Assembly (NCBI GenBank): GCA_900316105.1
Contig: ONBR01000005.1
Span: forward strand, 1-64,000
Source: an uncultured Olsenella sp.
GTDB lineage: Bacteria; Actinomycetota; Coriobacteriia; Coriobacteriales; Atopobiaceae
Direction of reading: 5' to 3'
DNA length: 64,000 bases
Part shown: positions 1 to 64,000 of the stretch, one piece after another
How the letters are laid out: every line of letters begins with the position of its first letter
Numbering within the stretch: the first letter of the stretch is position 1
Translations under genes and position numbers: made by a program
Notes under the pieces: generated by a model
Databases searched by the model: none
Told to the model about the DNA's origin: nothing
Seen by the model: only the letters and a program-made list of their open reading frames with translations

Positions 1-144
1 AGGCTCCAAGACATAAGTCGCCTCTACGCAAGCAGGGGGAGCCCCGCCCATTTATGGCCTGGCTGCCGGCTCTGACGGCGGCGAGGACAGGCCAAGGGGT
101 TGGGGGGGTTGGCGCGCGCTCCACGCGCCCTGCAGGATTGGTTC

Positions 145-182
145 TTGTTGCGCAACAAATTGGGGTTGGATGGGTTCATACT
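145..182 (+). promoter_or_regulatory. Palindromic operator plus -10 box upstream of zinc-ribbon gene
   Basis: A perfect 14-bp palindrome TTGTTGCGCAACAA lies at 145-158. Exactly 18 bases later there is a -10-like CATACT at 177-182. The same arrangement, with the same 18-base gap, precedes the other zinc-ribbon gene at 47885-47922. The palindrome would cover the -35 region, which itself is poor, so an activator or repressor site is a reasonable inference. Bases 1-144 hold no gene I can support. Confidence 0.5.
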
Positions 183-220
183 AGTGGTCAGCGATGATCA
201 CTAGGAGAAAGAGGCCTATC

Positions 221-1213
221 ATGTTTTGCCCAAAGTGCGGTACTCAGGTAAAGGATGGACAGAAGTTCTGCCCCAACTGTGGGAATAACCTGGCCGCTCG
301 GGACAATTCCTCAGAGCCTGCCCAGGATGCGGCTCCCGCTCCTGCCCCTGCGGCCGCTCCCTCGGCGTCCAAGCCTCCAATGCCTGCTTCCACCCCTGCG
401 TCTGCATCGGGAACCACCTTTGCCCCACAGACGGGCACCCGTTACGCACCACCTTCCTACCAGGCCGCTGCGGCTGCTCGGGAGTCCGCAAAAAAGGCAT
501 CCCTTACTACTGGCGGCATCGAGGGCATTGGAAAGATCGTCGGCAAGGCTGCCACCCTGGTCATGCTCTTCTTGCCCAGCCTCTCCTGTCCCCTCATCAA
601 GGGACTGCTTTCGTATGTAAAGCAGGGCGACGCGAACACCTACGCCCAGATGGCAGCCGTGGTTCCTGGATTGGACAAGCTCGCCGCGGGCGAGTGGAAC
701 ATGTGGGGTCTGCGTGATATGGCCAGCACCCTATCGTCCTTTGTCAGCCAGATGGGTTCGATGGGCGCAATGGGGGGGTCGACCCCTGGAGTTGCCGCGC
801 TGACCAGCTCCATCTCCTCGATCAACACCTATGTCACCCTTGCGACGGTCGTCTGGATCGTCGCCATCGTCGGTGTCGTCCTCGCCCTTGTCAATGACCT
901 GTCCGAGCAGGGCAAGATTTCGTTCAAGCTCAACCTTCCCTCCATGAAGATCGGCTTCTCGAACGTGGTCATGATCGTCGTCGCCGCACTCTCCCTTGCC
1001 TGGTGCATCATTGTATTGAACATAAACTCCAGCATTACGGGCTCGATTAACAGCCTCATGACGGCTAGCGGAAGCAATATCGGCGAGGCGGAGATCATGA
1101 TGTCGATGATCAGCTTCTTCGTCCTCCCCATCTGGCCCAAGCTGATCGTCCTCGTCTCTCTGGTCACGGCCTTCTGGTCCAACTTCTGCAAGGGCTTTGG
1201 CCTGGAGCGCTAG
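221..1213 (+). CDS. Zinc-ribbon membrane protein of unknown function
   Basis: The predicted protein of 330 residues opens with a CxxC-x10-CxxC zinc ribbon (MFCPKCG, then FCPNCG). A Pro/Ala/Ser-rich linker of about 70 residues follows, then four hydrophobic segments including LVMLFLPSLSCPLIKGLL, TLATVVWIVAIVGVVLALV and VVMIVVAALSLAWCIIVL. I chose ATG 221 over ATG 194 because AGGAGA at 203-208 is well placed for it and the zinc ribbon then begins at residue 2, as is usual for this domain. The topology suggests a cytoplasmic zinc ribbon on a membrane protein. No enzymatic motif is visible and I do not recognise a named family. It ends in a convergent arrangement with pyrE. Confidence 0.8.
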   Translation: MFCPKCGTQVKDGQKFCPNCGNNLAARDNSSEPAQDAAPAPAPAAAPSASKPPMPASTPASASGTTFAPQTGTRYAPPSYQAAAAARESAKKASLTTGGIEGIGKIVGKAATLVMLFLPSLSCPLIKGLLSYVKQGDANTYAQMAAVVPGLDKLAAGEWNMWGLRDMASTLSSFVSQMGSMGAMGGSTPGVAALTSSISSINTYVTLATVVWIVAIVGVVLALVNDLSEQGKISFKLNLPSMKIGFSNVVMIVVAALSLAWCIIVLNINSSITGSINSLMTASGSNIGEAEIMMSMISFFVLPIWPKLIVLVSLVTAFWSNFCKGFGLER

Positions 1214-1243
1214 CTCCTGGACCTGTTTGACAGCAAAAAGCAA

Positions 1244-1271
1244 GGGCGGCCATCCTCCTGGACGGCCGCCC
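1244..1271. terminator. Bidirectional hairpin between convergent genes
   Basis: GGGCGGCC at 1244-1251 pairs with GGCCGCCC at 1264-1271 around a 12-base loop. It is flanked by an A-rich stretch on the left (CAAAAAG) and AATTT on the right. It lies between the convergent 3' ends of the zinc-ribbon gene and pyrE. Confidence 0.7.
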
Positions 1272-1332
1272 AATTTCGTAGTTGGGGAGAAATAAGCGAT
1301 TTTCAAGCAAGACGCCTGGCGCCCACTGAGCC

Positions 1333-2016
1333 CTAGGCCTTGACCCCGTATTGCTCGTAGTAGGCGTCGATGGCAGACTTGAGCTTGTCGTCGATTACAA
1401 GCTTGCCGTCGACCTCGTGATTGTGAAGGGCCTCGGTGACCTCGCTCATCGTGACGATGGCGGAGGTGGGGAAGCCATACTTGTCCTGGATCTCGTCGAT
1501 GGCCGCTTTCTGGCCACCCTTGCCGACCTCCTGGCGATTCAGTGAGACCATGAGGCCAACGACCTCCACGTCGGCTGTGGCCTTGAGCTTGGGGTAGGTC
1601 TCGTCGATTGACTTGCCGGAGGTGGTCACGTCCTCCACGATGACCACACGGTCACCGTCATGAAGCTCTGCGCCCAGAAGCTGGCCCTTGTCGGCACCGT
1701 GGTCCTTGGCCTCCTTGCGATCGGAGCAGTAGCGGGCTTCCTTGCCATAAAGCTCATCCAATGCGATGCAGGTTACGACGGAAAGGGGAATGCCCTTGTA
1801 GGCGGGGCCAAAGACCACGTCAAAGTCCAGCCCAAAGGCCTCGTGGATGGCCTGGGCATAGTAGCGACCCAGCTGGTGGAGTTGAGCGCCCGTCACATAT
1901 GCACCTGCGTTCATGAAGAAGGGTGACTTGCGGCCGCTCTTGAGCGTGAAGTCGCCAAACTTCAGAACGTCACTCTGAACCATGAAGTGGATAAAGTCGC
2001 GCTTGTAATCCTCCAT
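1333..2016 (-). CDS. pyrE: Orotate phosphoribosyltransferase
   Basis: The 227-residue protein transfers PRPP ribose-5-phosphate to orotate, the fifth step of de novo UMP synthesis, in the cytoplasm. The PRPP-binding signature VVIVEDVTTSGKS is at residues 124-136. The GRKSPFFMNAG substrate loop near residues 28-38 and FGPAYKGIPL near 69-78 are typical of OPRTases. Length is at the upper end of the family norm (about 210-230). It is monocistronic here, with no other pyr gene nearby. Its upstream region contains a palindromic repeat (2064-2096) that could affect expression. Confidence 0.95.
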   Translation of the reverse strand: MEDYKRDFIHFMVQSDVLKFGDFTLKSGRKSPFFMNAGAYVTGAQLHQLGRYYAQAIHEAFGLDFDVVFGPAYKGIPLSVVTCIALDELYGKEARYCSDRKEAKDHGADKGQLLGAELHDGDRVVIVEDVTTSGKSIDETYPKLKATADVEVVGLMVSLNRQEVGKGGQKAAIDEIQDKYGFPTSAIVTMSEVTEALHNHEVDGKLVIDDKLKSAIDAYYEQYGVKA

Positions 2017-2063
2017 GTGGCCTCCTTGGCTGCTTGCGTGGGTATGCCTTCATGGTAGTCAAA

Positions 2064-2096
2064 ATGTGACATTTTCCTCAGGGGAAACTGTCACAT
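2064..2096. repeat. Palindromic repeat, variant copy of the TGTGAC...GTCACA family
   Basis: Perfect 8-bp outer arms ATGTGACA and TGTCACAT enclose an imperfect inner stem (TTTTCC / GGGGAAA). The 33-bp length and the arms match the palindrome family found at 49712, 50244, 60976, 61204 and 63721. It lies in the divergent region between pyrE and the C39-like peptidase gene, where it might double as an operator. Confidence 0.6.
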
Positions 2097-2159
2097 CCAG
2101 CAGAGCACTATCCTGACAAAGGCAAAAATCGGTTCTGGACAAGGGTAGGTCCTCTCTCT

Positions 2160-3302
2160 TTGGCTTCTCGGACACGACATAGGCAGCGTACGAATCACAA
2201 TCGAACGACCATGGCGGCACGCCAGAGGTCATGGCGTCGCGTGGCCTTGCACGGAATCGTCCGTCGTAGGAAGGCAGCCCAGGGGAGCATGAGCCTTAGC
2301 TGCGGGCGAGTCGTGCATTCTTCTGTGGGCAACCTTCGCGGCCAGGCGGTCAGGGCGGCGACCTCGACTCTTAGGCAGGTTGGCGATTGGGTGGGCAGGA
2401 AAGGCTCCCGTCGGGCCGCCCTTGCCGGTGCTGCTGCCCTGGCGGTAACCGTGGCCTGTCTGGGCGTCGTCCTGGTGGGTCCAGCCGCAAGGCATCCGGC
2501 GCAAGGCTCACAGGAAGAGGAAGGGGAAGAAGCCCCCGCGAAGCCCCGTAGTTGGACCTTTCCCCCAAGCCTGGAGCACCAGACCGCAAGGGACCTCGAC
2601 GATCTGGGCACGAGGGACCCGCGGGTGGCGGAAGTCCTGGACAGGCTTTCGGAATACGAGCACATCGGATCTGGATCAGAGCACGAGGAGGTTAAGCTCC
2701 TGCGCCTCCTTGCTCACGAGCCCGCCGCGCGTGACTTCGTTCGGGAGCTACCAGACCGCTATCCCCAGGAGCAGGCTGACCCCTATGACCAGGTAGCGAC
2801 CGAGGGCGTCGTTCCCGTCCTCTACCAGTGGGATCAGCGATGGGCCTACACACAGTACTGTGGCATGGAGTTTGGTGCCACTGGCTGCTGTCCCACCGCC
2901 ATGTCCATGGTCTACATGGCAGTCACGGGCAAGAACGACGTGACCCCGCCCATTATGGGTCGGCTGGCGACTGCCGAGGGCTATGCCGATGCTGACTCGG
3001 GTACCTATGGCAACTTCGTTGACTTTGCCGCCCGACACTTTGGCCTGCCCTGCCGGGAGATTGGTGTCTCGCGCGAGGGACTCCTACAGTCTCTGGGCCA
3101 GGGATGCATCGTCGTGGCCAGCATGGGACCAGGGGACTTCACGGATGGTGCTCACTACATAGTGATTACGGGAGTTGCGGAAGACGGCGGCCTGACCATT
3201 CATGACCCCTATTCGCAGCTTCACACAGAGCAGAGCTGGGACATCCAGACAATACTCTCCCAGGCGCGTCGCATGCATGCCTTCCAGCTTCCCAGGTCTT
3301 GA
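2160..3302 (+). CDS. Membrane-anchored C39-like cysteine peptidase
   Basis: The 380-residue protein has a long basic N-terminus, one membrane segment at about residues 86-108 and an acidic linker. The C-terminal domain from about residue 217 resembles the Peptidase_C39_2 (papain-like) fold. The core GATGCCPTAMSMV carries the candidate nucleophile (Cys243 or Cys244). GAHYIVITGV supplies the expected His, and a later Asp (HDPYSQ) could complete the site. The likely location is extracellular, anchored to the membrane. The start is uncertain: ATG 2211 would give a shorter basic tail. The substrate is unknown. It converges on the Pel operon but shows no sign of belonging to it. Confidence 0.75.
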   Translation: MASRTRHRQRTNHNRTTMAARQRSWRRVALHGIVRRRKAAQGSMSLSCGRVVHSSVGNLRGQAVRAATSTLRQVGDWVGRKGSRRAALAGAAALAVTVACLGVVLVGPAARHPAQGSQEEEGEEAPAKPRSWTFPPSLEHQTARDLDDLGTRDPRVAEVLDRLSEYEHIGSGSEHEEVKLLRLLAHEPAARDFVRELPDRYPQEQADPYDQVATEGVVPVLYQWDQRWAYTQYCGMEFGATGCCPTAMSMVYMAVTGKNDVTPPIMGRLATAEGYADADSGTYGNFVDFAARHFGLPCREIGVSREGLLQSLGQGCIVVASMGPGDFTDGAHYIVITGVAEDGGLTIHDPYSQLHTEQSWDIQTILSQARRMHAFQLPRS

Positions 3303-3327
3303 CAAACCCCTGAGAACCCCGCCCGCT

Positions 3328-4758
3328 CTAGTAGAGGCGGCTGATCTTTTCCAAGAGTCCAGTGCGTTCCTGGGCTACCAGGGGCTGATTGGACAGGATG
3401 GTGTAGGGGAGGTTCCTCGTGTAGAGGAAGAGCCTCAGCCAGGATACGAAGAGATAGACCAGAGAGGCTATGACGAAGCCCAGGCTGTAGTATTCCTCGG
3501 GCAGGGCGGTTGCCGCCAGAGAGAGGACCAACGAGGTGATGCCAAAGGTCGCATTGGCTATGGCGGCGCCGTGAATGTTGCTGTAGTAGAGGCACATGAG
3601 GGTCACGACATTGCCGATGGCGTAGGCACAGTAACCCACACAGAGGATGACGAAATAGGAACCCATGGTGGGCGTGAACCCCAGGGGCAGACTTTGCAGG
3701 AGCGTGGACCCCACGGAGATCGAGAGGCCTGAGGCTATGATTTGCTTGAGGGACAGGTCGCCCAGCTCGCGCTCCAGGATGAGGAGCATCTCCTCCTGTT
3801 GGCCGTCGATCTCGGTGATGGAGCCATCTGCGTTGAAGAGGTCGTAGTAGTGGCGGTATGAGGGGTAGAAGTTGACCTCCGTAGATACGACGAAGGTGAC
3901 CTGGGTAATCAGTACCGACAGATAGGCAAAGAAGGATGCCGTGTCCCTTTCTGGGGAGGCATAGTACATGGGTGCCACCTGGATGCCCTGGGGTCCCAGC
4001 CACGAGATAACGATGAAGGAGAAGAGGCCGACGTAGGAGCTGAGGCCAACGATGATTAGGTCTCGGTATTGGCCCAGCCAGCTCACCCAAAGTAGATAGT
4101 GCCTGCGGGCGTTGGGGAAGTAGCGGTAGAGCAGGAGCACTGAGTAGATGATCATGACGCCGTAGCCAAAGGCCACGCCCAGCATGAAGCCTTCCAGGGT
4201 GGGTCCCAGAATCCGATAGGCCACCCAGCTCACGAGGAAGGACGTGCCGATTGCCAGGAAATAGGCTATCAGGATGCTGCGGTAGTCCTTGATGGCAGTC
4301 AGGTAGCTCGTGGCCATCCAGACCACGATGAGCTCGCAGAAGAGCATGAGGTTGAGGACTACCAGCGTGAAGCCCTGACCCGTCTGCAGTTGGAATGCCA
4401 GACAGGCCAAAAAGCCGATGGGCAAGAGGATCATGAGCGAACCCTCGAAGGAGGGGAGGACCAGGTCGTTGCGCTCCTGGTAGAGCATGTCGGCGATGTA
4501 GCGGGTGACGGGCATGGAGATGGTGCCGGTGAGTATCAGGGAGCCCAGGAGCGCATAGGTGGTCATGCAGACCAGAAGGTTGCGGTCGTTGACGGGCAGA
4601 CCGAAGGCAGTTCCCATGAGCTGGACGGAGCCGATGAAGGCGACGCCAAGGAGCATGGGGCCAGTGACCACCAGGCTGGTATAGGCATAGGCGCGCATCT
4701 TGCTGACGATGCCACGCTTGTCAAAGAGCCTTCGGAGTTCGAATCCGATGCCTGCCAT
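3328..4758 (-). CDS. pelG: Pel polysaccharide transporter PelG
   Basis: The 476-residue, about 12-helix membrane protein begins with the family hallmark MAGIGFELRRLF. PelG is a MATE/Wzx-like inner-membrane protein that works with the PelF glycosyltransferase and the PelD/PelE scaffold to export the growing Pel chain. Length matches the family (about 455-475). It is the last gene of the minus-strand pel operon, starting 3 bases after the pelF stop. The order (pelF then pelG) is the usual one. No frameshift or missing segment is apparent. Confidence 0.92.
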   Translation of the reverse strand: MAGIGFELRRLFDKRGIVSKMRAYAYTSLVVTGPMLLGVAFIGSVQLMGTAFGLPVNDRNLLVCMTTYALLGSLILTGTISMPVTRYIADMLYQERNDLVLPSFEGSLMILLPIGFLACLAFQLQTGQGFTLVVLNLMLFCELIVVWMATSYLTAIKDYRSILIAYFLAIGTSFLVSWVAYRILGPTLEGFMLGVAFGYGVMIIYSVLLLYRYFPNARRHYLLWVSWLGQYRDLIIVGLSSYVGLFSFIVISWLGPQGIQVAPMYYASPERDTASFFAYLSVLITQVTFVVSTEVNFYPSYRHYYDLFNADGSITEIDGQQEEMLLILERELGDLSLKQIIASGLSISVGSTLLQSLPLGFTPTMGSYFVILCVGYCAYAIGNVVTLMCLYYSNIHGAAIANATFGITSLVLSLAATALPEEYYSLGFVIASLVYLFVSWLRLFLYTRNLPYTILSNQPLVAQERTGLLEKISRLY

Positions 4759-4761
4759 GGC

Positions 4762-6213
4762 CTATGCCCCCTCTTCCTTGTGTCCCGACTTCTTGAACTC
4801 GTCCATCACCTGTTGGTACACGTTCTCGTAGCCCTCCATCATGCCGGACGTGCGATAGTAGCGCTCGACACGTTGCTGGCCGGCCTCGCCCATCTGCAGA
4901 CGCAGGCGGGAGTTGCGGCAGAGGACCTCCATGGCGTCGGCCATGGCCTTGCGGTCCATGGGCGGCACGATGATGCCGGATGGTCCCAGCAGGTCACCAG
5001 GAGCGCCCTGAAGGAGCTCACGGCAGGATCCCACGTCCGTGGTGACGGCGGGCCGCGCTGCCGCCATGGACTCCAGGATGCAGAGGGGCTGTCCCTCCGA
5101 GATGCTTGAGAGGACCGTGAAGTCGAACTTTGCCAGGTACTCCACGGTGCTCTGGTGTCCCAGGAAGAAGAGGTTGTGCAGGTCAAGGTTCTGCACCAGC
5201 TCGTGGCACTCCCTGCCGTAGTCTTCGTCGTCCGTATCTCCCAGGATGTCCAGCTCCACGGCGTCCTCGCCCATGCGCTGAGTCAGCTCGTAGAAGGCGT
5301 AGATCATCGTCTTGACGTCCTTGATGCGGGCCAGGCGAATGACGGCTCCAATGATGGTCTTCTTTTCGGGGGCCTTTGGGGGGACCTGCGAGAAGCGCTC
5401 GAAGTCCACGCCGTTGTGTATGACGGTGCACTTTTGGGCGTCCGCACCAAGGTCCACCTGGATGGCGCGGGCGGCATCAAAGAGGCTTGTGATGGCCGCG
5501 GCGTTCGAGTAACAGATGTTGGAGAGCATGTAGAAGAAGCGAATCCAACGACGCTTGAACTTTGGCTCGACCCAATTGGCTCGGATGAGCTCTTCCTCGC
5601 GCTCGCGGCTGTAGATGCCGTGCTCGGTCAGGATGAGGGGTTTGCCCGTCTGCATGTGCGCCATGGAGCCCAGGAGGCCGCCGTAGCCAGTGCAGATGGT
5701 GTGATAGAGGTCTGCCTGGGGGATTTTCTGACAGAGCAGGTGAAGTACGGGCAAGAGCATGGAGCGCGAGGTGTGGAAGGTCTTTGCGAAGGGAAGGTGG
5801 GCGTACTTCCTGCGGCAGACCTGGGTGACCATGCGCAGGTAGTCCTCGCCCATGAGGACCTCCAGGGGGTCGGCTCCGCCCTGGAAGAGGTCGATCAGGA
5901 CCTGCCAGTCGGGGTCCTCGCAAGCAAAGAGTCGACTTAGGGCCTCGAGCTCCTCTATGGTGAAGCGGTTCTTGTTCTTCTTGCTCTGGCGAGGGGGCTT
6001 GCGCAGGAGCTGGGTATCCAGAAACACCTGGTGGACCTCCGTCACGTTGGGCGGAAGTTCGTAGGCAAAGTGGTCTTTGTCCCTCGCGTGAGCTCCGATG
6101 GTCCAGAGGACGAACTCGTGCTGGGGACTGTTGCGGATGAAGGTGTGGGTCCAGGACGAGACGCCGCCGTGGACGAAGGGGTAGGAGCCCTCGAGGATTA
6201 GGCAGACCCTCAT
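4762..6213 (-). CDS. pelF: Pel polysaccharide glycosyltransferase PelF
   Basis: The 483-residue GT4 family enzyme is predicted to polymerise UDP-N-acetylhexosamine into Pel. The N-terminus MRVCLILEGSYPFVHGG and the following WTHTFI are characteristic of PelF. The retaining-GT4 EX7E motif is E373 to E381 within SEGQPLCILE. The nucleotide-sugar site includes RLARIKDVKTMI near residues 293-304. The ATG overlaps the stop of the upstream deacetylase gene by 4 bases (ATGA), which indicates translational coupling within the pel operon. It is cytoplasmic and expected to dock on PelD/E/G. Confidence 0.94.
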   Translation of the reverse strand: MRVCLILEGSYPFVHGGVSSWTHTFIRNSPQHEFVLWTIGAHARDKDHFAYELPPNVTEVHQVFLDTQLLRKPPRQSKKNKNRFTIEELEALSRLFACEDPDWQVLIDLFQGGADPLEVLMGEDYLRMVTQVCRRKYAHLPFAKTFHTSRSMLLPVLHLLCQKIPQADLYHTICTGYGGLLGSMAHMQTGKPLILTEHGIYSREREEELIRANWVEPKFKRRWIRFFYMLSNICYSNAAAITSLFDAARAIQVDLGADAQKCTVIHNGVDFERFSQVPPKAPEKKTIIGAVIRLARIKDVKTMIYAFYELTQRMGEDAVELDILGDTDDEDYGRECHELVQNLDLHNLFFLGHQSTVEYLAKFDFTVLSSISEGQPLCILESMAAARPAVTTDVGSCRELLQGAPGDLLGPSGIIVPPMDRKAMADAMEVLCRNSRLRLQMGEAGQQRVERYYRTSGMMEGYENVYQQVMDEFKKSGHKEEGA

Positions 6214-8093
6214 GGCGCCTCCTTCTGTATGGTGACATCGGCGGTCCTTGCGTCCAGGAGGTAGAGGGAGTCGGTGACCTGCCTAAGGGTTCCGCCTGTC
6301 ACGGAGGCAGGCTTTGAGTCAGAGAGGCGGACGAAGAGGTAGGTGCCGTCCAAGTAACCGTCCAGGTGGATGCTCATGGCCGAGTCGTCCTCGCTGACCT
6401 GCGGCGTTACCATGGCATAGCGCTGTACCGCACCGGCCATCCCAGAACCCGTCAGATGACGTATGCCAGGTGCGTTTTGGTCCACCCAGGTCATGTGGGC
6501 TTCCAGGCCGTTGCGCATCGCCGCCCACCCCTTGTCAGCACCACGGGCCTCGTCGGTCACGTCGTCCGGGTGGATGAAGTGCGAGTTCACATAGTGGAGG
6601 TTGAGCTCCGAAAGGGCGAGGAATTCCTCGTCCGCAGAGGCAATCTCCCCTGAGGTCACACGGGGAATCTCGACGATGCCATCGGCGGAGACGGTGAACT
6701 CCTGGTCGTAGGCGTTGCCTCCGGGCAGGTAGACGCTGGCTATGGCACGGATGGCACCGTTTTCGGCAATGACCTCTCGACCGTCTCTGGACAGTATGTT
6801 CGAGGGAGGGACGTATACCACTGGGTCAGACTTGTCGAACTGATCATGGGCGAAGGTCTGAAGTTCCTTCAGGGAGTCAGACATGGCCTTTGGGCTACTC
6901 CAGATGCCGTAGTCCTGTCCCTGGGTGTAGAAGGTGTCCCTGTCCACCAGGGGCTGGTGGTTGTATCCGTGCAACGCCAGCTCCCCACCATGGGCAAAGA
7001 GGAGGCTTCCGTAATACTGATGGCCGTAGGCTGAGGTCGGGCGGTCGAAGCTTCCATCAGTGCGGCTGTCGTAGGTCTCGATGAGGGCGCCGGTGTAGCT
7101 GATGTCGTGTTCCTCCGCGAGCCGGTTGATATCGGGCCACCAGACATTGGAGTAGAACTGGCTGGTGGTCATCCCGTAGTCGCGCGACAAGTAGGGGCTC
7201 GTGCCTGTCGGCGCTGGTGCCGGGCAGTCGTCGATGTAGTAGATGGAGCCGTCTATGACAGGGTAGACGCAGCTGGTTCCAAGGAGCGTATATGCCTGGG
7301 CACAGACGCCACGGCCGATCTTTCCCCAGAGGTTGAGGTTGTTGACGCAGACCCTGCCCGTGCCAAAGTCATTCGTCCATACCAGGGGCAAGCCTTTTGT
7401 GGTTGACGCCCAGGCCCTGCCCGTGGAGAGCGAGACTACCAGGGAGTTGAGCGAGGTGCGGGGCAGCTGGTAGGACTGTCCACCGCCTACCATGAAGCCT
7501 CCGGTGCAGGTAAAGTCCTCCGGCGACAGTGACTGGTAGTCGCTTTGGGGAACGATGCCCAAGAGGTCGGCGTACTCGCCTATGCCCCTTGCCCCCCAGG
7601 GACTACAGCCCAAGAGGAGCTGGCCACCCTGGGATACCCAGCCGCGAAGGGTTGGCAATAGGGTCCTTAGCTGCTGATAGTTGCTGATGGTCACGACTAC
7701 CTTGCGATACCTGGTGAGGTCGGGCAGACTTGAGCTGGAGACATCTGCCTCGTCAAAGCCCACGCGCATTTCGGCGAACACGGATTGATAGAGCTGCTCT
7801 ATCGTGAGGCTGTTCATGTCGTTGGAGTCATAGACGACCAGGCAGTCCGTGGTCGAGGCCACCTTCACGTGGCTGGTGTCTACCTCTTTGCTGTCAAGCA
7901 TCTGGTTGGACAAGGAGGAGCCCGTGGAGTTTGACCGCCCTATCTGGGCATAGACGAGGAAGGCGATGGCGCAGAGGATGCCAAAGGTCAGGAGCACCGT
8001 GCGATACCAATGGATGGGGTGGGCGGAGTGCCTGTAGTCCAGAGGGTCGAGCTTCCAGGAGCTGTCCTCGGTCGTCTGATGGGAGGGTCTCAT
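6210..8093 (-). CDS. pelA: PelA-like membrane-anchored polysaccharide deacetylase (DUF2194-like)
   Basis: The 627-residue protein has a single membrane segment at about residues 32-49, so the rest should lie outside the cell. A Rossmann/amidotransferase-like region follows (about 80-270, with VVVTISNYQQL and GGQLLLGCSPWG). The deacetylase-like domain carries the metal/base motif YIDD at 286-289 and HGYNHQ at 375-380, which fit a polysaccharide-deacetylase zinc site. No separate glycoside-hydrolase domain is obvious, unlike PelA of Pseudomonas. Position in the operon and 4-base overlaps on both sides support a role in partially de-N-acetylating Pel to make it cationic. Confidence 0.8.
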   Translation of the reverse strand: MRPSHQTTEDSSWKLDPLDYRHSAHPIHWYRTVLLTFGILCAIAFLVYAQIGRSNSTGSSLSNQMLDSKEVDTSHVKVASTTDCLVVYDSNDMNSLTIEQLYQSVFAEMRVGFDEADVSSSSLPDLTRYRKVVVTISNYQQLRTLLPTLRGWVSQGGQLLLGCSPWGARGIGEYADLLGIVPQSDYQSLSPEDFTCTGGFMVGGGQSYQLPRTSLNSLVVSLSTGRAWASTTKGLPLVWTNDFGTGRVCVNNLNLWGKIGRGVCAQAYTLLGTSCVYPVIDGSIYYIDDCPAPAPTGTSPYLSRDYGMTTSQFYSNVWWPDINRLAEEHDISYTGALIETYDSRTDGSFDRPTSAYGHQYYGSLLFAHGGELALHGYNHQPLVDRDTFYTQGQDYGIWSSPKAMSDSLKELQTFAHDQFDKSDPVVYVPPSNILSRDGREVIAENGAIRAIASVYLPGGNAYDQEFTVSADGIVEIPRVTSGEIASADEEFLALSELNLHYVNSHFIHPDDVTDEARGADKGWAAMRNGLEAHMTWVDQNAPGIRHLTGSGMAGAVQRYAMVTPQVSEDDSAMSIHLDGYLDGTYLFVRLSDSKPASVTGGTLRQVTDSLYLLDARTADVTIQKEAP

Positions 8094-8971
8094 GCTGCCC
8101 CCCAGAATTCCATGGCTTCCTTGACTTCGTCGGTCTTGAAGCCGGTGTTCTTCCTCATCCTATCAACCAGGGTGTGGACGCCGTCGGCGTTACGGGTTAT
8201 GACGCAGTAGCGCAAGCGGGAGCACCATACGTCCTGGGAGTCGGGCCAAGTCTCCTCCATGTCGGACAGGAGCCTATCTGCCTCGTCGAACCTCCCCGCG
8301 TTCAGGAGCTGCTTGACCAACTTTCGGTCGTCTGCCAGAGCCTCTGCCTTTCGGTGCTTCTCCTCCAGGAGATGGAGGTACTCTCCGCGCATCTGCAGGA
8401 GCAGCTGTCCCTGAAGGAGATCAGACGCCAGGTAGCGCTCCATGAAGACGATGGCAGCCGCAAGGAGGGACATGTCGTCTGGGTCCTCCTTGTGCATGGC
8501 CATAAGCTCGCGGAACTCCTTTTCGTAGGCGTGAGAGAACTCCGCCAGGGCGGTCGAGGCGTAGTGAGAGACCTCGGAGTCGTCGTTGTTGCGGGCGCTC
8601 GCAATGGTGGAGATGTAGCTTTCGGAGTCGCCCAAGAGGGCCTGGACCATGGCCTCGCGGCGGGTGGCGGTGTCATCCACTATGAGGGCGTCCTCAAGGG
8701 GAACGGCATTCTCCTCGTTGTTGGCATCCAACTCCTCGCTGACCGACTGGTCCTCGGGCTGTGCCAGATCTGGAATGTCCCCCTCCTTGCTACCCTCGAG
8801 ACCGCGGGATCTCAGCTGAGAGAGCATGAGGATGATGACCTCGCCCACGATGGGCAGACAGGCTGCAATGACCAGCGCCGGCGCGTCCAGGTTCAGCTTG
8901 TGCATGCGGTACAGGACGAAGACCAGTGCGAAGAAGACCAGGTGGACGATGAAGACGCGGAGGCCGATCAT
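8090..8971 (-). CDS. pelE: PelE-like membrane scaffold protein
   Basis: I start this gene at ATG 8971 (MIGLRVFIVHLVF), which overlaps the pelD stop as ATGA. The longer frame start at 9004 would run into pelD. The product of about 293 residues has two N-terminal hydrophobic segments (about 4-20 and 28-45). An acidic linker and a long helical region resembling TPR repeats follow (for example LLNAGRFDEADRLLSDMEE). That architecture is the one described for PelE, the inner-membrane partner of PelD. Sequence similarity cannot be judged by eye, so the name rests on architecture and operon position. Confidence 0.72.
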   Translation of the reverse strand: MIGLRVFIVHLVFFALVFVLYRMHKLNLDAPALVIAACLPIVGEVIILMLSQLRSRGLEGSKEGDIPDLAQPEDQSVSEELDANNEENAVPLEDALIVDDTATRREAMVQALLGDSESYISTIASARNNDDSEVSHYASTALAEFSHAYEKEFRELMAMHKEDPDDMSLLAAAIVFMERYLASDLLQGQLLLQMRGEYLHLLEEKHRKAEALADDRKLVKQLLNAGRFDEADRLLSDMEETWPDSQDVWCSRLRYCVITRNADGVHTLVDRMRKNTGFKTDEVKEAMEFWGAA

Positions 8972-10356
8972 ATCGTCACCCGCTCGTCCCTGATGAAGTC
9001 GCAATCCCAGCCGAGGGATCGGAAGCGATCGATGAGGAAGTGCTCGGTCTCGTCGGTGACCTGCATGGCCAGGAGGTAGAGGTTGCCATCCATGCCGATG
9101 CCCAGGAAGTCGCTGGAGCGCACGAATCGGTGGATGGAGCTATCCAGCTGCTCGATCGTCTCGCCGTGGGTCTTGAGCCTGAGGAGGCGGTAGGTGGCCA
9201 GGCGACGCTGCTGCATGGAGCGGGCGTAGGAGAGCTGCTCGTTGAAACGCTTTGCAGGCATGATGATGGTGTCGCCAATGTAGTTTGCAGAGAGGTTTGC
9301 CTTCTGGTACTCCCAGGCCTTCACCAGGAAGTTGCCCATGAGGCGGACCAGGACACGAATCTGGTTGAGGTAATAGACGTTCATCTGCTCGTATGACACG
9401 TTGCGCAGGGTGATGAGGACACGGAGCTTGTCCTGGTCGCGGATGCAGGCCACATAGTCGGGCATGTCCTCTACCAGTCCGCGGTTGACCCAGACGTCCT
9501 CCTCGGTCAGGGCGTTGATGATCTCGTGCTTCTTCACCAAGTCGATGGAGGTGGGGACCTCGTTGCGGACTCCCTCGGAACACACCTGCAGGCGGGCAAA
9601 ATCGGCGGACTTGTCATCCACGGTAAAGATCGCCACGGAATCGCAGCTCAACACGTCTTCGATGATGGGTACGGACTGAAGGAAGATCTCGCCCTGCTCG
9701 AAGACGCTCAGACGCTGGACGACGTCGTAGACCTTGCCGAAGCCACTTTGGCTCTGGATGAGCTCGCTGCGGTAGGTCTCCTTGATTCTTTGGGAGTCGT
9801 CGTAGAGGCTGCGCAGGTAGTTGGACCTGTCGGTCAGGATTTCGTTCTGATGCTTCACGAACTGGTTGTCCTCTTCCTGCTTTGTGTGCGCGTAGCCCAC
9901 CGCGCCACCCAGGGCAATGTAGAGGATGAAGGGCACCCAGTTCTCGTACCAGAAAAAGAGCGACGCCGCATCCAGGCCATTGGTCATGTAGGACTGGGCC
10001 AGGGAGGCGCACATGAGTAGGGAGGCAAGGAGGCCAGGAAAGACGCCATAGGCAGTGGCAATGAGAACGATATAGAGGAGGCGCAGGTCGATCATGCGGA
10101 ACTGCATACCGGTAGAGAAAAAGGTATTGAAGGTCTGCACCAGGATGGCACCGATGATGGTCTCGACGGCAATGACCAGCTTTCGGTGGGTCTGGAACCA
10201 CTGGTTCAGGCGTTCGTTCAGCGGGGGCTTTGCACCACGAGCGCGTCTGTAGGCATCCAGACAGAGTTCTAGCTGGGACAGGGGGTTGACCGAGGGCTTC
10301 CAGTCGTAGAAGTCCCTGGCCACGTTGTGGTGCTCGTCTACCTGGATGTGTGTCAC
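8968..10356 (-). CDS. pelD: PelD, membrane c-di-GMP receptor of Pel synthesis (5' part lost to a frameshift)
   Basis: The frame opens at GTG 10356 and codes 462 residues: four hydrophobic segments (about 60-155), a coiled linker (160-200), a GAF-like domain (about 205-345) and a degenerate GGDEF domain (about 350-462). GGDEF is replaced by GMDGN (421-425). Just upstream is R413-S-S-D416, matching the RxxD c-di-GMP inhibitory-site motif that PelD uses for sensing. The first roughly 45 residues (ending near CLDAYRRAR) look like the tail of an epimerase domain, not PelD. The same frame stays open upstream to at least 10449 and continues the neighbouring ORF if one base is restored near 10433-10443. 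The GTG is probably not the natural start. Confidence 0.88.
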   Translation of the reverse strand: MTHIQVDEHHNVARDFYDWKPSVNPLSQLELCLDAYRRARGAKPPLNERLNQWFQTHRKLVIAVETIIGAILVQTFNTFFSTGMQFRMIDLRLLYIVLIATAYGVFPGLLASLLMCASLAQSYMTNGLDAASLFFWYENWVPFILYIALGGAVGYAHTKQEEDNQFVKHQNEILTDRSNYLRSLYDDSQRIKETYRSELIQSQSGFGKVYDVVQRLSVFEQGEIFLQSVPIIEDVLSCDSVAIFTVDDKSADFARLQVCSEGVRNEVPTSIDLVKKHEIINALTEEDVWVNRGLVEDMPDYVACIRDQDKLRVLITLRNVSYEQMNVYYLNQIRVLVRLMGNFLVKAWEYQKANLSANYIGDTIIMPAKRFNEQLSYARSMQQRRLATYRLLRLKTHGETIEQLDSSIHRFVRSSDFLGIGMDGNLYLLAMQVTDETEHFLIDRFRSLGWDCDFIRDERVTI

Positions 10357-10400
10357 GGGGTCATCGCTGAAGTCCAGCGTGCTACCGGGAAGAATCTTCT

Positions 10401-11060
10401 TTATCTCTTCAGCAATCCAGCGGTATGACTCTCCCTTTGGGGGATGAGGTCGATGACCTCGATCTCGCTACGCCAGTCGACGAAGAGCCTGTGCAGTAAG
10501 TCCGCCAGATCCTGGATGCTCATGCAGTTGGAGAGCTGTTCGGGACGTCCTGGCATGGTGTAGGAGCCCTCCATCTCCAACTCCTCGAAGGCCCTGTACA
10601 GGAAGTCAACGGATGAGCTGGGATTGCAAAGGTAGGGGCTACGCACCATGAGGGTTTCTACGCCACGGTTGTTGCGGAAAAAGGTACACAGGTCCTCAAA
10701 AGACTGGCAGACGACCTTTTGACTGTTGTCGTCGTCCTGGAGGACGCGGTTCGAGCCAATGTAGACGAACTTCACTCCCGACTGTTTCTTTAGGCTGTGA
10801 AGACAAGTGCGTAGGTCGCCAATGTCCCAACTGCCGTCGCCCGTGGGGTCGAGCGTATTGGAGATGTAGATGACGCGGTCGAAGTCATGGGTGTTGAGGA
10901 GGTCCGAATAGGTGATTTCGGGCGAGGCCTTGACCCATCTGATGTGTTCCTTGATGCTACGGTTCTGCGTTGGAGAATAGACCACCACGGGGCTGTCAAA
11001 GGCATGACGGAAGAAGGACTCGTCGAGCACATCGGTATACCCAGTGACCAGCGCTGTCAT
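10401..11060 (-). CDS. Degenerate SDR/epimerase-like domain, probably the N-terminus of PelD
   Basis: The 219-residue ORF follows the layout of NAD-dependent epimerases: an initial ALVTGYTDV strand, FDRVIYISNTLDP, GVKFVYIGSNRVLQ, a helix FEDLCTFFRNN and VETLMVRSPYL. The GxxGxxG nucleotide loop and the YxxxK catalytic pair are absent, so it is probably not an active enzyme. Its last residues (RESHTAGLLKR) are unlike the family. Reading the PelD frame from about 10440 instead gives GESYRWIAEEIKKILPG and continues into PelD. It is the first gene of the pel operon. The true product is probably one protein of about 700 residues. Confidence 0.7.
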   Translation of the reverse strand: MTALVTGYTDVLDESFFRHAFDSPVVVYSPTQNRSIKEHIRWVKASPEITYSDLLNTHDFDRVIYISNTLDPTGDGSWDIGDLRTCLHSLKKQSGVKFVYIGSNRVLQDDDNSQKVVCQSFEDLCTFFRNNRGVETLMVRSPYLCNPSSSVDFLYRAFEELEMEGSYTMPGRPEQLSNCMSIQDLADLLHRLFVDWRSEIEVIDLIPQRESHTAGLLKR

Positions 11061-11225
11061 GCCTCACTCCCCTCGCTTCGAAATGGCTGCGTTTACGGGC
11101 GGATAGATTCAATTGTATAACGTAGTGAACTATAGGTGTGTATAAATGAGTGTGCACCTGACACATTTTTCAGGAAAAAATGTAACTCTCATGAGCTGCG
11201 TTTCTCTGGAGTCGGCAAAAAGAAG

Positions 11226-11253
11226 GGGCTGCCGCCCGGATGGACGACAGCCC
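11226..11253 (-). terminator. Rho-independent terminator after nfnB
   Basis: On the minus strand GGGCTGTCGTCC pairs with GGGCGGCAGCCC around a short ATCC loop and is followed by a T-rich tail (TTCTTTTT). It lies 38 bases beyond the nfnB stop codon. Confidence 0.75.
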
Positions 11254-11291
11254 TAGGATGCGACAGGGGGTTTGGGCCCTGAGTCACATTG

Positions 11292-12692
11292 CTATGCGAG
11301 CAGCTTCTTGGTCATGTCGGCTGCCGCCTTCTTGCCTGCGCCCATGGCCAGGATGACCGTGGCTGCGCCGGTGACGATGTCGCCGCCAGCCCAGATGCGG
11401 GGATCGGAGGTCTGGCCGTTCTCGTCAGCCTCGATGTAGCCCCACTTGTTGATCTTCTCGGGGCCAATCAGCTTGGCGATGGGGTTGGCGTTGGTGCCGA
11501 TGGCGGAGACGCCCAGGTCGCAGGGGAGGACGTCGACGGAGCCCTCGATGGGTACGGGGCGACGACGGCCGGATGCGTCGGGCTCGCCCAGCTCCATGTT
11601 CTGGACCTTTACCGCAGAGACGGCACCGTCCTCGCCGGCGATGAACTCGATGGGGGAGGCCAGCTCGTGGATCTCGACGCCCTCGGCCTTTGCGTGCTCG
11701 ACCTCGGCGCGACGGGCGGGCATCTCGGCCTCGGTACGGCGGTAGCACAGGGTGACATGCTCGGCACCCAGACGCAGGGCAGTACGGACGGAGTCCATTG
11801 CCACGTTGCCGCCACCAAAGACGACGACGTTCTTTGCGTGCTTGGTGGGGGTGTCGTACTCGGGGAACTTGTTTGCCTTCATCAGGTTCACGCGGGTCAG
11901 GTACTCGTTGGCAAAGAAGACGTTGGGCAGGTTCTCTCCGGGAATCTTGAGCATCTTGGGCAGGCCTGCGCCGGTGGAGATGTACAGGGCGTCATAACCC
12001 TGGGCAAAGAGCTCCTCGGCGTTGGTGATGCGGCCGACCACGGAGTTGTACTTGAACTTGACGCCCAGCTTCTCCAGACCGTCGATCTCGCGTTTCACGA
12101 CTGCCTTGGGCAGACGGAACTCGGGGATGCCGTAGACCAGGACGCCGCCGCCGGTGAAGAAGGCCTCAAAGACCGTGACGTCGAAGCCGTTGCGGGCAAG
12201 CTCGCCGGCGCAGGTGATGCCAGAGGGGCCAGCGCCGATGATGGCTACCTTCTTGCCGTTCTTGGGTGCCATCTGGGTCTCGGAGGCGAGCTCGGGCTGG
12301 TCGCCCAGGAAGCGCTCCAACTGGCCGATGGCCACGGGCTCGGACTTCTTTCCACGGATGCACTTGCCCTCGCACTGGTTCTCCTGGGGGCAGACGCGGC
12401 CGCAGATGGCGGGCAGCATGGACTGCTCGTGGATGATGTCCAGGCCGCGGCCAAAGTCCTCGTCGCGGATGGCCTCGATGAACTTGGGGATGTTGATGTT
12501 GACGGGGCAACCCTCAACGCAGAGGGGGTTCTTGCAATCGAGGCAGCGGTTGGCCTCGGCGATTGCCATCTCCTTGGTGAAGCCCTTGTCAACGGGACGG
12601 AAGTCCTTTGCGCGCTCGACGGGGTCCTCCTCGTTTGCGGGAGTGCGCGGGGACTTCATATCGGGAACGTAACGACCGTTTACTTGTGGCAT
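11292..12692 (-). CDS. nfnB: NfnB-type NADPH-binding flavoprotein (GltA-like, glutamate synthase small-subunit family)
   Basis: The 466-residue iron-sulfur flavoprotein has an N-terminal 4Fe-4S region (CLDCKNPLCVEGC near residue 50, then ICGRVCPQENQCEGKC near 95). An FAD-binding site VAIIGAGPSGITCAGELA and a second nucleotide site VVFGGGNVAMDS follow. Such proteins are often labelled NADPH-dependent glutamate synthase (gltA). No large GltB subunit is nearby, and the gene overlaps an NfnA-like partner by 13 bases. NfnB of the electron-bifurcating ferredoxin:NADP+ oxidoreductase is therefore the better reading. Length is normal. Confidence 0.85.
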   Translation of the reverse strand: MPQVNGRYVPDMKSPRTPANEEDPVERAKDFRPVDKGFTKEMAIAEANRCLDCKNPLCVEGCPVNINIPKFIEAIRDEDFGRGLDIIHEQSMLPAICGRVCPQENQCEGKCIRGKKSEPVAIGQLERFLGDQPELASETQMAPKNGKKVAIIGAGPSGITCAGELARNGFDVTVFEAFFTGGGVLVYGIPEFRLPKAVVKREIDGLEKLGVKFKYNSVVGRITNAEELFAQGYDALYISTGAGLPKMLKIPGENLPNVFFANEYLTRVNLMKANKFPEYDTPTKHAKNVVVFGGGNVAMDSVRTALRLGAEHVTLCYRRTEAEMPARRAEVEHAKAEGVEIHELASPIEFIAGEDGAVSAVKVQNMELGEPDASGRRRPVPIEGSVDVLPCDLGVSAIGTNANPIAKLIGPEKINKWGYIEADENGQTSDPRIWAGGDIVTGAATVILAMGAGKKAAADMTKKLLA

Positions 12693-13473
12693 GCGCAGTT
12701 CGCCTCCTCATAGGCCTTGAGGGACTGGCCCTCCTCGGTACGGTATGCAGCCTGACGTGCGCGAAGGTCGTTCCAGTTGACCTTCCGATCTCCACACGGC
12801 AGCAGCCGCACATGCCCGTGCCGTCGACCATGATGGGGTTCAGGGACGCAATGATGGGCGTATCGTACTTCTCGCAGGTCAGTGCAGAGAACTTCATCAT
12901 CGGGACGGGGCCGACGGTAAAGACGTGATCGACCTTCTTTTCCTGCAGCAGACGCTCCAGGGGTGCGGTGACGACGCCCTTCTCGCCGTAAGAGCCATCA
13001 TCCGTGGTGATGTGGATGTGGTCCTCGGGCAGGAGGGAACGGAACTGGTCCTCCAGCAGGAGGAGACTCTTGGTGCGGGCGCCCATGATGGCGTGCACCT
13101 CGTTGCCAGCGTTGGCCAGCTGGCGTGCGATGGGGTAGGCGATAGCCAGGCCGACGCCGCCGCCGATGACTGCCCAGGTGCCCTTGCCCAGGTCAGAGGG
13201 CTGGCCCAGGGGACCGGTGACGTCCAGGATGCTGTCACCGACCTCGTAGGTGGACAGCATGGTCGTGGTCTTGCCTACCTTCATAAAGATGAACTCGACC
13301 CATCCCTCCTCGGGATTCCAGTCTGCGAAGGTGAAGGGAACGCGCTCGCCCGTCTCGTTCGCACGAACCATCAGGAACTGGCCAGCGTGTGCATGCTTGG
13401 CCATATCCGGTGCCTCGATGCGGAACTTGAACACCTTCTCCGAAAACTGAGTCTTTTCGAGGATTTTGTACAT
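12589..13473 (-). CDS. nfnA: NfnA-type ferredoxin-NADP+ reductase subunit, 3' end disrupted
   Basis: The first 227 residues are a regular NfnA/sulfide dehydrogenase beta-type FAD/NAD reductase (GQFLMVRANE, AVIGGGVGLAIAYPIARQL, VGPVPMMK, then GTGMCGCCRV). Cys222 and Cys225 are 2Fe-2S ligand candidates. After CRVEIG the open frame turns into Arg/Ser-rich nonsense that runs backwards over nfnB to 12589. In the shifted frame the family's true C-terminus appears (VNWNDLRARQ ... EEANCACHK) and stops at 12680-12682, overlapping the nfnB start. About 15-18 codons that normally carry the last cluster Cys (FACVDGPEF-like) are missing at 12781-12791. This is either a real mutation or an assembly fault. 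Confidence 0.8.
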   Translation of the reverse strand: MYKILEKTQFSEKVFKFRIEAPDMAKHAHAGQFLMVRANETGERVPFTFADWNPEEGWVEFIFMKVGKTTTMLSTYEVGDSILDVTGPLGQPSDLGKGTWAVIGGGVGLAIAYPIARQLANAGNEVHAIMGARTKSLLLLEDQFRSLLPEDHIHITTDDGSYGEKGVVTAPLERLLQEKKVDHVFTVGPVPMMKFSALTCEKYDTPIIASLNPIMVDGTGMCGCCRVEIGRSTGTTFAHVRLHTVPRRASPSRPMRRRTAHATSKRSLRSRYEVPAHSRKRGGPRRARKGLPSR

Positions 13474-13644
13474 CTATGTGCTCCTCTCCCAAACATATAA
13501 ACCATGGGCAGGGTGGCCCCTTGCCAATGCTGCCCAACATTCGCAATTCTAGCGGATTGGGCAATACGTACTGAATGGACGGTCAAACAAATCGATGGGC
13601 GTACAGAATGACTGTCTGTTTGCGTATTTACAAATGAGATACTT

Positions 13645-13674
13645 CGATAAGCATTGTGCACGGGTACATGTCAA
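13645..13674 (-). promoter_or_regulatory. Candidate promoter of nfnAB
   Basis: On the minus strand a perfect -35 TTGACA (13669-13674) is followed after 17 bases by CTTATC, a weak -10. The position, about 170 bases upstream of nfnA and downstream of pth, suits the nfn operon. The rest of the roughly 300-base gap (13474-13772) is AT-rich and holds no gene I can support. Confidence 0.35.
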
Positions 13675-13772
13675 ATTCCTGGCGTTCTTTAGACTGTATT
13701 CCGAAAATCTGTACCTATGCACAATGTGAGTTTGGACAAGGATGCGACAAAAGCCTATGGGTTCGCCGCTCT

Positions 13773-14366
13773 CTAGAGCTGGGAGTCGAGGCCCCTTTGG
13801 ACGCAGGCCTCGCAGACGTCGGCCGCGTCCTGGCAGGTGACCAGGAAGTCCTCCAGGAAGTTTCCCTTGAGCTGGCGCAAGGCATAGTCGGCGACGGTCA
13901 TCTTTCCGGGTGGGCGACCCGTGCCCACACGCACGCGCCCGAAGTCCCGGGTACCCAGTTTGTTGGCTATGGAGCGCAGACCATTGTGGGCATTGAGCCC
14001 TCCGCCGAACTTTGCGCGTACCTGACCGGCGGCTAGGTCTACCTCGTCGTGCACGACTAGGATCTCCTGGGGACTGATGTGCTCCTGACGCATGAGCTTG
14101 GAGAGGGGGCCTCCACTCGTGTTCATATAGTCCTGTGGCTTGGCCAGGATGACCTCGCGTGGGCCTTCTGCGGTGCGCAGGGTGATACGGGCTACCTGGC
14201 AGCCGGCCTCGCTCTTCCAGTAACGGGCTCCGTAACGTTCTGCCAAGGCATCAACGCAGAGGAAGCCAGCGTTGTGACGGGTGCGTTCGTACTCTGGCCC
14301 GGGGTTTCCCAGACCGCAGATGAGGCGGATGTCCTTGGGCTTTGCGTTCTTTGCCTGTGCTGGCAT
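13773..14366 (-). CDS. pth: Peptidyl-tRNA hydrolase (bacterial type, Pth1)
   Basis: The 197-residue enzyme releases tRNA from peptidyl-tRNAs that dropped off the ribosome. Family motifs are clear: LICGLGNPGPEYERTRHNAG near the N-terminus (catalytic His in RHN), KPQDYMNTSG and VVHDEVDL, and GLRSIANKLGTRDFGRVRVG. I chose ATG 14366 because AAAGGA precedes it at about 8 bases. The longer frame to 14417 lacks a site and adds a non-conserved tail. The window also encodes an unrelated Pth2 at 49748, so the function is duplicated. Confidence 0.95.
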   Translation of the reverse strand: MPAQAKNAKPKDIRLICGLGNPGPEYERTRHNAGFLCVDALAERYGARYWKSEAGCQVARITLRTAEGPREVILAKPQDYMNTSGGPLSKLMRQEHISPQEILVVHDEVDLAAGQVRAKFGGGLNAHNGLRSIANKLGTRDFGRVRVGTGRPPGKMTVADYALRQLKGNFLEDFLVTCQDAADVCEACVQRGLDSQL

Positions 14367-14439
14367 GGGGAGGTCCTTTCGCGGTGAGGATGTCTCCCTA
14401 ACCATAGCAAATGGCAAAAAGGGGGTAGACCCCGATCGG

Positions 14440-15222
14440 CTACTTGACGTCCGATAGGCTTACGCGTGAGTAGACTCTCTGCTCCTGGCTGTTGAGCCCA
14501 CGAAAGACGCCCACCTCAATCGGACAGTCGGCAAAGTCTCGCCCGCAGCAGAGCTTGATGTAGGTCTCGTCGGCTCGACAGGCTCTCGTGGGGTCGATGC
14601 CGTACCAGAACCCCTCCTGCCACACCTCTCCCCAGGCATGGCTTGGCCCTTCGCCCAGGGGGATGCCGCTAACGTAGCGGACATTCAGTCGACGTATGCG
14701 ACAGAGTGCAAGGAAGACGTTCGTGTAGTCCTGGCAGACTCCGTGCCCCTGACGCAATGCCTGATCGGCGGTGGTGTGCACGTTGGTCACATTCGGCGTG
14801 TAACAGATGCTCTCGTGGGCGGCCATGGCCATGCCCCAAGCCTGCTCAAGAGGCGTGCCGTCATTAGGTACGGTGGCAGCGAGCTCGGCCAGAGCGGGCG
14901 ATGGCTGGGTCAGCCCCGAAGGGTATCGGTAACAGTCCATGGGCTTGCAGCATGTGCGCATCGTGTCATCCCGAATCGCCGTTCCCCTGACCACATAGCG
15001 CAAGTGGTCGTGGCCCTCGGGCAGCCTGCCCTCGTAGGTGACATTGCCAAAGCTGTCCTTGCCCGGACTGTCGCCCAGGGGCTTTGGCAGGATGGTCAGG
15101 TGCAAGTCACTGATTCTCTGCTCTGGAAGGTCTTGTGGCATGCAACGCAAGAGAAAGCTGTGGTCCGTGATTGGTGCCGAGTAACGGTTGTAGGTTGCGA
15201 AGTAGAAGTCGAGCCTTTGCAT
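14440..15222 (-). CDS. Transglutaminase-like cysteine protease superfamily protein
   Basis: The 260-residue protein has a C-terminal transglutaminase core: catalytic Cys in GHGVCQDYTNVFLALCR, His in GEGPSHAWGEVW and Asp in YGIDPTRAC. The N-terminal part (HLTILPKPL, FGNVTYEGRLP) resembles the beta-sandwich that precedes this core in bacterial transglutaminase-like proteins. It follows genes for an alpha-E protein and a circularly permuted ATP-grasp protein. These three families recur together in many bacteria and are predicted to make and process a small peptide or peptide-linked metabolite. That role is inferred, not demonstrated. Confidence 0.85.
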   Translation of the reverse strand: MQRLDFYFATYNRYSAPITDHSFLLRCMPQDLPEQRISDLHLTILPKPLGDSPGKDSFGNVTYEGRLPEGHDHLRYVVRGTAIRDDTMRTCCKPMDCYRYPSGLTQPSPALAELAATVPNDGTPLEQAWGMAMAAHESICYTPNVTNVHTTADQALRQGHGVCQDYTNVFLALCRIRRLNVRYVSGIPLGEGPSHAWGEVWQEGFWYGIDPTRACRADETYIKLCCGRDFADCPIEVGVFRGLNSQEQRVYSRVSLSDVK

Positions 15223-15248
15223 GGGCTTCCTTCCGGTGAGACCTGATC

Positions 15249-15284
15249 GGCGTGGGAGTATGCCCCTGGGGCATGCGCCACGCC
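15249..15284 (-). terminator. Hairpin between alpha-E and transglutaminase genes
   Basis: GGCGTGG (15249-15255) pairs with CCACGCC (15278-15284), enclosing a second inverted repeat TATGCCCC/GGGGCATG with almost no loop. There is no T-run, so partial termination or mRNA processing inside the operon is as likely as full termination. Confidence 0.4.
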
Positions 15285-15295
15285 GGCCCCTCTTT

Positions 15296-15979
15296 CTAGA
15301 TCTCGATTAATGTCTCAGCTGCTTCGATGAGCTTTGACCGGTTGTCGGGTAGGGCTGAGCCATCGCCATTCGCCTGGGTCAAGAGGAGCTGTGAGAATGC
15401 TGCGGAGTTCGTTCGAACTGGGGTCTTGCGCACCCGTGCGAGGAGCTTCCCTATTTCTTTTTGGCAAATGCCATCGGGATAGCCAAGACGCAGGTACAGA
15501 CTGACGCGCTCTGTCTGAAGGCCACACTTGATGATGTCACGAATGCTCTCTTCCTCGATGTTGTCGTCAAAGCTTCCCCTAAATGCCATGAGGTCGTCCA
15601 GCATTTGCTGGGCGTAGATCATGGGACAGTCCGAGTCTTCGGAACTATCGAGGTTGTTTACGGCAAGCTGCAGGTAAGAGAGGGTGTTTGACCCAATGGT
15701 CTCACGTAGGGTCATGCCGTTTCCCAACATTCTGTCTGCAGCTATCCTCAGGGAGTCAGCATTGTCCCTGTCGTAGACGTAGTGGTAGAGAAAGCAGGCG
15801 TCTGAGGTGTAGACATCTGGTAGGGACAGGCGCTTGCAGAACTCCTCGTGTGGCATCGGATTGCCATCGATGAGCTTGTCGTAGTAATCCATGAGGAAGC
15901 GGACCGTTGTGTTCACGCGCTCGGTATAGCGTCCCATCCAGTACAGCCGGTCGATTTTGCTTAGTGTGAGAGAACCCAT
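15296..15979 (-). CDS. Alpha-E domain protein
   Basis: The 227-residue all-helical protein begins LSKIDRLYWMGRYTERVNTTVRFL, the signature of the alpha-E (DUF403) family. Conserved acidic positions recur in later helices (for example IRDIIKCGLQTERVSLYLRL). Its start overlaps the end of the ATP-grasp gene by 19 bases, so the two are translationally coupled. Alpha-E proteins are usually partners of permuted ATP-grasp ligases, sometimes as fusions. No biochemical function is established. At 227 residues it is shorter than the usual family length of roughly 300 or more. Confidence 0.85.
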   Translation of the reverse strand: MGSLTLSKIDRLYWMGRYTERVNTTVRFLMDYYDKLIDGNPMPHEEFCKRLSLPDVYTSDACFLYHYVYDRDNADSLRIAADRMLGNGMTLRETIGSNTLSYLQLAVNNLDSSEDSDCPMIYAQQMLDDLMAFRGSFDDNIEEESIRDIIKCGLQTERVSLYLRLGYPDGICQKEIGKLLARVRKTPVRTNSAAFSQLLLTQANGDGSALPDNRSKLIEAAETLIEI

Positions 15980-17277
15980 GTGTCCTTGAAACCCCCGCCC
16001 TGAGACGAATTGACGATAAAACTGCTTGGATCGCGTGAGAAGCGTGTAAGGCCACTGGCCCAGACCCGTGTTGTCTCGCCCGAAAGCACGAAGGCGCGCA
16101 GGTCGGCCTTTCGATAGACGGTTTGGTCTCCCTCCATGAGGGACAGGTCCTCGAAGTTGACGACCTCCTGTGCGATGAATCGACGCGGCTCCCTTTGGAT
16201 GGCCGTGCGTAGTTTGTCCAGCTTTCGGACGTCTAGCTTGCTTCCAAACACCACGCCGTAGCCTCCCGACTCGGCAACGTCCTTGATCACCAGGGTATGT
16301 GCGTTCTCAAGGACATAGTCTCGGTCCTCCTCAAAGAAGGGCAGATAGGTGGGGGCATTTTTGAGAATTGGCTCCTCGTCCAGGTAGTAGCGGATCATCT
16401 TTGGGACAAAGTAGTAGATTCCCTTGTCGTCTGCGATGCCATTGCCTGGGGCGTTTACGATTGCCACGTTGCCTGCCCTATAGGCGGACATGAGGTTGGG
16501 TACGCCAATCAGGGATTCTGGCTTGAAGCACAGGGGGTCCAGGTACTCGTCCATGATGCGCCGATAGATGGTTCCCACACGTACGGGACCTGAGTTTCCG
16601 CGATAATAGACGGTCTGGTTTTCCACATAGAGGTCTGAGCTTTCGGCCAGGACTGCCCCCGACTGTTCCGCCAGGTAAGAGTGCTCGAAGTAGGCCGAGT
16701 TGTATCGGCCGGAGGTCAGGATGACATTGATGCCGCCGCGGTTTACGTATGACATGACGTCGGAGAGCATCTGGCCGTAGTCGCGGTTGTCGACGATGTG
16801 ATTGTCTCGGAAGGTCTGAGGGCTGCACCGTCTGCACAGGGTGCGGGCAATCAGAGGGTAGGAGGCGCCGGAGGGAATGCGGAGGTTGTCTTCCAGGATG
16901 TACCAGGAGCCATCCTTGCCGTGGACCAGGTCGATGCCAGAGATGTGACTGTGGATGTCCCGGGGTGCCCCTATGCCTTCGCATTGGGCGAGGTAACCCG
17001 GGGAGCGATAGACGAAATCTTCAGGAATGACCCCGTCCGCGAGGATACGCTTCTGATCATAGATGTCAGAGAGAAAGCGGTTCAGGGCGTTGACACGTTG
17101 CGTTAGGCCGCGACGCAACAGGTCAAACTCCCCTGTGTCAATAACGCGGGGGAGTGGGTCAAAGGGGAAGAGGCGCTCATCGAACTGCCCGTTCTTGTAG
17201 ATACCGAACTGCACGCCATAGCGGGCCATCTGCCTGTTTATGAGGGGTGCCTGCTGGCGTAGCTCCTTTAGCTCCAT
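15961..17277 (-). CDS. Circularly permuted ATP-grasp type 2 protein
   Basis: The 438-residue protein carries features of the permuted ATP-grasp family: VYRSPGYLAQCEG, WYILEDNLRIPSGASYPL, RNPGNGIADDKG-like APGNGIADDKGIYYFVP, VIKDVAESGGYGVVFGSKL and RFIAQEVVNFEDL. ATP-grasp enzymes form amide bonds through acyl-phosphates. I set the start at ATG 17277 because a strong AGGAGGA precedes it by 7 bases. The frame to 17430 adds 51 unlikely residues. It is the first gene of the alpha-E/transglutaminase operon, with a credible promoter at 17364-17392. The substrate is unknown. Confidence 0.88.
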   Translation of the reverse strand: MELKELRQQAPLINRQMARYGVQFGIYKNGQFDERLFPFDPLPRVIDTGEFDLLRRGLTQRVNALNRFLSDIYDQKRILADGVIPEDFVYRSPGYLAQCEGIGAPRDIHSHISGIDLVHGKDGSWYILEDNLRIPSGASYPLIARTLCRRCSPQTFRDNHIVDNRDYGQMLSDVMSYVNRGGINVILTSGRYNSAYFEHSYLAEQSGAVLAESSDLYVENQTVYYRGNSGPVRVGTIYRRIMDEYLDPLCFKPESLIGVPNLMSAYRAGNVAIVNAPGNGIADDKGIYYFVPKMIRYYLDEEPILKNAPTYLPFFEEDRDYVLENAHTLVIKDVAESGGYGVVFGSKLDVRKLDKLRTAIQREPRRFIAQEVVNFEDLSLMEGDQTVYRKADLRAFVLSGETTRVWASGLTRFSRDPSSFIVNSSQGGGFKDTWVLSH

Positions 17278-17363
17278 GTGGGTCCTCCTGGTGAATCGTG
17301 CGATAGCTACACGATATTTCCTGCCAGGACGCGGCGGGAAAAAGGAAACCGCCATTTTCGCGT

Positions 17364-17392
17364 TGATTAGCATGCTGGCCAAATGCTGTAAA
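17364..17392 (-). promoter_or_regulatory. Candidate promoter of the ATP-grasp operon
   Basis: On the minus strand TTTACA (17387-17392) is followed after 17 bases by TAATCA (17364-17369), preceded by TGC as in an extended -10. It lies about 90 bases upstream of the ATP-grasp start and directly downstream of the 21-bp repeat arrays, which would therefore sit just upstream of this promoter. Confidence 0.5.
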
Positions 17393-17467
17393 CACGCGGG
17401 CAATCTGGGCGATACGCTGCCGTAAAGCACGAGGATGGGTGCGGATGGGCCGGTTCTGAAAGGTCGT

Positions 17468-17765
17468 AAGTTGCCTGGGGGAGCTGGGAGAGGCTGCGAG
17501 TTGTCCGGGGGGCTTGATTTGCCCGGGGGAGGCTGCGAGATGCTCGGGGGAGGTCGCGAGCCGCTCGGGGGAGGCGTGAGTTGCCCGGGGGCTTGATTTG
17601 CCCGTAAGAGGCAGCGAGATCAAGACCTGCATTTTCGAGATGCTGGTACCTAGGCTTCCGATGTGAGTATCTAGGAAACTGATGTGCGTATGTCGGCACC
17701 TGATGTGTGTATCCAGCTGGTTGATGTGAGTATCTATGCCCTTGTTGTGAGTGGGTACTCACAAC
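17468..17765 (-). repeat. Left array of degenerate 21-bp repeats (motif on minus strand)
   Basis: Units begin with GATGTGNGTATC (the reverse of GATACNCACATC) at 17639, 17660, 17681, 17702, 17723 and 17744, each exactly 21 bases apart. The first and last are degenerate. To the left the phase continues as G-rich units (GAGATGCTCGGGGGAGG type) near 17516, 17537, 17558, 17578, 17616 and 17637, spaced mostly 20-21 bases. The array ends in a 9-bp inverted repeat GTTGTGAGT / ACTCACAAC at 17744-17765. Only about 12 bases of each unit are conserved and the rest varies. No convincing gene overlaps: reading frames are open on several strands only because the unit lacks stop codons. Confidence 0.85.
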
Positions 17766-17854
17766 CGTCTTCCAAATCAGCAAGTAATCTACCTGGGAAA
17801 ATGTAATTCGAGCGACACATGATACTACTTCGGAGGATATTGATCGCTGATTTT

Positions 17855-18183
17855 TCCACTCACTTCTGATGCGTATTGACACACATCAGGTGGTTGGATA
17901 CTCACAACGACCTTGAAGATGCACACACCGATACGCGAGATACACACACCCGGTCTCCAGATGCTCACAACCGAAGTGAAGAAAGTCCCAACGTCGAGGG
18001 CAGCACTCACACCAGTCCCCCAGATGCTCACAATCGGTGCGCAGATACGCACACCAAGAAGGCACCTACGCACATCCGGCGTCCGGGTACTCACTTCAAA
18101 TTGTCAGTCACTCACTTCGGGGACGCCCACTCACTTCGGGGACGCTCTCTCACTTCGGGGACGCTGAGATGCGCACCTGACGT
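17855..18183 (+). repeat. Right array of degenerate 21-bp repeats (motif on plus strand)
   Basis: The core CTCAC or a close variant, in the consensus GATRCTCACAMC, starts at 17859, 17880, 17901, 17922, 17943, 17964, 17985, 18006, 18027, 18048, 18069, 18090 and 18111. That is thirteen positions at exactly 21-base intervals. Three further copies follow at 18130, 18149 and 18172 (19-23 bases). The last full units share CTCACTTCGGGGACG. Orientation is opposite to the left array. The 89-base centre (17766-17854) is AT-richer and has its own dyad AAATCAGC (17774) / GCTGATTT (17846). No function is known to me. Confidence 0.9.
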
Positions 18184-18224
18184 GCTTGATCGTGGCGCTG
18201 ACAGCTAGAAGTAAAAAGAAAAAA

Positions 18225-18248
18225 GGCGGCAACCCGAAGGTTGCCGCC
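18225..18248 (-). terminator. Rho-independent terminator after the heptad-repeat protein gene
   Basis: A perfect 10-bp stem GGCGGCAACC / GGTTGCCGCC with a 4-base loop is followed on the minus strand by TTTTTTCTTTTT. It is 35 bases beyond the stop of the 18284-21223 gene. Confidence 0.92.
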
Positions 18249-18283
18249 CAAAGCTACGCTATGATTCGAAGCTCGAAATTCTC

Positions 18284-21223
18284 CTAGTCGTTCTTCTTGT
18301 TGAAGAGGGCGGCAAGACGGTCGACGAAGCTCTGGTTCTGCTGGTCTTCCTGAGTGTCCTCGGCCTGCTTGGGGGCGGAGTCGTCCTTGCTCACGCCAGA
18401 GACAACGTAGACGAACTCGACTTCCTTGACATTGGTGTTGGTGGGGTCGACGAAGGAGTGCAGGGTGTAACCGCTGCCCAGCTTCTTGTCGACGGCCTCC
18501 TGGATGCCGTCGAGGATCTTCTGGTCCATGCCGCTGACGGAGTTGACCAGGGTGTCCAGGCCGTTCTCAAGGGTCTTGGAACCCTCGTAGGCCTTGCTCG
18601 TGCCATCTGCCAGGACACCCATGCCGTCGTCCAGAACGCTAGCGCCGCCTGCGACCAGCTGTGCGCCGGCGTTGAGCTTGGTGGAGCCGGAGTCCAGGGT
18701 GTCAAGACCAGCACGGAGCGCGGAGGCGCCGCCTGCGACCTGCTGGGCGCCCTCGTTGGCCTGGGCTGCGCCAGTTGCCAGCTGCTGAGCACCGGCATCG
18801 ACCTGAGCCGCGCCATCCGCAACCTGGCCAGAGCCGGCGGTCAGGGCATCCTTGCCAGCATCCAGCTGACCAAGGCCGGCATTGAGTTGCTGAGCGCCCT
18901 GATTGACTGCACCAGCGCCCGCAACCGCGCCAGGCTGAGCGGGATTGGTGCTGTTCAGACCAGCGTTAATCTGGTCCACGCCGCCCTTGATCTGTCCCAG
19001 CTGATTGACCATGGCGTTCACGCTGTCGGAGACCACAGCTGCCTTGCCGCATACCACCGCGAGCTGGGCCTGCTGCTTATACTGCTCGGCAGCTAATTTC
19101 TGGGCTTCATCGAGGGTGCCGTTTGCTGCGTCAAGGTTGGAGCCAACGCCGTTTACGGTGTCGTTTGTATCGCGGGCAAGGTTCTGGATGCTCGTTTGTA
19201 CCGAGTTGGCACTCGTAGAGAGTGCCTTCATGTCATTGAGCAGGGTGGGGTCCTGCACGTCGTCCGAAGCCTGACCGACCTCAGTCACCTTGCTCTTTGC
19301 GTCCTGGGCTGATTGGGCGGCCGCATCAGCGGACTTCGCTGCCTTCGAAGCCGAAGTAGAAGCCTTGTCGGCGCTCGAGCTGGTTGCCTGGGCGTCCTTG
19401 GAGGCCGCACCTGCCTTTGACTGGGCTGCCTGCGCGCTCTTGAGGGCAGCGCTGAGCTTTGCCTTGGTCTCTGGGGAGAGGTCAGGATCCTTCAGTGCGG
19501 CACTGATGTCAGAGGCCGCCGCGCCAGCGTCCTTCGAGGCGGCGTTGGCATCGGTGACGGTCTTGTCCGTGGAGGCCTTTGCGTCCGCTGCATAGCTGCT
19601 GGCGTCGCTGGCGTTCTTCTTTGTGTCCGCGGACTTGGCGATTACATTGTCAAGGTCGCTCTGTGCAGCGCTGACCTTGGAATCAAGTGCGTCCAAGCTG
19701 CTGCTGAGATTCTGGATGTCGGCCTGGACCTTTGAATTTTGGCTCGTCGCATTATCTGCGGATTGGCTAACGGTTTGCTTAGCCTTGATGCTGTCCAGCT
19801 GACTCTTTGCGGACTGAATCTGCTGCTGTTGAGCCTGGAGCTGCTTCAAAAGCTCACTGTAATCGCTGCCATATTTTGCTTTGTAGGCATTGGAAAGATA
19901 GGTGGAGACGTCGCTGGCTGCGCCGGGAAGCGCGCTCACATCCGGAGCGTTGTCCAGCGCTGTTGCCAGCTGTTGGCTACCGTTTCCGATTTTCGCTAGA
20001 CCGGTAAAGAGGGTCTGCGAACCATCGGCAAGCTGCTGACTACCCGCATAGGCCTTGGAAACACCGTCAGCCGCAGCTTGCGTGCCTGCATCCAACTGCT
20101 GCGCGCCTGCAGCCAGAGGGGCCGTACCCTGGGCGAGCTGTCCGGCGCCTGCGGCCAGCTGGGCTGTGCCGTCTGCCAGCTGAGACGTGCCTGCCTCCAG
20201 GGTCTGCGCGCCAGCGTCCAGCTGACCCGTACCGGCCACGGCAGCCTGCGTGCCGTCGGCCAGCTGACCCGCTCCGTCAGCCAGGGCGGTCGAGCCAGCA
20301 TGCGCCACGTCGGTGCCAGCCGAGATCAGACCCAGTGCCTCGCGCAGGGCGGTGCCGCCATTGGAAAGCTCGGTCGCGCCGTTGGTCAGCTTGTTGGAAG
20401 CGTCGGTGAGCTCTGAGCTGTCAACCTTGGACAGGTCGATGGCCATGTCCAGGGGCATGGCAGAGATCTGCCAGCCAGAGTAGGTGAAATCCTTGGCGTC
20501 GCCCTTGATGTGCCAGTCGCCCGACTCGCCGGGAATCAGCAGGTAGGTAACCAAGGTGTTGTTGCCCACGGTGGCGATGGTGCCATCGGCGGCATCGTTG
20601 AGCTTGAAGGAGTCATTCGCAAAGGTGCCCTGGGCCTGCATGAGGAAGCTCTGGGAGAAGTCGGACTTGTCGGAGCCGTCATCCAGAGCGTCCACCTTCA
20701 GCTCGATGTCCAGGTCACCCGACTGGCCGGCCAGGTCGCTGGGCGAGACCTCCTTGCCATTCAGGCGATAAGTAATCTGCACGTTCCAGGGGAGCTGGGT
20801 GGAGCTGTCCAGGTCACCCTGGTAGTAGGTGGGCTCGCCTGCCTGGGTCTGGATGTTCACCTTGCCGCCGTCGTTGTTCAAGGCCTGGGAGGTAGAGAGG
20901 TTCTCCACCGTGGTGTAGGTGCCGGGGTCGTCGACGGTCATCTGCTGGTCCGTGTCGAAGGAGTTGACAACGTAGATGCCCTCGCTCTTGCCAGTGGCGT
21001 CGGTCTTGGTGTAGACGACCTCGTTCTTTGCCGTCTGGGACTTGCCGGACTGCTCGGTGCCGTCGGGCTGGGCGCTGTCGTCCTTGGCCATCTCCTCGGC
21101 AATGGCTGCAGTGGCGCCGTAGGGCAGGGCCATGGAGAGGCCCAGGGCAGCCGTGATGGCGCCGGCGGCAATCCTCTTGCCCAGCGTGAGCTGGCCGTTC
21201 TTCTTGGTATTCAAAGTGCTCAT
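18284..21223 (-). CDS. Secreted X3LX2G heptad-repeat protein (YhgE/Pip-associated type)
   Basis: The 979-residue protein starts with an export signal (KRIAAGAITAALGLSMALPYGATA). Two long blocks of XXXLXXG heptads follow (QLADGTAQLAAGAGQLAQG type, about residues 280-390 and 770-900). Between them is a Ser/Ala/Lys/Gln-rich coiled-coil of about 350 residues, and a short C-terminal domain carries EVEFVYVVSG. Such repeats are typical of proteins paired with MMPL/YhgE exporters, and the MMPL gene lies directly upstream in the same direction. A periplasm-like or cell-wall-spanning adaptor role is inferred. AAAGGA precedes ATG 21223. No C-terminal membrane segment or LPxTG motif is visible. Confidence 0.85.
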   Translation of the reverse strand: MSTLNTKKNGQLTLGKRIAAGAITAALGLSMALPYGATAAIAEEMAKDDSAQPDGTEQSGKSQTAKNEVVYTKTDATGKSEGIYVVNSFDTDQQMTVDDPGTYTTVENLSTSQALNNDGGKVNIQTQAGEPTYYQGDLDSSTQLPWNVQITYRLNGKEVSPSDLAGQSGDLDIELKVDALDDGSDKSDFSQSFLMQAQGTFANDSFKLNDAADGTIATVGNNTLVTYLLIPGESGDWHIKGDAKDFTYSGWQISAMPLDMAIDLSKVDSSELTDASNKLTNGATELSNGGTALREALGLISAGTDVAHAGSTALADGAGQLADGTQAAVAGTGQLDAGAQTLEAGTSQLADGTAQLAAGAGQLAQGTAPLAAGAQQLDAGTQAAADGVSKAYAGSQQLADGSQTLFTGLAKIGNGSQQLATALDNAPDVSALPGAASDVSTYLSNAYKAKYGSDYSELLKQLQAQQQQIQSAKSQLDSIKAKQTVSQSADNATSQNSKVQADIQNLSSSLDALDSKVSAAQSDLDNVIAKSADTKKNASDASSYAADAKASTDKTVTDANAASKDAGAAASDISAALKDPDLSPETKAKLSAALKSAQAAQSKAGAASKDAQATSSSADKASTSASKAAKSADAAAQSAQDAKSKVTEVGQASDDVQDPTLLNDMKALSTSANSVQTSIQNLARDTNDTVNGVGSNLDAANGTLDEAQKLAAEQYKQQAQLAVVCGKAAVVSDSVNAMVNQLGQIKGGVDQINAGLNSTNPAQPGAVAGAGAVNQGAQQLNAGLGQLDAGKDALTAGSGQVADGAAQVDAGAQQLATGAAQANEGAQQVAGGASALRAGLDTLDSGSTKLNAGAQLVAGGASVLDDGMGVLADGTSKAYEGSKTLENGLDTLVNSVSGMDQKILDGIQEAVDKKLGSGYTLHSFVDPTNTNVKEVEFVYVVSGVSKDDSAPKQAEDTQEDQQNQSFVDRLAALFNKKND

Positions 21224-21296
21224 CGTTAGATCCTTTCGGAGCGCTGTGGTTCGTTTGGTCTGTGGCGCTGCCCGCGCCTGATTCCGCTATCCGCGG

Positions 21297-23450
21297 CTAT
21301 TTGCTGGAGCTGGATGCCTCTGCCGGAATGCCCTTTGGTGCCTGGTCATCCTGGCGGTCACGCTCCGCGTCCCCTTGGTAGAAGTCCAGCTTGTAGGAGG
21401 TACGCTGGACGACCCAGTCCATGATCTTGAAGAGCAGGGGTAGGACGAAGAAGATCTCGATTACCGATATCAGGGCACCACGGGCGATCAGGAGGCCCAC
21501 CTGAGAGATCATGGGGCTGGAGACGGACAGGTAGATGCCCATGCAGGCCAGAATCAGGATGGAGCTGGAGGTCATGATGGGCTGGGCTGTGGCCTCGATT
21601 GACTGGAAGGAAGCCTCGCCCTTGTACATTCGCTTGCGTCTGGCCAGGTATTCCTCCGTGTAGATGATTGCGTAGTCCACGGCCGCGCCCAGCTGGACGG
21701 CATCGATGACCAGGAACGCCACGAAGTTGATCGTATCGCCCTGGAAGTAGGGAACTGCCTCGTTGATCCAGATGGAGACCTCGATGGCTGAGATCAGGAT
21801 CAGGGGGAGCGAGACGCTCTTGAACATCACAAGCAGGACGATGCCGATTGCTAGGATGGAGGCGATCTTGACCGTCATGTTGTCAGAGGCGGTGACGGCC
21901 TTGATATCGGAATAGGAGACGGCGTTGCCCACGAGCCCGTAGTCGTCGCCGTAGTGGTCCTTGCAGATGCTGCGCACCTGGTCTACCAGGTCAAAAACCT
22001 GCTGGGACTCATCGGGGATGGAGGAGGTCAAGACGATACGGCTGTAGCCGCCGTTCAGGAGCTGGCTCACCTGGCTCTTGTCTCCCAGCTCGGTGGGAAG
22101 GGCGGAGCCGGCGATGGTGGAGTAGGACAGGACGTTCTTTGTCGTTGGCAGGTCCTGGAGCTCCTTGACCAGGGCGTTCTCCTCGGCCCAGTTGCCCTCG
22201 GGGACCATGATGGCCCAAGTCTGGGACTCGCCGAAGGCGTCGTTGATGATGCCCTCGTCGATCTTTACCTGGGAGGTGGCCGCGACGTTGGAGCCAGAGC
22301 CGTAGGTAAAGCTCACGGAGTTGGATGCCTTGAGGGCGGGGATGGCGATGACCAGGGCGATGACCAGGGCGGGAATGGCTCCTGCGGTGCAGACGCGGGC
22401 CATCCTGTTGAAGGACTTGAAGAAGGGCTTATGTGAGGTCTTCTCCACGAGGTTGCGCATGTTGTAGAGGATGCAGGGCATGAGCACGGTGATGCAGATG
22501 AAGGAGCAGACGATGCCCTTTGCGAGTGCGATGCCCATGTCTGCGCCGATCAGGAACTGCATGGCTGCCAGGGACAGGAAACCAAAGAAGGTGACGGCGG
22601 CAGAGGAGAGGATGACCGGGAAGGACTTGGACATGGCCATGATCATGGCCTCGTGCTGGTCGGAGGTCTTCTCGCGCGCGCGGCCGAAATTCGTGAGCAG
22701 GACGATGGAGTAGTCCATGGAGACGGCCAGCTGCAGGACGGAGGCGACCAGCTGGGTGATGGACGAGATGGACCCACGGAAGATGTTGGTGCCCATGTTG
22801 AGCACGATGGCCACGCCGATGGTGAGGAGCATGACCACGGGATGCAGGAAGCTCGTGGTGTTGAGCATCACGATGGTGAAGACCACGATTACGGCGATGA
22901 TCATGATCTTTGACATGTCGGTGTTGATGGACGCCAGGTTGGCTGCATCAGAGACGGCGGAACCGTCGATGGCCACCGTCTGGGCGCCGGGAAGCGCCTG
23001 GGCATCGGAGCGAATCTGGTCAATCTTTGCCTGGTCGACGTCCGAGGTGAGGACGCACTGGAAGAGGTAGCCCTTGCCGTCGTACCAGTCGGCCACGGCG
23101 CCCTGGTCCTGGATGTCCAGGGGCTTCTTCACGTCGATTGACTGGTTGTTGTCACCCAGCCACTGGACGTCGACGACCGAGGAGTCGTCGGCGAGCTTGT
23201 CGGCAAAGGAGGAGGCGTCGGTCAGGGAAATGCCCGTCACGTAGATACGGGCGTTGGTGATGTCGTTGCCGTAGACCTCCTTCATGGTGTCGAGGTCCTG
23301 GGAGGACTTCGCGCTGGTGGGGAGGTAGTCGCTCATGTTGGCATCTACCTTGACCAGGGGAATCTGCAACGCGCAGAGGACGGTCAGCGCAATGAAGATG
23401 CCGATGACCGTCTTGCGGTGGTTGAGGATCACGCGAAATATTCGTTCCAT
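21297..23450 (-). CDS. MMPL/RND-family transporter
   Basis: The 717-residue integral membrane protein has the two-halved RND layout: a first helix (HRKTVIGIFIALTVLCALQIP), a large extracytoplasmic loop (about 35-175), a block of five helices with SMDYSIVLLTNFGRARE, and a second repeat with GAAVDYAIIYTEEYLARRK. The Asp-Tyr pairs in the central helices correspond to the proton-relay region of MMPL proteins. Substrates of this family are lipids, drugs or peptides, and here the substrate is unknown. AAAGGA lies upstream of ATG 23450. It heads an operon with the heptad-repeat protein and is divergent from a TetR gene that probably represses it. Confidence 0.9.
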   Translation of the reverse strand: MERIFRVILNHRKTVIGIFIALTVLCALQIPLVKVDANMSDYLPTSAKSSQDLDTMKEVYGNDITNARIYVTGISLTDASSFADKLADDSSVVDVQWLGDNNQSIDVKKPLDIQDQGAVADWYDGKGYLFQCVLTSDVDQAKIDQIRSDAQALPGAQTVAIDGSAVSDAANLASINTDMSKIMIIAVIVVFTIVMLNTTSFLHPVVMLLTIGVAIVLNMGTNIFRGSISSITQLVASVLQLAVSMDYSIVLLTNFGRAREKTSDQHEAMIMAMSKSFPVILSSAAVTFFGFLSLAAMQFLIGADMGIALAKGIVCSFICITVLMPCILYNMRNLVEKTSHKPFFKSFNRMARVCTAGAIPALVIALVIAIPALKASNSVSFTYGSGSNVAATSQVKIDEGIINDAFGESQTWAIMVPEGNWAEENALVKELQDLPTTKNVLSYSTIAGSALPTELGDKSQVSQLLNGGYSRIVLTSSIPDESQQVFDLVDQVRSICKDHYGDDYGLVGNAVSYSDIKAVTASDNMTVKIASILAIGIVLLVMFKSVSLPLILISAIEVSIWINEAVPYFQGDTINFVAFLVIDAVQLGAAVDYAIIYTEEYLARRKRMYKGEASFQSIEATAQPIMTSSSILILACMGIYLSVSSPMISQVGLLIARGALISVIEIFFVLPLLFKIMDWVVQRTSYKLDFYQGDAERDRQDDQAPKGIPAEASSSSK

Positions 23451-23533
23451 CGCCCACGGTTCCTTTCGCTATAATCAACTGTCGAAACTTAAACACCTGT
23501 CGTTTTTTACCTCAATTCAAAATCGTTCATTCC

Positions 23534-23593
23534 GTCAGGCTGACAAATAGGTCAGGAACAATGAACTTTGGTGGAAAACGGACAATGTCTGTT
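23534..23593. promoter_or_regulatory. Candidate TetR operators in the divergent mmpL/tetR region
   Basis: Two dyads lie in the 169-base intergenic region. One is overlapping GTCAG-G-CTGAC and CTGAC-N6-GTCAG at 23534-23555. The other is AACGGACA-A-TGTCTGTT-like symmetry at 23577-23593 (7 of 8 arm bases match). TetR-family repressors often bind such sites between themselves and the genes they control. Which dyad is used cannot be told from sequence. Confidence 0.4.
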
Positions 23594-23619
23594 CGATATG
23601 TTTAAAAGAGAAGGTAAAC

Positions 23620-24294
23620 ATGGCAAAAGAGCTCAATCGCAATGCCAGGCGATCGATAAAACTGTTGCAGGAGGCCTTCTTGCAGCTGTTGGCCGAGAAA
23701 CCCTTTGACAAGATCACAGTGTCGGATGTCACCCGCCGTGCCGGTCTCAATCGCGGCACCTTCTACGCGCACTTCGACGGGATGGCCGACCTCTTGGAGC
23801 AGATGATGGCGGTCTTCTCCAAGGCCCTCTTTGCCCTGGTGGAACAGGTTATCGACCTCTCCTTTGTGGAGAACCCCCTGCCCGTCCTGGACGAGATTGG
23901 GGACTTTGTCTCGGAGAACCGTGAGCAAATACGCGACATCGTGGGGTCGAATAGCGCTTCGCCCTTTGTGGACGCCCTGGAGGGGGCCGTCAAGGGGCAG
24001 GTCCGCCAGACCCTGCTAGATGCCTTTGGAAACGACGCCCCCTTTGCTCTGGTGACGGCCGACTATTTGGCGGGCGGGGCCCTGCGTGCCTACGCGGCTT
24101 GGGTTATGGGCGACTATGGCAACCGCCCCATTTCCGATGTCAATCGCGAGCTGGGAATGTTGGTAAAGAGCACCTGCAAGACCCTGGGCGACGTGGTGCC
24201 CCTGGAGGTCATTGCAGCCAAGGAGGCTTCGGCAAGTGACAATGTGGCGAGTCCTGCCGTGGAGGAGAATAATGCGACCTTGGTTGGCGCATAA
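23620..24294 (+). CDS. TetR/AcrR-family transcriptional regulator
   Basis: The 224-residue protein has an N-terminal TetR helix-turn-helix (KITVSDVTRRAGLNRGTFYAHF, about residues 26-47) and a helical C-terminal ligand/dimer domain ending in an acidic Ser/Ala-rich tail. AGAAGG upstream of ATG 23620 is a reasonable binding site. It is transcribed divergently from the MMPL exporter, the usual layout for a local repressor of an efflux pump. The ligand is unknown. Confidence 0.9.
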   Translation: MAKELNRNARRSIKLLQEAFLQLLAEKPFDKITVSDVTRRAGLNRGTFYAHFDGMADLLEQMMAVFSKALFALVEQVIDLSFVENPLPVLDEIGDFVSENREQIRDIVGSNSASPFVDALEGAVKGQVRQTLLDAFGNDAPFALVTADYLAGGALRAYAAWVMGDYGNRPISDVNRELGMLVKSTCKTLGDVVPLEVIAAKEASASDNVASPAVEENNATLVGA

Positions 24295-24363
24295 TAGGGT
24301 CATTAATTCGAACTGCCGCCTGGTCGATGACTTCCGGCCGGTGCAACCCAGAAGGGAATCATC

Positions 24364-24726
24364 ATGGCCAATAGCTTTGACCTTTCCAAGCCGCTCTCTG
24401 AGGCCCTCAAGGACCTGCCCGAGGCCTCTGCAGTTCTGCATGAGATTGGCTTCGACAACCTTCCCGATGACAAGTCCCTTGCCCAGTTGTGCGAGGACGA
24501 GGGAGTTGCGCCCTCAATCGTCCTGATGGCGCTCGAGTCCTCTGGCATTGATACCGAGGGCTATGTGCCGGATGACAGCTCTACCGAGGCCACCCAGAAG
24601 CTGGACGAGGTCATGAACGTCCTCTTTGGCGACCACGACGACGAGCCCGTGTCGAACTCCCCGATGTTCGCCCACATGCACATGGCCGTAAAGCGAGCCC
24701 AAAAGAATGGCGACCTGCCCAAGTAG
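24364..24726 (+). CDS. Small DUF1858-like helical protein
   Basis: The 120-residue acidic, soluble protein reads LSEALKDLPEASAVLHEIGF ... SLAQLCEDEGVAPSIVLMAL. This resembles the DUF1858 pattern of a helix, an LxxLP/YPEA turn and a second helix found alone or at the front of hybrid-cluster and ScdA-like proteins. The C-terminal half is not recognisable. The conserved Cys of typical DUF1858 sits in QLCEDEG here. It follows the TetR gene by 69 bases but need not be related. Two strong hairpins follow it. Confidence 0.7.
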   Translation: MANSFDLSKPLSEALKDLPEASAVLHEIGFDNLPDDKSLAQLCEDEGVAPSIVLMALESSGIDTEGYVPDDSSTEATQKLDEVMNVLFGDHDDEPVSNSPMFAHMHMAVKRAQKNGDLPK

Positions 24727-24746
24727 GATTCTCCACGACACAAAAC

Positions 24747-24775
24747 GCGACAGACACCCCTGGGGTGTCTGTCGC
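24747..24775 (+). terminator. Strong hairpin after the DUF1858-like gene
   Basis: GCGACAGACACCCC pairs perfectly with GGGGTGTCTGTCGC around a single T, giving a 14-bp stem flanked by CAAAA on the left and AAAAG on the right. There is no T-run on the plus strand. Confidence 0.6.
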
Positions 24776-24783
24776 AAAAGAAG

Positions 24784-24810
24784 GCCCCGATGAGCTTAGC
24801 TCATCGGGGC
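24784..24810. terminator. Second hairpin in the convergent gap
   Basis: GCCCCGATGAGCT (24784-24796) and AGCTCATCGGGGC (24798-24810) form a 13-bp perfect stem with a one-base loop, 8 bases after the previous hairpin. Confidence 0.55.
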
Positions 24811-24856
24811 GCATACTTCTGTACCCGTTAGATAGCCGGAGCCGCCCTGCAGCAGG

Positions 24857-24920
24857 CCCTCGTCTCTTCCTCAGGCGCAGCTCGCGCAGAGCTGTTTGAG
24901 CACTGAGGAAGAGACGAGGG
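24857..24920. repeat. Long hairpin with conserved centre (copy 1)
   Basis: An 18-bp perfect stem (arms 24857-24874 and 24903-24920, CCCTCGTCTCTTCCTCAG and its complement) encloses a centre GCGCAGCTCGCGC...GCTGTTTGAGCA. The copy at 38917-39048 has unrelated arms, also perfectly paired, but nearly the same centre. It sits 9 bases beyond the nrdD stop codon. There is no T-run. Confidence 0.75.
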
Positions 24921-24929
24921 TCCTTCCAG

Positions 24930-27152
24930 CTACAGGTGTAGCACCCTATCCTTGATTTCTTCCGTCCTGCCCTGGTTCCAGAACTGGGTGCCGATGTAGC
25001 CGCAGGTGCGACGTGCGACGTTCATCTTTGACTGGTCGTGGTTGCCGCAGTTGGGGCACTCCCACACCAGCTTTCCGTCGTCCTCGATGATCTGGATCTC
25101 GCCGTCGTAGCCGCACACCTGGCAGTAGTCGCTCTTGGTGTTGAGCTCGGCGTACATGATGTTCTCGTAGATGAACTGCATGACGCGCATGACTGCCTCG
25201 AGGTTGTCCTGCATGTTGGGGACCTCGACGTAGGAGATGGCTCCACCAGGGGAGAGGCGCTGGAAGTCGGACTCGAACTTGAGCTTGGTGAAGGCGTCGA
25301 TGTTCTCGCGGACGTTCACGTGGTAGCTGTTGGTGATGTAGCCGTGATCGGTGATGCCCTTGACGATGCCAAAGCGCTTCTGCAGGCACTTGGCGAACTT
25401 GTAGGTCGTGGACTCCAGGGGTGTGCCATAGAGGGAGTAGTCGATGTTCTCGGACGCCTTCCACTCGGCGCACTTGTCGTTCATGCGCTGCATGACCTGA
25501 AGGGCGAAGGGCTTGGCGTCGGGATCGGTGTGGGACTTGCCGGTCATGTACTTCACGCACTCGTAGAGGCCAGCGTAGCCCAGGCTGATTGTCGAGTAGC
25601 CGCCATAGAGGAGCTTGTCGATGGTCTCGCCCTTCTTCAGGCGGGCCAGGGCACCGTACTGCCAGAGAATGGGTGCAGCGTCGGACAGGGTGCCACACAG
25701 ACGGTCGTGACGGCAGCGCAGGGCGCGGTGGCAGAGCTCCAGGCGCTCGTCGAAGATCTTCCAGAACTTGTCCATGTCACCCTCGGAGGAGAGCGCCACG
25801 TCGGGCAGGTTGATTGTGACGACGCCCTGGTTGAAGCGGCCGTAGTACTTGGGCTTGCCAGGCTCCCAGTTGCCAGCGTTGGCGATGTTGCCATAGCCGT
25901 TGCCAGACCGGTCCGGGGTCAGGAAGGAGCGGCAGCCCATGCAGGTGTAGACGTCACCCTCGCCCTCGGCCTCGCCCTTGGAGAGCTTGTACTCCATCAT
26001 CTTCTTCTCGGAGATGTAGTCGGGCACCATGCGGCGGGCGGTGCACTTTGCAGCCAGCTTGGTCAGATAGAAGTACTTGCTGTCGGGGTAGACGTTGTCC
26101 TTCTCGAGCACATAGATGAGCTTGGGGAAGGCGGGCGTGATCCAGACGCCCTTCTCGTTCTTTACGCCCTGATAGCGCTGCCTGAGCATCTCCTCGATGC
26201 AGAGGGCAAGGTCCTTCTTTTCCTGCTCGTTCTGGGCCTCGCCCAGGTACATGAAGACGGTGATGAAGGGTGCCTGGCCGTTGGTGGTCATGAGGGTGAC
26301 GACCTGGTACTGGATGGTCTGGATGCCGCGGGCTACCTCGTCGCGCAGGCGCTTCTCGACGATCTCGTTGATCTTGTCGATGCCGGGGTCGGCGTTGATG
26401 GCCTCCATCTCGGCGTAGACCTGGCGACGAATCTTCTTGCGGGAGACGTCGACGAACTTTGCCAGGTGATAGAGGCTGATGGACTGGCCACCATACTGGC
26501 AGGAAGCTACCTGGGCGATGATCTGAGTGGCGATGTTGCAGGCGGTGGAGAAGCTATGGGGCTTCTCGATCATGGTGCCGGAGATGACGGTGCCGTTCTG
26601 AAGCATGTCGTCCAGGTTGACCAGGTCGCAGTTGTGCATGTGCTGGGCGTAGTAGTCAGCATCATGGAAGTGGATGATGCCCTCCTGATGTGCCTTCACC
26701 ACGTCGGTGGGTAGGAGCATGCGCATGGCCAGGTCCTTGGAGACCTCGCCGGCCATGTAGTCGCGCTGAACCGAGACGACGGTGGGGTTCTTGTTGGAGT
26801 TCTCCTGCTTGACCTCCTCGTTGTTGGACTCGATGAGGGAGAGGATCTTGTCGTCGGTCGTGTTCTTGTGGCGCTTGAGGCTCTGGACGTAGCGGTAGAT
26901 GATGTACTTGCGTGCCACGTTGTAGTGGTCGAGGGCCATGAGCTGATCCTCGACCATGTCCTGGATTTCCTCGACCGTCACCGTGTGGCCAGCGTCCCTG
27001 CACTCGTCCTCCACGTTGAGCGAGGCAAAGTTGATCTCGCGATCGGTGAGGCGCTCCTCCTCGGGGACCTCGGCATTCGCGGCGGTGATGGCATTGACAA
27101 TCTTGCTCAGGTCGAAGGCTACTTCCGAACCATTGCGCTTGATGATCTTCAT
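24930..27152 (-). CDS. nrdD: Anaerobic ribonucleoside-triphosphate reductase (class III)
   Basis: The 740-residue glycyl-radical enzyme reduces NTPs to dNTPs without oxygen. An ATP-cone begins the protein (MKIIKRNGSEVAFDLSKI, about residues 1-95). Active-site regions include YTCMGCRSFL and the TISLGYAGLYEC strand. The zinc site is CQVCGYDGE ... CPNCG near the end, and the glycyl-radical loop RRTCGYIG with NQGRTEEIKDR closes the protein. Length is normal (about 700-780). The activase nrdG is not adjacent and must lie elsewhere. Two NrdR boxes lie upstream, so repression by NrdR is expected. Confidence 0.96.
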   Translation of the reverse strand: MKIIKRNGSEVAFDLSKIVNAITAANAEVPEEERLTDREINFASLNVEDECRDAGHTVTVEEIQDMVEDQLMALDHYNVARKYIIYRYVQSLKRHKNTTDDKILSLIESNNEEVKQENSNKNPTVVSVQRDYMAGEVSKDLAMRMLLPTDVVKAHQEGIIHFHDADYYAQHMHNCDLVNLDDMLQNGTVISGTMIEKPHSFSTACNIATQIIAQVASCQYGGQSISLYHLAKFVDVSRKKIRRQVYAEMEAINADPGIDKINEIVEKRLRDEVARGIQTIQYQVVTLMTTNGQAPFITVFMYLGEAQNEQEKKDLALCIEEMLRQRYQGVKNEKGVWITPAFPKLIYVLEKDNVYPDSKYFYLTKLAAKCTARRMVPDYISEKKMMEYKLSKGEAEGEGDVYTCMGCRSFLTPDRSGNGYGNIANAGNWEPGKPKYYGRFNQGVVTINLPDVALSSEGDMDKFWKIFDERLELCHRALRCRHDRLCGTLSDAAPILWQYGALARLKKGETIDKLLYGGYSTISLGYAGLYECVKYMTGKSHTDPDAKPFALQVMQRMNDKCAEWKASENIDYSLYGTPLESTTYKFAKCLQKRFGIVKGITDHGYITNSYHVNVRENIDAFTKLKFESDFQRLSPGGAISYVEVPNMQDNLEAVMRVMQFIYENIMYAELNTKSDYCQVCGYDGEIQIIEDDGKLVWECPNCGNHDQSKMNVARRTCGYIGTQFWNQGRTEEIKDRVLHL

Positions 27153-27239
27153 GGTGATCTGCGACTCCCCAGTGACTCTGACCCGCCGTGCGGGCTTGTG
27201 TTTGCGTTACCTACTATGCCACATTTTGAGGTCGCTAGA

Positions 27240-27285
27240 TACTAGTTCTTGTGTCAGTAATATTCAGCAGACACAATATCTAGTT
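27240..27285 (-). promoter_or_regulatory. Pair of NrdR boxes upstream of nrdD
   Basis: ACACAATATCTAGTT (27271-27285) matches the NrdR-box pattern ACACwATATnTwGTT. A second, inverted copy TACTAGTTCTTGTGT (27240-27254) matches the complement of the first at 11 of 15 positions. Their centres are 31 bases apart, about three helical turns, which is the known spacing for NrdR tandem sites. The boxes lie about 90-130 bases before nrdD. The rest of the gap up to 27478 is AT-rich with no gene I can support. Confidence 0.8.
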
Positions 27286-27478
27286 GAAAACCTGTCGAAA
27301 GGCCTGTTGAAAAGATGTAGAAAGACGCTAAGCCGCAGGTAGGAAATTGGGTGTGTTGCGACCATATATGGTAAGTTTGGACGTGCCCTCGTGGGGAAAA
27401 TAAATTTCAGCTTTCATTCGCCGATTTTGGCTTGATTCCTACATGAGTCACCCACATCTAGAGAAAGTAGGAACGCTT

Positions 27479-28270
27479 ATGGCTATATGGAATACGCCTG
27501 CCGACATCAAGGCAATGTTCTTTGACGCGGACGGAACCCTGCTCTCGTTCAAGACTCATCAAGTGCCCGAGACGGCAACCATGGCGCTGACCGAGCTCAA
27601 GCGCCGCGGCGTCAAATGCTTTCTGGCCACGGGTCGGCCACCTTATATGCTCGATGAGGTCTCCATAGATAACCTGGAGGCCTTCATCACCTTCAATGGT
27701 CAGCTCTGCTTCTCTCGCGACGAGGTCTACATCGATGAGCATATGGACCCGGCTGACATCGCCACCGTGGTCGACCAGGTGGACAAGGGGCTCTACAACT
27801 GTGCCTTCTTTGAGAAGGGAAGGGTCTACATCAGTGGGCACGATGAGCACGTGAATGCCATCCAACAGATCTCGCACGTGGACTTTCCCGAGGGAGACAT
27901 CCACCAGGCGCTGGAGAACGACATCTACCAGCTGAACATCTTTGCCACGCCAGGCAATACGAGCGTGGTCACCAATGCCTGCAAGGACGTCAAGCTCACC
28001 CGCTGGATCGAGCACTTCGTAGATGTCTTTCCCCGCCACGGAGGCAAGCACGTGGCCGTTCGCAAGACCCTGGAACACTATGGCATCAGGCCGGAGGAGG
28101 CCGTGGCATTTGGTGACGGCGGCAACGACTTGACCATGTTTGGGGTCGTGGGTACTGCGATCGCCATGGGCAACGGTAACGAGGACGTCAAGGAGCAGGC
28201 CGACTACGTGACGGACGACGTGGACCGCGACGGAATATATAACGCCTGCGTGAGGTTGGGCCTGCTGTAG
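27479..28270 (+). CDS. Cof-type HAD-IIB family phosphatase
   Basis: The 263-residue protein shows the HAD nucleophile motif FFDADGTLLSF, motif II ATGRPP, and motif IV FGDGGNDLTMFG with a Lys-containing EALxxxG-like segment before it. The C2B cap between residues about 80 and 190 places it in the Cof/YbiV group of sugar-phosphate or FMN phosphatases. The exact substrate cannot be inferred. I start at ATG 27479, preceded by TAGGAA. The ATG 36 bases earlier lacks a site and adds a non-family extension. Confidence 0.88.
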   Translation: MAIWNTPADIKAMFFDADGTLLSFKTHQVPETATMALTELKRRGVKCFLATGRPPYMLDEVSIDNLEAFITFNGQLCFSRDEVYIDEHMDPADIATVVDQVDKGLYNCAFFEKGRVYISGHDEHVNAIQQISHVDFPEGDIHQALENDIYQLNIFATPGNTSVVTNACKDVKLTRWIEHFVDVFPRHGGKHVAVRKTLEHYGIRPEEAVAFGDGGNDLTMFGVVGTAIAMGNGNEDVKEQADYVTDDVDRDGIYNACVRLGLL

Positions 28271-28405
28271 GCGCGGCTCACCCTTCTGGGGCCAAGGAAC
28301 CAGCCCAACAGGTAACTTCTTCCCATTTCCGACACACGGGAGTGGAGCTCGTCCCAGAAGACGCTGCCAACTATAAGGAGGCCGCCGGACCGACCTTGGC
28401 CCAGG

Positions 28406-29239
28406 TCACCCCTCCTGGTCTTCGGCTGCAAGCGCGTCCGTGAGGTCGAGGTCTATGTCTACGTTCGTCTCTATGCCAGGGACCTTGCCTGTCTTTGTGT
28501 ACTGCCACATACCGAAGCGGAGGATGGTCGTGGGGTTGGACTCATACTCGGCGTACCAGAAGCCAAAGGTGGCCAGGGCCTTGCGGTCGTAGAGGGCAAG
28601 CTCGTACTGGTTGCCGTAGACGACGGCGCTATAGCCGCGACGTTCGCACTCGTCGCAGAAGGCTCGGGCTATGGCCGTGTACTGGTCGGTGGTCATACCC
28701 TGCACGCGCTCGGAGTCGTCGTTGTCGGGCTCCATGTCAAAGGCAATGGGGTAGTCGATCTTTGCCCCGCCCAGCAGGTCGCAGGTATAGTCGGCCTCCT
28801 CGCGGGCCTCTTCCTCCGTGAGGGCCATAGAGTAGAAGTAGACTCCCACCTGAAGGCCTGCGTCCCTGGCGCCCGAGAAGTTCACCTCGAAGCTGTCGTC
28901 GCTGACCACGGTGGGCGACTGGGATCCGCGGTAGCCGGCGCGGATGTAGCTGAACTCGATGCCGGCATCCTTGACCTTCTGCCAGTCAATCTTTCCGTTG
29001 TGCTCCGAGACGTCGATGCCGAGTTTGGACAGGGTCTGACCGTCCTTCACATAGGCCAGGTAGCCGTCTTGTTTCTGTAGCTTGCCCCAGTCATAGGGGG
29101 AGTCAAAGAGATAGTCCTGGCGCGTGACCGCCATCGACTTGCCGATGAGCCGCGAATCCTCGTTGATCGTCTCCCGCTGGTAGCTGTCACTGCAGAGGGT
29201 GAAGCGCAGGGCGGTGAAGGCCACGAGGGCCAGAAGCAC
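28406..29239 (-). CDS. GH25 lysozyme, membrane-anchored; start uncertain
   Basis: The 277-residue minimal frame (GTG 29239) has an N-terminal hydrophobic helix (LLALVAFTALRFTLC). The GH25 lysozyme domain carries KLGIDVSEHNGKIDW, AGYRGSQSP, the catalytic pair in IAFDMEPDND and FGMWQYT near the end. It should cleave peptidoglycan outside the membrane. Upstream of GTG the same frame is open without a stop back to the malic-enzyme TAG at 29720. It encodes a Ser/Arg/Pro-rich, highly basic stretch ending RRPRRRRGIGRFLSIV, which looks like a genuine cytoplasmic tail. No ATG, GTG or TTG start exists in that stretch. CTG 29590, behind an AAAAGG, is a candidate. Confidence 0.82.
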   Translation of the reverse strand: MLLALVAFTALRFTLCSDSYQRETINEDSRLIGKSMAVTRQDYLFDSPYDWGKLQKQDGYLAYVKDGQTLSKLGIDVSEHNGKIDWQKVKDAGIEFSYIRAGYRGSQSPTVVSDDSFEVNFSGARDAGLQVGVYFYSMALTEEEAREEADYTCDLLGGAKIDYPIAFDMEPDNDDSERVQGMTTDQYTAIARAFCDECERRGYSAVVYGNQYELALYDRKALATFGFWYAEYESNPTTILRFGMWQYTKTGKVPGIETNVDIDLDLTDALAAEDQEG

Positions 29240-29719
29240 GATGGAGAGGAAGCGGCCGATGCCCCTGCGACGTCGTGGCCTGCGCGGTGGGGTACGGCGG
29301 CCGCTGCTGTGACGGGGAGCCTGGCGGCCTCGCTGTGGAGCGGGACTCTTGCCATGTCTGGCGGGACTGGTCCTGGTGCTCGTCCTCGCCCTGGAAGAAG
29401 ACGCCTTCGACGGAGCCCTTCCCCTAGTGGGTGCCTTGGTCCTTGCGGAGCTCCTTCTTTCGGTGCTAGAGCCGTGCGAACTCCCAGTGGGTGCCTTGCC
29501 GGCGACCCTGCCGCGACCTCCCCGTGAGGGGGCCTGGCTCCCAGGCCTGGCAGCATAGCTCCGCCCCCGGCCGGGGCTGCCGGAGGTCAGGGAGATGTTG
29601 CCTTTTCTGTACCGCGTGGGCTGAATCTGGCCGGAGCGGGAACGGGCCCGAGAGGCTTCCGTTGCCGCTCTGCCAGAGGAATTGCCCCGACGGCTTGTCT
29701 GGGTTCTGCGTGCCGTAAG

Positions 29720-30874
29720 CTAGTCCTTTACGTGCTCTGCCACGGCCTTGGCGACGACGTCGGCGACCGTCTTGTCCAGGGCCGAGGGAATGATGTTCTG
29801 AGCGTTCAGCTCGTCCTCGGGGATGATCGAGGCGATGGCGTAGGCTGCGGCGATTTCCATCTCCTCGGTGATCTCCTTTGCACGAGCCGCCAGAGCTCCC
29901 TTGAAGATGCCAGGGAAGACCAGGACGTTATTGATCTGGTTGGGGAAGTCCGAGCGTCCGGTGCCCACGACGGCCGCTCCTGCCGCCTGTGCCTTGTCGG
30001 GCATGATCTCGGGCGTGGGATTTGCCATGGGAAAGACGATGCCCTCGTTCATACCTGCAACCATCTCGGGTGTGACCAGATTTCCACGCGATACGCCCAC
30101 GAAGGCATCCGCACCCTTGAGGGCATCTGCCAGGCTGCCGTGCTCGTGTTTTTTGTTGGTTACGTGGCTCAGGGCCTCCTGACCCGCATACAGACCCTCG
30201 TCACCCTCGCAGATGATGCCGTTCACGTCGCAGAGGATTACGTTGCCGAAGCCCATGTGGACCAGGAGGGTTGCGATGGCGCAGCCCGCGGCGCCGGCGC
30301 CGTTGATCACGATGCGGAGTTGACCCATGGTCTTTCCGGTGACCTTGATGGCGTTGAGCAGGGCAGCGGCAACGACGATGGCGGTGCCGTGCTGGTCGTC
30401 GTGGAAGACGGGGATGTCGCAGACCTCCTTGAGCCTACGCTCGATCTCGAAGCAGCGGGGAGCTGCAATGTCCTCCAGGTTGATGCCGCCAAAGGACTTG
30501 GAGATCAGCTGGACGGTCCGGACGAACTCGTCGGCGTCGTGGGTGTCCACGCAGATGGGGAAGGCGTCAACGTCGCCAAATTCCTTGAAGAGGGCACACT
30601 TGCCCTCCATGACGGGCATGCCAGCGGCGGCGCCGATGTCTCCCAGGCCCAGGATGGCGGTGCCGTCGGTGACCACGGCCACCAGATGGCTGCGGCGTGT
30701 GAGGGTCCAGGACTTCTGGTAGTCAGCTTGAATCTGGCGGCAGGGCTCCGCGACGCCAGGGGTGTAGAGGAGCGAGAGGTCCTCACGGGTCTCCACGTGC
30801 TTGCGCGAGACGACCTCGATCTTTCCCTCCAGCTGCTCGTGGAGCTCCAGACTCTTCCTACTGGTTTCGTCCAT
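29720..30874 (-). CDS. NAD(P)-dependent malic enzyme
   Basis: The 384-residue enzyme oxidatively decarboxylates malate to pyruvate. Typical motifs are LYTPGVAEPC, TDGTAILGLGDIG, the metal/substrate site FGGINLEDI, PVFHDDQHGTAIV, the dinucleotide loop INGAGAAGCAIA and MANPTPEI. The short, bacterial form lacks a C-terminal phosphotransacetylase domain. It starts 2 bases after the fumarase stop, so the two form an operon that can run fumarate to malate to pyruvate. Cofactor preference cannot be judged from sequence alone. Confidence 0.93.
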   Translation of the reverse strand: MDETSRKSLELHEQLEGKIEVVSRKHVETREDLSLLYTPGVAEPCRQIQADYQKSWTLTRRSHLVAVVTDGTAILGLGDIGAAAGMPVMEGKCALFKEFGDVDAFPICVDTHDADEFVRTVQLISKSFGGINLEDIAAPRCFEIERRLKEVCDIPVFHDDQHGTAIVVAAALLNAIKVTGKTMGQLRIVINGAGAAGCAIATLLVHMGFGNVILCDVNGIICEGDEGLYAGQEALSHVTNKKHEHGSLADALKGADAFVGVSRGNLVTPEMVAGMNEGIVFPMANPTPEIMPDKAQAAGAAVVGTGRSDFPNQINNVLVFPGIFKGALAARAKEITEEMEIAAAYAIASIIPEDELNAQNIIPSALDKTVADVVAKAVAEHVKD

Positions 30875-30876
30875 TC

Positions 30877-32283
30877 CTAGACCATCTCCTCTGGTTTGAA
30901 TACCTTGTCGAATTCCTCTGCGGTCAAGAAACCAAGTGCCACGCAGGCCTCGCGGAGGCTGCTGCCCTCGCGGAAGGCCTTCTGGGAGACCTTCGCCGCG
31001 TTCTCGTAGCCGATAGTGGGATTGAGTGCCGTGACGTTCATGAGTGAGCGATGCAGGTTGTCGTGCATCTTCTGACGATTGGCCTTGATGCCCGAGGCGC
31101 AGTGGACGTCAAAGCTGACCAGGGCATCCGCCAGGAGGCGGCAGGACTGCAGGAAGTTGTATGCGATCACGGGCATGAAGACGTTGAGCTCGAAGTTTCC
31201 CTGGCTCGCCGCGAAGCCAATGGCTGCGTCGTTGCCCATGACCTGGACGGCCACCATAGTCACGGCCTCGCATTGGGTGGGGTTTACCTTGCCGGGCATG
31301 ATGGAGGAGCCGGGCTCGTTGGCGGGGATGGTTATCTCGCCCAGGCCCAGTCGGGGGCCCGAGGCCAGCCAACGGACATCATTGGCAACCTTCATCATGT
31401 TTGCCGCCAGGGCCTTCACTGCCCCGTGGGCAAAGACAATCGCGTCCTTGCTGGTCAGGGCATGGAACTTGTTGGGATCCGTGACAAAGGGAAGCCCCGT
31501 GAGCCCCGCCAGCTTCTGTGCCACCAGGGTGTCGAAGCCCTCAGGCGCGTTGAGTCCCGTGCCTACCGCCGTGCCGCCCAGGGCCAGCTGGTAGATGTCG
31601 GGCAGGGCGGCGTCCATCTGGGCCAAGGGCGACTCCACAAGGCCTCGCCAGCCCGAAATCTCCTGGCTGAAGGCTATGGGCACGGCGTCCTGGAGGTGGG
31701 TGCGGCCGGATTTCACGATGTCGCGGTTCTCTTCCTCCAGTCGTTGGAAGGTCGCTGCCAGCTGACGAGCCGCTGGCGTGAGCTCGTGGGTCAAGGCAAG
31801 GGCTGCCGCCACATGGAGAGCGGTGGGGAAGGTGTCGTTGGAGGACTGGCTGCAGTTCACGTGGTCATTGGGGTGGACGGGGCGGTCGAGCTGGATGCCG
31901 CGCTCAGTCGCAAGGGCATTGGCGATGTGGGCCAGGACCTCGTTCATGTTCATGTTGGACTGGGTGCCTGAACCCGTCTGCCAGACCACCAGGGGGAAGG
32001 CCTCGTCGTGCTGACCCGCCAGAACCTCGTCGGCTGCGTCCTCGATCAGGGAGGCTACGGTGGGGTCCAGCACCCCCAGGTCTGCATTTGCCTGGGCGGC
32101 GGCCTTCTTTACCAGGGCAAAGGCCCGTACGATGCCGCGGGGCATGGTCTCGGTGCCTATGCGGAAGTTCTCGTGCGACCGCTGGGTCTGGGCGCCCCAG
32201 AGGGCGTCTGCGGGTACTCGCACCTCTCCCAGGGAGTCATGCTCTATGCGGAAGGCCTGCGGGTCTGATGCTGGCTGGTCCAT
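30877..32283 (-). CDS. fumC: Fumarate hydratase class II
   Basis: The 468-residue enzyme interconverts fumarate and malate and does not need an iron-sulfur cluster. The family signature [16 protein letters not shown] is present, as are [28 protein letters not shown] and [17 protein letters not shown] choose ATG 32283 ([11 protein letters not shown]) because a GAGGGGGA site precedes it. The frame to 32367 adds 28 residues that are not family-like. It is the first gene of the fumC-malic enzyme operon. Confidence 0.95.
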
Positions 32284-32383
32284 GTGTCCCCCTCGCTCCT
32301 TGAATCTGCCCTGTCCGTATTCTAGCAGGCGGCCTGGCGCGGCTACGCTTTGTCGCTGCCTGGACATGGTTGTCGTTTTGGTG

Positions 32384-32454
32384 CACGTCTATCTTTGGGC
32401 ACCTTTGGCCCAAAATCGGCTGTTTTCGCCCAAAAGTGCCCAAAGATAGACGTG
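32384..32454. repeat. 71-bp palindrome between divergent fumC and glpK
   Basis: Perfect 19-bp arms CACGTCTATCTTTGGGCAC (32384-32402) and the complement (32436-32454) enclose a 33-base centre in which TTTGG and GCCCAAAA recur. It has no T-run. It could be a mobile palindromic element or a large operator. The remaining divergent region to 32600 has nothing else recognisable. Confidence 0.7.
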
Positions 32455-32498
32455 GCCAAAGAAGCGCCCTTCATTGGAAGCAGCTCCACCGCTCGTAG

Positions 32499-34109
<1,611 letters not shown>

Positions 34110-34127
34110 GGCTTGGCGAATGCCCTT

Positions 34128-34155
34128 TTGCCACTCGTGATAGTCGTGCTATCAT
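34128..34155 (+). promoter_or_regulatory. Promoter of the glpP leader
   Basis: TTGCCA (34128-34133) and TATCAT (34150-34155) are 16 bases apart, with TGC immediately before the -10, an extended -10 pattern. Transcription would start near 34162, giving a leader of about 160 bases before glpP. Confidence 0.6.
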
Positions 34156-34214
34156 AAAGCTGCTGAGACGCAGGTCTCGCTTACAATTGCACATCTCAAG
34201 CCTCAGAGAAGACG

Positions 34215-34266
34215 AGCATGGCTTAAGCATCGGGGATTCTTCCCTGCGGCTTGGCCATGCTTTTTT
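34215..34266 (+). terminator. Leader terminator/attenuator upstream of glpP
   Basis: GCATGGC (34216-34222) pairs with GCCATGC (34254-34260), enclosing further pairs (GGGGA/TTCCC and TTAAGC/GCGGCTTG region), followed by six Ts (34261-34266). It lies after a predicted promoter and before the ATG of a GlpP-type antiterminator. An upstream small hairpin GAGAC-GCAG-GTCTC (34165-34178) may compete. This layout fits GlpP-controlled antitermination in the presence of glycerol-3-phosphate. Confidence 0.8.
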
Positions 34267-34321
34267 ATGTCGAACGAAGGCTCGGGAATGCGCCTGGACC
34301 CGGTCGAGGAGGGGAGTGGAC

Positions 34322-34903
34322 ATGAGGAGGAGCGACTTTCTGGCGGAGGTCCGAAAGAACCCCGTGATAGCAGCCGTGAAGGATGGCCAGGAGTTGGACC
34401 TGGCCCTAGAGTCCCAGAGCACAATCGTCTTTGTGCTCTATGGCGACGTTAACTCCATCGGCGCCATCACCCGCCGCGTCCGGGATGAGGGAAAGGTTCC
34501 CATCGTCCACATAGATCTGGTTGACGGATTGTCCCTGCAGCCTGTGGCGTGCGACTTCATCAAGCACAATACCCAGGCAGAGGGCATCATCTCCACCCAT
34601 GCGTCCCTGATCAATCGTGCCCGTGAACTAGGGCTCAACACGGTGATGCGCTTCTTTATGATCGACTCCATGTCCTTCAAGAACGTGGGACGTCAGGCCC
34701 AGCGCGAGCTCCAGCCCGACCTGATCGAGGTCCTGCCCGCAGTTCTCATTCCTGACGTCTACCGTGCGCTGGTCCAGGTCTCCAAGGTTCCCGTGATGGC
34801 GGGTGGCCTCCTGACCAGCAAGGGCGAGGTGGCAAACGACCTACAAGCTGGTTGCATTGCGGTCTCGACGACCAACAAAAAGATGTGGCCAGCGAAAGCG
34901 TGA
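34322..34903 (+). CDS. glpP: Glycerol-3-phosphate-responsive antiterminator GlpP
   Basis: The 193-residue protein has the TIM-barrel layout of the GlpP family: FLAEVRKNPVIAAVKDGQEL, VFVLYGDVNSI, KVPIVHIDLVDGLS, GIISTHASLINRARELG, FFMIDS and the phosphate-binding end PVMAGGLLTSKGEV. GlpP binds leader RNA in the presence of glycerol-3-phosphate and prevents termination. ATG 34322 is supported by GAGGAGGGG about 10 bases upstream. The longer open frame from 33545 only shadows glpK. It follows its own leader terminator, so autoregulation is likely. Confidence 0.92.
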   Translation: MRRSDFLAEVRKNPVIAAVKDGQELDLALESQSTIVFVLYGDVNSIGAITRRVRDEGKVPIVHIDLVDGLSLQPVACDFIKHNTQAEGIISTHASLINRARELGLNTVMRFFMIDSMSFKNVGRQAQRELQPDLIEVLPAVLIPDVYRALVQVSKVPVMAGGLLTSKGEVANDLQAGCIAVSTTNKKMWPAKA

Positions 34904-34949
34904 CAAAAGCTTCAGAGGGCTGTGACACATTGCAAGGAGAGGATTGGAA

Positions 34950-36401
34950 ATGACCTATGACGTGGTGGTGATCGGAGCGGGCGTGACGGGTTCTGCCGTC
35001 GCGCGAGAGCTCTCGCGCTACAAGTGCGAGGTGCTGGTTTTGGAGCGTGGCGAGGACGTGTGCAGCGGCACCTCCAAGGCAAACAGCGCCATCATTCACG
35101 CAGGCTATGATGCGCAGCCTGGCTCGATGATGGCCAGGATGAACCTCCGTGGCAACCAGATGATGGACCAGGTGGCCCGCGACCTGGATGTGCCCTTCGA
35201 CCGCATCGGTTCCCTCCTGGTGTGCACCCACGAGGACCAGCTGGGTGGCCTCCAGGACCTCTATGATCGCGGCGTCCAGAACGGCGTGCCCGACATGAGG
35301 ATCCTGACCGGCGACGAGGCCCGTGCCATGGAGCCCAACCTGACCGACGAGGTCGTTGGTGCCCTCTGGGCTCCCACTGCAGGCATCATCTGCCCCTTCA
35401 TCCTCAACATTGCCATGGCCGAGAATGCCTTTACCAATGGAGTGGACTTCCACTTCAACACCTCGGCCGAGAAGCTGGCCCGCGACGACGAGGGCATCTG
35501 GCACATCACCACCAACAACGGCGAGTACAAGGCCCGCTACGTGGTGAATGCCGCCGGCCTCTACGCGGACAAGTTCCACAACATGGTCAGTGCCAAGAAG
35601 ATTCATATCACCCCGCGTCGCGGCGACTACTTCCTGCTCGACCATTCCACCCAGGGTTACGTGAACCACGTGATCTTCCCCCAGCCTACCGCCTATGGCA
35701 AGGGCGTCCTGGTGGCTCCCACGGTTCACGGCAACACGATCGTTGGCCCCACGGCCATCGACCTGGCCGACGACGACAAGGATGACACGGCCACCACTCA
35801 GGAGGGCCTGGACCAGATTCGCGCCAAGGCATCGGAGAACCTGAGGGACCTCCCCCTGCGTCAGACCATCACGAGCTTTGCCGGCCTGCGCGCCCACGAG
35901 GACGGGCACGAGTTCATCCTGGGGCCCGTCGAGGACGCCCCTGGATTCATCGACTGCGCAGGCATCGAGTCACCTGGCCTCACCAGCTCGCCTGCAATCG
36001 GCGAGTACATCGGTGGCATCATGCGGGACCTCATGGGTCTCGAGGAGAAGGACAACTGGGACGGCACCCGCAAGGGCATCCTGGATCCAAAGAAGCTCAG
36101 CCTTGAGGAGCGCAATGAGCTCATCCGTCGCGAGCCTGCCTACGGCCAGATCGTCTGCCGTTGCGAGTCCATCAGCGAGGGTGAAATCCTGGATGCCATC
36201 CACCGTCCCCTGGGAGCTCGCTCGCTGGACGGCGTCAAGCGTCGCGTTCGCGCTGGCATGGGCCGCTGCCAGGCAGGATTCTGCAGCCCCCGCGTCATGG
36301 ACATCCTGAGCCGCGAGCTCGGACTGCCCCTGGAGGAAATCAGCAAGAGCGGAGGCGACTCAAAGATCGTCCTGGGTCGCACAAAGGAGGTGCAGGCATA
36401 A
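34950..36401 (+). CDS. Anaerobic glycerol-3-phosphate dehydrogenase, GlpA-like FAD subunit with 2Fe-2S domain
   Basis: The 483-residue flavoprotein has an N-terminal FAD site (DVVVIGAGVTGSAVAREL), a DAO-fold body (NAAGLYADKFHN, APTVHGNTIVGPTA) and a C-terminal BFD-like 2Fe-2S module with four cysteines (VCRCESISEGE and GRCQAGFCSP). It should oxidise glycerol-3-phosphate to dihydroxyacetone phosphate and pass electrons to its GlpB-like partner. I start at ATG 34950, 9 bases after AAGGAG; TTG 34944 is weaker. Its stop overlaps the next ATG by one base. The absence of a canonical GlpC fits the three-gene form found in Firmicutes and Coriobacteria. Confidence 0.88.
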   Translation: MTYDVVVIGAGVTGSAVARELSRYKCEVLVLERGEDVCSGTSKANSAIIHAGYDAQPGSMMARMNLRGNQMMDQVARDLDVPFDRIGSLLVCTHEDQLGGLQDLYDRGVQNGVPDMRILTGDEARAMEPNLTDEVVGALWAPTAGIICPFILNIAMAENAFTNGVDFHFNTSAEKLARDDEGIWHITTNNGEYKARYVVNAAGLYADKFHNMVSAKKIHITPRRGDYFLLDHSTQGYVNHVIFPQPTAYGKGVLVAPTVHGNTIVGPTAIDLADDDKDDTATTQEGLDQIRAKASENLRDLPLRQTITSFAGLRAHEDGHEFILGPVEDAPGFIDCAGIESPGLTSSPAIGEYIGGIMRDLMGLEEKDNWDGTRKGILDPKKLSLEERNELIRREPAYGQIVCRCESISEGEILDAIHRPLGARSLDGVKRRVRAGMGRCQAGFCSPRVMDILSRELGLPLEEISKSGGDSKIVLGRTKEVQA

Positions 36402-37687
36402 TGGCAGACATCATGCAGAGCGCGGACATCGTCATCGTCGGCGGTGGCCCTGCTGGTCTTGCGTCCGCAGTCTCCGCCTACAAGGCGGGCTGCAAGTCGA
36501 TTCTCATCCTGGAGCGCGACAACTGCCTGGGAGGCATCCTCAACCAGTGCATCCACAACGGCTTTGGCCTCCATCGCTTCAAGGAGGAGCTCACTGGTCC
36601 CGAGTACGCGAACCGCTTTGCCAGCCAGGTCCAGGAGCTGGGCATTTCCTACAAGCTGAACACCATGGTCATGGACATCTCCCAGGACCGCGTCGTTACT
36701 GCCATGAACCGCGATGATGGCATGTTCCAGGTCAAGACGGGTGCCGTCATTCTGGCCATGGGCTGTCGCGAGCGTCCCCGTGGCGCCCTCAACATTCCAG
36801 GCTATCGCCCTGCGGGAATCTTTACCGCAGGTACAGCCCAGAGACTGGTCAACATCGAGGGCTACATGCCTGGTCGTGAGGTCGTTATCCTGGGCTCTGG
36901 TGACATCGGACTGATCATGGCCCGCCGCATGACCCTGGAAGGCGCCAAGGTCAAGGTCGTGGCCGAGCTCATGCCCTATTCTGGTGGTCTGAAGAGGAAC
37001 ATCGTTCAGTGCCTGGATGACTTTGGCATTCCCCTGAAGCTGTCCCATACCGTCGTGGACATCGAGGGGCGCGAGCGAGTGGAGGCCGTGACCATTGCCG
37101 AGGTCGGCCCCGACCGCAGGCCCATCCCCGGAACCGAGGAGCGCTACACCTGTGATACCCTGCTGCTCTCCTGTGGTCTCATCCCCGAAAACGAGCTCTC
37201 TCGCTCCGCTGGCGTGCAGATGAGCCCCGTCACCAACGGCCCTGCGGTCAACGAATCCTTCGAGACTTCCATTCCTGGCGTCTTTGCCTGTGGAAATGTC
37301 CTGCACGTGCATGATCTGGTGGACTACGTGAGCGAGGAGGCCGATGCCGCTGGCGAGCGCGCTGCCGCCTTCGTCCGCGGTGAGCTGGGCGACCGTGCCG
37401 CCGCGACCGAGGGTGCCATCAAGCTACATGGCGTGGACGGCGTGCGCTATACCGTGCCCTGCAGTATCGATCCCGACCGCATGTCCGAAAAGGTGACGGT
37501 CCGCTTCCGCGTTGGTGCAGTCTACCAGGATGCCTACGTGAGCGTCTACTTTGGCGACAAGCGCGTCCAGCACAGGAAGAAGCAGGTCTTGGCTCCCGGC
37601 GAGATGGAGCAGGTCATACTAAAGAAGGCAGACATCCAAGCGGCTGAGGACCTGAGCGACGTCACCGTTAGGATCGAGCAGGACTAG
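36401..37687 (+). CDS. GlpB-like pyridine nucleotide-disulfide-type oxidoreductase
   Basis: The 428-residue flavoprotein has an FAD loop IVIVGGGPAGLASAVSAY, a CLGGILNQCIHNGFG segment, a second dinucleotide site EVVILGSGDIGLIMARRM and the closing FAD motif GVFACGNVLHVHDLVDYV. It is translationally coupled to the GlpA-like gene (one-base stop/start overlap) and followed by DUF1667. In this gene trio it is the likely electron-transfer partner of the dehydrogenase. The acceptor (quinone, ferredoxin or NAD) is not decided by the sequence. Confidence 0.88.
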   Translation: MADIMQSADIVIVGGGPAGLASAVSAYKAGCKSILILERDNCLGGILNQCIHNGFGLHRFKEELTGPEYANRFASQVQELGISYKLNTMVMDISQDRVVTAMNRDDGMFQVKTGAVILAMGCRERPRGALNIPGYRPAGIFTAGTAQRLVNIEGYMPGREVVILGSGDIGLIMARRMTLEGAKVKVVAELMPYSGGLKRNIVQCLDDFGIPLKLSHTVVDIEGRERVEAVTIAEVGPDRRPIPGTEERYTCDTLLLSCGLIPENELSRSAGVQMSPVTNGPAVNESFETSIPGVFACGNVLHVHDLVDYVSEEADAAGERAAAFVRGELGDRAAATEGAIKLHGVDGVRYTVPCSIDPDRMSEKVTVRFRVGAVYQDAYVSVYFGDKRVQHRKKQVLAPGEMEQVILKKADIQAAEDLSDVTVRIEQD

Positions 37688-37700
37688 GGGGTAGGACATC

Positions 37701-38066
37701 ATGGAAACGAGACATCTGACCTGTATCAACTGCCCCAAGGGCTGCCAGCTGAAAGTCACCCTGGACAAGGGGGAGGTTCTCTCTGTCACTGGCAATGGCT
37801 GCAAGAGGGGTGACATCTATGGACGCAAGGAGGTTACCAATCCCACGCGCGTGGTCACTTCGACCGTAAGCGTGACTGGCGGTGAGCGCGAGCGCGTGTC
37901 AGTGAAGACCAAGACGGACACCCCCAAGGGGCTCATGTTCGATGTGATGAAGGTCATCAACAGGACCTGCGTGGCGGCTCCCGTGCACGTGGGTGACGTC
38001 CTGGTCGAGGACGTCTGTGGGACGGGGGTCCCGCTGGTCGCCACGGCAAACGTCGATGCCGCCTAG
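37701..38066 (+). CDS. DUF1667 cysteine-rich protein
   Basis: The 121-residue protein opens with CINCPKGCQLKV and a third cysteine in NGCKRG, a C-x2-C-x3-C plus C pattern suited to an iron-sulfur or zinc site. The rest matches the usual DUF1667 layout (NPTRVVTSTVSV, PKGLMFDVMKVIN). DUF1667 genes regularly follow glpA/glpB-like oxidoreductases in anaerobes, and here it starts 13 bases after the GlpB-like stop, preceded by GGGGGTAGGA. It is probably a small electron carrier or assembly partner, which is inferred. Confidence 0.88.
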   Translation: METRHLTCINCPKGCQLKVTLDKGEVLSVTGNGCKRGDIYGRKEVTNPTRVVTSTVSVTGGERERVSVKTKTDTPKGLMFDVMKVINRTCVAAPVHVGDVLVEDVCGTGVPLVATANVDAA

Positions 38067-38173
38067 GCGGATGGCTGCTGTTGGGGTACGCGCCGCCTTC
38101 TGTGGCGCGCGGAAACGTCGCACACGAATTCGCGTAGAGCGGGCAAATCGCCCGTGAAAGCGAACTATTCAAG

Positions 38174-38214
38174 AATTTGGGTGCACTGGCATTTGAGGCT
38201 AGTGCACCCAAATT
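38174..38214 (+). terminator. Terminator of the glp operon
   Basis: A perfect 14-bp stem AATTTGGGTGCACT / AGTGCACCCAAATT with a 13-base loop is followed by TTC. The A/T ends of the stem make it usable in both directions, between the convergent DUF1667 and GAF genes. The remainder of the 240-base gap shows short GC-rich dyads only. Confidence 0.75.
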
Positions 38215-38307
38215 TTCAAATCAGGCTGGTTCTCTGGCAAAGAGGGACGTCGCGGAAACTTTGTGCGCGTTATGCCTTGGCGGTGTAGCCCTGCAGCGCG
38301 GCGAGCG

Positions 38308-38790
38308 CTAGTCCAGTCGGATGACCTGTTCAAGGTAGGCGACCACCTGCTCGAGGCCGTCCGCGTCCGCCTGCGTAAACCGGGCTGTAGTGGGGGAGTC
38401 GATATCCAGAACGGCAGCCACTCGACCAGCTCCGTCGTGGATGGGGATGACGACTTCGGAGTTCGATGCCGCATCGCAGGCGATGTGCCCCGGGAAGGAG
38501 TGGACGTCCGTTACCAGCTGGGTCGCGTTCTCGGCAACCGCCGTCCCGCAGACTCCATGCCCGACCCCTATGTGCACGCAGGCGACCTTTCCCTGGAAGG
38601 GTCCCAGGACCAGGCGGTCCGACCCGTCGGCGGTCGTCTCCCTTATATAGAAGCCAGCCCAGTTGATGTCATCAAGCGCGTCCCCGATGAGCGCCGAGGT
38701 GTTTGACAGGGCCGGCACCCAGCGAGGGTCCTCCTCCGCCACTGCGGCAACCTGCTTTGCAAGAAGCCTGTAGTCTGGCTCAGAAGTCAT
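38308..38790 (-). CDS. msrC: Free methionine-(R)-sulfoxide reductase (GAF domain)
   Basis: The 160-residue single-GAF protein matches fRMsr: INWAGFYIRE, LVLGPFQGKVACVHIGVGHGVCG, HIACDAASNSEVVIPI and VLDIDSPTTARF. The three cysteines in VACVHI, GVCG and IACDA are where family members keep their catalytic and resolving thiols. It reduces free methionine-R-sulfoxide using thioredoxin, in the cytoplasm. The gene stands alone. AAAGGAAA lies before ATG 38790. Confidence 0.93.
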   Translation of the reverse strand: MTSEPDYRLLAKQVAAVAEEDPRWVPALSNTSALIGDALDDINWAGFYIRETTADGSDRLVLGPFQGKVACVHIGVGHGVCGTAVAENATQLVTDVHSFPGHIACDAASNSEVVIPIHDGAGRVAAVLDIDSPTTARFTQADADGLEQVVAYLEQVIRLD

Positions 38791-38916
38791 GGGTTTCCTT
38801 TCCGATTGCCTTGATTTTCTTGTCGGCCATCATACACGACCAAGCGGGGGCTACCCCCAATTAGTAACGGCCACGCGAAGCGCGCTGTCCCCAACTTCCC
38901 CTTTCATGCAAGACCC

Positions 38917-39048
38917 GGAACGGGGCACATTCAAAGCCTGGGAGCGGGACCCGGCCCTTGTCCCAGGCGCAGTTCGCGCGAAGCGCGCTGTCTGAGCACT
39001 GGGGCAAGGGCCGGGTCCCGCACTCCCAGAGTCTGCGTGCCCCGTTCC
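38917..39048. repeat. Long hairpin with conserved centre (copy 2) upstream of asnS
   Basis: Nested stems are seen. GGAACGGGGCAC (38917-38928) pairs with 39037-39048. CTGGGAG and CGGGACCCGGCCCTTG (38938-38960) pair with 39005-39029 apart from a 2-base bulge, and CCCAG pairs with CTGGG. The centre GCGCAGTTCGCGC...GCTGTCTGAGCA nearly equals that of the element at 24857. A partial centre (CGCGAAGCGCGCTGTC) also occurs just upstream near 38873. It occupies most of the 343-base gap between msrC and asnS, and no T-box core sequence is present. Confidence 0.75.
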
Positions 39049-39133
39049 TCTTGCCGCGTGCTATGGTGTTACCTGTTGATTACACAGGGGCGACGCCATC
39101 GGAATCGCGCCGCCTGTCAGACAGGAGAGCCAC

Positions 39134-40543
39134 ATGGATCGCACGAAAATCGCGACGCTCTTTACAAACAAGGATCAATTGGGTGGTAGCGAGCTTACCG
39201 TTGCCGGTTGGGTCCGCTCCATCCGTGACATGAAGAACTTCGGCTTTGTCACGCTCAATGATGGCAGCTGCTTCAAGGACCTGCAGGTGGTACTCAACCG
39301 CGAGAACCTGGGTGACGAGGAGTACGACCGCATCATCGCCCAGAACGTTGGCGCCGCCCTCATCATCACGGGCACCCTGGCCCTCACGCCCGAGCGTCCC
39401 CAGCCCTTCGAGCTCCAGGCCTCGACCATCGTGGTGGAGGGCCCCTCTGCTCCCGACTATCCCATGCAGAAGAAGCGCCAGAGCCGCGAGTACCTTCGCA
39501 CCCAGCAGCATCTGCGTTCCCGTACCAATCTCTTCCGCGCCGTCTTCCGCGTGCGCTCCGTGACTGCCTTTGCCATTCACCGCTTCTTCCAGGAGCGCGG
39601 CTTCGTATACGTGAACACGCCCATCATCACTGCCTCCGACGCCGAGGGCGCTGGCGAGATGTTCCGCGTGACCACCCTTGACCTCAACAACGTGCCCAAG
39701 ACCGAGGACGGTCAGGTCGACTGGAGCCAGGATTTCTTTGGCAAGGCAACGAACCTTACCGTCTCTGGCCAGCTCCAGGCCGAGAACTTTGCCATGAGCT
39801 TCGGTGATGTCTACACCTTTGGTCCCACCTTCCGTGCCGAGGACTCCAACACCCGCCGCCATGCTGCGGAGTTCTGGATGGTCGAGCCCGAGATGGCCTT
39901 CTGCGACCTGGCCCAGGACATGGATGTGGCCGAGGCCATGCTCAAGTACGTGATCAACTATGTGATGGAGACCTGCCCCGACGAGCTGGATATGTTCAAC
40001 AAGTTCGTGGACAAGGATCTGAAGGACCGCCTGCAGCATGTCGCCACCAGCGACTTTGCCCGCGTCACTTACACCGATGCAATCAAGATCCTGGAAGACG
40101 CCCAGGCCAAGGGCCACAAGTTCGAGTACCCCGTCTCCTGGGGCGTTGACCTTCAGACCGAGCACGAGCGCTTCCTGACCGAGCAACACTTTAAGAAGCC
40201 CACCTTCGTGACTGACTACCCCGCAGCCATCAAGGCCTTCTACATGCGTCTCAACGACGATGGAAGGACCGTTGCGGCTTCCGACTGCCTGGTCCCTGGC
40301 ATAGGTGAGATCATCGGTGGCTCCCAGCGCGAGGAGCGCCTGGATGTCCTCGAGCGTCGCATCGAGGAGCTAGGCATGGACAAGGAGCAGTACAGGTACT
40401 ACCTTGACCTCCGCCGTTATGGTGGTTGCCACCACGCTGGCTTTGGACTGGGCTTCGAGCGCCTGGTCATGTACCTGACGGGAGTGGACAACATCCGCGA
40501 CGTCCTGCCCCATCCTCGTACCGTGGGCAATGCCGACTTCTAA
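39134..40543 (+). CDS. asnS: Asparaginyl-tRNA synthetase
   Basis: The 469-residue class IIb synthetase attaches asparagine to tRNA-Asn. It has the N-terminal OB-fold anticodon-binding domain ([25 protein letters not shown]) and the class II motifs: motif 2 as [21 protein letters not shown] and motif 3 as [15 protein letters not shown]. Length (about 466) and the absence of an AspRS-type insertion favour AsnRS. AGGAGAG lies upstream of ATG 39134. The upstream region contains a long structured element. Confidence 0.95.
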
Positions 40544-40570
40544 TGCAGACAAATCTCAAATAGGGCATAT

Positions 40571-40626
40571 AGGGAGTATCCATAGGGGGTACTCCCTTAT
40601 GGATAAGGGGTACTCCCCTATGGATA
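40571..40626 (+). promoter_or_regulatory. Direct-repeat operator upstream of the oligopeptide transporter
   Basis: Two copies of GGGGTACTCCCYTATGGATA start at 40586 and 40607, exactly 21 bases apart. An inverted partial copy (GGGAGTATCCATA) starts at 40572. Each copy contains the palindrome GGGGTACTCCCC or near. The phasing (two helical turns) suggests cooperative binding by a regulator. The site is about 190-245 bases before the substrate-binding protein gene and just after asnS. Confidence 0.55.
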
Positions 40627-40816
40627 TTGGAAACGGGAATAAACCGTATCGAATGCCTTACATTCTGTTTCCTCTGCGAAAACAATTCTCAATCCATGCA
40701 GAAATCTGAAGGGGCTTGTACCAATATGAAGTGCGTCAGATGTGCGCACGGCAGCGCCTGCGCGCACGGTGCGACCTTCGGGTCGTGCTTCGTCTTATAG
40801 ATAAAGGAGAACTCCT

Positions 40817-42421
40817 ATGGAAACAAAGGCGGCTCAGCTCTCTCGTAGGGGCTTTGTCAAGGCTATGGCTGCTGTCAGCGCTTCCAGCGCCTTCGCACTG
40901 GCAGGCTGCGGCTCCAAGCGTGCAAGCGACACCGGCTCCGGCTCCGGCGACTTCACCATCACCTTCGCCCAGGGCGCCGACCCCCGAGGCCTTGATCCCG
41001 CCTACGTCGACGACGGCGAGTCCGCACAGGTTATGGTCCAGATCTACGAGAACCTCCTCCAGTACGAGGACGACTCCTGCAAGATCCGTCCGGGCCTGGC
41101 CGAGTCCTACGAGGTCTCCGACGACGGCCTGACCTACACCTTCAAGATCCGCGAGGGCGTGAAGTACCACGACGGCACCGACTTCAACGCCCAGGCCGCA
41201 AAGGAGTCCATCGAGCGTCAGCTCGAGCCCAACCGTACCGACGACATGCCTTATGCCGCCTTCACCTTTGGTGCCGCAGCCGACGGCAACGGCATCGAGT
41301 CCATCGAGGCTCCCGATGCCACCACACTGAAGATCAAGCTCCGCGCAGCCTCCTCGGCCTTCCTGGCCAACCTTGCCATGTGCATGGCCTCGCCCATCGT
41401 CTCCCCAACGGCAGCAAAGAACACCGACAAGCCCCTCATGGAGAACCCCGTGGGCACCGGCCCCTACAAGTTCGTCTCCTGGACCAAGCAGTCCGACGTC
41501 AAGCTGGAGCGCAACGAGGACTACTGGGACAAGGACAACCTGGGCAAGGCCAAGAACATCGTCATCAAGATCATCGCCGAGAACGCCTCTCGCGTGACCG
41601 CCCTGGCCAACGGCGAGGTCGACATCATCAACAACCCAGACGAGTCCATGGTCGACCAGATCAAGTCCAACGGTGACGAGATCTACACCATGGACGGCAT
41701 GAACATCAACTACATGGCCTTCAACACCCAGTCCGAACTCTTCAAGGACAAGGCTGCCCGCATCGCCGTGGCCAAGGCCATCAACGTCGAGGAGATGGTC
41801 AAGTCCCTCTACGGTGACTACGGCACCTACGCCAACTCCATCATGCCCCTCTGGATGGCTCCCTACGACAAGGACATCGAGCAGACCAAGTACGATCCCG
41901 ATGCCGCAAAGACCGAGCTTGCTGCCGCTGGCGTCACCAAGATCCACTGCATCACCTACTCCAACCCCCGTCCCTACAACGGCAAGGGTGGCACCGCCCT
42001 GGCCGAGTCCATCCAGGGCTACCTGCAGAAGGTGGGCGTGGAGATGACCATCGACCAGTTCGAATGGACCTCCTACAAGCAGACCATCTCCGCCGGCAAC
42101 TACGACCTCTGCTTCTACGGCTGGAACGGCGACAACGGCGATCCCGACAACTTCATGAACCTCCTGGCTGCCGACGACTACACCATGAACGTCGCCCGCT
42201 GGGACAACAAGGAGTACAAGGACCTCATTGCCAAGGGTCTGACCACCCCCAACGGCGACGCCCGCGACGACGTCTACCACCAGTGCGAGCAGCTGGCTGC
42301 TGCTGAGCAGGTCTGGCTGCCCATCTCCCACTCCACCAACATCCTGGGCCACAAGAAGGGCGTCGAGGGCTACATCTTCCACCCCACGGCCGTCACCTTC
42401 CTGAGCAAGTGCACCAAGTAG
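40817..42421 (+). CDS. oppA: Oligopeptide ABC transporter substrate-binding lipoprotein
   Basis: The 534-residue family 5 extracellular solute-binding protein has a twin-arginine signal (SRRGFVKAM) that ends in a lipobox LAGC at about residue 31. It is therefore probably exported folded by Tat and lipid-anchored. The body shows the family pattern: GLDPAYVDDGESAQVMVQIYENL, the SBP_bac_5 region LAESYEVSDDGLTYTFKIREGVKYHDG and GTGPYKFVSWT. AAAGGAGAA precedes ATG 40817. It leads the oppABCDF set. A strong hairpin after it may set a higher level of this protein than of the membrane parts. Peptide specificity is unknown. Confidence 0.92.
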   Translation: METKAAQLSRRGFVKAMAAVSASSAFALAGCGSKRASDTGSGSGDFTITFAQGADPRGLDPAYVDDGESAQVMVQIYENLLQYEDDSCKIRPGLAESYEVSDDGLTYTFKIREGVKYHDGTDFNAQAAKESIERQLEPNRTDDMPYAAFTFGAAADGNGIESIEAPDATTLKIKLRAASSAFLANLAMCMASPIVSPTAAKNTDKPLMENPVGTGPYKFVSWTKQSDVKLERNEDYWDKDNLGKAKNIVIKIIAENASRVTALANGEVDIINNPDESMVDQIKSNGDEIYTMDGMNINYMAFNTQSELFKDKAARIAVAKAINVEEMVKSLYGDYGTYANSIMPLWMAPYDKDIEQTKYDPDAAKTELAAAGVTKIHCITYSNPRPYNGKGGTALAESIQGYLQKVGVEMTIDQFEWTSYKQTISAGNYDLCFYGWNGDNGDPDNFMNLLAADDYTMNVARWDNKEYKDLIAKGLTTPNGDARDDVYHQCEQLAAAEQVWLPISHSTNILGHKKGVEGYIFHPTAVTFLSKCTK

Positions 42422-42471
42422 CCCTTGGTGGCCCAAGCGACAACGTGGTAGCGTGCTAAATGTTTCATCTT

Positions 42472-42504
42472 GGCTCGGACCGCGCGTTGTGCGCGGTCCG
42501 AGCC
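42472..42504 (+). terminator. Intra-operon hairpin after oppA
   Basis: A perfect 14-bp stem GGCTCGGACCGCGC / GCGCGGTCCGAGCC with loop GTTGT is followed by CGTTTAG, so the U-tract is weak. Such hairpins after binding-protein genes commonly cause partial termination or protect the 3' end of the upstream message. The remaining 140 bases before oppB hold no other feature. Confidence 0.7.
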
Positions 42505-42646
42505 CGTTTAGAGCGGTATTTTTCAAAGGTAGGCTGTCACGGGAAGGGAGCGGGCGCCTTGGTCCTTGCTTTGGGGCCTGCGCTTGCCTTGGGCAGCCTC
42601 GACTTGTCAATCTGTCCGTGCCAAACACAGAGAGAGGAGGAAGAAA

Positions 42647-43666
42647 GTGCTGAAATACATCCTTAAGCGTGTCCTTCAGGCCATCCCGGTCCTTCTGGGC
42701 CTCTCGATTGTCGTCTTTTTGATCATGCATGTCTTTTCTGCTGATCCGGCCCCGGTCGTCCTGGGCGAGCACGCCACGCAGGAGCAGATGGCGGCCTGGC
42801 GCCAGGCCAACGGCCTTGACCAGCCCCTGCTGACCCAGTACTTCAACTTCCTGGTAGGTGCCCTTCACGGGGACGTGGGCACCTCCTACTACACCCATAC
42901 CCCCGTCATCGAGGAGATCATGAGCCGGTTCCCCGCCACGGTGGAGCTGGCCCTGGTGGCCATCGTCTTTGCCGCGATCATCGGCGTGGCCCTGGGCGTC
43001 GTCTCCGCCGTCCACAAGGGGTCCTTTGTCGACGGCCTCAGCATGATCCTTGCCCTGGTGGGCGTCTCCATGCCCATCTTCTGGTCCGGCGTCCTCATGA
43101 TCCTGCTCTTCGCGGGCACCCTCCACATCCTGCCCTCGGGCGGTCGCATCGACCCCCTCCTGGCACCGGTGGGGGGCACAGGCCTCTTCCTCATAGACAC
43201 CCTCTTCTCGGGTGACCTCGAGGCCTTCGCTGATGCTCTCCAGCATATCATCCTGCCGGGCCTGGCCCTCTCCCTCTACTCCATGGCCATCATCACCCGC
43301 ATGACCCGGTCGGCCATGCTGGACAGCCTCAACGAGGACTACGTTCGTACCGCCCGAGCCAAGGGCCTTCCCGAGGGCAAGGTCAACAAGCACCATGCCC
43401 TTCGCAACGCCATGCTGCCCGTGATCACGGTCATCGGCCTCCAGCTGGGCTCCCTCCTGGGCGGCGCCCTTCTCACCGAGACGGTCTTTGCCTGGCCTGG
43501 CGTCGGCAAGTACGTGGTGGACCAGATTCTCAAGTCCGACTTCCCGGTGGTCCAGGGCGTGGTCCTGCTGATCGGTGTGATCTTCGTCGTGATCAACCTG
43601 GTCGTGGACATCCTCTACGCCTACCTGGACCCCCGCATCAAGTACTCCGGACAGGAAGAGGGGTGA
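42647..43666 (+). CDS. oppB: Oligopeptide ABC transporter permease OppB
   Basis: The 339-residue inner-membrane permease opens with LKYILKRVLQAIPVLLGLSIVVF and has six predicted helices. The EAA loop is YVRTARAKGLPEGKVNKHHALRN, the contact site for the ATPases. I start at GTG 42647, 8 bases after GAGGAGG. The longer frame to 42566 is leader sequence. It overlaps oppC by 4 bases. Confidence 0.93.
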   Translation: MLKYILKRVLQAIPVLLGLSIVVFLIMHVFSADPAPVVLGEHATQEQMAAWRQANGLDQPLLTQYFNFLVGALHGDVGTSYYTHTPVIEEIMSRFPATVELALVAIVFAAIIGVALGVVSAVHKGSFVDGLSMILALVGVSMPIFWSGVLMILLFAGTLHILPSGGRIDPLLAPVGGTGLFLIDTLFSGDLEAFADALQHIILPGLALSLYSMAIITRMTRSAMLDSLNEDYVRTARAKGLPEGKVNKHHALRNAMLPVITVIGLQLGSLLGGALLTETVFAWPGVGKYVVDQILKSDFPVVQGVVLLIGVIFVVINLVVDILYAYLDPRIKYSGQEEG

Positions 43667-44610
43667 TGACCATGGCAGAAACCGCCGCAACCGCCCAGGA
43701 CCTCAAGGGCGCCCCGACTCCCGAGCCACAGGGCCAGGAGAAGGCCGCCGTCCAGGGCGAGTCCATCTGGAACGACGTCTGGTACTCGCTCTCCCACAAC
43801 GTTCTGGCCATGATCAGCCTGGTCTTCATCGCCCTCCTGGTCCTGATCGCTGTCGTAACGGCCATCTTCCCGGGCATCGTCCCCTGCGACCCCTATGCCC
43901 AGGACCTGACCCAGTCCTTTGCCGCCCCCTCGGCCGACCACTGGTTCGGCTGCGACCAGCAGGGCCGCGACATCCTGAGCCGCATCCTGGTAGGCACCCA
44001 GATCTCGCTCTCGGTGGGCGTCATCTCGGTCGCCATCTCGCTCACCATCGGCGTCACCCTGGGCGCCGTGGCCGGCTACAAGGGCGGCAAGGTGGACACC
44101 GTGATCATGCGTCTCATGGACATCATGCTGGCCGTGCCCTCCATCCTCCTGGCCATCACCTTCATGGCGGCCCTGGGCAAGGGCATCGATAAGGCCGTCA
44201 TCGCCATCGGCCTGGTCTCCATCCCCGAGTACGCCCGCATCGTCCGGTCCCAGGTCCTCTCGGTCAAGGCCTCCGACTACGTGTCCGCCGCCCGGGTGGC
44301 AGGCGACTCGGACAAGAAGATCATCCTTCGTCACATCCTGCCGAACGTGGCACCCTCTATCATCGTCCGTGCCACCTTGGGCATCTCTGGTGCCATCCTT
44401 GACGCTGCCGCCCTGGGCTTCCTGGGACTGGGTGTTCAGCCTCCTCAGGCAGAGTGGGGCGACATGCTCGGCCGTGGTCGCAACTACATCTTCCAGGCAC
44501 CGCACGCCATGATCTATCCTGGCTTGGCCATCACCCTGACGGTCCTCGCCTTCAACCTGCTGGGTGACGGCATCCGCGACGCCTTCGACCCCAAGTCTAG
44601 GAGGCGCTAA
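43663..44610 (+). CDS. oppC: Oligopeptide ABC transporter permease OppC
   Basis: The 315-residue permease has a hydrophilic N-terminal tail, a first helix ([21 protein letters not shown]), and the family motif [22 protein letters not shown]. The EAA loop is [26 protein letters not shown] 43663 overlaps the oppB stop. ATG 43672 is an equally possible start. It pairs with OppB to form the transmembrane channel. Confidence 0.93.
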
Positions 44611-44612
44611 GA

Positions 44613-45599
44613 ATGGCATTGCTAGAAGTGAAGGACCTCGTCACCGAGTTCCCTACCCGCAAGGGCATCGTGCGCGCCGTCAATGGCGTCACCTTCTCCA
44701 TCGACCGAGGCGAAATCCTGGCCGTCGTCGGCGAGTCAGGTTCCGGCAAGTCTGTTACCTCGCTCTCTATCATGCGTCTGCTCCAGAAGCCGGGTCATGT
44801 GGCATCAGGCTCCATCACCTTTGACGGCACTGACCTCCTGGCCTTGTCCGAGAAGGAGATGCAGCAGGTTCGTGGCCAAAAGATCTCCATGATCTTCCAG
44901 GAACCCATGACTACGCTGAATCCCGTCTATCGCGTGGGCGACCAGATCGTCGAGGCTATCCAGACCCATACCGACATGAAGAAGAACGAGGCCTGGGAGC
45001 GCGCCGTTGAGATGCTGCGCGTCGTTGGCATCCCCTCACCCGAGGATCGTGCCCGCGACTATCCGCATCAGATGTCGGGCGGCATGCGCCAGCGTGTCAT
45101 GATCGCCATGGCACTGGCTTGCAACCCCGAGCTACTGATTGCAGACGAGCCCACCACTGCACTGGATGTGACCATCCAGGCTCAGATCCTGGACCTCATC
45201 TACAAGCTCCGTGACGAGTTCAACATGGCGGTTCTCTTCATCACCCACGATCTGGGTGTCGTGTCTGAGGTCGCCGACCGCGTCGTGGTCATGTACTGCG
45301 GCCAGGTGGTCGAGGAGGCCGAGAAGGTCGCCCTGTTCGAGAAGCCCATGCACCCCTATACCTTGGGTCTCCTGAACTCCATCCCCCGCCTCGAGGACGA
45401 CAACTCCGAGCGTCTCTACACCATCAAGGGCACTGTGCCCAATCCACTCCACATGCCGCCGGGATGTCCCTTCTCCGACCGCTGCGAGCGTTGCATGGAC
45501 CGTTGCCGCAAGGAAGCTCCGCAGCTGCGCAACCTGCCCGGCAAGGGCGACCGTCGCGTCCGCTGCCACCTGTACGACGACCTTACGAAGGAGGCATAG
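44613..45599 (+). CDS. oppD: Oligopeptide ABC transporter ATPase OppD
   Basis: The 328-residue ATPase has Walker A GESGSGKS, the ABC signature [11 protein letters not shown], Walker [13 protein letters not shown] and the H-loop FITHDLG. The C-terminal oligopeptide-transporter extension carries four cysteines ([14 protein letters not shown]) that often bind an iron-sulfur cluster in this family. It follows oppC by 2 bases. Confidence 0.94.
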
Positions 45600-45602
45600 A
45601 GC

Positions 45603-46754
45603 ATGGCAGACCCGAATCTCGACAACCGCGAGGTCCTGCTGGACGTCCAGCACCTCTCGAAGTCCTTTGTGGCCGAGGCCAACTTCTTTGGTCGTCCCAC
45701 CTCCTTCGTGCGTGCCGTGGACGACGTGTCCTTCAAGATTCACAAGGGCGAGTGCTTTGGCCTGGTAGGCGAGTCTGGTTGCGGTAAGTCCACGATTGGC
45801 AAGATGCTGGTTGGCCTTCTGCAGCCCTCCAGCGGAAAGATTATCTACGAGGGTCGCGAAATCAGCTCCCTTCCCACAAAGGAGCGTCGCAAGCTCTCCA
45901 CGGATATCCAACTGATCTTCCAGGACCCCTATGCGTCCCTGGACCCTCGTATGACCGTCTCGCAGATCATCGCGGAACCCATGATCACCAACAACGTCCT
46001 GCCTGCCGGCCAGATCGACAAGCGGATCGACGAGCTCCTGGACCGGGTAGGCATCCGTCCCGAGCTCAAGAACCGTTATCCCCACGAGTTCTCCGGTGGT
46101 CAGCGTCAGCGTGTGGGCATCGCTCGCGCTCTGGGTGTGAACCCCAAGCTCATCGTTTGCGATGAGCCCGTCTCCGCACTGGATGTGTCCATTCAGGCCC
46201 AGGTGCTCAACCTCCTGGACGACCTGAAGGATGACTTTGGCCTGACCTACCTCTTCATTGCCCACGGCCTCAACGTGGTCAAGCACATCTCTGACCGTGT
46301 TGGCGTCATGTACCTGGGCAAGCTCATGGAGATTGCGCCAAAGAACGAGCTTTATCACAAGCCGCTCTGCCCCTATACGCAGGCATTGCTCTCGGCTATT
46401 CCCTCGCCTGACCCGCACCTGTCGCGCAAGCGCATCATCCTTCAGGGTGACGTGCCCAGTCCCATCGACCCGCCAGATGGCTGCCGCTTTGCCAGCCGAT
46501 GCTTCGCCAAGGTCGGTGCCTGCGAGGTCGGTGCGGCGGACCTGCGTGAGGTCCTGCCCAACCACTGGTGTGCATGTCACCGTTACACGGACGTCAAGCC
46601 CGACAACATCCTGAAGACGGCTCGCGACATCCAGTACGAGGCAGCGCGTCCCACCTATGGCTTTGGTGGCGCCGACGCAAACGCCGACCCCATCTCGCCC
46701 GATCCGGATACCCCGGAAGAGGCAGCAGCCAAGGGAGAAAGACTTCCCGAGTAG
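45603..46754 (+). CDS. oppF: Oligopeptide ABC transporter ATPase OppF
   Basis: The 383-residue partner of OppD has Walker A GESGCGKST, signature SGGQRQRVGIA, Walker B LIVCDEPVSALD and the family extension with CRFASRCFAKVGACEVG. It has an acidic C-terminal tail of about 30 residues (DPISPDPDTPEE) not needed for ATPase function. It is the last gene of the opp operon. The transporter set appears complete and intact. Confidence 0.93.
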   Translation: MADPNLDNREVLLDVQHLSKSFVAEANFFGRPTSFVRAVDDVSFKIHKGECFGLVGESGCGKSTIGKMLVGLLQPSSGKIIYEGREISSLPTKERRKLSTDIQLIFQDPYASLDPRMTVSQIIAEPMITNNVLPAGQIDKRIDELLDRVGIRPELKNRYPHEFSGGQRQRVGIARALGVNPKLIVCDEPVSALDVSIQAQVLNLLDDLKDDFGLTYLFIAHGLNVVKHISDRVGVMYLGKLMEIAPKNELYHKPLCPYTQALLSAIPSPDPHLSRKRIILQGDVPSPIDPPDGCRFASRCFAKVGACEVGAADLREVLPNHWCACHRYTDVKPDNILKTARDIQYEAARPTYGFGGADANADPISPDPDTPEEAAAKGERLPE

Positions 46755-46786
46755 AAAAGGGAAACGGGACGAAGGTCTTTCTGGAG

Positions 46787-46871
46787 AGGCCCCCGAACTT
46801 GCCGCCACGCTCAGACATCCTCGCGCAAAAAGCGCGCCGTGGAACTCGCGTGGCAACGAGGTCGGGGGCCT
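46787..46871. repeat. Branched hairpin after oppF, possible third member of the conserved-centre family
   Basis: AGGCCCCCGA (46787-46796) pairs with TCGGGGGCCT (46862-46871). Inside, GCCACGC pairs with GCGTGGC, then CGCGC-AAAAA-GCGCG. The inner GCTCAGACA matches the complement of the TGTCTGAGC centre seen at 38990 and, with one change, that at 24893. The relation is suggestive only. It fills most of the gap between oppF and the barstar gene. Confidence 0.5.
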
Positions 46872-46926
46872 CCCTGTCGTCTACTGGATACGCCAGGAAG
46901 GCAGACCATGCTCATCCAGGCCTAGG

Positions 46927-47247
46927 TCAGGGTTTGACCACGTGGCGAGTCACCGCGAGGAAGGGGTTATCCTCGGCGGCGCGTACGATCACGCGGACGA
47001 AGGTATCGAACCAGTGGGCCTTGCGGGTGTCTCGGTCTGGCATGAGGACGATCCTGGTGGTGGAGTCGATGTCTCCCAGACAGTCCGCGAGCGCGGCGAA
47101 GTTTCCCCCGTAGTAGTCAGGGAAGCCTAGCTCGCGAGCCAGGAAGGCATGAAGCTGCCTGGCTGTAACGAAGTCCTGCTCCTGGATGATGACCAGGCGG
47201 GCGGCTGCTTCGCGCCCTATGGGTTTTTCAGGCTCTCTTCCCATCAT
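46927..47247 (-). CDS. Barstar-family ribonuclease inhibitor
   Basis: The 106-residue protein has the barstar layout: a central LHAFLARELGFPDYYGGNFAALADCLGDI, matching the FYGxNLDALWDCL segment that plugs the RNase active site, and a terminal strand with VILMPD-like RIVLMPDRD. It follows the barnase-like gene by 6 bases on the same strand and should protect the cytoplasm from that RNase. The start may be ATG 47247 or 47244. Confidence 0.88.
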   Translation of the reverse strand: MMGREPEKPIGREAAARLVIIQEQDFVTARQLHAFLARELGFPDYYGGNFAALADCLGDIDSTTRIVLMPDRDTRKAHWFDTFVRVIVRAAEDNPFLAVTRHVVKP

Positions 47248-47253
47248 ACGTCC

Positions 47254-47787
47254 CTAGTAGAGCTGCTCGAAGGTCTTGTAATGGTCGGCGGTGTAGTAGA
47301 TGAGGCCGTCGTTGGAAAAGACGATTCTCTTTGCGCCGCGTGAGCCTCCGTGGTAGTCGATGTCACATTCGGTCCAGGTACGGCCTGGGGCGTCAGGAAG
47401 GAGTCCATCGTCGTTGTAGAAGCGGCTGCCTCCGATGGACTTGCCGGGGCAGACCTCGTCGAGGTTGCCCTGGCTGGCCACCCAACCTGCCTCGCGGGCC
47501 TTGGTCTTCGAGATGAAGTTGGATGGTAGATGGCCGAACTTGTGGATATAGGCTGCGACCTCGTCCTTTGAGGTGTAGGTGCCGGATTCCTCGACGGTGG
47601 ATATGTCTGTGTCGGATTGCGCGGCACCCTGTTCGCTCGTGGCCATGATGCCCGATGTCGCCGTCGTATCTGAGGTGTCCCCTCCGTCCAGCGATGGGAC
47701 GAGGTAGGAGACCAGGGCGACAAGAAGGACGATGACTAAGGTCAGGATCTTCTTTGCGCCATTCCCAACTGGACGTTGGCCACTCAT
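47254..47787 (-). CDS. Barnase-like guanyl-specific ribonuclease with membrane/secretion segment
   Basis: The 177-residue protein has an N-terminal hydrophobic segment (ILTLVIVLLVALVSYLV), a Ser/Thr-rich linker, then a barnase domain (about residues 70-177). The domain aligns with barnase: EVAAYIHKFGHLPSNFISK, the catalytic Glu in RTWTECDIDY, Arg in GAKRIVFSND and His in TADHYKTF. It should degrade RNA outside the cell. No clear signal-peptidase site is seen, so it may remain anchored. GAAAGG precedes ATG 47787. Barstar lies immediately downstream. Confidence 0.9.
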   Translation of the reverse strand: MSGQRPVGNGAKKILTLVIVLLVALVSYLVPSLDGGDTSDTTATSGIMATSEQGAAQSDTDISTVEESGTYTSKDEVAAYIHKFGHLPSNFISKTKAREAGWVASQGNLDEVCPGKSIGGSRFYNDDGLLPDAPGRTWTECDIDYHGGSRGAKRIVFSNDGLIYYTADHYKTFEQLY

Positions 47788-47884
47788 GCGAAACCTTTCA
47801 CTTGAAGTGAGATAGTCGGAAAAAACGTAACGTGCGATGTGTCTCCGATGCCTTCCACTTTACCTGTTGGCTGTAGTCGGCAGA

Positions 47885-47922
47885 TTGTTGCACAACAAAA
47901 TAGGCTTGTATTTTCCTATGCT
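47885..47922 (+). promoter_or_regulatory. Palindromic operator plus -10 box upstream of the second zinc-ribbon gene
   Basis: TTGTTGCACAACAA (47885-47898) is the same palindrome as at 145-158 with one base changed. It is followed after exactly 18 bases by TATGCT (47917-47922). Conservation of sequence and spacing before two zinc-ribbon membrane-protein genes suggests common control. Confidence 0.5.
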
Positions 47923-47974
47923 TGTACAGAGGAAATAACCTTAGGTCACGGTCCCGTCGAAAAGAGGAACGACG

Positions 47975-49708
47975 ATGTGCTGCGTGAACTGCGGAAACAA
48001 ACTACCTGATGGCGCGGTCTTTTGCCCCAAGTGCGGGACACGAGTGGAAGAGCCCAAGGAGCAAGAACGGGAAGAGGAGACCGCGAAGGAGTCTACGGTC
48101 CCTCCTGAGGACTTGACAGGAGATGACCAGCCAGAGCTCGTCCAGGCAGGTGGCTTGGAGTCAGAGGCGTCCCCGGAGTCATACCCCGAGCCCGTCTCTA
48201 TGCCTTTGCCGGCCGTCGAGCAAACGGTATACCTGGACAATGATGCGTCCGTGGATGTCAACGGCTCGTCAGAGCTTGCGGTGGACGCTCCCAAAAATGC
48301 CTCGGGCAGCAGGCGTCGTGCGATTTCCATCGTCGTCATCTGCGCCCTGGTCCTTGCGGTTGGCGTCCTGGGCTTCCTATTCTGGCGGCACGGGCAGCGT
48401 GCGAGGCCGCGGCCCATATCCCTTACCGTGAACGTGGCTTCCTTTGGACCTGAGGACTCGGGGATCCCCGTCCACATCTCGGGGACGAATGTCCTGGGAG
48501 ACCAGGTGGATCAGGATGACTTCGTCTATGCGAACGGCACGGGCCTTGAGCTCCCGGCGGGTTCCTATCAGATAACCGTGACAGCGTCGCCCCTGACTGA
48601 CGACGGCTCCATCCTAGCCGTGCCGGACCAGGGTATTCAGGTCGATGTGGGGGAGGGCGACCCCTCGCAGACGGTAGATTCGGGACAGACCATTCAGATG
48701 GATGCGGTCCCAAAACGAGAGATGACCCGCGAAGAGGTCCAGGCTGCCTATGACAAGGCGGGCTCTGACCAAAGTTTCGACCAGTCCAAACGCGATGGTT
48801 ACCGTGACACGGCCAACACCGTGGTCAGGACCTATGCGCCCAGCCCGGTCAAGTTCACCGTCAGTGGCGATGGCTATGACTCCAAGGACTCTGCAATAGC
48901 CGTTCACGTGAAGGGCAAGGATGTCGATGGGTCCGACCTTCCCGAGAAGGACGGCTACGTGAAGGCGGATGGTACCGGTCTAGACCTTAATCCGGGCACC
49001 TATACCATCACCATTGTCGCACCGTCGATTGGCGATGAGGGTCAGGTCTTTCAGCCTGCGGTGTCTTCCCAGAACTTGCAGGTTGGCGTTCCCGAAGACT
49101 TTGACGTGACTGTGGACACGAACGACACGGTGACGGTGACGCCCGTGCCAGATGACCAGCTGACGGAGGAGATGATCCAGCAGGCGGTTAATTCCGCGTT
49201 GGGCGATCCGAACTTTGACCAGTCCCAGCTGGACGGTTACAAGCAGGCAGCCGATCAGCGATTCCAGTCGGCTGAGGAGGCTCGCAGGAAGGCAGAGGAA
49301 GAGGCAAAGAAGGTCCAGAAGGTAAAGGACAATGCCCTCGGCTTTGCGAAGGCATACTTCAACAACTATACTTTGGGTGATCTGAAGACCGAGCCCAATG
49401 GCTTCCAATACTACGAGATGAGCGAGACGCCAAACTGGAAGTCAAACTGCCTCAAGTACCTTGCTAAAGGCTCCTCGGCCTATAGCGGGATGTCGAGCAA
49501 TTCCTATGGTTCCCTGGGCGAACCCGACAGCTATTCCATCTTTAAGAGCGCAGAGGTCCTGGACGCAAGTACGAGCTCCGCAACGGTTTCGGTGAGTTTC
49601 CTGGGAGGGAACGGTGAGCTCACTCCTGGCCAGAGGCCGGACACCTTAACCGTCCATTTGAAATTCGATGACGACGGGCTTATTACCGATGTCTCGTTTG
49701 ATCGCTAA
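47975..49708 (+). CDS. Zinc-ribbon membrane protein with two repeated extracytoplasmic domains
   Basis: The 577-residue protein has an N-terminal zinc ribbon (CVNCGNKL ... FCPKCG), an acidic linker, and one membrane helix (AISIVVICALVLAVGVLGFLFW, about residues 111-132). Two similar beta-rich repeats follow (ISLTVNVASFGPEDSGIPVHI ... and KFTVSGDGYDSKDSAIAVHV ...). Each ends in a helix with DQSFDQSKRDGY or PNFDQSQLDGY. A coiled segment and a C-terminal NTF2/DUF-like domain (FAKAYFNNYTLGD) close it. It is probably a surface or envelope-sensing protein; the function is unknown. AGAGGAAC supports ATG 47975. Confidence 0.82.
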   Translation: MCCVNCGNKLPDGAVFCPKCGTRVEEPKEQEREEETAKESTVPPEDLTGDDQPELVQAGGLESEASPESYPEPVSMPLPAVEQTVYLDNDASVDVNGSSELAVDAPKNASGSRRRAISIVVICALVLAVGVLGFLFWRHGQRARPRPISLTVNVASFGPEDSGIPVHISGTNVLGDQVDQDDFVYANGTGLELPAGSYQITVTASPLTDDGSILAVPDQGIQVDVGEGDPSQTVDSGQTIQMDAVPKREMTREEVQAAYDKAGSDQSFDQSKRDGYRDTANTVVRTYAPSPVKFTVSGDGYDSKDSAIAVHVKGKDVDGSDLPEKDGYVKADGTGLDLNPGTYTITIVAPSIGDEGQVFQPAVSSQNLQVGVPEDFDVTVDTNDTVTVTPVPDDQLTEEMIQQAVNSALGDPNFDQSQLDGYKQAADQRFQSAEEARRKAEEEAKKVQKVKDNALGFAKAYFNNYTLGDLKTEPNGFQYYEMSETPNWKSNCLKYLAKGSSAYSGMSSNSYGSLGEPDSYSIFKSAEVLDASTSSATVSVSFLGGNGELTPGQRPDTLTVHLKFDDDGLITDVSFDR

Positions 49709-49711
49709 AGG

Positions 49712-49744
49712 ATGTGACAAAGGGGCCAGGCCTCTTTGTCACAT
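49712..49744. repeat. 33-bp palindromic element
   Basis: ATGTGACAAAGGGGCC...GGCCTCTTTGTCACAT type palindrome, one of at least five near-identical copies in the window. It sits 3 bases after the zinc-ribbon stop and 3 bases before the pth2 stop, so it can act as a bidirectional terminator for the convergent pair. Confidence 0.88.
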
Positions 49745-49747
49745 TTA

Positions 49748-50188
49748 TTAGTACAGGGGCAGGTTGCCGGTGATGGGGTCGATCTCGTCCGCATGCAGGG
49801 GCTCGAAGGCCAGGCAGGTGTAGGTGGGTTCTCCGTGGAACTCCGTCAGGCCGGCGTCGCGGATCAGCGAGACCAGGAAGCCTCGCTCGCGTCCCTCGTC
49901 GGCGATGCGGAGGAGCTCCTCTTCTGAGTCCACATATACGCAGACCTTGGCCACGCCCGCCTCGAACCAGTCCGAGAGGGCAGTGGACTCCGCTCCTTCG
50001 TCCGCCAGATAGACCCAACTCTGGTCAGGCGTCATGCGCACTTGGTCCAGGCGTCCTTCTTTCGCGAGGGCCATGAGCACGGCCTCCACGCAGGCGTGTC
50101 CCGCCTGGGCGGCAATCTTTCCCTTGCGCATCTTTAGGTCGCGTCGCATGACGATCATCTGCTTGGACTTGTAGCTGGAACGGGGCAT
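49748..50188 (-). CDS. Peptidyl-tRNA hydrolase, archaeal/eukaryotic type (Pth2)
   Basis: The 146-residue protein is unrelated in sequence to bacterial Pth. It has the Pth2 signature KQMIVMRRDLKMRKGKIAAQ, AGHACVEAVL, SLIRDAGLTEF and the closing EIDPITGNLPLY. Pth2 is standard in archaea and eukaryotes and occurs sporadically in actinobacteria. I start at ATG 50188 (MPRSSYK), preceded by AGAGGAGA. The frame to 50392 runs through the palindrome upstream. The gene is bracketed on both sides by 33-bp palindromes. With a normal pth at 13773 it may be redundant or act on other substrates. Confidence 0.9.
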   Translation of the reverse strand: MPRSSYKSKQMIVMRRDLKMRKGKIAAQAGHACVEAVLMALAKEGRLDQVRMTPDQSWVYLADEGAESTALSDWFEAGVAKVCVYVDSEEELLRIADEGRERGFLVSLIRDAGLTEFHGEPTYTCLAFEPLHADEIDPITGNLPLY

Positions 50189-50243
50189 GTCTTCTCCTCT
50201 GTGGTGTCCGTCGCTCCACATGGTAGCAAAGTGGCATTCAAGG

Positions 50244-50276
50244 ATGTGACAAAAGGGGCTACCCCTTTTGTCACAT
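50244..50276. repeat. 33-bp palindromic element
   Basis: ATGTGACAAAAGGGG pairs perfectly with CCCCTTTTGTCACAT around a CTA centre. It lies 55 bases upstream of pth2 and 168 bases upstream of fabH, in the divergent region, mirroring the copy on the other side of pth2. Confidence 0.9.
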
Positions 50277-50444
50277 ACCTTTTGGCGGTTCAAAATTCCC
50301 ACACCTGTCAACACGCCGTCTACCTTTGGATTTTCAACTACCATATGTGTAAATGCGGTGCAAAGTACAAATGTTGATAACGCAACGACCATAGTCGGCT
50401 ACTCTAACCATGGTCTTTTGCAGGCAATTGGAGGGGTCATTTAC

Positions 50445-51407
50445 ATGAGCTTCAAGGTAATTGGTACGGGTACCTGCCTTCCCCAGAAGGTCGTAACCAA
50501 TGATGACCTGTCCGAGTTCGTGGACACGTCCGACGAGTGGATCTTCCCTCGCACGGGCATCAAGCGTCGCCACGTGTGCACCACCGAGACCCTGGACGAC
50601 CTCGCCATCAGCGCAGCCCAAAAGGCCGTCGAGATGTCTGGTATCGATCCTGGGCAGATTGGCCTTGTGGTGTGCTCCACCACGTCGTCCGACCATCCCA
50701 TTCCGTCTGTGGCCTGCGTCGTCGCAGGCTCCCTGGGCATCGAGTGCCCCGCCTATGACGTCTACATTGCCTGCTCGGGCTTTGTCCACGGGCTGGAGAT
50801 CGCGGACGGCTACTTTGCCCGTGGTCGTGCAAAGTACGCCCTGGTTCTCTCGGCGGAGAAGTGCACCCGTCTGGTGGATTGGTCTGACCGCAGCACCTGC
50901 GTGCTCTTTGGCGATGGTGCCGGTGCCGCTGTCATCGAGGCTACTGACGACGAGTCCCTGCCCATGCGTGGCTGGACCAAGGCGGGCTTTGAGCTGACCC
51001 TGCCCGGCCAGCCCTCAAAGAGCCCCTATGACCAGCATCCTGCCGACTACGGAGATTCTCTGGCCATGAACGGCAGGGCGATCTTCCGCTTTGCCGTAAA
51101 GGCGATCAACAAGGAGGTCAAGGCCCTGGCGGCCGAGGCAGGCATCGACTACCACGACATAGACCACTACATCTTCCACCAGGCCAACGAGCGCATCCTG
51201 TCCTTTGCGGTGGACCACCTGGGTATCGACAACGACAAGGTCGTCCGCACCATCCAGGAGACGGGCAACATCTCTAGCGCCTGCATTCCCATTGCGATGG
51301 ACAAGCTCAACCGCGAGGGGAAGCTCCACGATGGAGACCTGCTTTGCCTGGTGGGCTTTGGTGGCGGACTTTCCGTGGGCTCCTGCCTCATCCGCTGGCA
51401 GAGCTAG
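50445..51407 (+). CDS. fabH: 3-oxoacyl-ACP synthase III
   Basis: The 320-residue condensing enzyme starts fatty acid synthesis from acetyl-CoA (or a branched primer) and malonyl-ACP. The catalytic triad is visible: Cys in VYIACSGF, His in YIFHQANERI and Asn in ETGNISSACIP. ATG 50445 is preceded by GGAGGGG at about 10 bases. It is the first gene of a ten-gene fab/acc operon. The 5' region has no FapR or FabT site I can recognise. Confidence 0.95.
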   Translation: MSFKVIGTGTCLPQKVVTNDDLSEFVDTSDEWIFPRTGIKRRHVCTTETLDDLAISAAQKAVEMSGIDPGQIGLVVCSTTSSDHPIPSVACVVAGSLGIECPAYDVYIACSGFVHGLEIADGYFARGRAKYALVLSAEKCTRLVDWSDRSTCVLFGDGAGAAVIEATDDESLPMRGWTKAGFELTLPGQPSKSPYDQHPADYGDSLAMNGRAIFRFAVKAINKEVKALAAEAGIDYHDIDHYIFHQANERILSFAVDHLGIDNDKVVRTIQETGNISSACIPIAMDKLNREGKLHDGDLLCLVGFGGGLSVGSCLIRWQS

Positions 51408-51569
51408 GAGGTCCGCACTGGCAGAAGCGGGCTCACTTGCGCTAGGTTAGGCGCGTGAGCAGCTAGAATCGTGACAGCGCCGCGCATGCGGCTGTCTATA
51501 CAAGGGTCGTCCGGGCCCCGAGCACGGATGACGCAAGAGCCGCAAGGCGGCAGAACACAAGGAGGAACC

Positions 51570-51806
51570 ATGGCCGAGAGCACGTTTGAAAAGATCTGCG
51601 AGATCCTCAAGGACCAGGACGGCGTCACTGAGGAGCTTACCCGCGAGACCACCTTCGAGGAGGCCGGTATCGACTCGCTGGCCACCGTCGAGGCAGTCAT
51701 GGCCTGCGAGGATGAGTTTGGCATCGAGATTGATTCCGAGGCCAACCCCAAGACCATCGGCGAGTTCGTCGACATGGTTGACAAGCTGATTGCAGAGAAG
51801 GCGTAA
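51570..51806 (+). CDS. acpP: Acyl carrier protein
   Basis: The 78-residue acidic helical protein carries the phosphopantetheine Ser in EAGIDSLATVEAV. The remainder (EFGIEIDSEANPKTIGEFVDMVDKL) fits the four-helix ACP fold. ATG 51570 follows a strong AAGGAGGAA. It is the shuttle for all acyl intermediates made by the neighbouring enzymes. Confidence 0.96.
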   Translation: MAESTFEKICEILKDQDGVTEELTRETTFEEAGIDSLATVEAVMACEDEFGIEIDSEANPKTIGEFVDMVDKLIAEKA

Positions 51807-51812
51807 GTAGAT

Positions 51813-52757
51813 ATGATCAAGACCCCCATCTGCGACCTTCTGGGTATCGAGAAGCCGGTTTTCCAGGGCGGCATGGCTTGGATTGCCGATGCCAGCCTGG
51901 CATCTGCCGTCTCCGAGGCTGGTGGCCTGGGCATCATTTCGGCCATGAACGCCAACGCCGAGTGGCTGCGTGGCCAGATCCAGGAGCTTCGCTCAAAGAC
52001 TGACAAGCCCTTTGGCGTGAACATCATGCTGCAGAGTCCCTTTGCCGATGAGGTTGCCCAACTTGTGGTGGACGAGAAGGTCCCCGTCGTCGTGACGGGC
52101 GCCGGCGATCCCCGCAAGTACATGAAGCAGTGGATTGCCGCTGACATCAAGGTCATCCCCGTCGTGGCTCAGGTTGCCCTGGCCCGTATGGTCGAGCGTG
52201 CCGGTGCCACCGCAGTCGTCGCCGAGGGCGGCGAGTCCGGCGGTCACGTGGGCGAGACCACAACGATGGCCCTGGTGCCTCAGGTCGTCGATGCCGTGAA
52301 GATTCCGGTCATCGCTGCCGGCGGTATTGCCGACGGTCGCGGCGTGGCTGCTGCCTTCATGCTGGGCGCAGTGGGGGTTCAGGTGGGCACGCGTTTCCTC
52401 GTGGCCACCGAGTGCAACGTCTCTGACGAGTACAAGCAGCGCATCCTCAAGGCCAATGACATCTCTACGATTGTCACCGGCCGCAAGTACGGCGGTGCCG
52501 TCCGCTGCCTCAAGACGCCCTTCTCCCGCCGCTTCGCAAAGGCCGAGAGGGAAGGTGCCAGCCAGGACGAGCTCAACGCCATGGGCGCCGGTTCCCTGCG
52601 CAAGGCTGCGGTCGACGGCAACTACGAGGAGGGCTCCTTCATGGCTGGCCAGATCGCCGGTATGGTCAAGGAGCCCCAGACGGCCGCTCAGATCGTGGAT
52701 GACCTCATGAGCGGTGCCGAGGAAGTTCTCAAGGGAGCGACGAAATGGGTAAAGTAG
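51813..52757 (+). CDS. fabK: Enoyl-ACP reductase II (FMN-dependent)
   Basis: The 314-residue TIM-barrel flavoprotein of the nitronate-monooxygenase family has VFQGGMAWIADASLA, FGVNIM, the active-site segment EGGESGGHVGETTTM and the FMN phosphate site AAGGIADGRGVAAA. It reduces the enoyl-ACP double bond in the last step of each elongation round. No fabI is seen, so triclosan insensitivity at this step would be expected from the family. It overlaps fabD by 13 bases. Confidence 0.94.
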   Translation: MIKTPICDLLGIEKPVFQGGMAWIADASLASAVSEAGGLGIISAMNANAEWLRGQIQELRSKTDKPFGVNIMLQSPFADEVAQLVVDEKVPVVVTGAGDPRKYMKQWIAADIKVIPVVAQVALARMVERAGATAVVAEGGESGGHVGETTTMALVPQVVDAVKIPVIAAGGIADGRGVAAAFMLGAVGVQVGTRFLVATECNVSDEYKQRILKANDISTIVTGRKYGGAVRCLKTPFSRRFAKAEREGASQDELNAMGAGSLRKAAVDGNYEEGSFMAGQIAGMVKEPQTAAQIVDDLMSGAEEVLKGATKWVK

Positions 52758-53668
52758 CCCTTCTTTTTGCGGGCCAGGGTGCCCAGCACCCTGGCATGGG
52801 CCAGGAGCTCTATGCCAGCGAGCCTGCGGTCAAGGAGACCTTTGACGCGCTTGAGCAGTCCATGCCCGGTCTGACGAAACTCTGCTTCGAGGGCACCAAG
52901 GAGGAGCTTACCCGCACCGAGAACACCCAGCCTGCGGTCTTTGCCCTCGACCTTGCCGTGGCTCGTGCCCTTGCCGCGCATGGCGTCAAGGCCGATGCCG
53001 TCGCAGGCTTCTCCCTGGGGGAGGTCGCTGCCCTCACCTTTGCAGCTGCCATGACCGACGAGCAGGGCTTTGCCCTGGTCCGTCACCGTGGCGACCTCAT
53101 GGCCAAGGCCTGCCAGGAGAACCCTGGCGGCATGCGCGCCGTGGTGAAGCTGGACGCTCCCGTGGTCGAGGATCTGGCCCAAAAGGCCGGCGCCTGGCCC
53201 GTCAACTACAACAGTCCCCAGCAGACGGTGGTCGCTGGTCCCGCAGAGGCATTGGAGAAGCTGGACGACCTGGTCCGCGAGGCCAAGGGCCGTGCCCTCA
53301 AGGTTGCCGTCGCCGGCGCCTTCCACAGCCCCTTCATGCAGCCTGCCGCTGATGGCCTGGCCCAGTACCTGGCCCAGCATCCCCTGGCTCCTGCGCAGGT
53401 GGAGGTCTGGGCGAACATGACGGGTGAGCCCTATCCCACGGACACGGCCCAGATGGCCGAGGTCCTTGCGACCCAGCCCGCCCATGCCGTTCGCTGGACC
53501 CATACCCTGGAGGGCATGAAGGCCCAGGGATTCGACACCTTTGTCGAGGTCGGTCCCGGCAAGACCCTCACTAAGCTGGTCCAACGCACCCTCGATGGTG
53601 TCACCGCGCTGGCTTGCGAGACTCCCGAGCAGCTTTCCGCAGTGCTCGAGGCAGTGGGAAAGGAATAG
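52745..53668 (+). CDS. fabD: Malonyl-CoA:ACP transacylase
   Basis: The 307-residue enzyme has LLFAGQGAQHPGMGQEL, the nucleophilic Ser in AGFSLGEVAAL, and the His in VAGAFHSPFM. It moves malonyl groups from CoA to ACP. The start overlaps the fabK end, indicating coupled translation. Length is normal. Confidence 0.95.
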   Translation: MGKVALLFAGQGAQHPGMGQELYASEPAVKETFDALEQSMPGLTKLCFEGTKEELTRTENTQPAVFALDLAVARALAAHGVKADAVAGFSLGEVAALTFAAAMTDEQGFALVRHRGDLMAKACQENPGGMRAVVKLDAPVVEDLAQKAGAWPVNYNSPQQTVVAGPAEALEKLDDLVREAKGRALKVAVAGAFHSPFMQPAADGLAQYLAQHPLAPAQVEVWANMTGEPYPTDTAQMAEVLATQPAHAVRWTHTLEGMKAQGFDTFVEVGPGKTLTKLVQRTLDGVTALACETPEQLSAVLEAVGKE

Positions 53669-53672
53669 CCCT

Positions 53673-54446
53673 ATGGCAGAGAAGAAGACCGGCACTCTCG
53701 AGCGTGATGCCTCTCGTCGCGTTGCCCTCGTGACGGGCGGCAGCCGCGGCATCGGTCGCGCGACTGCACTGCGCCTTGCTGCAGACGGCTTCGACGTTGC
53801 CATCGTCTATGCGGGCAATGCCGAGCGCGCTGCAGGTGTGGTGGACGAGCTTGCCCAGGCTGGTGCCACCGCCAAGGCCTACCAGTGTGACGTGGCCTCC
53901 TCCGACCAGGTCAAGGCCACGGTCAAGCAGGTCCTTGATGACTTTGGCTCCGTATGGGCCCTGGTCAACAATGCAGGCGTCACCCGTGACGGCCTGATGG
54001 CCCGAATGAAGGACGAGGACTTTGATCGCGTGATCGACGTCAACCTCAAGGGTGCCTTCAACATGGCCCGCGCCCTCACTCGCACCTTCATGCGCCAGCG
54101 TGGTGGCCGCATCGTCAACCTCAGCTCCGTCGTGGGCATCATGGGCAATGCCGGCCAGGTCAACTACTCTGCCTCCAAGGCAGGCCTCATCGGTCTGACC
54201 AAGTCGGTGGCCCGCGAGCTGGCGCCCCGCAACGTCACCTGCAACGCTGTGGCTCCCGGTTTCGTGGAGACGGACATGACTGCTGGCCTGTCTGACTCCA
54301 CACGCAAGGATTACGAGAGCCAGATTCCCCTGGGCAAGATGTGCGCGCCCGAGGACATTGCCGCGGCAATCGCCTTCCTGGTCAGCGACCAGGCCTCCCT
54401 CATCACGGGCGTCGTGCTGCCGGTCGACGGCGGCATGGCCATGTAG
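53673..54446 (+). CDS. fabG: 3-oxoacyl-ACP reductase
   Basis: The 257-residue SDR has the NADPH loop TGGSRGIGRATAL, NNAGVTRDGLMARM and the catalytic Ser/Tyr/Lys in NLSSVVGIMG and VNYSASKAGL. The N-terminus (AEKKTGTLERDAS) is about 13 residues longer than usual. ATG 53673 follows AAAGGA by 9 bases. The upstream extension of the frame only shadows fabD. Confidence 0.95.
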   Translation: MAEKKTGTLERDASRRVALVTGGSRGIGRATALRLAADGFDVAIVYAGNAERAAGVVDELAQAGATAKAYQCDVASSDQVKATVKQVLDDFGSVWALVNNAGVTRDGLMARMKDEDFDRVIDVNLKGAFNMARALTRTFMRQRGGRIVNLSSVVGIMGNAGQVNYSASKAGLIGLTKSVARELAPRNVTCNAVAPGFVETDMTAGLSDSTRKDYESQIPLGKMCAPEDIAAAIAFLVSDQASLITGVVLPVDGGMAM

Positions 54447-54539
54447 GCACGAGGACAGAACAAGCAGACAAGCAGCTGGACAAGCTGACTTCACTTATTT
54501 CTCTGACAGCTGATGTGTCAGCAGGTTAGGAGCGTGTAG

Positions 54540-55784
54540 ATGGAACGCAGAGTCGCAGTCACGGGCCTCGGTGCCGTGTCTCCGGTGGGCAATGACGCCG
54601 TGACCACCTGGGAGTCCCTCAAGGCCGGAAAGTCGGGCATCGGCCTGATTACCAAGTTCGATACCACCGACTACAAGGTCAAGGTGGCGGCCGAGGTCAA
54701 GGACTTTGATCCCTCCGACCTTCTCAGCGTCCCCGAGCGTAGGCGCAACGACCTCTTTACCCAATATGCCCTCGTGGCTGCTGACGAGGCCATGCGCGAC
54801 TCCGGCTTGGACGTAGAGGACTCCATCGACCGCAACCGCCTGGGTGTCTACATTGGCTCGGGCATCGGTGGCATTGGCACCACGATTCAGAACACCGAGA
54901 AGCTCCTGAACGGCGGCCCTCGCAAGGTCTCGCCCTTCCTGATTCCCTCGATGATCGTCAACATGGCAGCCGGTCAGGTCTCCATCCGCAACAAGGCCTA
55001 TGGCCCTACCCTGCCCGTAGTCACCGCCTGCACCACCTCCTCCAATACCATCGGCGAGGCCTTCCGCGCCATCAAGCACGGCTATGCTGACGCAATCATC
55101 GCCGGTGGCTCCGAGGCTGCTGTGGTTACCCTGGCCGTTGCTGGCTTCTCCAACATGAAGGCCCTGACCAAGAACCCCGATCCCGCCACCGCCTGCCGTC
55201 CCTTTGATGCGGACCGCGACGGCTTCGTGATCGGCGAGGGTGCAGCCGTCCTGATCCTGGAGGACCTGGAGCACGCTCAGAAGCGTGGCGCCCACATCTA
55301 TGCGGAGATTGCCGGCTATGGCAATACCGCCGACGCCTACCACATCACGACTCCCGATCCCGAGGCCTCGGGCATTACCCGCGCCATCAAGGAGGCCGTG
55401 GAGGAGGCTGGGCTCAACCCTGCCGAGGGCCTCTACATCAACGCCCACGGCACCTCCACCAAATTCAACGACAAGTCAGAGACTCTGGGCTTCAAGCAGG
55501 CCCTTGGTGAGGACGCAGCCCGCGCGGCAAAGATCAGCTCCACCAAGTCCATGACCGGTCACATGCTGGGCGCAGCTGGTGCCATCGAGGCGCTGGCCTG
55601 CGTGAAGGCCCTGGAGGAGCACACCGTGCCTCCCACCATCAACTACCAGACGCCCGATCCCGAGTGTGACCTGGACTACACGCCCAACGAGGTGGTCACC
55701 TTTGACGCCAAGTGGGCCCTCTCCACGAACCTGGGCTTCGGCGGTCACAACGGTTGCCTGGCATTCAAGGCATACGAGGAATAG
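54540..55784 (+). CDS. fabF: 3-oxoacyl-ACP synthase II
   Basis: The 414-residue elongating condensing enzyme has its Cys in VTACTTSSNTIG, His in NAHGTSTKFND and His in MTGHMLGAAG. The N-terminus RRVAVTGLGAVSPVGND is typical. TAGGAG precedes ATG 54540. It is separated from fabG by 93 bases, which show no strong hairpin. Confidence 0.95.
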   Translation: MERRVAVTGLGAVSPVGNDAVTTWESLKAGKSGIGLITKFDTTDYKVKVAAEVKDFDPSDLLSVPERRRNDLFTQYALVAADEAMRDSGLDVEDSIDRNRLGVYIGSGIGGIGTTIQNTEKLLNGGPRKVSPFLIPSMIVNMAAGQVSIRNKAYGPTLPVVTACTTSSNTIGEAFRAIKHGYADAIIAGGSEAAVVTLAVAGFSNMKALTKNPDPATACRPFDADRDGFVIGEGAAVLILEDLEHAQKRGAHIYAEIAGYGNTADAYHITTPDPEASGITRAIKEAVEEAGLNPAEGLYINAHGTSTKFNDKSETLGFKQALGEDAARAAKISSTKSMTGHMLGAAGAIEALACVKALEEHTVPPTINYQTPDPECDLDYTPNEVVTFDAKWALSTNLGFGGHNGCLAFKAYEE

Positions 55785-55799
55785 GCAGGCGATAGTCCC

Positions 55800-56300
55800 A
55801 TGGAATACGACAAGATCAAAGAGCTGGCAAAGCTTCTGGAGGACAGCTCGCTCACGCGTCTCCGCCTGGAGGAGGACGGCACGATCCTGGAGCTCGAGGC
55901 GGAGCCTCCCCAGCAGGTCGTGAACATGGTCCCCGCCGCGGCGCCTGCAGCGACTCCTGCTGCCGTCCCCGCAGCTAGCCCCGCGGCTCCCGTTGAGGCA
56001 GCTCCTGCGGCAGCGGGCTCCAGCCAGGAGGCCGCCGATGAGGACGCTCCCTACGACATGAGCAAGCTCACCCTGGTCAAGGCCCCCATGGTCGGCGTCT
56101 TCTATGCCGCGCCCTCTCCTGGCGCCGAGCCCTTCGTGCACGTGGGCTCCAAGGTCAAGAAGGGCGACACCCTCTGCGTCATGGAGGCCATGAAGCTCAT
56201 GAACGAGGTTACGGCCGAGCGCGACGGCGAGATCGTGGACATCTGTGTCCAGGACGGTGACCTCGTCGAGTTCGGCGGCACCTTGATGAAGATTTACTAG
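55800..56300 (+). CDS. accB: Biotin carboxyl carrier protein of acetyl-CoA carboxylase
   Basis: The 166-residue protein has an N-terminal helical part (DKIKELAKLLEDSSLTRLRLEEDG), an Ala/Pro-rich hinge of about 45 residues and the biotinyl domain. The biotin-accepting Lys is in CVMEAMKLMNEV. BirA, encoded at the end of the same gene group, should attach the biotin. Confidence 0.95.
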   Translation: MEYDKIKELAKLLEDSSLTRLRLEEDGTILELEAEPPQQVVNMVPAAAPAATPAAVPAASPAAPVEAAPAAAGSSQEAADEDAPYDMSKLTLVKAPMVGVFYAAPSPGAEPFVHVGSKVKKGDTLCVMEAMKLMNEVTAERDGEIVDICVQDGDLVEFGGTLMKIY

Positions 56301-56404
56301 TGCGGGCTTGGAAAACGGGGAGCCTCCCTTTTCCACCGTACGTGTGGAATGGGGGAGGCTCCCAATTGCTATTCCGGCCAAGCCACTTTCCAAAGGAGTC
56401 AACC

Positions 56405-56848
56405 ATGAACAGAGAAGAGCTCCAGAAGATTCTGCCCCATCGTTCTCCCATGCTGCTTCTGGATGAGTCCGAGGTCGTGAACGACGAGGCCCACGGCAAG
56501 CTGACGATCAGGGGCGACGAGTTCTTTCTGCAGGGTCACTTTCCTGGCAACCCCATCGTTCCTGGCGTGATTCAGTGCGAGATGCTTGCCCAGAACTGCT
56601 GCGTCCTCATTGCGGGCCAGCTTGAGGGCCAGGACAAGACCCCCCTATACACCGGCCTGGACAAGGTCCGCTTCAAGAGCTCCATCCGTCCCGGTGATAC
56701 CGTTGACCTGGTCTGTCGCCTGACCCGTCACCGTGGTCCCTTCTTCTTTGCCGAGGGCGAGGCGTCTGTGGGCGGCAAGCTCTGCTGCAAGGCAAGCATG
56801 TCCTTTGCCCTGGTGGACGCTGACCAGGCCAAGGGTGGCGAGCGCTAG
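56405..56848 (+). CDS. fabZ: 3-hydroxyacyl-ACP dehydratase
   Basis: The 147-residue hot-dog-fold enzyme has the FabZ opening LQKILPHRSPMLLLD, the catalytic His in GHFPGNPIVPGV and the acidic residue in QCEMLAQ. AAAGGAG precedes ATG 56405. A short inverted repeat GGGAGCCTCCC/GGGAGGCTCCC near 56318-56361 lies in the 104-base gap after accB. Confidence 0.95.
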   Translation: MNREELQKILPHRSPMLLLDESEVVNDEAHGKLTIRGDEFFLQGHFPGNPIVPGVIQCEMLAQNCCVLIAGQLEGQDKTPLYTGLDKVRFKSSIRPGDTVDLVCRLTRHRGPFFFAEGEASVGGKLCCKASMSFALVDADQAKGGER

Positions 56849-58185
56849 TGTTCGAAAAGATCCTCATCGCAAATCGCGGCGAGATCGCGGTCCGCGTCAT
56901 CAGGGCCTGCAAGGAGATGGGTGTAAGGACGGTGGCAGTCTACTCCACCGCAGATGCAGACTCCTATCATGTCCAGATTGCAGACGAGGCCTGGTGCATC
57001 GGTGGTCCCCGCCCCGCCGACTCCTACCTCAACATGGATGCCATCATTACGGTTGCCGTCGAATCCGGTGCCACGGCAATCCATCCCGGCTATGGCTTCC
57101 TCTCCGAGTCTGCCGAGTTTGCTCGCAAGTGTCGCGAGTGCGGTGTCGTCTTCATCGGTCCCTCTCCCGAGGTCATCGAGCGGATGGGCGACAAGGACGA
57201 GGCCCGTCGCACGGCAAGGGCCGCGGGCGTTCCCATCGTGGAGGGCTCTGACCTCCTGACGGATGCCGATGAGGCAGAGCGCGAGGCGCAGCGCATTGGC
57301 TTCCCCCTGCTGATCAAGGCCCGTGCCGGTGGCGGTGGCCGTGGTATCCGCAAGGTCGACTCCCTGGACAAGGTCCGCGGTGCTTTCCAGGAGGCATCCA
57401 GCGAGGCAGAGTCCGCCTTTGGTGACGGTGGCTGTTACATGGAGCGCTTTATAGCCCCCGCCCACCATGTGGAGGTCCAGGTCCTGGGCGACGGCCAAGG
57501 CAACGTGGTCTCCCTTGGCGAGCGCGAGTGCTCCGTCCAGCGCAGGAATCAGAAGCTTCTTGAGGAGAGCCCCAGCCCCTCCATCACGCCCGAGGTGCGT
57601 GCCCATATGCGCAAGGCTGCCTGCGACCTAGCCCGTGCGGTCAATTACGTGGGCGTCGGCACCATCGAGTATCTCTACTCCGATGCCGACCAGACCTTTG
57701 CCTTCATGGAGATGAACACCCGACTGCAGGTGGAGCACCCTGTGACGGAGTTCGTCTCGGGTGTTGACCTGGTGAAGTGGCAGCTTCGCGTGGCCGCTGG
57801 CAACGAGATCAACTTCAGCCAGGACGACGTTCACATCCAGGGCCATGCCATCGAGTGCCGCATCAACGCGGAGACGCCGGACTTCATGCCCTCCTGCGGC
57901 ACCGTCGAGACCCTGCACATACCTGGTGGCCCCTGGGTTCGCTTTGACACGTCTCTCTACCAGGGCGTCACTATCCCGCCCTACTACGACTCGATGTTGG
58001 GCAAGCTGATCGTCTTTGCTCCCACGCGCGAGGAATGCATCCGCAAGATGCGCTCTGCTTTGGGCGAGTTCGTGGTCGAGGGCGTCTCGGACAACTCCGA
58101 GCTCCAGCTGGACATCCTTTCGAACCCCGAGTTTGTCTCGGGCATGTATCATACGAACCTCATGGAGCATCTGTATGAGTACTAG
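56848..58185 (+). CDS. accC: Biotin carboxylase subunit of acetyl-CoA carboxylase
   Basis: The 445-residue ATP-grasp enzyme carboxylates biotin on AccB. It has FEKILIANRGEIAVRVIRA, the glycine-rich ATP loop RAGGGGRGIRKV, MEMNTRLQVEHPVTE and ECRINAE. It starts at GTG 56848, sharing one base with the fabZ TAG, and overlaps accDA by 11 bases, so the whole block is tightly coupled. Confidence 0.96.
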   Translation: MFEKILIANRGEIAVRVIRACKEMGVRTVAVYSTADADSYHVQIADEAWCIGGPRPADSYLNMDAIITVAVESGATAIHPGYGFLSESAEFARKCRECGVVFIGPSPEVIERMGDKDEARRTARAAGVPIVEGSDLLTDADEAEREAQRIGFPLLIKARAGGGGRGIRKVDSLDKVRGAFQEASSEAESAFGDGGCYMERFIAPAHHVEVQVLGDGQGNVVSLGERECSVQRRNQKLLEESPSPSITPEVRAHMRKAACDLARAVNYVGVGTIEYLYSDADQTFAFMEMNTRLQVEHPVTEFVSGVDLVKWQLRVAAGNEINFSQDDVHIQGHAIECRINAETPDFMPSCGTVETLHIPGGPWVRFDTSLYQGVTIPPYYDSMLGKLIVFAPTREECIRKMRSALGEFVVEGVSDNSELQLDILSNPEFVSGMYHTNLMEHLYEY

Positions 58186-59989
58186 CAAGCAAATCAAAAG
58201 CGTCAACACGCTGGAAGGCCCCGTCACCCGGGTGGACGTGGAGGTACCTGCCAGACAGGTACTCGTCCGCTGCCCCGGCTGCCGCCACGCCCTTTCCCAG
58301 ACGGCCATCGCCGACAACCTGGACGTCTGCCCCCGTTGTGGCCACCACTTCCGCATCGGCGCCCGCAAGCGCCTGGGCATGACCGTCGACGCAGGCTCCT
58401 TCCAGGAGCTGGACGCCGATCTAAAGGCCCGCGACTTTCTGGAGTTCCCTGGCTATGGGGAAAAGCTCGAGCGTGCCCGCGCAAAGTCCTCCGAGCCCGA
58501 GGCCGTCATTACCGGCACCGCCACCATCGGCGGCTACCGCACTGCCGTCTTTGTTATGAATGGCGACTTCATGATGGGCTCCATGGGTAGCGTCGTGGGC
58601 GAGAAGGTCACCCGCGTCTTTGAGTACGCGACCTCCCACAAGTTGCCCGTCGTGGGTTTCACCGTGTCGGGTGGTGCCCGTATGCAGGAGGGGACCACCT
58701 CCCTCATGCAGATGGCAAAGACCACCGGCGCCCTTCGCCGTCATGGTGACGCCGGCCTTCTTTACATTGCCGTCCTCACTGATCCCACCTCTGGCGGCGT
58801 TACGGCCTCTTTTGCCATGGACGCGGATGTTTGCCTGGCCGAGCCAGGGGCCCTCGTGGCTTTTGCTGGCCCCCGCGTGATCGAGCAGACCCTGCACAAG
58901 CGTCTGCCTGCCGGCTTCCAGCGCTCCGAGTTTCAGCTGGAGCATGGCTTCGTGGACCGCATCGTGGCCCGCAAGGACCTTCCCTCCGAGCTCGCTACCC
59001 TGCTGGAGCTGCACGGGGCGGAGCATGTCATGGCCGACGGTTCCTACAAGCCCGTCATCCAGGTGGAGAAGCCCGTGGAGAAGGGCCTGCCGGTTCAGAG
59101 TATCCTGGACAACATCGCTGCGGCTGTCGGTGTGATTTCCGCTGGCATCATGGCCGACCCCAAGCCGAACTCTGCCAAGGCCGTCCTCCGACAGGAGGAG
59201 CAAAAGAGCGCCTACGAGCTCCTGCAGGTCGTGCGTTCTGGCAAGCGCCCCACCGTCCTGCCCATCATGCGGCAGGTCTTCACGGACTTCGTGGAGCTTC
59301 ACGGTGATCGCTACTTTGGCGACGACGAGGCCATCGTGGGCGGTATCGCCCGCCTGAGGGGACAGGTTGTCACGGTCATCGGCATCGAGCGTGGCAAGGA
59401 CACCAAGGAGCGTGTCAGGCGCAACTTTGGCTCTGCCAATCCCGAGGGCTATCGCAAGGCCCAGCGCCTGATGAGGCAGGCCGAGAAGTTCGGTCGTCCC
59501 GTGGTCTGCCTGGTCGATACCTCTGGCGCCTTCTGTGGCATGGGAGCTGAGGAGCGCGGTGAGGGCGAGGCAATCGCCCAGAGCCTCATGGTGATGAGTG
59601 GGCTCAAGGTCCCCATCGTCTCCGTGATCATGGGTGAGGGCGGCTCGGGCGGAGCCCTGGGCCTGGCCCTGGCGAACAAGGTCCTCATGCTTTCCGGGGC
59701 CGTATATTCCGTGGTGAGCCCGGAGTCCTGCGCCTCCATCCTGTGGAAGACCGCAGACCGGGCCTCCGAAGCGGCAGATGCCCTGCACATCAAGGCGGAC
59801 GACCTTCTGAGGCTGGGCGTCGTCGACGGCGTCGTCGAGGACTATGACATCGGTTCCGCCGACTTTGCCGAGCGCTTCGCAAAGCGCCTGGAGGAGGAGC
59901 TGGCCCCCCTGAGGGAGCTTCCTGCAAATGGCATCGTTGACCTGCGCTATCAGCGCTTCCGCAAGATGGGGGAGGATGCACTATGCTAG
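58175..59989 (+). CDS. accDA: Fused acetyl-CoA carboxylase carboxyltransferase, AccD-AccA
   Basis: One 604-residue chain carries both carboxyltransferase halves. The N-terminal half is AccD-like with a four-cysteine zinc finger (RCPGCRHAL ... VCPRCGHHF) and GARMQEGTTSLMQM. The C-terminal half from about residue 325 is AccA-like (LPIMRQVFTDFVELHGDR, GRPVVCLVDTSGAFCG, GEGGSGGALGLAL). No stop or frameshift lies between the halves. Such fusions are known in actinobacterial and some anaerobic lineages. It transfers CO2 from carboxybiotin to acetyl-CoA. ATG 58175 is chosen because it gives the usual AccD N-terminus. Confidence 0.93.
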   Translation: MSTSKQIKSVNTLEGPVTRVDVEVPARQVLVRCPGCRHALSQTAIADNLDVCPRCGHHFRIGARKRLGMTVDAGSFQELDADLKARDFLEFPGYGEKLERARAKSSEPEAVITGTATIGGYRTAVFVMNGDFMMGSMGSVVGEKVTRVFEYATSHKLPVVGFTVSGGARMQEGTTSLMQMAKTTGALRRHGDAGLLYIAVLTDPTSGGVTASFAMDADVCLAEPGALVAFAGPRVIEQTLHKRLPAGFQRSEFQLEHGFVDRIVARKDLPSELATLLELHGAEHVMADGSYKPVIQVEKPVEKGLPVQSILDNIAAAVGVISAGIMADPKPNSAKAVLRQEEQKSAYELLQVVRSGKRPTVLPIMRQVFTDFVELHGDRYFGDDEAIVGGIARLRGQVVTVIGIERGKDTKERVRRNFGSANPEGYRKAQRLMRQAEKFGRPVVCLVDTSGAFCGMGAEERGEGEAIAQSLMVMSGLKVPIVSVIMGEGGSGGALGLALANKVLMLSGAVYSVVSPESCASILWKTADRASEAADALHIKADDLLRLGVVDGVVEDYDIGSADFAERFAKRLEEELAPLRELPANGIVDLRYQRFRKMGEDALC

Positions 59990-60855
59990 CCATCGTTACC
60001 GAGTCGACGTCTGGCATCACCCGCGAGGAGGCAGACGAGCTGGGCGTCACGATCGTTCCCACCTACTATGTGGTGGACGGCGTCTCTCGCAAGGAGGAGT
60101 ACGCCGACGAGTGCGGAGACTATGCCTCCCTCTTTGCGGGCGACCTTATCACTCATAGCGAGCCCGCCTTCCCCAACTCCTACGTGGAAGCATTCTCGGA
60201 GGCCTTTGCAAAGGGCTACGACGTGCTCTGCATCACCATCTCCTCGCGACTGTCAGCAGGCTATCGCTCTGCTCTCAACGCAAAGAAGTTCTTCTTTGGC
60301 GAGGACCAGGGTGACGAGGACGAGCCCGGAAAGCGCCAGAAGTCCCTGTATGTACTGGACTCGGGTGCTGCCGGAGCGAGTCTGGAGATTCTTGTCAGAA
60401 CGGCGCGCGCGGCGGCCGACAGGGGCCTTTCCCTGGAAGAAGTCGTTGCCGAGGTCGAGCGCAAGCGTGAGCACCTGCATGCGCTCTTTGCCGTGGAGGA
60501 CATGGTCGATATCCGTCGTAGCGGCAGGCTGACCAATACCCGCCGGTCTGTGAGCTCCTCTCTCGATCGCTATCCGATCTTTGTCATCCAGCGTGGCGGA
60601 GTGACGACTTCTGAGGTAGCTCGCGGTACCCAGGGCATGGCAAAGCTCATGTTGCGTGACGTGCCGGCAAATGTGCGCCAGGTCTATGTGGCCTATTTTG
60701 GTGTCAAGTCCAAGGCTCTGACGCGTCTGCTGGGAGCCATCGGGACCCAGCACCGAGACGCAAGGGTCTCCATCAAGGATGGTGGTCCAGTACTGACCTG
60801 CAACATCGGCGTCGGCGCGGTGTCACTGATCTGGGACGACGAGGACGTGGCCTAG
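59983..60855 (+). CDS. DegV-family fatty-acid-binding protein
   Basis: The 290-residue protein has the DegV layout: AIVTESTSGITREEADELGVTIVPTYYVVDG, SEPAFPNSYVEAF, CITISSRLSAGYRSA and the C-terminal IGTQHRDARVSIKDGGPVLTCNIGVGAV. DegV/FakB proteins bind fatty acids, and in Firmicutes FakB presents them to a fatty acid kinase. A place at the end of the fatty acid operon fits that role, although no fakA is in the window. It overlaps accDA by 7 bases. Confidence 0.9.
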   Translation: MLAIVTESTSGITREEADELGVTIVPTYYVVDGVSRKEEYADECGDYASLFAGDLITHSEPAFPNSYVEAFSEAFAKGYDVLCITISSRLSAGYRSALNAKKFFFGEDQGDEDEPGKRQKSLYVLDSGAAGASLEILVRTARAAADRGLSLEEVVAEVERKREHLHALFAVEDMVDIRRSGRLTNTRRSVSSSLDRYPIFVIQRGGVTTSEVARGTQGMAKLMLRDVPANVRQVYVAYFGVKSKALTRLLGAIGTQHRDARVSIKDGGPVLTCNIGVGAVSLIWDDEDVA

Positions 60856-60859
60856 CCCG

Positions 60860-61735
60860 ATGAAGGAACGGATTCCCGGAATTCACGACCTCATCCATCT
60901 GGATGAGGTCGATTCGACTAACACCTATGCCAAGCGCATCTATGCGGCGGACGAGGACGGCGTGGCGACTCGCCTATGTGACAAAAGTGCCAGGCGCTAT
61001 TGTCACATTCCGGTCGATGCCGTTGTCGCGGACGAACAAACGGCGGGACGTGGTCGCCTGGGGCGAGTCTGGCAGAGCCAGAGGGGACAGACCCTGGTCG
61101 TAACCTTTGTTGCCTACGTGCCGGCGCGAGTCCTGCGCGAGTTGGGCGGCGGCTGGCTCACCTCCATCTGTGGCCTCGCCTGCTTGGACGTCCTTCGTGA
61201 GCTGTGTGACAAAAGTGCCAGGCACTTTTGTCACATCGAGGATCTGCAGCTCAAGTGGCCCAACGACCTCTACTGCGCGGGAAAGAAGCTCGGTGGCATT
61301 CTCTGCGAGCTTGTACCTGGGACGGCAACGAAGGAGGAGGTGGGCGTGGTCTTTGGCGTTGGCACGAACCTGCTGACGCCACCCGACCAGCTGCCGCTGC
61401 TTACGGCGACCTCGCTTTCCGCCTGGCTAAGAGGGGCGGTGGGCGAGCTTCCCGCCTTTGATGACCTACGGGCTTGCTTGGTGGGAGAAATCGCCCGCGA
61501 GTTGGGAGACTTCCTGGGACAGCTTGCGGAGCTTGGGCAAGCTGCTACCGACCAGTTTCTGCCCCGCCTGCGCGAGGTCAGCTACACCCTGGGAAAGAGG
61601 GTCGAGGTCAGAAGGACTGACGGGTCAAAGGTCACTGGCGTCGCACAGGACATCCTGTCTGACACGGCCCTCCTGGTGCGAACGGACGCAGGCGAGGGCG
61701 TAGTCGTCACCTCCGGCGACGTCGGCGTCCTCTAG
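60860..61735 (+). CDS. birA: Biotin-[acetyl-CoA-carboxylase] ligase with two palindrome insertions
   Basis: The 291-residue monofunctional ligase (no DNA-binding domain) has HLDEVDSTNTYAKR, the ATP/biotin loop ADEQTAGRGRLGRVW, LKWPNDLYCAGKKLGGIL and a C-terminal SH3-like domain. Two copies of a 33-bp palindrome lie in frame. They add CDKSARRYCH at residues 40-49 and CDKSARHFCH at 116-125, at points where the family has variable loops. Both keep the frame open and the catalytic motifs intact, so the enzyme may still work. Its obvious substrate, AccB, is encoded in the same operon. Confidence 0.93.
   Translation: MKERIPGIHDLIHLDEVDSTNTYAKRIYAADEDGVATRLCDKSARRYCHIPVDAVVADEQTAGRGRLGRVWQSQRGQTLVVTFVAYVPARVLRELGGGWLTSICGLACLDVLRELCDKSARHFCHIEDLQLKWPNDLYCAGKKLGGILCELVPGTATKEEVGVVFGVGTNLLTPPDQLPLLTATSLSAWLRGAVGELPAFDDLRACLVGEIARELGDFLGQLAELGQAATDQFLPRLREVSYTLGKRVEVRRTDGSKVTGVAQDILSDTALLVRTDAGEGVVVTSGDVGVL
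60976..61008. repeat. 33-bp palindromic element inside birA (copy 1)
   Basis: ATGTGACAAAAGTGCC...GGCGCTATTGTCACAT, a near-perfect palindrome (one mismatch inside the right arm), read in frame as the peptide CDKSARRYCH. Confidence 0.9.
61204..61236. repeat. 33-bp palindromic element inside birA (copy 2)
   Basis: TGTGACAAAAGTGCC pairs perfectly with GGCACTTTTGTCACA. It is in the same orientation and the same frame as copy 1 (peptide CDKSARHFCH), 228 bases downstream of it. Confidence 0.92.
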
Positions 61736-61739
61736 TGGG

Positions 61740-61768
61740 TGTGACATGCTGGTTGCGACTGGTATGCT
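61740..61768 (+). promoter_or_regulatory. Candidate promoter of the cation-efflux gene
   Basis: TGTGAC (61740-61745) and TATGCT (61763-61768) are 17 bases apart with TGG before the -10, an extended -10 form. It lies just after birA and would give a leader of about 80 bases. Confidence 0.4.
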
Positions 61769-61813
61769 CACGGCTTGGAGGGGGTACCATTGCTTCTAGT
61801 GAATAGGGAAGGG

Positions 61814-61839
61814 GAGGCGGAGAGTCCCATCTCCGCCTC
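61814..61839 (+). other. Leader hairpin before the cation-efflux gene
   Basis: GAGGCGGAGA (61814-61823) pairs with TCTCCGCCTC (61830-61839) around GTCCCA, ending 17 bases before the start codon and next to the AAGGAA site. There is no T-run and I could not match it to the yybP-ykoY manganese riboswitch. It may still limit or regulate translation. Confidence 0.45.
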
Positions 61840-61856
61840 TCTCATTAAGGAACGGG

Positions 61857-63077
61857 ATGTATATGGCCGCAGACAGAAAGGCAGCAGAGGATACTGAGCG
61901 ACAAACGAATGGCGCGCTCCGCGAGAAGGAAATCGTTCGCACCAGTATTGTGGGCATCTTTGCCAATGTGGTTCTGGCCGCCTTCAAGGCCTTCATCGGC
62001 ATCGTCTCTAACTCCATCGCCGTTACTCTGGATGCAGTGAACAACCTCTCCGATGCCCTGAGCTCGGTCATCACTATCGTAGGTACCAAGCTGGCGGGCA
62101 AGGCCCCCGACAGGGAGCATCCCCTGGGCTATGGTCGCATCGAGTATCTGACCTCAACGATCATCTCCTTCATCGTCCTCTATGCCGGCGTCACGTCGCT
62201 GGTCGAGTCCGTGAAGAAGGTCATCTCTCCCGAAGCTCCGGACTACTCCGCCGTCTCCCTGATCATCATTGCGTCAGCTGTTGTGGTGAAGCTCTTCCTG
62301 GGTCGTTACGTTCGTGGAGTAGGTGAGAAGGTCAAGTCAGACTCTCTGGTGGCCTCGGGCTCCGATGCCCTCTTTGACGCCATCCTGTCTGCGTCAGTCC
62401 TGGCAGCTGCCGTCATCTACCTGACAACGGGCCTGAGCCTGGAGGCCATCGTCGGTGTGGCCATCTCCGTGGTCATCGTAAAGGCCGGCCTGGAGATGCT
62501 GGGTGAATCCCTGAGCCAGATTTTGGGCGAGAGCATGGACCCCGAGCTTGCTGTGAAGGTCAAGGAACTGGCAAACGAGGTCGACGGCGTCTATGCCACC
62601 TATGACACCATCCTGCACGCCTATGGGCCTCAGCTCTACATCTGCGAGCTGCACGCAGAGGTTCCCGATACCTACAACGCCAAGCAGATCGACGACCTGA
62701 CTCGCCAGATTACTGCCAACGTGGCGGCAGGTACCAATTGCAAGGTAATCGTTGATGCCGTGGGTATCTATGCCCGTTGCACCACAGGCAAGTCCGCCGA
62801 GCTGCGAAACGAAATCACCCGCATGGTTATGGCCCATCCGAGTGTTATTCAGATGCATGCCTTCCGCGTGGATGAGGAGACCAAGGCCATCAACTTTGAT
62901 ATCATCCTGGACTTTGATTCGGACCGTCACGCAGAGTACCAGAAGATTCTGCACGAGGTCAGGTCCGCCTATCCTGACTACAAGGTCCATATCACTCAGG
63001 ATATTGACGCTGCCAATCTTCGCTCCCAGCTGGGCGAGGAGAAGATTCGCCTTGCCCGCGAGTCGCTTGAGAGCTAA
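61857..63077 (+). CDS. Cation diffusion facilitator (CDF) metal transporter
   Basis: The 406-residue protein has six helices. The metal-site residues are in LDAVNNLSDALSS (helix 2), HPLGYGRIEYL, and a corresponding GSDALFDAILSASV pair in helix 5 (Asp residues in DALFD). A cytoplasmic ferredoxin-like domain follows (TYDTILHAYGPQLYICELHAEVP). A C-terminal extension of about 100 residues appears to repeat a dimerisation-type fold (VIQMHAFRVDEETKAINFDI). NLSDA-type helix 2 and the length suggest a manganese/iron-type CDF, but metal choice is not certain. ATG 61857 follows AAGGAACGGG. Confidence 0.9.
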   Translation: MYMAADRKAAEDTERQTNGALREKEIVRTSIVGIFANVVLAAFKAFIGIVSNSIAVTLDAVNNLSDALSSVITIVGTKLAGKAPDREHPLGYGRIEYLTSTIISFIVLYAGVTSLVESVKKVISPEAPDYSAVSLIIIASAVVVKLFLGRYVRGVGEKVKSDSLVASGSDALFDAILSASVLAAAVIYLTTGLSLEAIVGVAISVVIVKAGLEMLGESLSQILGESMDPELAVKVKELANEVDGVYATYDTILHAYGPQLYICELHAEVPDTYNAKQIDDLTRQITANVAAGTNCKVIVDAVGIYARCTTGKSAELRNEITRMVMAHPSVIQMHAFRVDEETKAINFDIILDFDSDRHAEYQKILHEVRSAYPDYKVHITQDIDAANLRSQLGEEKIRLARESLES

Positions 63078-63117
63078 GACGCCTAGCGCGTAGACTATAC
63101 CAAGCGAATAGGCCTTA

Positions 63118-63150
63118 GGGGAAACTGTCCCAGGATGTGACAGAGTCCCC
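63118..63150. repeat. Variant palindrome (GGGGAAACTGTC...GACAGAGTCCCC)
   Basis: GGGGAAACTGTC (63118-63129) pairs with GACAGAGTCCCC (63139-63150) with two mismatches. It contains the GGGGAAACTGTC block of the element at 2064 and the GATGTGACA start of the 33-bp family, as if two units had been rearranged. Confidence 0.5.
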
Positions 63151-63168
63151 TGGGGGTTTGCTGCATCT

Positions 63169-63726
63169 TTGGGGGTTGGCTTGGACTTGGACTTGGACTT
63201 GGACTACATGCTCGAACGACTCTTCGAGCAACAGAACTCGCGAGGTCTCGTCCGTCCGGACGGGTTCTCGGTGTATGGGCAGCCCGTCCTACGTCGCGTG
63301 CCAGCTGGGCATGAGCCCCAGGCCCTTATGGATGCGAAGACTATCCAGCGTCGTCTGGTGGAGTGCGCTCATGCCGTGCACGCAACTTCCGACGGTCTCT
63401 GTGCCGGCTGGGTCAAGCAGGTCTTTTCCTCCCTGGGCTTTGGTATGCTGGCTGGAGATGCGATAGACATTTACGATGGGGACTGCCCCTACACGGACAC
63501 GGCCGACCTTCTGGTTGGTATGGTTGTTGCGACGTCACGTGAGCCCTACTCTGCGGATGGCAGGGCCTACGGGCACATCGGGCTCTACGTTGGCGACGGA
63601 ATGGTGATGGACAGCGCAGGTGGTCGAGTCCGACGGGTTCCTCTGGAGCTATGGCTCTCTGCCTACGGGATCATGGCTCCTCCGCGCTGGGGTTGGCTTG
63701 CTGGCATCGCCCTCGACCAGATGTGA
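63169..63726 (+). CDS. NlpC/P60-like cysteine peptidase family protein
   Basis: The 185-residue protein shows a papain-like layout: Cys in GLCAGWVKQVFSSLG, His in YGHIGLYVGDGMVMDS and a C-terminal WLSAYGI. It probably acts on peptidoglycan or a related amide, but no signal peptide is visible. The start is unclear. TTG 63169 gives an N-terminus of four Leu-Asp pairs encoded by four TTGGAC repeats (63181-63204). Each TTG could serve as a start, and ATG 63208 is the first ATG. The stop codon is supplied by the palindrome that begins at 63721. Confidence 0.7.
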   Translation: MGVGLDLDLDLDYMLERLFEQQNSRGLVRPDGFSVYGQPVLRRVPAGHEPQALMDAKTIQRRLVECAHAVHATSDGLCAGWVKQVFSSLGFGMLAGDAIDIYDGDCPYTDTADLLVGMVVATSREPYSADGRAYGHIGLYVGDGMVMDSAGGRVRRVPLELWLSAYGIMAPPRWGWLAGIALDQM

Positions 63727-63753
63727 CGAGGGAGCCAGGCGCTTTTGTCACAT
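63721..63753. repeat. 33-bp palindromic element overlapping a stop codon
   Basis: ATGTGACGAGGGAGCC...GGCGCTTTTGTCACAT is a palindrome with three mismatches in the left arm. Its first six bases, ATGTGA, encode the last Met and the stop of the NlpC/P60-like gene. It separates that gene from the next one by serving as a likely terminator. Confidence 0.85.
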
Positions 63754-63770
63754 GCGAGAAAGGATTGCAG

Positions 63771-64000
63771 TTGGGTATTCGACGCGCGACCACAGATGAT
63801 ATAGATGCCATTGCTGCCACCTACGATGAGCTCCTGGACTTCGAGGTGGAGCATGGCAGCGTGACCAACTGGAAGGCTGGTCTCTATCCTACACGCAAGG
63901 TACCCGAGCTGGGAGTCTCCAAGGACCAGATGTGGGTGCTCGAGGAGGACGGCCACGTCGTCGCCTCGATGATGCTCAATGGGCAGCAGGGACCGGGTTA
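63771..64000 (+). CDS. GNAT-family N-acetyltransferase, 3' end beyond the window
   Basis: A partial frame of 76 codons begins at TTG 63771, 8 bases after AAAGGA: LGIRRATTDDIDAIAATYDE, then MWVLEEDGHVVASMML. The opening IRRAT-x-DI-x-AI and the later VLEEDGxVVA strand are typical of the N-terminal half of GNAT acetyltransferases. The acetyl-CoA motif (Q/RxxGxG/A) would lie outside the window. The substrate is unknown. Confidence 0.72.
   Translation, partial: MGIRRATTDDIDAIAATYDELLDFEVEHGSVTNWKAGLYPTRKVPELGVSKDQMWVLEEDGHVVASMMLNGQQGPG

Follow-up and report, generated by a model that had tools for sequence, protein, structure and literature searches.

We conclude with high confidence that the 64-kb stretch of DNA analyzed here (the window) carries a pelDEA(DA)FG operon whose first gene, a fused SDR-PelD gene, is one base short at a C run, and that this break is recent and does not represent a conserved device for recoding or phase variation. 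Pel is a biofilm polysaccharide (slime), and the long protein that contains PelD controls its production. The features of the locus are as follows.

10401..11060, minus strand: ORF1, which holds the degenerate, epimerase-like SDR domain at the N terminus of the fused PelD (SDR profile A4; Shine-Dalgarno sequence)
10433..10443, minus strand: C5-A3-G3 run at which the frame changes by -1
10357..10443, minus strand: PelD-frame segment upstream of the GTG, continuing the SDR domain (PPKGESYRWIAEEIKKILPGSTLDFSDDP; open frame and homologue alignment)
8968..10356, minus strand: stand-alone PelD ORF with a GTG start (end of the SDR domain, transmembrane, GAF-like and degenerate GGDEF-like regions, the last with RxxD)
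8090..8971, minus strand: pelE-like gene for a TPR protein, its ATG overlapping the pelD stop (Shine-Dalgarno -9.0)
6210..8093, minus strand: gene for a DUF2194 protein in a PelA-deacetylase-like operon position (Pfam PF09960, E 3.7e-126)
4762..6213, minus strand: pelF glycosyltransferase gene (NF038011 PelF, 347 bits against a cut-off of 100)
3328..4758, minus strand: pelG transporter gene (PF16933 PelG, E 6.6e-113)

The pelF and pelG genes beside pelD both score above their family cut-offs, and the locus is a Gram-positive pelDEA(DA)FG exopolysaccharide operon, with pelD, pelE, the deacetylase gene, pelF and pelG in the published order (Whitfield et al. 2020, PMC7112168). In contrast to the operons described there, the window has a pelD that is split by a one-base frame change, and no CotH gene was found in its genome.

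The pelD reading frame in the window is not intact. ORF1 begins with an ATG at 11060 and runs on the minus strand for 219 codons, to 10401. On the same strand, the open stretch of the PelD frame begins directly after a TAG at 10470 and closes with the stop at 8970..8968. At 10443..10433 the minus strand reads CCCCCAAAGGG, the C5-A3-G3 run, and here a one-base change leads from ORF1 into the PelD frame, which amounts to a -1 shift. The first-pass annotation had located the run correctly to the base, and the protein of about 700 residues that it expected from joining the frames comes to 697 (207 + 490). It had also called the tail of ORF1 foreign to the family, in agreement with our finding that the final ~12 residues (QRESHTAGLLKR) are out of frame and have no match in relatives. 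A smooth join between ORF1 and an upstream-open PelD frame, likewise proposed there, is seen in the alignment with single-ORF homologues. In a Blast comparison of the two window pieces with one of these (L037), the first piece matched residues 6-222 and the second matched from residue 224, so that the pieces abut. Because relatives read both pieces as one, the junction is more than a chance meeting of two frames. The closest relative, the rumen MAG RUG078 (G108; OMXZ01000003.1), is in one frame across the exact break point of the window, and its VLDLLPPQG aligns at equal length with VIDLIPPKG in the joined frames. It is from this pairing (RUG078 VLDLLPPQGVGVEDM against VIDLIPPKGESYRW in the window) that the frame change is placed at the C run.

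The identity of the joined N-terminal region was assessed by profile comparison. SDR profile A4 matches epimerases and L-threonine dehydrogenases in the PDB with E-values down to 2e-9, and its matches to solved SDR enzymes reach beyond the junction at 207, as far as profile position ~235-241. The hidden segment and approximately 40 residues at the start of the GTG-initiated PelD are thus part of the SDR domain, and NVARDFYDWKPSVNPLSQLELCLDAY aligns with the SDR C-terminus of the homologues, which bears out the earlier suggestion that the start of the GTG-started PelD is the end of the epimerase domain. Judged by these profile matches, the N-terminal domain is homologous to epimerases, with an enzyme activity that is only putative. 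The PelD profile gave no confident match in the PDB, its hits being weak ones to diguanylate cyclases. For streptococci, clostridia and actinobacteria, the literature describes extended PelD proteins with an N-terminal epimerase-like domain whose residues are altered and probably inactive (PMC7112168); the fused SDR-PelD architecture is therefore already published, actinobacteria included, and the window gene has the degenerate SDR domain at the PelD N-terminus in common with these proteins. The role of this degenerate domain is called unknown in a 2025 paper on S. intermedius (PMC12345266). What the window presents is either an ordinary gene disruption or an artefact, affecting an architecture that is already known.

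A search for PelD homologues in 395 genomes of the order yielded matches in 17 genomes besides the window's own. The SDR-like N terminus and PelD lie in one open frame in 13 complete homologues (G023, G070, G149 and ten of a single genus, g51), and the homologue in G005 is partial, at a contig edge. The central claim of the first-pass annotation, that the epimerase-like domain and PelD form one gene, interrupted at the C run by a frame change of one base, is supported by these 13 one-frame homologues, which show a single fused SDR-PelD gene as the ancestral architecture. Two separate proteins in related strains, with a conserved PelD start and ribosome site, had been named there as the finding that would speak against this claim, and comparison of the related loci revealed no such arrangement. 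At the level of these sequence comparisons, the split is shown not to be a conserved two-gene arrangement.

RUG078 carries the same operon, with a PelD half that is 55% identical to that of the window, and its pelD is also untranslatable as one protein by the standard rules. The lesions differ, however, consisting of an ATA at L016 15979, aligned with the start ATG of the window, and an in-frame TGA at L016 15187-15185, with no frameshift at the site of the break in the window. No in-frame ATG, GTG or TTG follows the ATA for ~180 bases, the TGA falls in the linker before the membrane region, and the remaining pel genes are open. The TGA aligns with a Cys of the window, and UGA recoding was considered and set aside; decay is the simpler reading because this pelD also has no ATG. 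Differences between the two genes concentrate at codon position 3 and are rarest at position 2 in all three segments compared, the SDR half (46% identical), the main part of PelD (55%) and the 28 codons from the junction to the GTG (18%, with 20 differences at position 3, 17 at position 1 and 11 at position 2). This order of positions (3 > 1 > 2) suggests that both halves were coding and under selection until recently. At just 18% identity, constraint on the stretch from the junction to the GTG is weakly shown, and this short hidden segment by itself says little about selection.

The ATG of ORF1 has a strong Shine-Dalgarno sequence (-11.2 kcal/mol with the 16S tail), comparable to the ribosome sites elsewhere in the operon (-9 to -12). 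The site at the PelD-frame GTG at 10356 is poor (-3.0), and the best alternative start in that frame, a GTG scoring -5.3, falls within the predicted membrane region; Shine-Dalgarno scoring thus found no convincing ribosome site at the PelD-frame starts in the window. This lack of a good site at any PelD-frame start argues against a functional gene fission, in which the SDR protein and PelD would now be produced separately, as does the situation in RUG078, where the first ATG, GTG or TTG after the TGA is a GTG at 15016, within the predicted membrane region. The pelD of RUG078 is likewise broken in the linker, as fission might predict, and a further precedent is S. thermophilus JIM8232, whose PelD has no SDR domain and whose biofilm is still pel-dependent (PMC7112168). 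The JIM8232 protein can be likened to the stand-alone PelD of the window, although the SDR loss in that strain is attributed to upstream transposases (PMC7112168), whereas the window retains the SDR half and has a frame break between it and the PelD half. On balance we regard fission as extremely unlikely.

Programmed -1 ribosomal frameshifting, by which a short SDR protein would be made alongside the full SDR-PelD, is consistent with the direction of the shift and with its location at a C-rich run. The predicted downstream RNA structure is slightly better than that of shuffled sequences for the longer segments, with z-scores of -1.3 to -1.5, and for the nearest 53 nt it is worse than the shuffles (+0.7). 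The ORF1 frame, ATC CCC CAA AGG GAG, contains no X XXY YYZ heptamer, and the relatives encode the fusion without any shift, which leaves programmed frameshifting with a very slight chance. Toggling of PelD on and off by the C run, that is, phase variation, borders on the negligible. A homopolymer does sit at the frame change and the downstream operon genes are intact, as such a switch would have it, but C5 is far below the usual length of contingency tracts, C runs of at least 5 occur 39 times in the window, and the run is not kept at the equivalent site in relatives. Counting C or G, there are 91 runs of at least 5 in the 64-kb window, and about three would be expected in a gene of this length. 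More generally, it is very improbable that the frame change is both real and functional, with recoding at the C run serving either to detach the degenerate SDR domain from PelD on purpose or to join the two conditionally, and with the lesions of RUG078 as a parallel uncoupling in the clade. Of the four options that the first-pass annotation had offered, programmed frameshifting and phase variation are accordingly unlikely, and the other two, assembly error and real inactivation, stand about equal.

A real null mutation and an assembly error are about equally likely sources of the recent break. No strain-level relative beyond RUG078 was found among the genome contigs, and none among viral contigs or plasmids; a second copy of the locus was not found in the window's own genome. 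With no independent sequence of the species found, the absence of the base is known from one assembly only. The error rate of that assembly was estimated by comparing sampled stretches of the genome with the complete genome G004 of the same genus (103 genes), the reverse direction serving as a control. One-base frameshifts were confirmed in none of ~103 other genes, so single-base errors are not rampant, and this favors a recent inactivating mutation, in which the base was lost by slippage in living cells and the lineage has its pel operon switched off. The same reading gains from RUG078, in which the same gene bears different lesions (ATA start and in-frame TGA) and the other pel genes are open, and from the lack in both genomes of CotH, an accessory of SDR-PelD operons (PMC7112168). 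It is weakened by the other frame-breaking defects of the assembly, in nfnA and aroF, as an error-prone assembly would have, and we give it close to an even chance. A sequencing or assembly error, with the fused gene intact in the living organism, has a chance somewhat short of even. These same defects, out-of-frame deletions of roughly 45-60 bases in 2 of the 103 genes, count in its favor, as do the absence of any confirmed frame-breaking defect in the control genome G004, the 42 contigs and 91.6% completeness, which suggest a draft or MAG, and the position of the change in a homopolymer. Against it, the other defects are longer deletions, unlike a one-base slip in a homopolymer, a run of only five Cs is short for most platforms, and the 91 C or G runs in the window are accompanied by no further confirmed one-base break.

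The sequence of events that we propose starts from an ancestral first gene that encoded a degenerate SDR/epimerase-like domain followed by the membrane, GAF and c-di-GMP-receptor regions of PelD. One base has since gone missing at the C run in the pelD of this assembly, through a recent null mutation or an assembly error, and because of the missing base, translation from the sole good start would end after about 219 residues and yield no full-length PelD. Should the base really be missing in living cells, PelD function would be lost and, through it, Pel output. The species would then probably lack the normal c-di-GMP-controlled production of Pel, and a real break, taken together with RUG078, would suggest that pelD has been lost repeatedly in the family with the rest of the operon persisting. 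In either case the annotation should record one frameshifted SDR-PelD gene in place of an orphan protein and a GTG-started PelD, and the assembly should be flagged as carrying frame-breaking defects.

Arg-382 and Asp-385 of the RxxD motif, the putative c-di-GMP-binding element in the degenerate GGDEF-like end of PelD, are invariant in alignment A5, and the window's own genome (G000, 2.1 Mb) has 27 GGDEF domain matches, a large c-di-GMP network. Given the invariant motif and the many GGDEF domains, control of PelD by c-di-GMP, with a signal to read, is plausible.

A CotH gene has been reported in the accessory set of SDR-PelD operons (PMC7112168). None was found in G000, including the region near the operon at window positions 1-3300, or in G108. 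Among the genomes with one-frame homologues, G070 has none, the match in G023 is weaker and lies on a contig other than that of pelD, and CotH is present in G149 and in two tested g51 genomes.

Several other sites had been flagged as possible frameshifts. The acyl-carrier/FabK-type and SufB/SufD-type neighbors and a site at 42 kb were rejected, being adjacent genes read as stop-to-stop ORFs, and the flags at 45 kb of the window and in the control genome were dismissed from their coordinates as stop-to-stop or shadow-frame effects. The gene for an nfnA-type ferredoxin-NADP reductase subunit (window 12589-13473, minus strand) is missing roughly 45-50 bases, out of frame, at ~12775, 2.3 kb from the pelD break, and its proper C terminus (KVNWNDLRARQAAYRTEEGQSLKAYEEANCACHK) continues in another frame. 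The deletion junction reads AGATCGGAAG, identical to the first bases of a widely used Illumina adapter, which may be a coincidence. In an aroF-like DAHP synthase gene on another contig of the same genome (C24; L138 ~11033), roughly 60 bases are missing, out of frame. Another DAHP synthase gene, located elsewhere in this genome, is open, and the aroF defect may for that reason be genuine as well.

Follow-up and report, generated by a model that had tools for sequence, protein, structure and literature searches.

Two in-frame palindromes in birA of an uncultured Olsenella sp. are probably RAYT-associated repeat insertions

The birA gene and its two palindromes

The birA gene occupies positions 60860-61735 (plus strand) of the window, that is, of the whole 64-kb stretch of DNA analysed here, and encodes a protein of 291 amino acids with BPL_LplA_LipB and BPL_C domains, which scored above the cut-off of TIGR00121 (birA_ligase). 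An acetyl-CoA carboxylase gene lies immediately upstream. When the genome (91.6% complete) was searched with PF03099, birA was the sole biotin/lipoate ligase-family match found. Because of this and of the neighbouring acetyl-CoA carboxylase gene, BirA is probably still needed and active. The AlphaFold model of BirA had a mean pLDDT of 87, and among PDB structures, Foldseek gave M. tuberculosis BirA as the nearest, matching across the full length.

Two 33-bp palindromes lie within birA in the same orientation and the same frame, with starts 228 bp apart, and the initial annotation had placed them exactly (60976-61236). Copy 1 (60976-61008, plus strand, ATGTGACAAAAGTGCCAGGCGCTATTGTCACAT) has 14 of its 16 arm positions paired, and copy 2 (61204-61236, plus strand, GTGTGACAAAAGTGCCAGGCACTTTTGTCACAT) 15 of 16; the two are identical at 30 of 33 positions, leaving three differences. 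Their TGT codons are codons 40 and 116. We confirmed that they encode the two peptides described before, CDKSARRYCH (residues 40-49) and CDKSARHFCH (residues 116-125). The first lies in the loop preceding strand E52-60, and the second covers the end of helix 98-118 together with the loop that leads to the KWPNDLY motif. In the BirA model, the first insert was a poorly defined coil loop (pLDDT 57-60), and the second was placed at the helix end and loop.

We then counted the 33-mers of the window with at least 14 of 16 arm positions paired. Seven were found, both birA copies among them, and at least two of the others belong to the same palindrome family. Since the whole window holds only seven such 33-mers, the birA palindromes are no chance effect. 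The 14-mer GTGACAAAAGTGCC, with up to two mismatches, was found 7 times compared with 0.34 expected. An extragenic family copy was located at 49712-49744, and another, with a different centre, at 50244-50276. At 2064-2096 there is a palindrome (CCTCAGGGG) that has the GTGACA...TGTCAC frame but differs in its centre. The ORF 63169-63726 takes its stop codon from the TGA of a degenerate copy (63721-63753) located at its 3' end. Three strong palindromes or hairpins near each other (24745-24777, 24784-24810 and 24857-24920, one of them GCGACAGACACCCCTGGGGTGTCTGTCGC) possibly form a related repeat cluster, and other near-perfect inverted repeats, at 40577-40626 and 38167-38221, are unrelated in sequence. 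We also weighed a cAMP-receptor-type site (TGTGA-N6-TCACA) but discarded this reading, because the half-sites of the palindrome are separated by 21 bp.

A dispersed palindrome family and an associated transposase

The strict motif GTGACA-N6-CCWGG-N6-TGTCAC (17 fixed bases) occurred at 61 sites in the genome, counted with GTGACA-N6-CCTGG-N6-TGTCAC read on either strand. With up to two mismatches we obtained 141 forward and 137 reverse hits, palindromic sites being counted on both strands, versus none for a reversed-pattern control. The initial annotation had reported identical elements outside genes. Mostly extragenic relatives do exist in the genome, but they are not identical: a search with the 29-base motif of birA copy 2 returned no further exact copy in the genome, the nearest having two mismatches, and the relatives are two or three bases off this motif.

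We sampled 63 insertion loci, taken from stretches around palindrome copies. Single units were found at 37 of these loci, dimers with a period of 34 bp and a short AAA/TTT linker at 24, and trimers at 2. The closing positions were R-T on the left and A-Y on the right, which gives the 33-bp unit R-TGTGACA-N6-CCWGG-N6-TGTCACA-Y. Flank composition of the sampled copies revealed no target-site rule beyond this R...Y closing pair, and the unpaired GTAG tag of the GTAG REP superfamily was absent from the flanks. The copies were clustered, with 7 neighbouring pairs less than 1 kb apart compared with 1.7 expected (P 0.002; P 0.006 after the observed count was lowered by the birA pair). As copies cluster in general, two hits in birA fit that tendency.

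An insertion was called intragenic when there was coding signal on both sides and a conserved protein around it, as judged by a codon-usage score trained on the 64-kb window and by Pfam matches. The genome-wide search, together with the count of in-frame coding insertions that had been proposed as a check, thus established the family and yielded 3 clearly intragenic loci out of the 63 sampled, namely birA twice and a dimer in cbiD once. If the genome is assumed to be about 85% coding, this is a strong deficit. The dimer in cbiD (contig C8:14-1270, locus L123) is in frame and adds VTMVPGTTVPKCDNSAWHHCH, which includes CDNSAWHHCH; most homologues have a loop shorter by about 15 residues. We rejected other ORFs that seemed to contain a copy (on C21, C24, C27 and C36, among others), as their coding signal was confined to one side. 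Weaker candidates (L132, L134 and L160) were unconvincing as well; at L134, the open frame is antisense and falls in the gap between prfA-like and prmC-like genes. At about ten of the 52 loci analysed, by our own count, the TGA of the element terminates an adjacent gene that has coding signal.

The genome contains two Y1 tyrosine transposase genes, on contigs C24 and C28. The first (C24:3200-3526) matched PF01797 above cut-off, and its best NCBIfam match was the REP-associated transposase NF047646 (E 7e-15, below cut-off). By inspection it carries an MDNHVH motif, and a PDB sequence search with this protein gave no match. The gene is bracketed by 70-nt inverted palindrome dimers that are 90% complementary, and the TGA of the palindrome serves as the stop codon of the gene. 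The second RAYT-type gene (C28:31600-31926; locus L164, about 2000-3230) is flanked by another palindrome family, GAGACA...TGTCTC, for example GAGACATTGGGGACGGAGCGCTTTGTCTC. Each RAYT seems, from these flanks, to have its own repeat.

A similar arrangement was found in another genus of the same family, in a genome (G024) where we sampled 38 insertion loci with its own variant palindrome. In this genome, one of the Y1 genes, a RAYT (C1:1621491-1621820), has palindrome copies on either side, at 1621082 and 1622035, and here too the stop codon is the TGA of the palindrome. At its loci L165-L239, a conserved AATANNNGAA stands before the variant palindrome; it is similar to the 3' end of this RAYT gene (AATATGCGAAGTGACAG) and may be a GTAG-like tag. 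The motif was absent from the four congeners searched and present in 3 of 140 family genomes, being numerous in two of them only. Y1 genes were also found in relatives without this motif, where they presumably go with other repeats. Sporadic presence of a repeat together with a transposase gene flanked by it is characteristic of RAYT-associated repeats, and the RAYT on C24 probably mobilises the palindrome.

Alternative readings of the birA inserts

It is improbable that the birA palindromes were retained as RNA or DNA hairpins tuning expression, by ribosome pausing, mRNA processing or attenuation. Each copy does fold as a strong hairpin, with predicted energies of -16.7 and -21.1 kcal/mol. 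However, the same hairpins occur at dozens of unrelated intergenic sites, so that they provide no positive evidence for a role specific to birA.

Still less probable is a co-option of the peptides, in which C-x7-C-H would bind metal or form a redox or regulatory site, and the exapted CDKSAR inserts would give BirA a new property such as metal or redox sensing or altered partner contacts. If true, a repeat spread by a RAYT would be supplying parts to proteins. The two inserts are near-identical, with paired Cys and His, and the insert in cbiD has the same kind of ending. Six-frame translation of the unit, however, gave CDKSA(R/W)HFCH for frame 0 on either strand, VTKVPGTFVT for frame 1, and stops for frame 2. 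The C-x7-C-H pattern is therefore forced by the frame TGT GAC ... TGT CAC of the palindrome, and for the cbiD dimer, translation leaves only the frame that ends in its Cys/His peptide. Both amino-acid differences between the birA copies (H->R and F->Y) are arm variants also present in intergenic copies, and hence probably came along with the element. The structural model shows both inserts as loops, with low confidence for the first. As the Cys and His residues follow from the palindrome ends in that frame, they are no evidence of metal binding and do not represent a selected motif, and the metal-binding proposal of the initial annotation is not supported.

The loops themselves were compared with those of other BirA proteins. 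From anchor N21 to Q60 (site 1) there are 38 residues here versus a mode of 21 in 39 distant BirA proteins, and from residue 82 to K132 (site 2) 49 residues versus a mode of 37. After subtraction of 11 residues, site 2 comes to 38, within the normal range, and site 1 to 27, a minor class. Relatives that aligned had 21 to 47 residues at site 1 and 38 to 76 at site 2; alignment rows of the same family that were antisense or in wrong frames (L244, L246-L254 and L257-L264) were ignored. At site 1, congeners without the palindrome had 36 and 47 residues; at site 2, they had 43 and 59. These alignments show that loop length varies in this clade at both birA sites, which bears out the earlier placement of the inserts in variable loops. 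Since palindrome-free congener loops are about as long or longer at site 1, the comparison does not establish a plain gain of 11 residues at that site.

A scan of named genomes, with our own and near genomes excluded, yielded distant BirA homologues only (at most 41% in the best segment), and a scan of viruses yielded no homologue. The CDKSA peptide was absent from the 39 distant proteins, from the congeners and from the other family members that aligned. The proposed alignment test of insert absence was thus answered in part: the peptide is in no homologue examined, but no close empty site was visible among the relatives compared, the nearest of which has a BirA 60% identical. In none of these proteins did we find the same residues specified by unrelated codons, which the initial annotation had named as evidence against insertion. 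That the residues are ancestral BirA sequence, palindromic by coincidence or convergence, is very improbable, for all that the congener loops at site 1 are also long, and is already strongly contradicted by the match of the DNA as well as the protein to a genome-wide repeat family and by the absence of the peptide from every homologue examined.

Interpretation and relation to known systems

Taken together, these findings favour, with a probability of roughly 0.88, the reading that the birA palindromes are RAYT-associated REP-type elements that landed in tolerant surface loops, that the peptide follows from the DNA, and that the inserts in BirA are probably neutral. A resident Y1/HUH transposase would spread the 33-bp element, probably as single-stranded hairpins, and the majority of insertions would land, or survive, between genes. 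Those in birA may have survived owing to the 33-bp length, the lack of a stop in two of the three frames, and the length-tolerant helix-to-strand loops, so that BirA would now carry two short DNA-derived peptides. We infer an exact net gain of 33 bp, and likewise infer neutrality of the inserts and continued activity of BirA. The observed part of this reading comprises the family, its link with a RAYT in both genera, an unbroken reading frame, loops that vary in length, and a search that found no other biotin ligase.

The apparent sole biotin ligase hosts both inserts, and tolerance in an essential-looking enzyme is therefore directly testable. For annotators, the case advises caution, as a mobile palindrome read in one of its frames can yield a short Cys/His-rich peptide. 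It also adds a genome beyond the best-known hosts to those with protein-coding palindromes, and links these palindromes to an identifiable transposase whose repeat matches.

Rickettsia palindromic elements (RPEs), to which the birA inserts had been likened at first, are similar in that palindromes stand in frame within conserved genes and add a tolerated peptide. To our knowledge, RPEs have no identifiable transposase with a matching repeat. They represent the classic example of in-frame insertion and are described as measuring 105-146 bp and lying in protein genes (Ogata et al., 2000; reviewed in PMC2229807); one RPE-bearing protein, the guanylate kinase Gmk, is both translated and active (PMC2229807). 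Compared by description and not by sequence, the present family differs from them in its 33-bp unit, its predominantly intergenic location and its resident RAYT. The resemblance thus holds for the way in which the elements work, but REP/RAYT systems are the better comparison, because the genome has a RAYT with these palindromes on both sides.

The family shares its main features with REPs, REP dimers and RAYT/TnpA-REP (REPtrons) and with TIRYT/TIRtrons (Di Nocera et al., 2013; PMC3733652), namely many short palindromes in singles and dimers, mostly intergenic, a bracketed Y1 gene, occasional intragenic copies, and a stop codon sometimes supplied to a neighbour. Many dispersed copies, a flanked Y1 RAYT-type gene, and predominantly extragenic singles and dimers were all found here. 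By the features tested, the element is of the RAYT-associated REP/TIR type without a GTAG tag and not an RPE. REPINs are paired palindromes dispersed by a RAYT, with one RAYT per repeat type (Bertels and Rainey, 2011; PMC3116915); here, in contrast, the period of the dimers is 34 bp, including a short linker, and many loci hold single units. Unlike GTAG REPs, the copies inspected carry no GTAG or CGTC tag and supply TGA rather than TAG, and unlike most REP/RAYT hosts, this host appears to fall outside the groups where most are described.

Insertion into genes had been considered unusual outside Rickettsia, which was overstated. Intragenic REPs are documented in several species, including two insertions per gene in uvrA and uvrB (Di Nocera et al., 2013; PMC3733652), and REPs can supply stop codons (PMC3733652). 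As intragenic and even doubled REP and RPE insertions are already published, the birA case is a new example of a known phenomenon. RAYT genes flanked by non-GTAG repeats, with small repeat families of their own, have also been described (PMC3733652), and the present element comes nearest to the self-complementary terminal-repeat families that flank such RAYT genes without GTAG repeats (PMC3733652).
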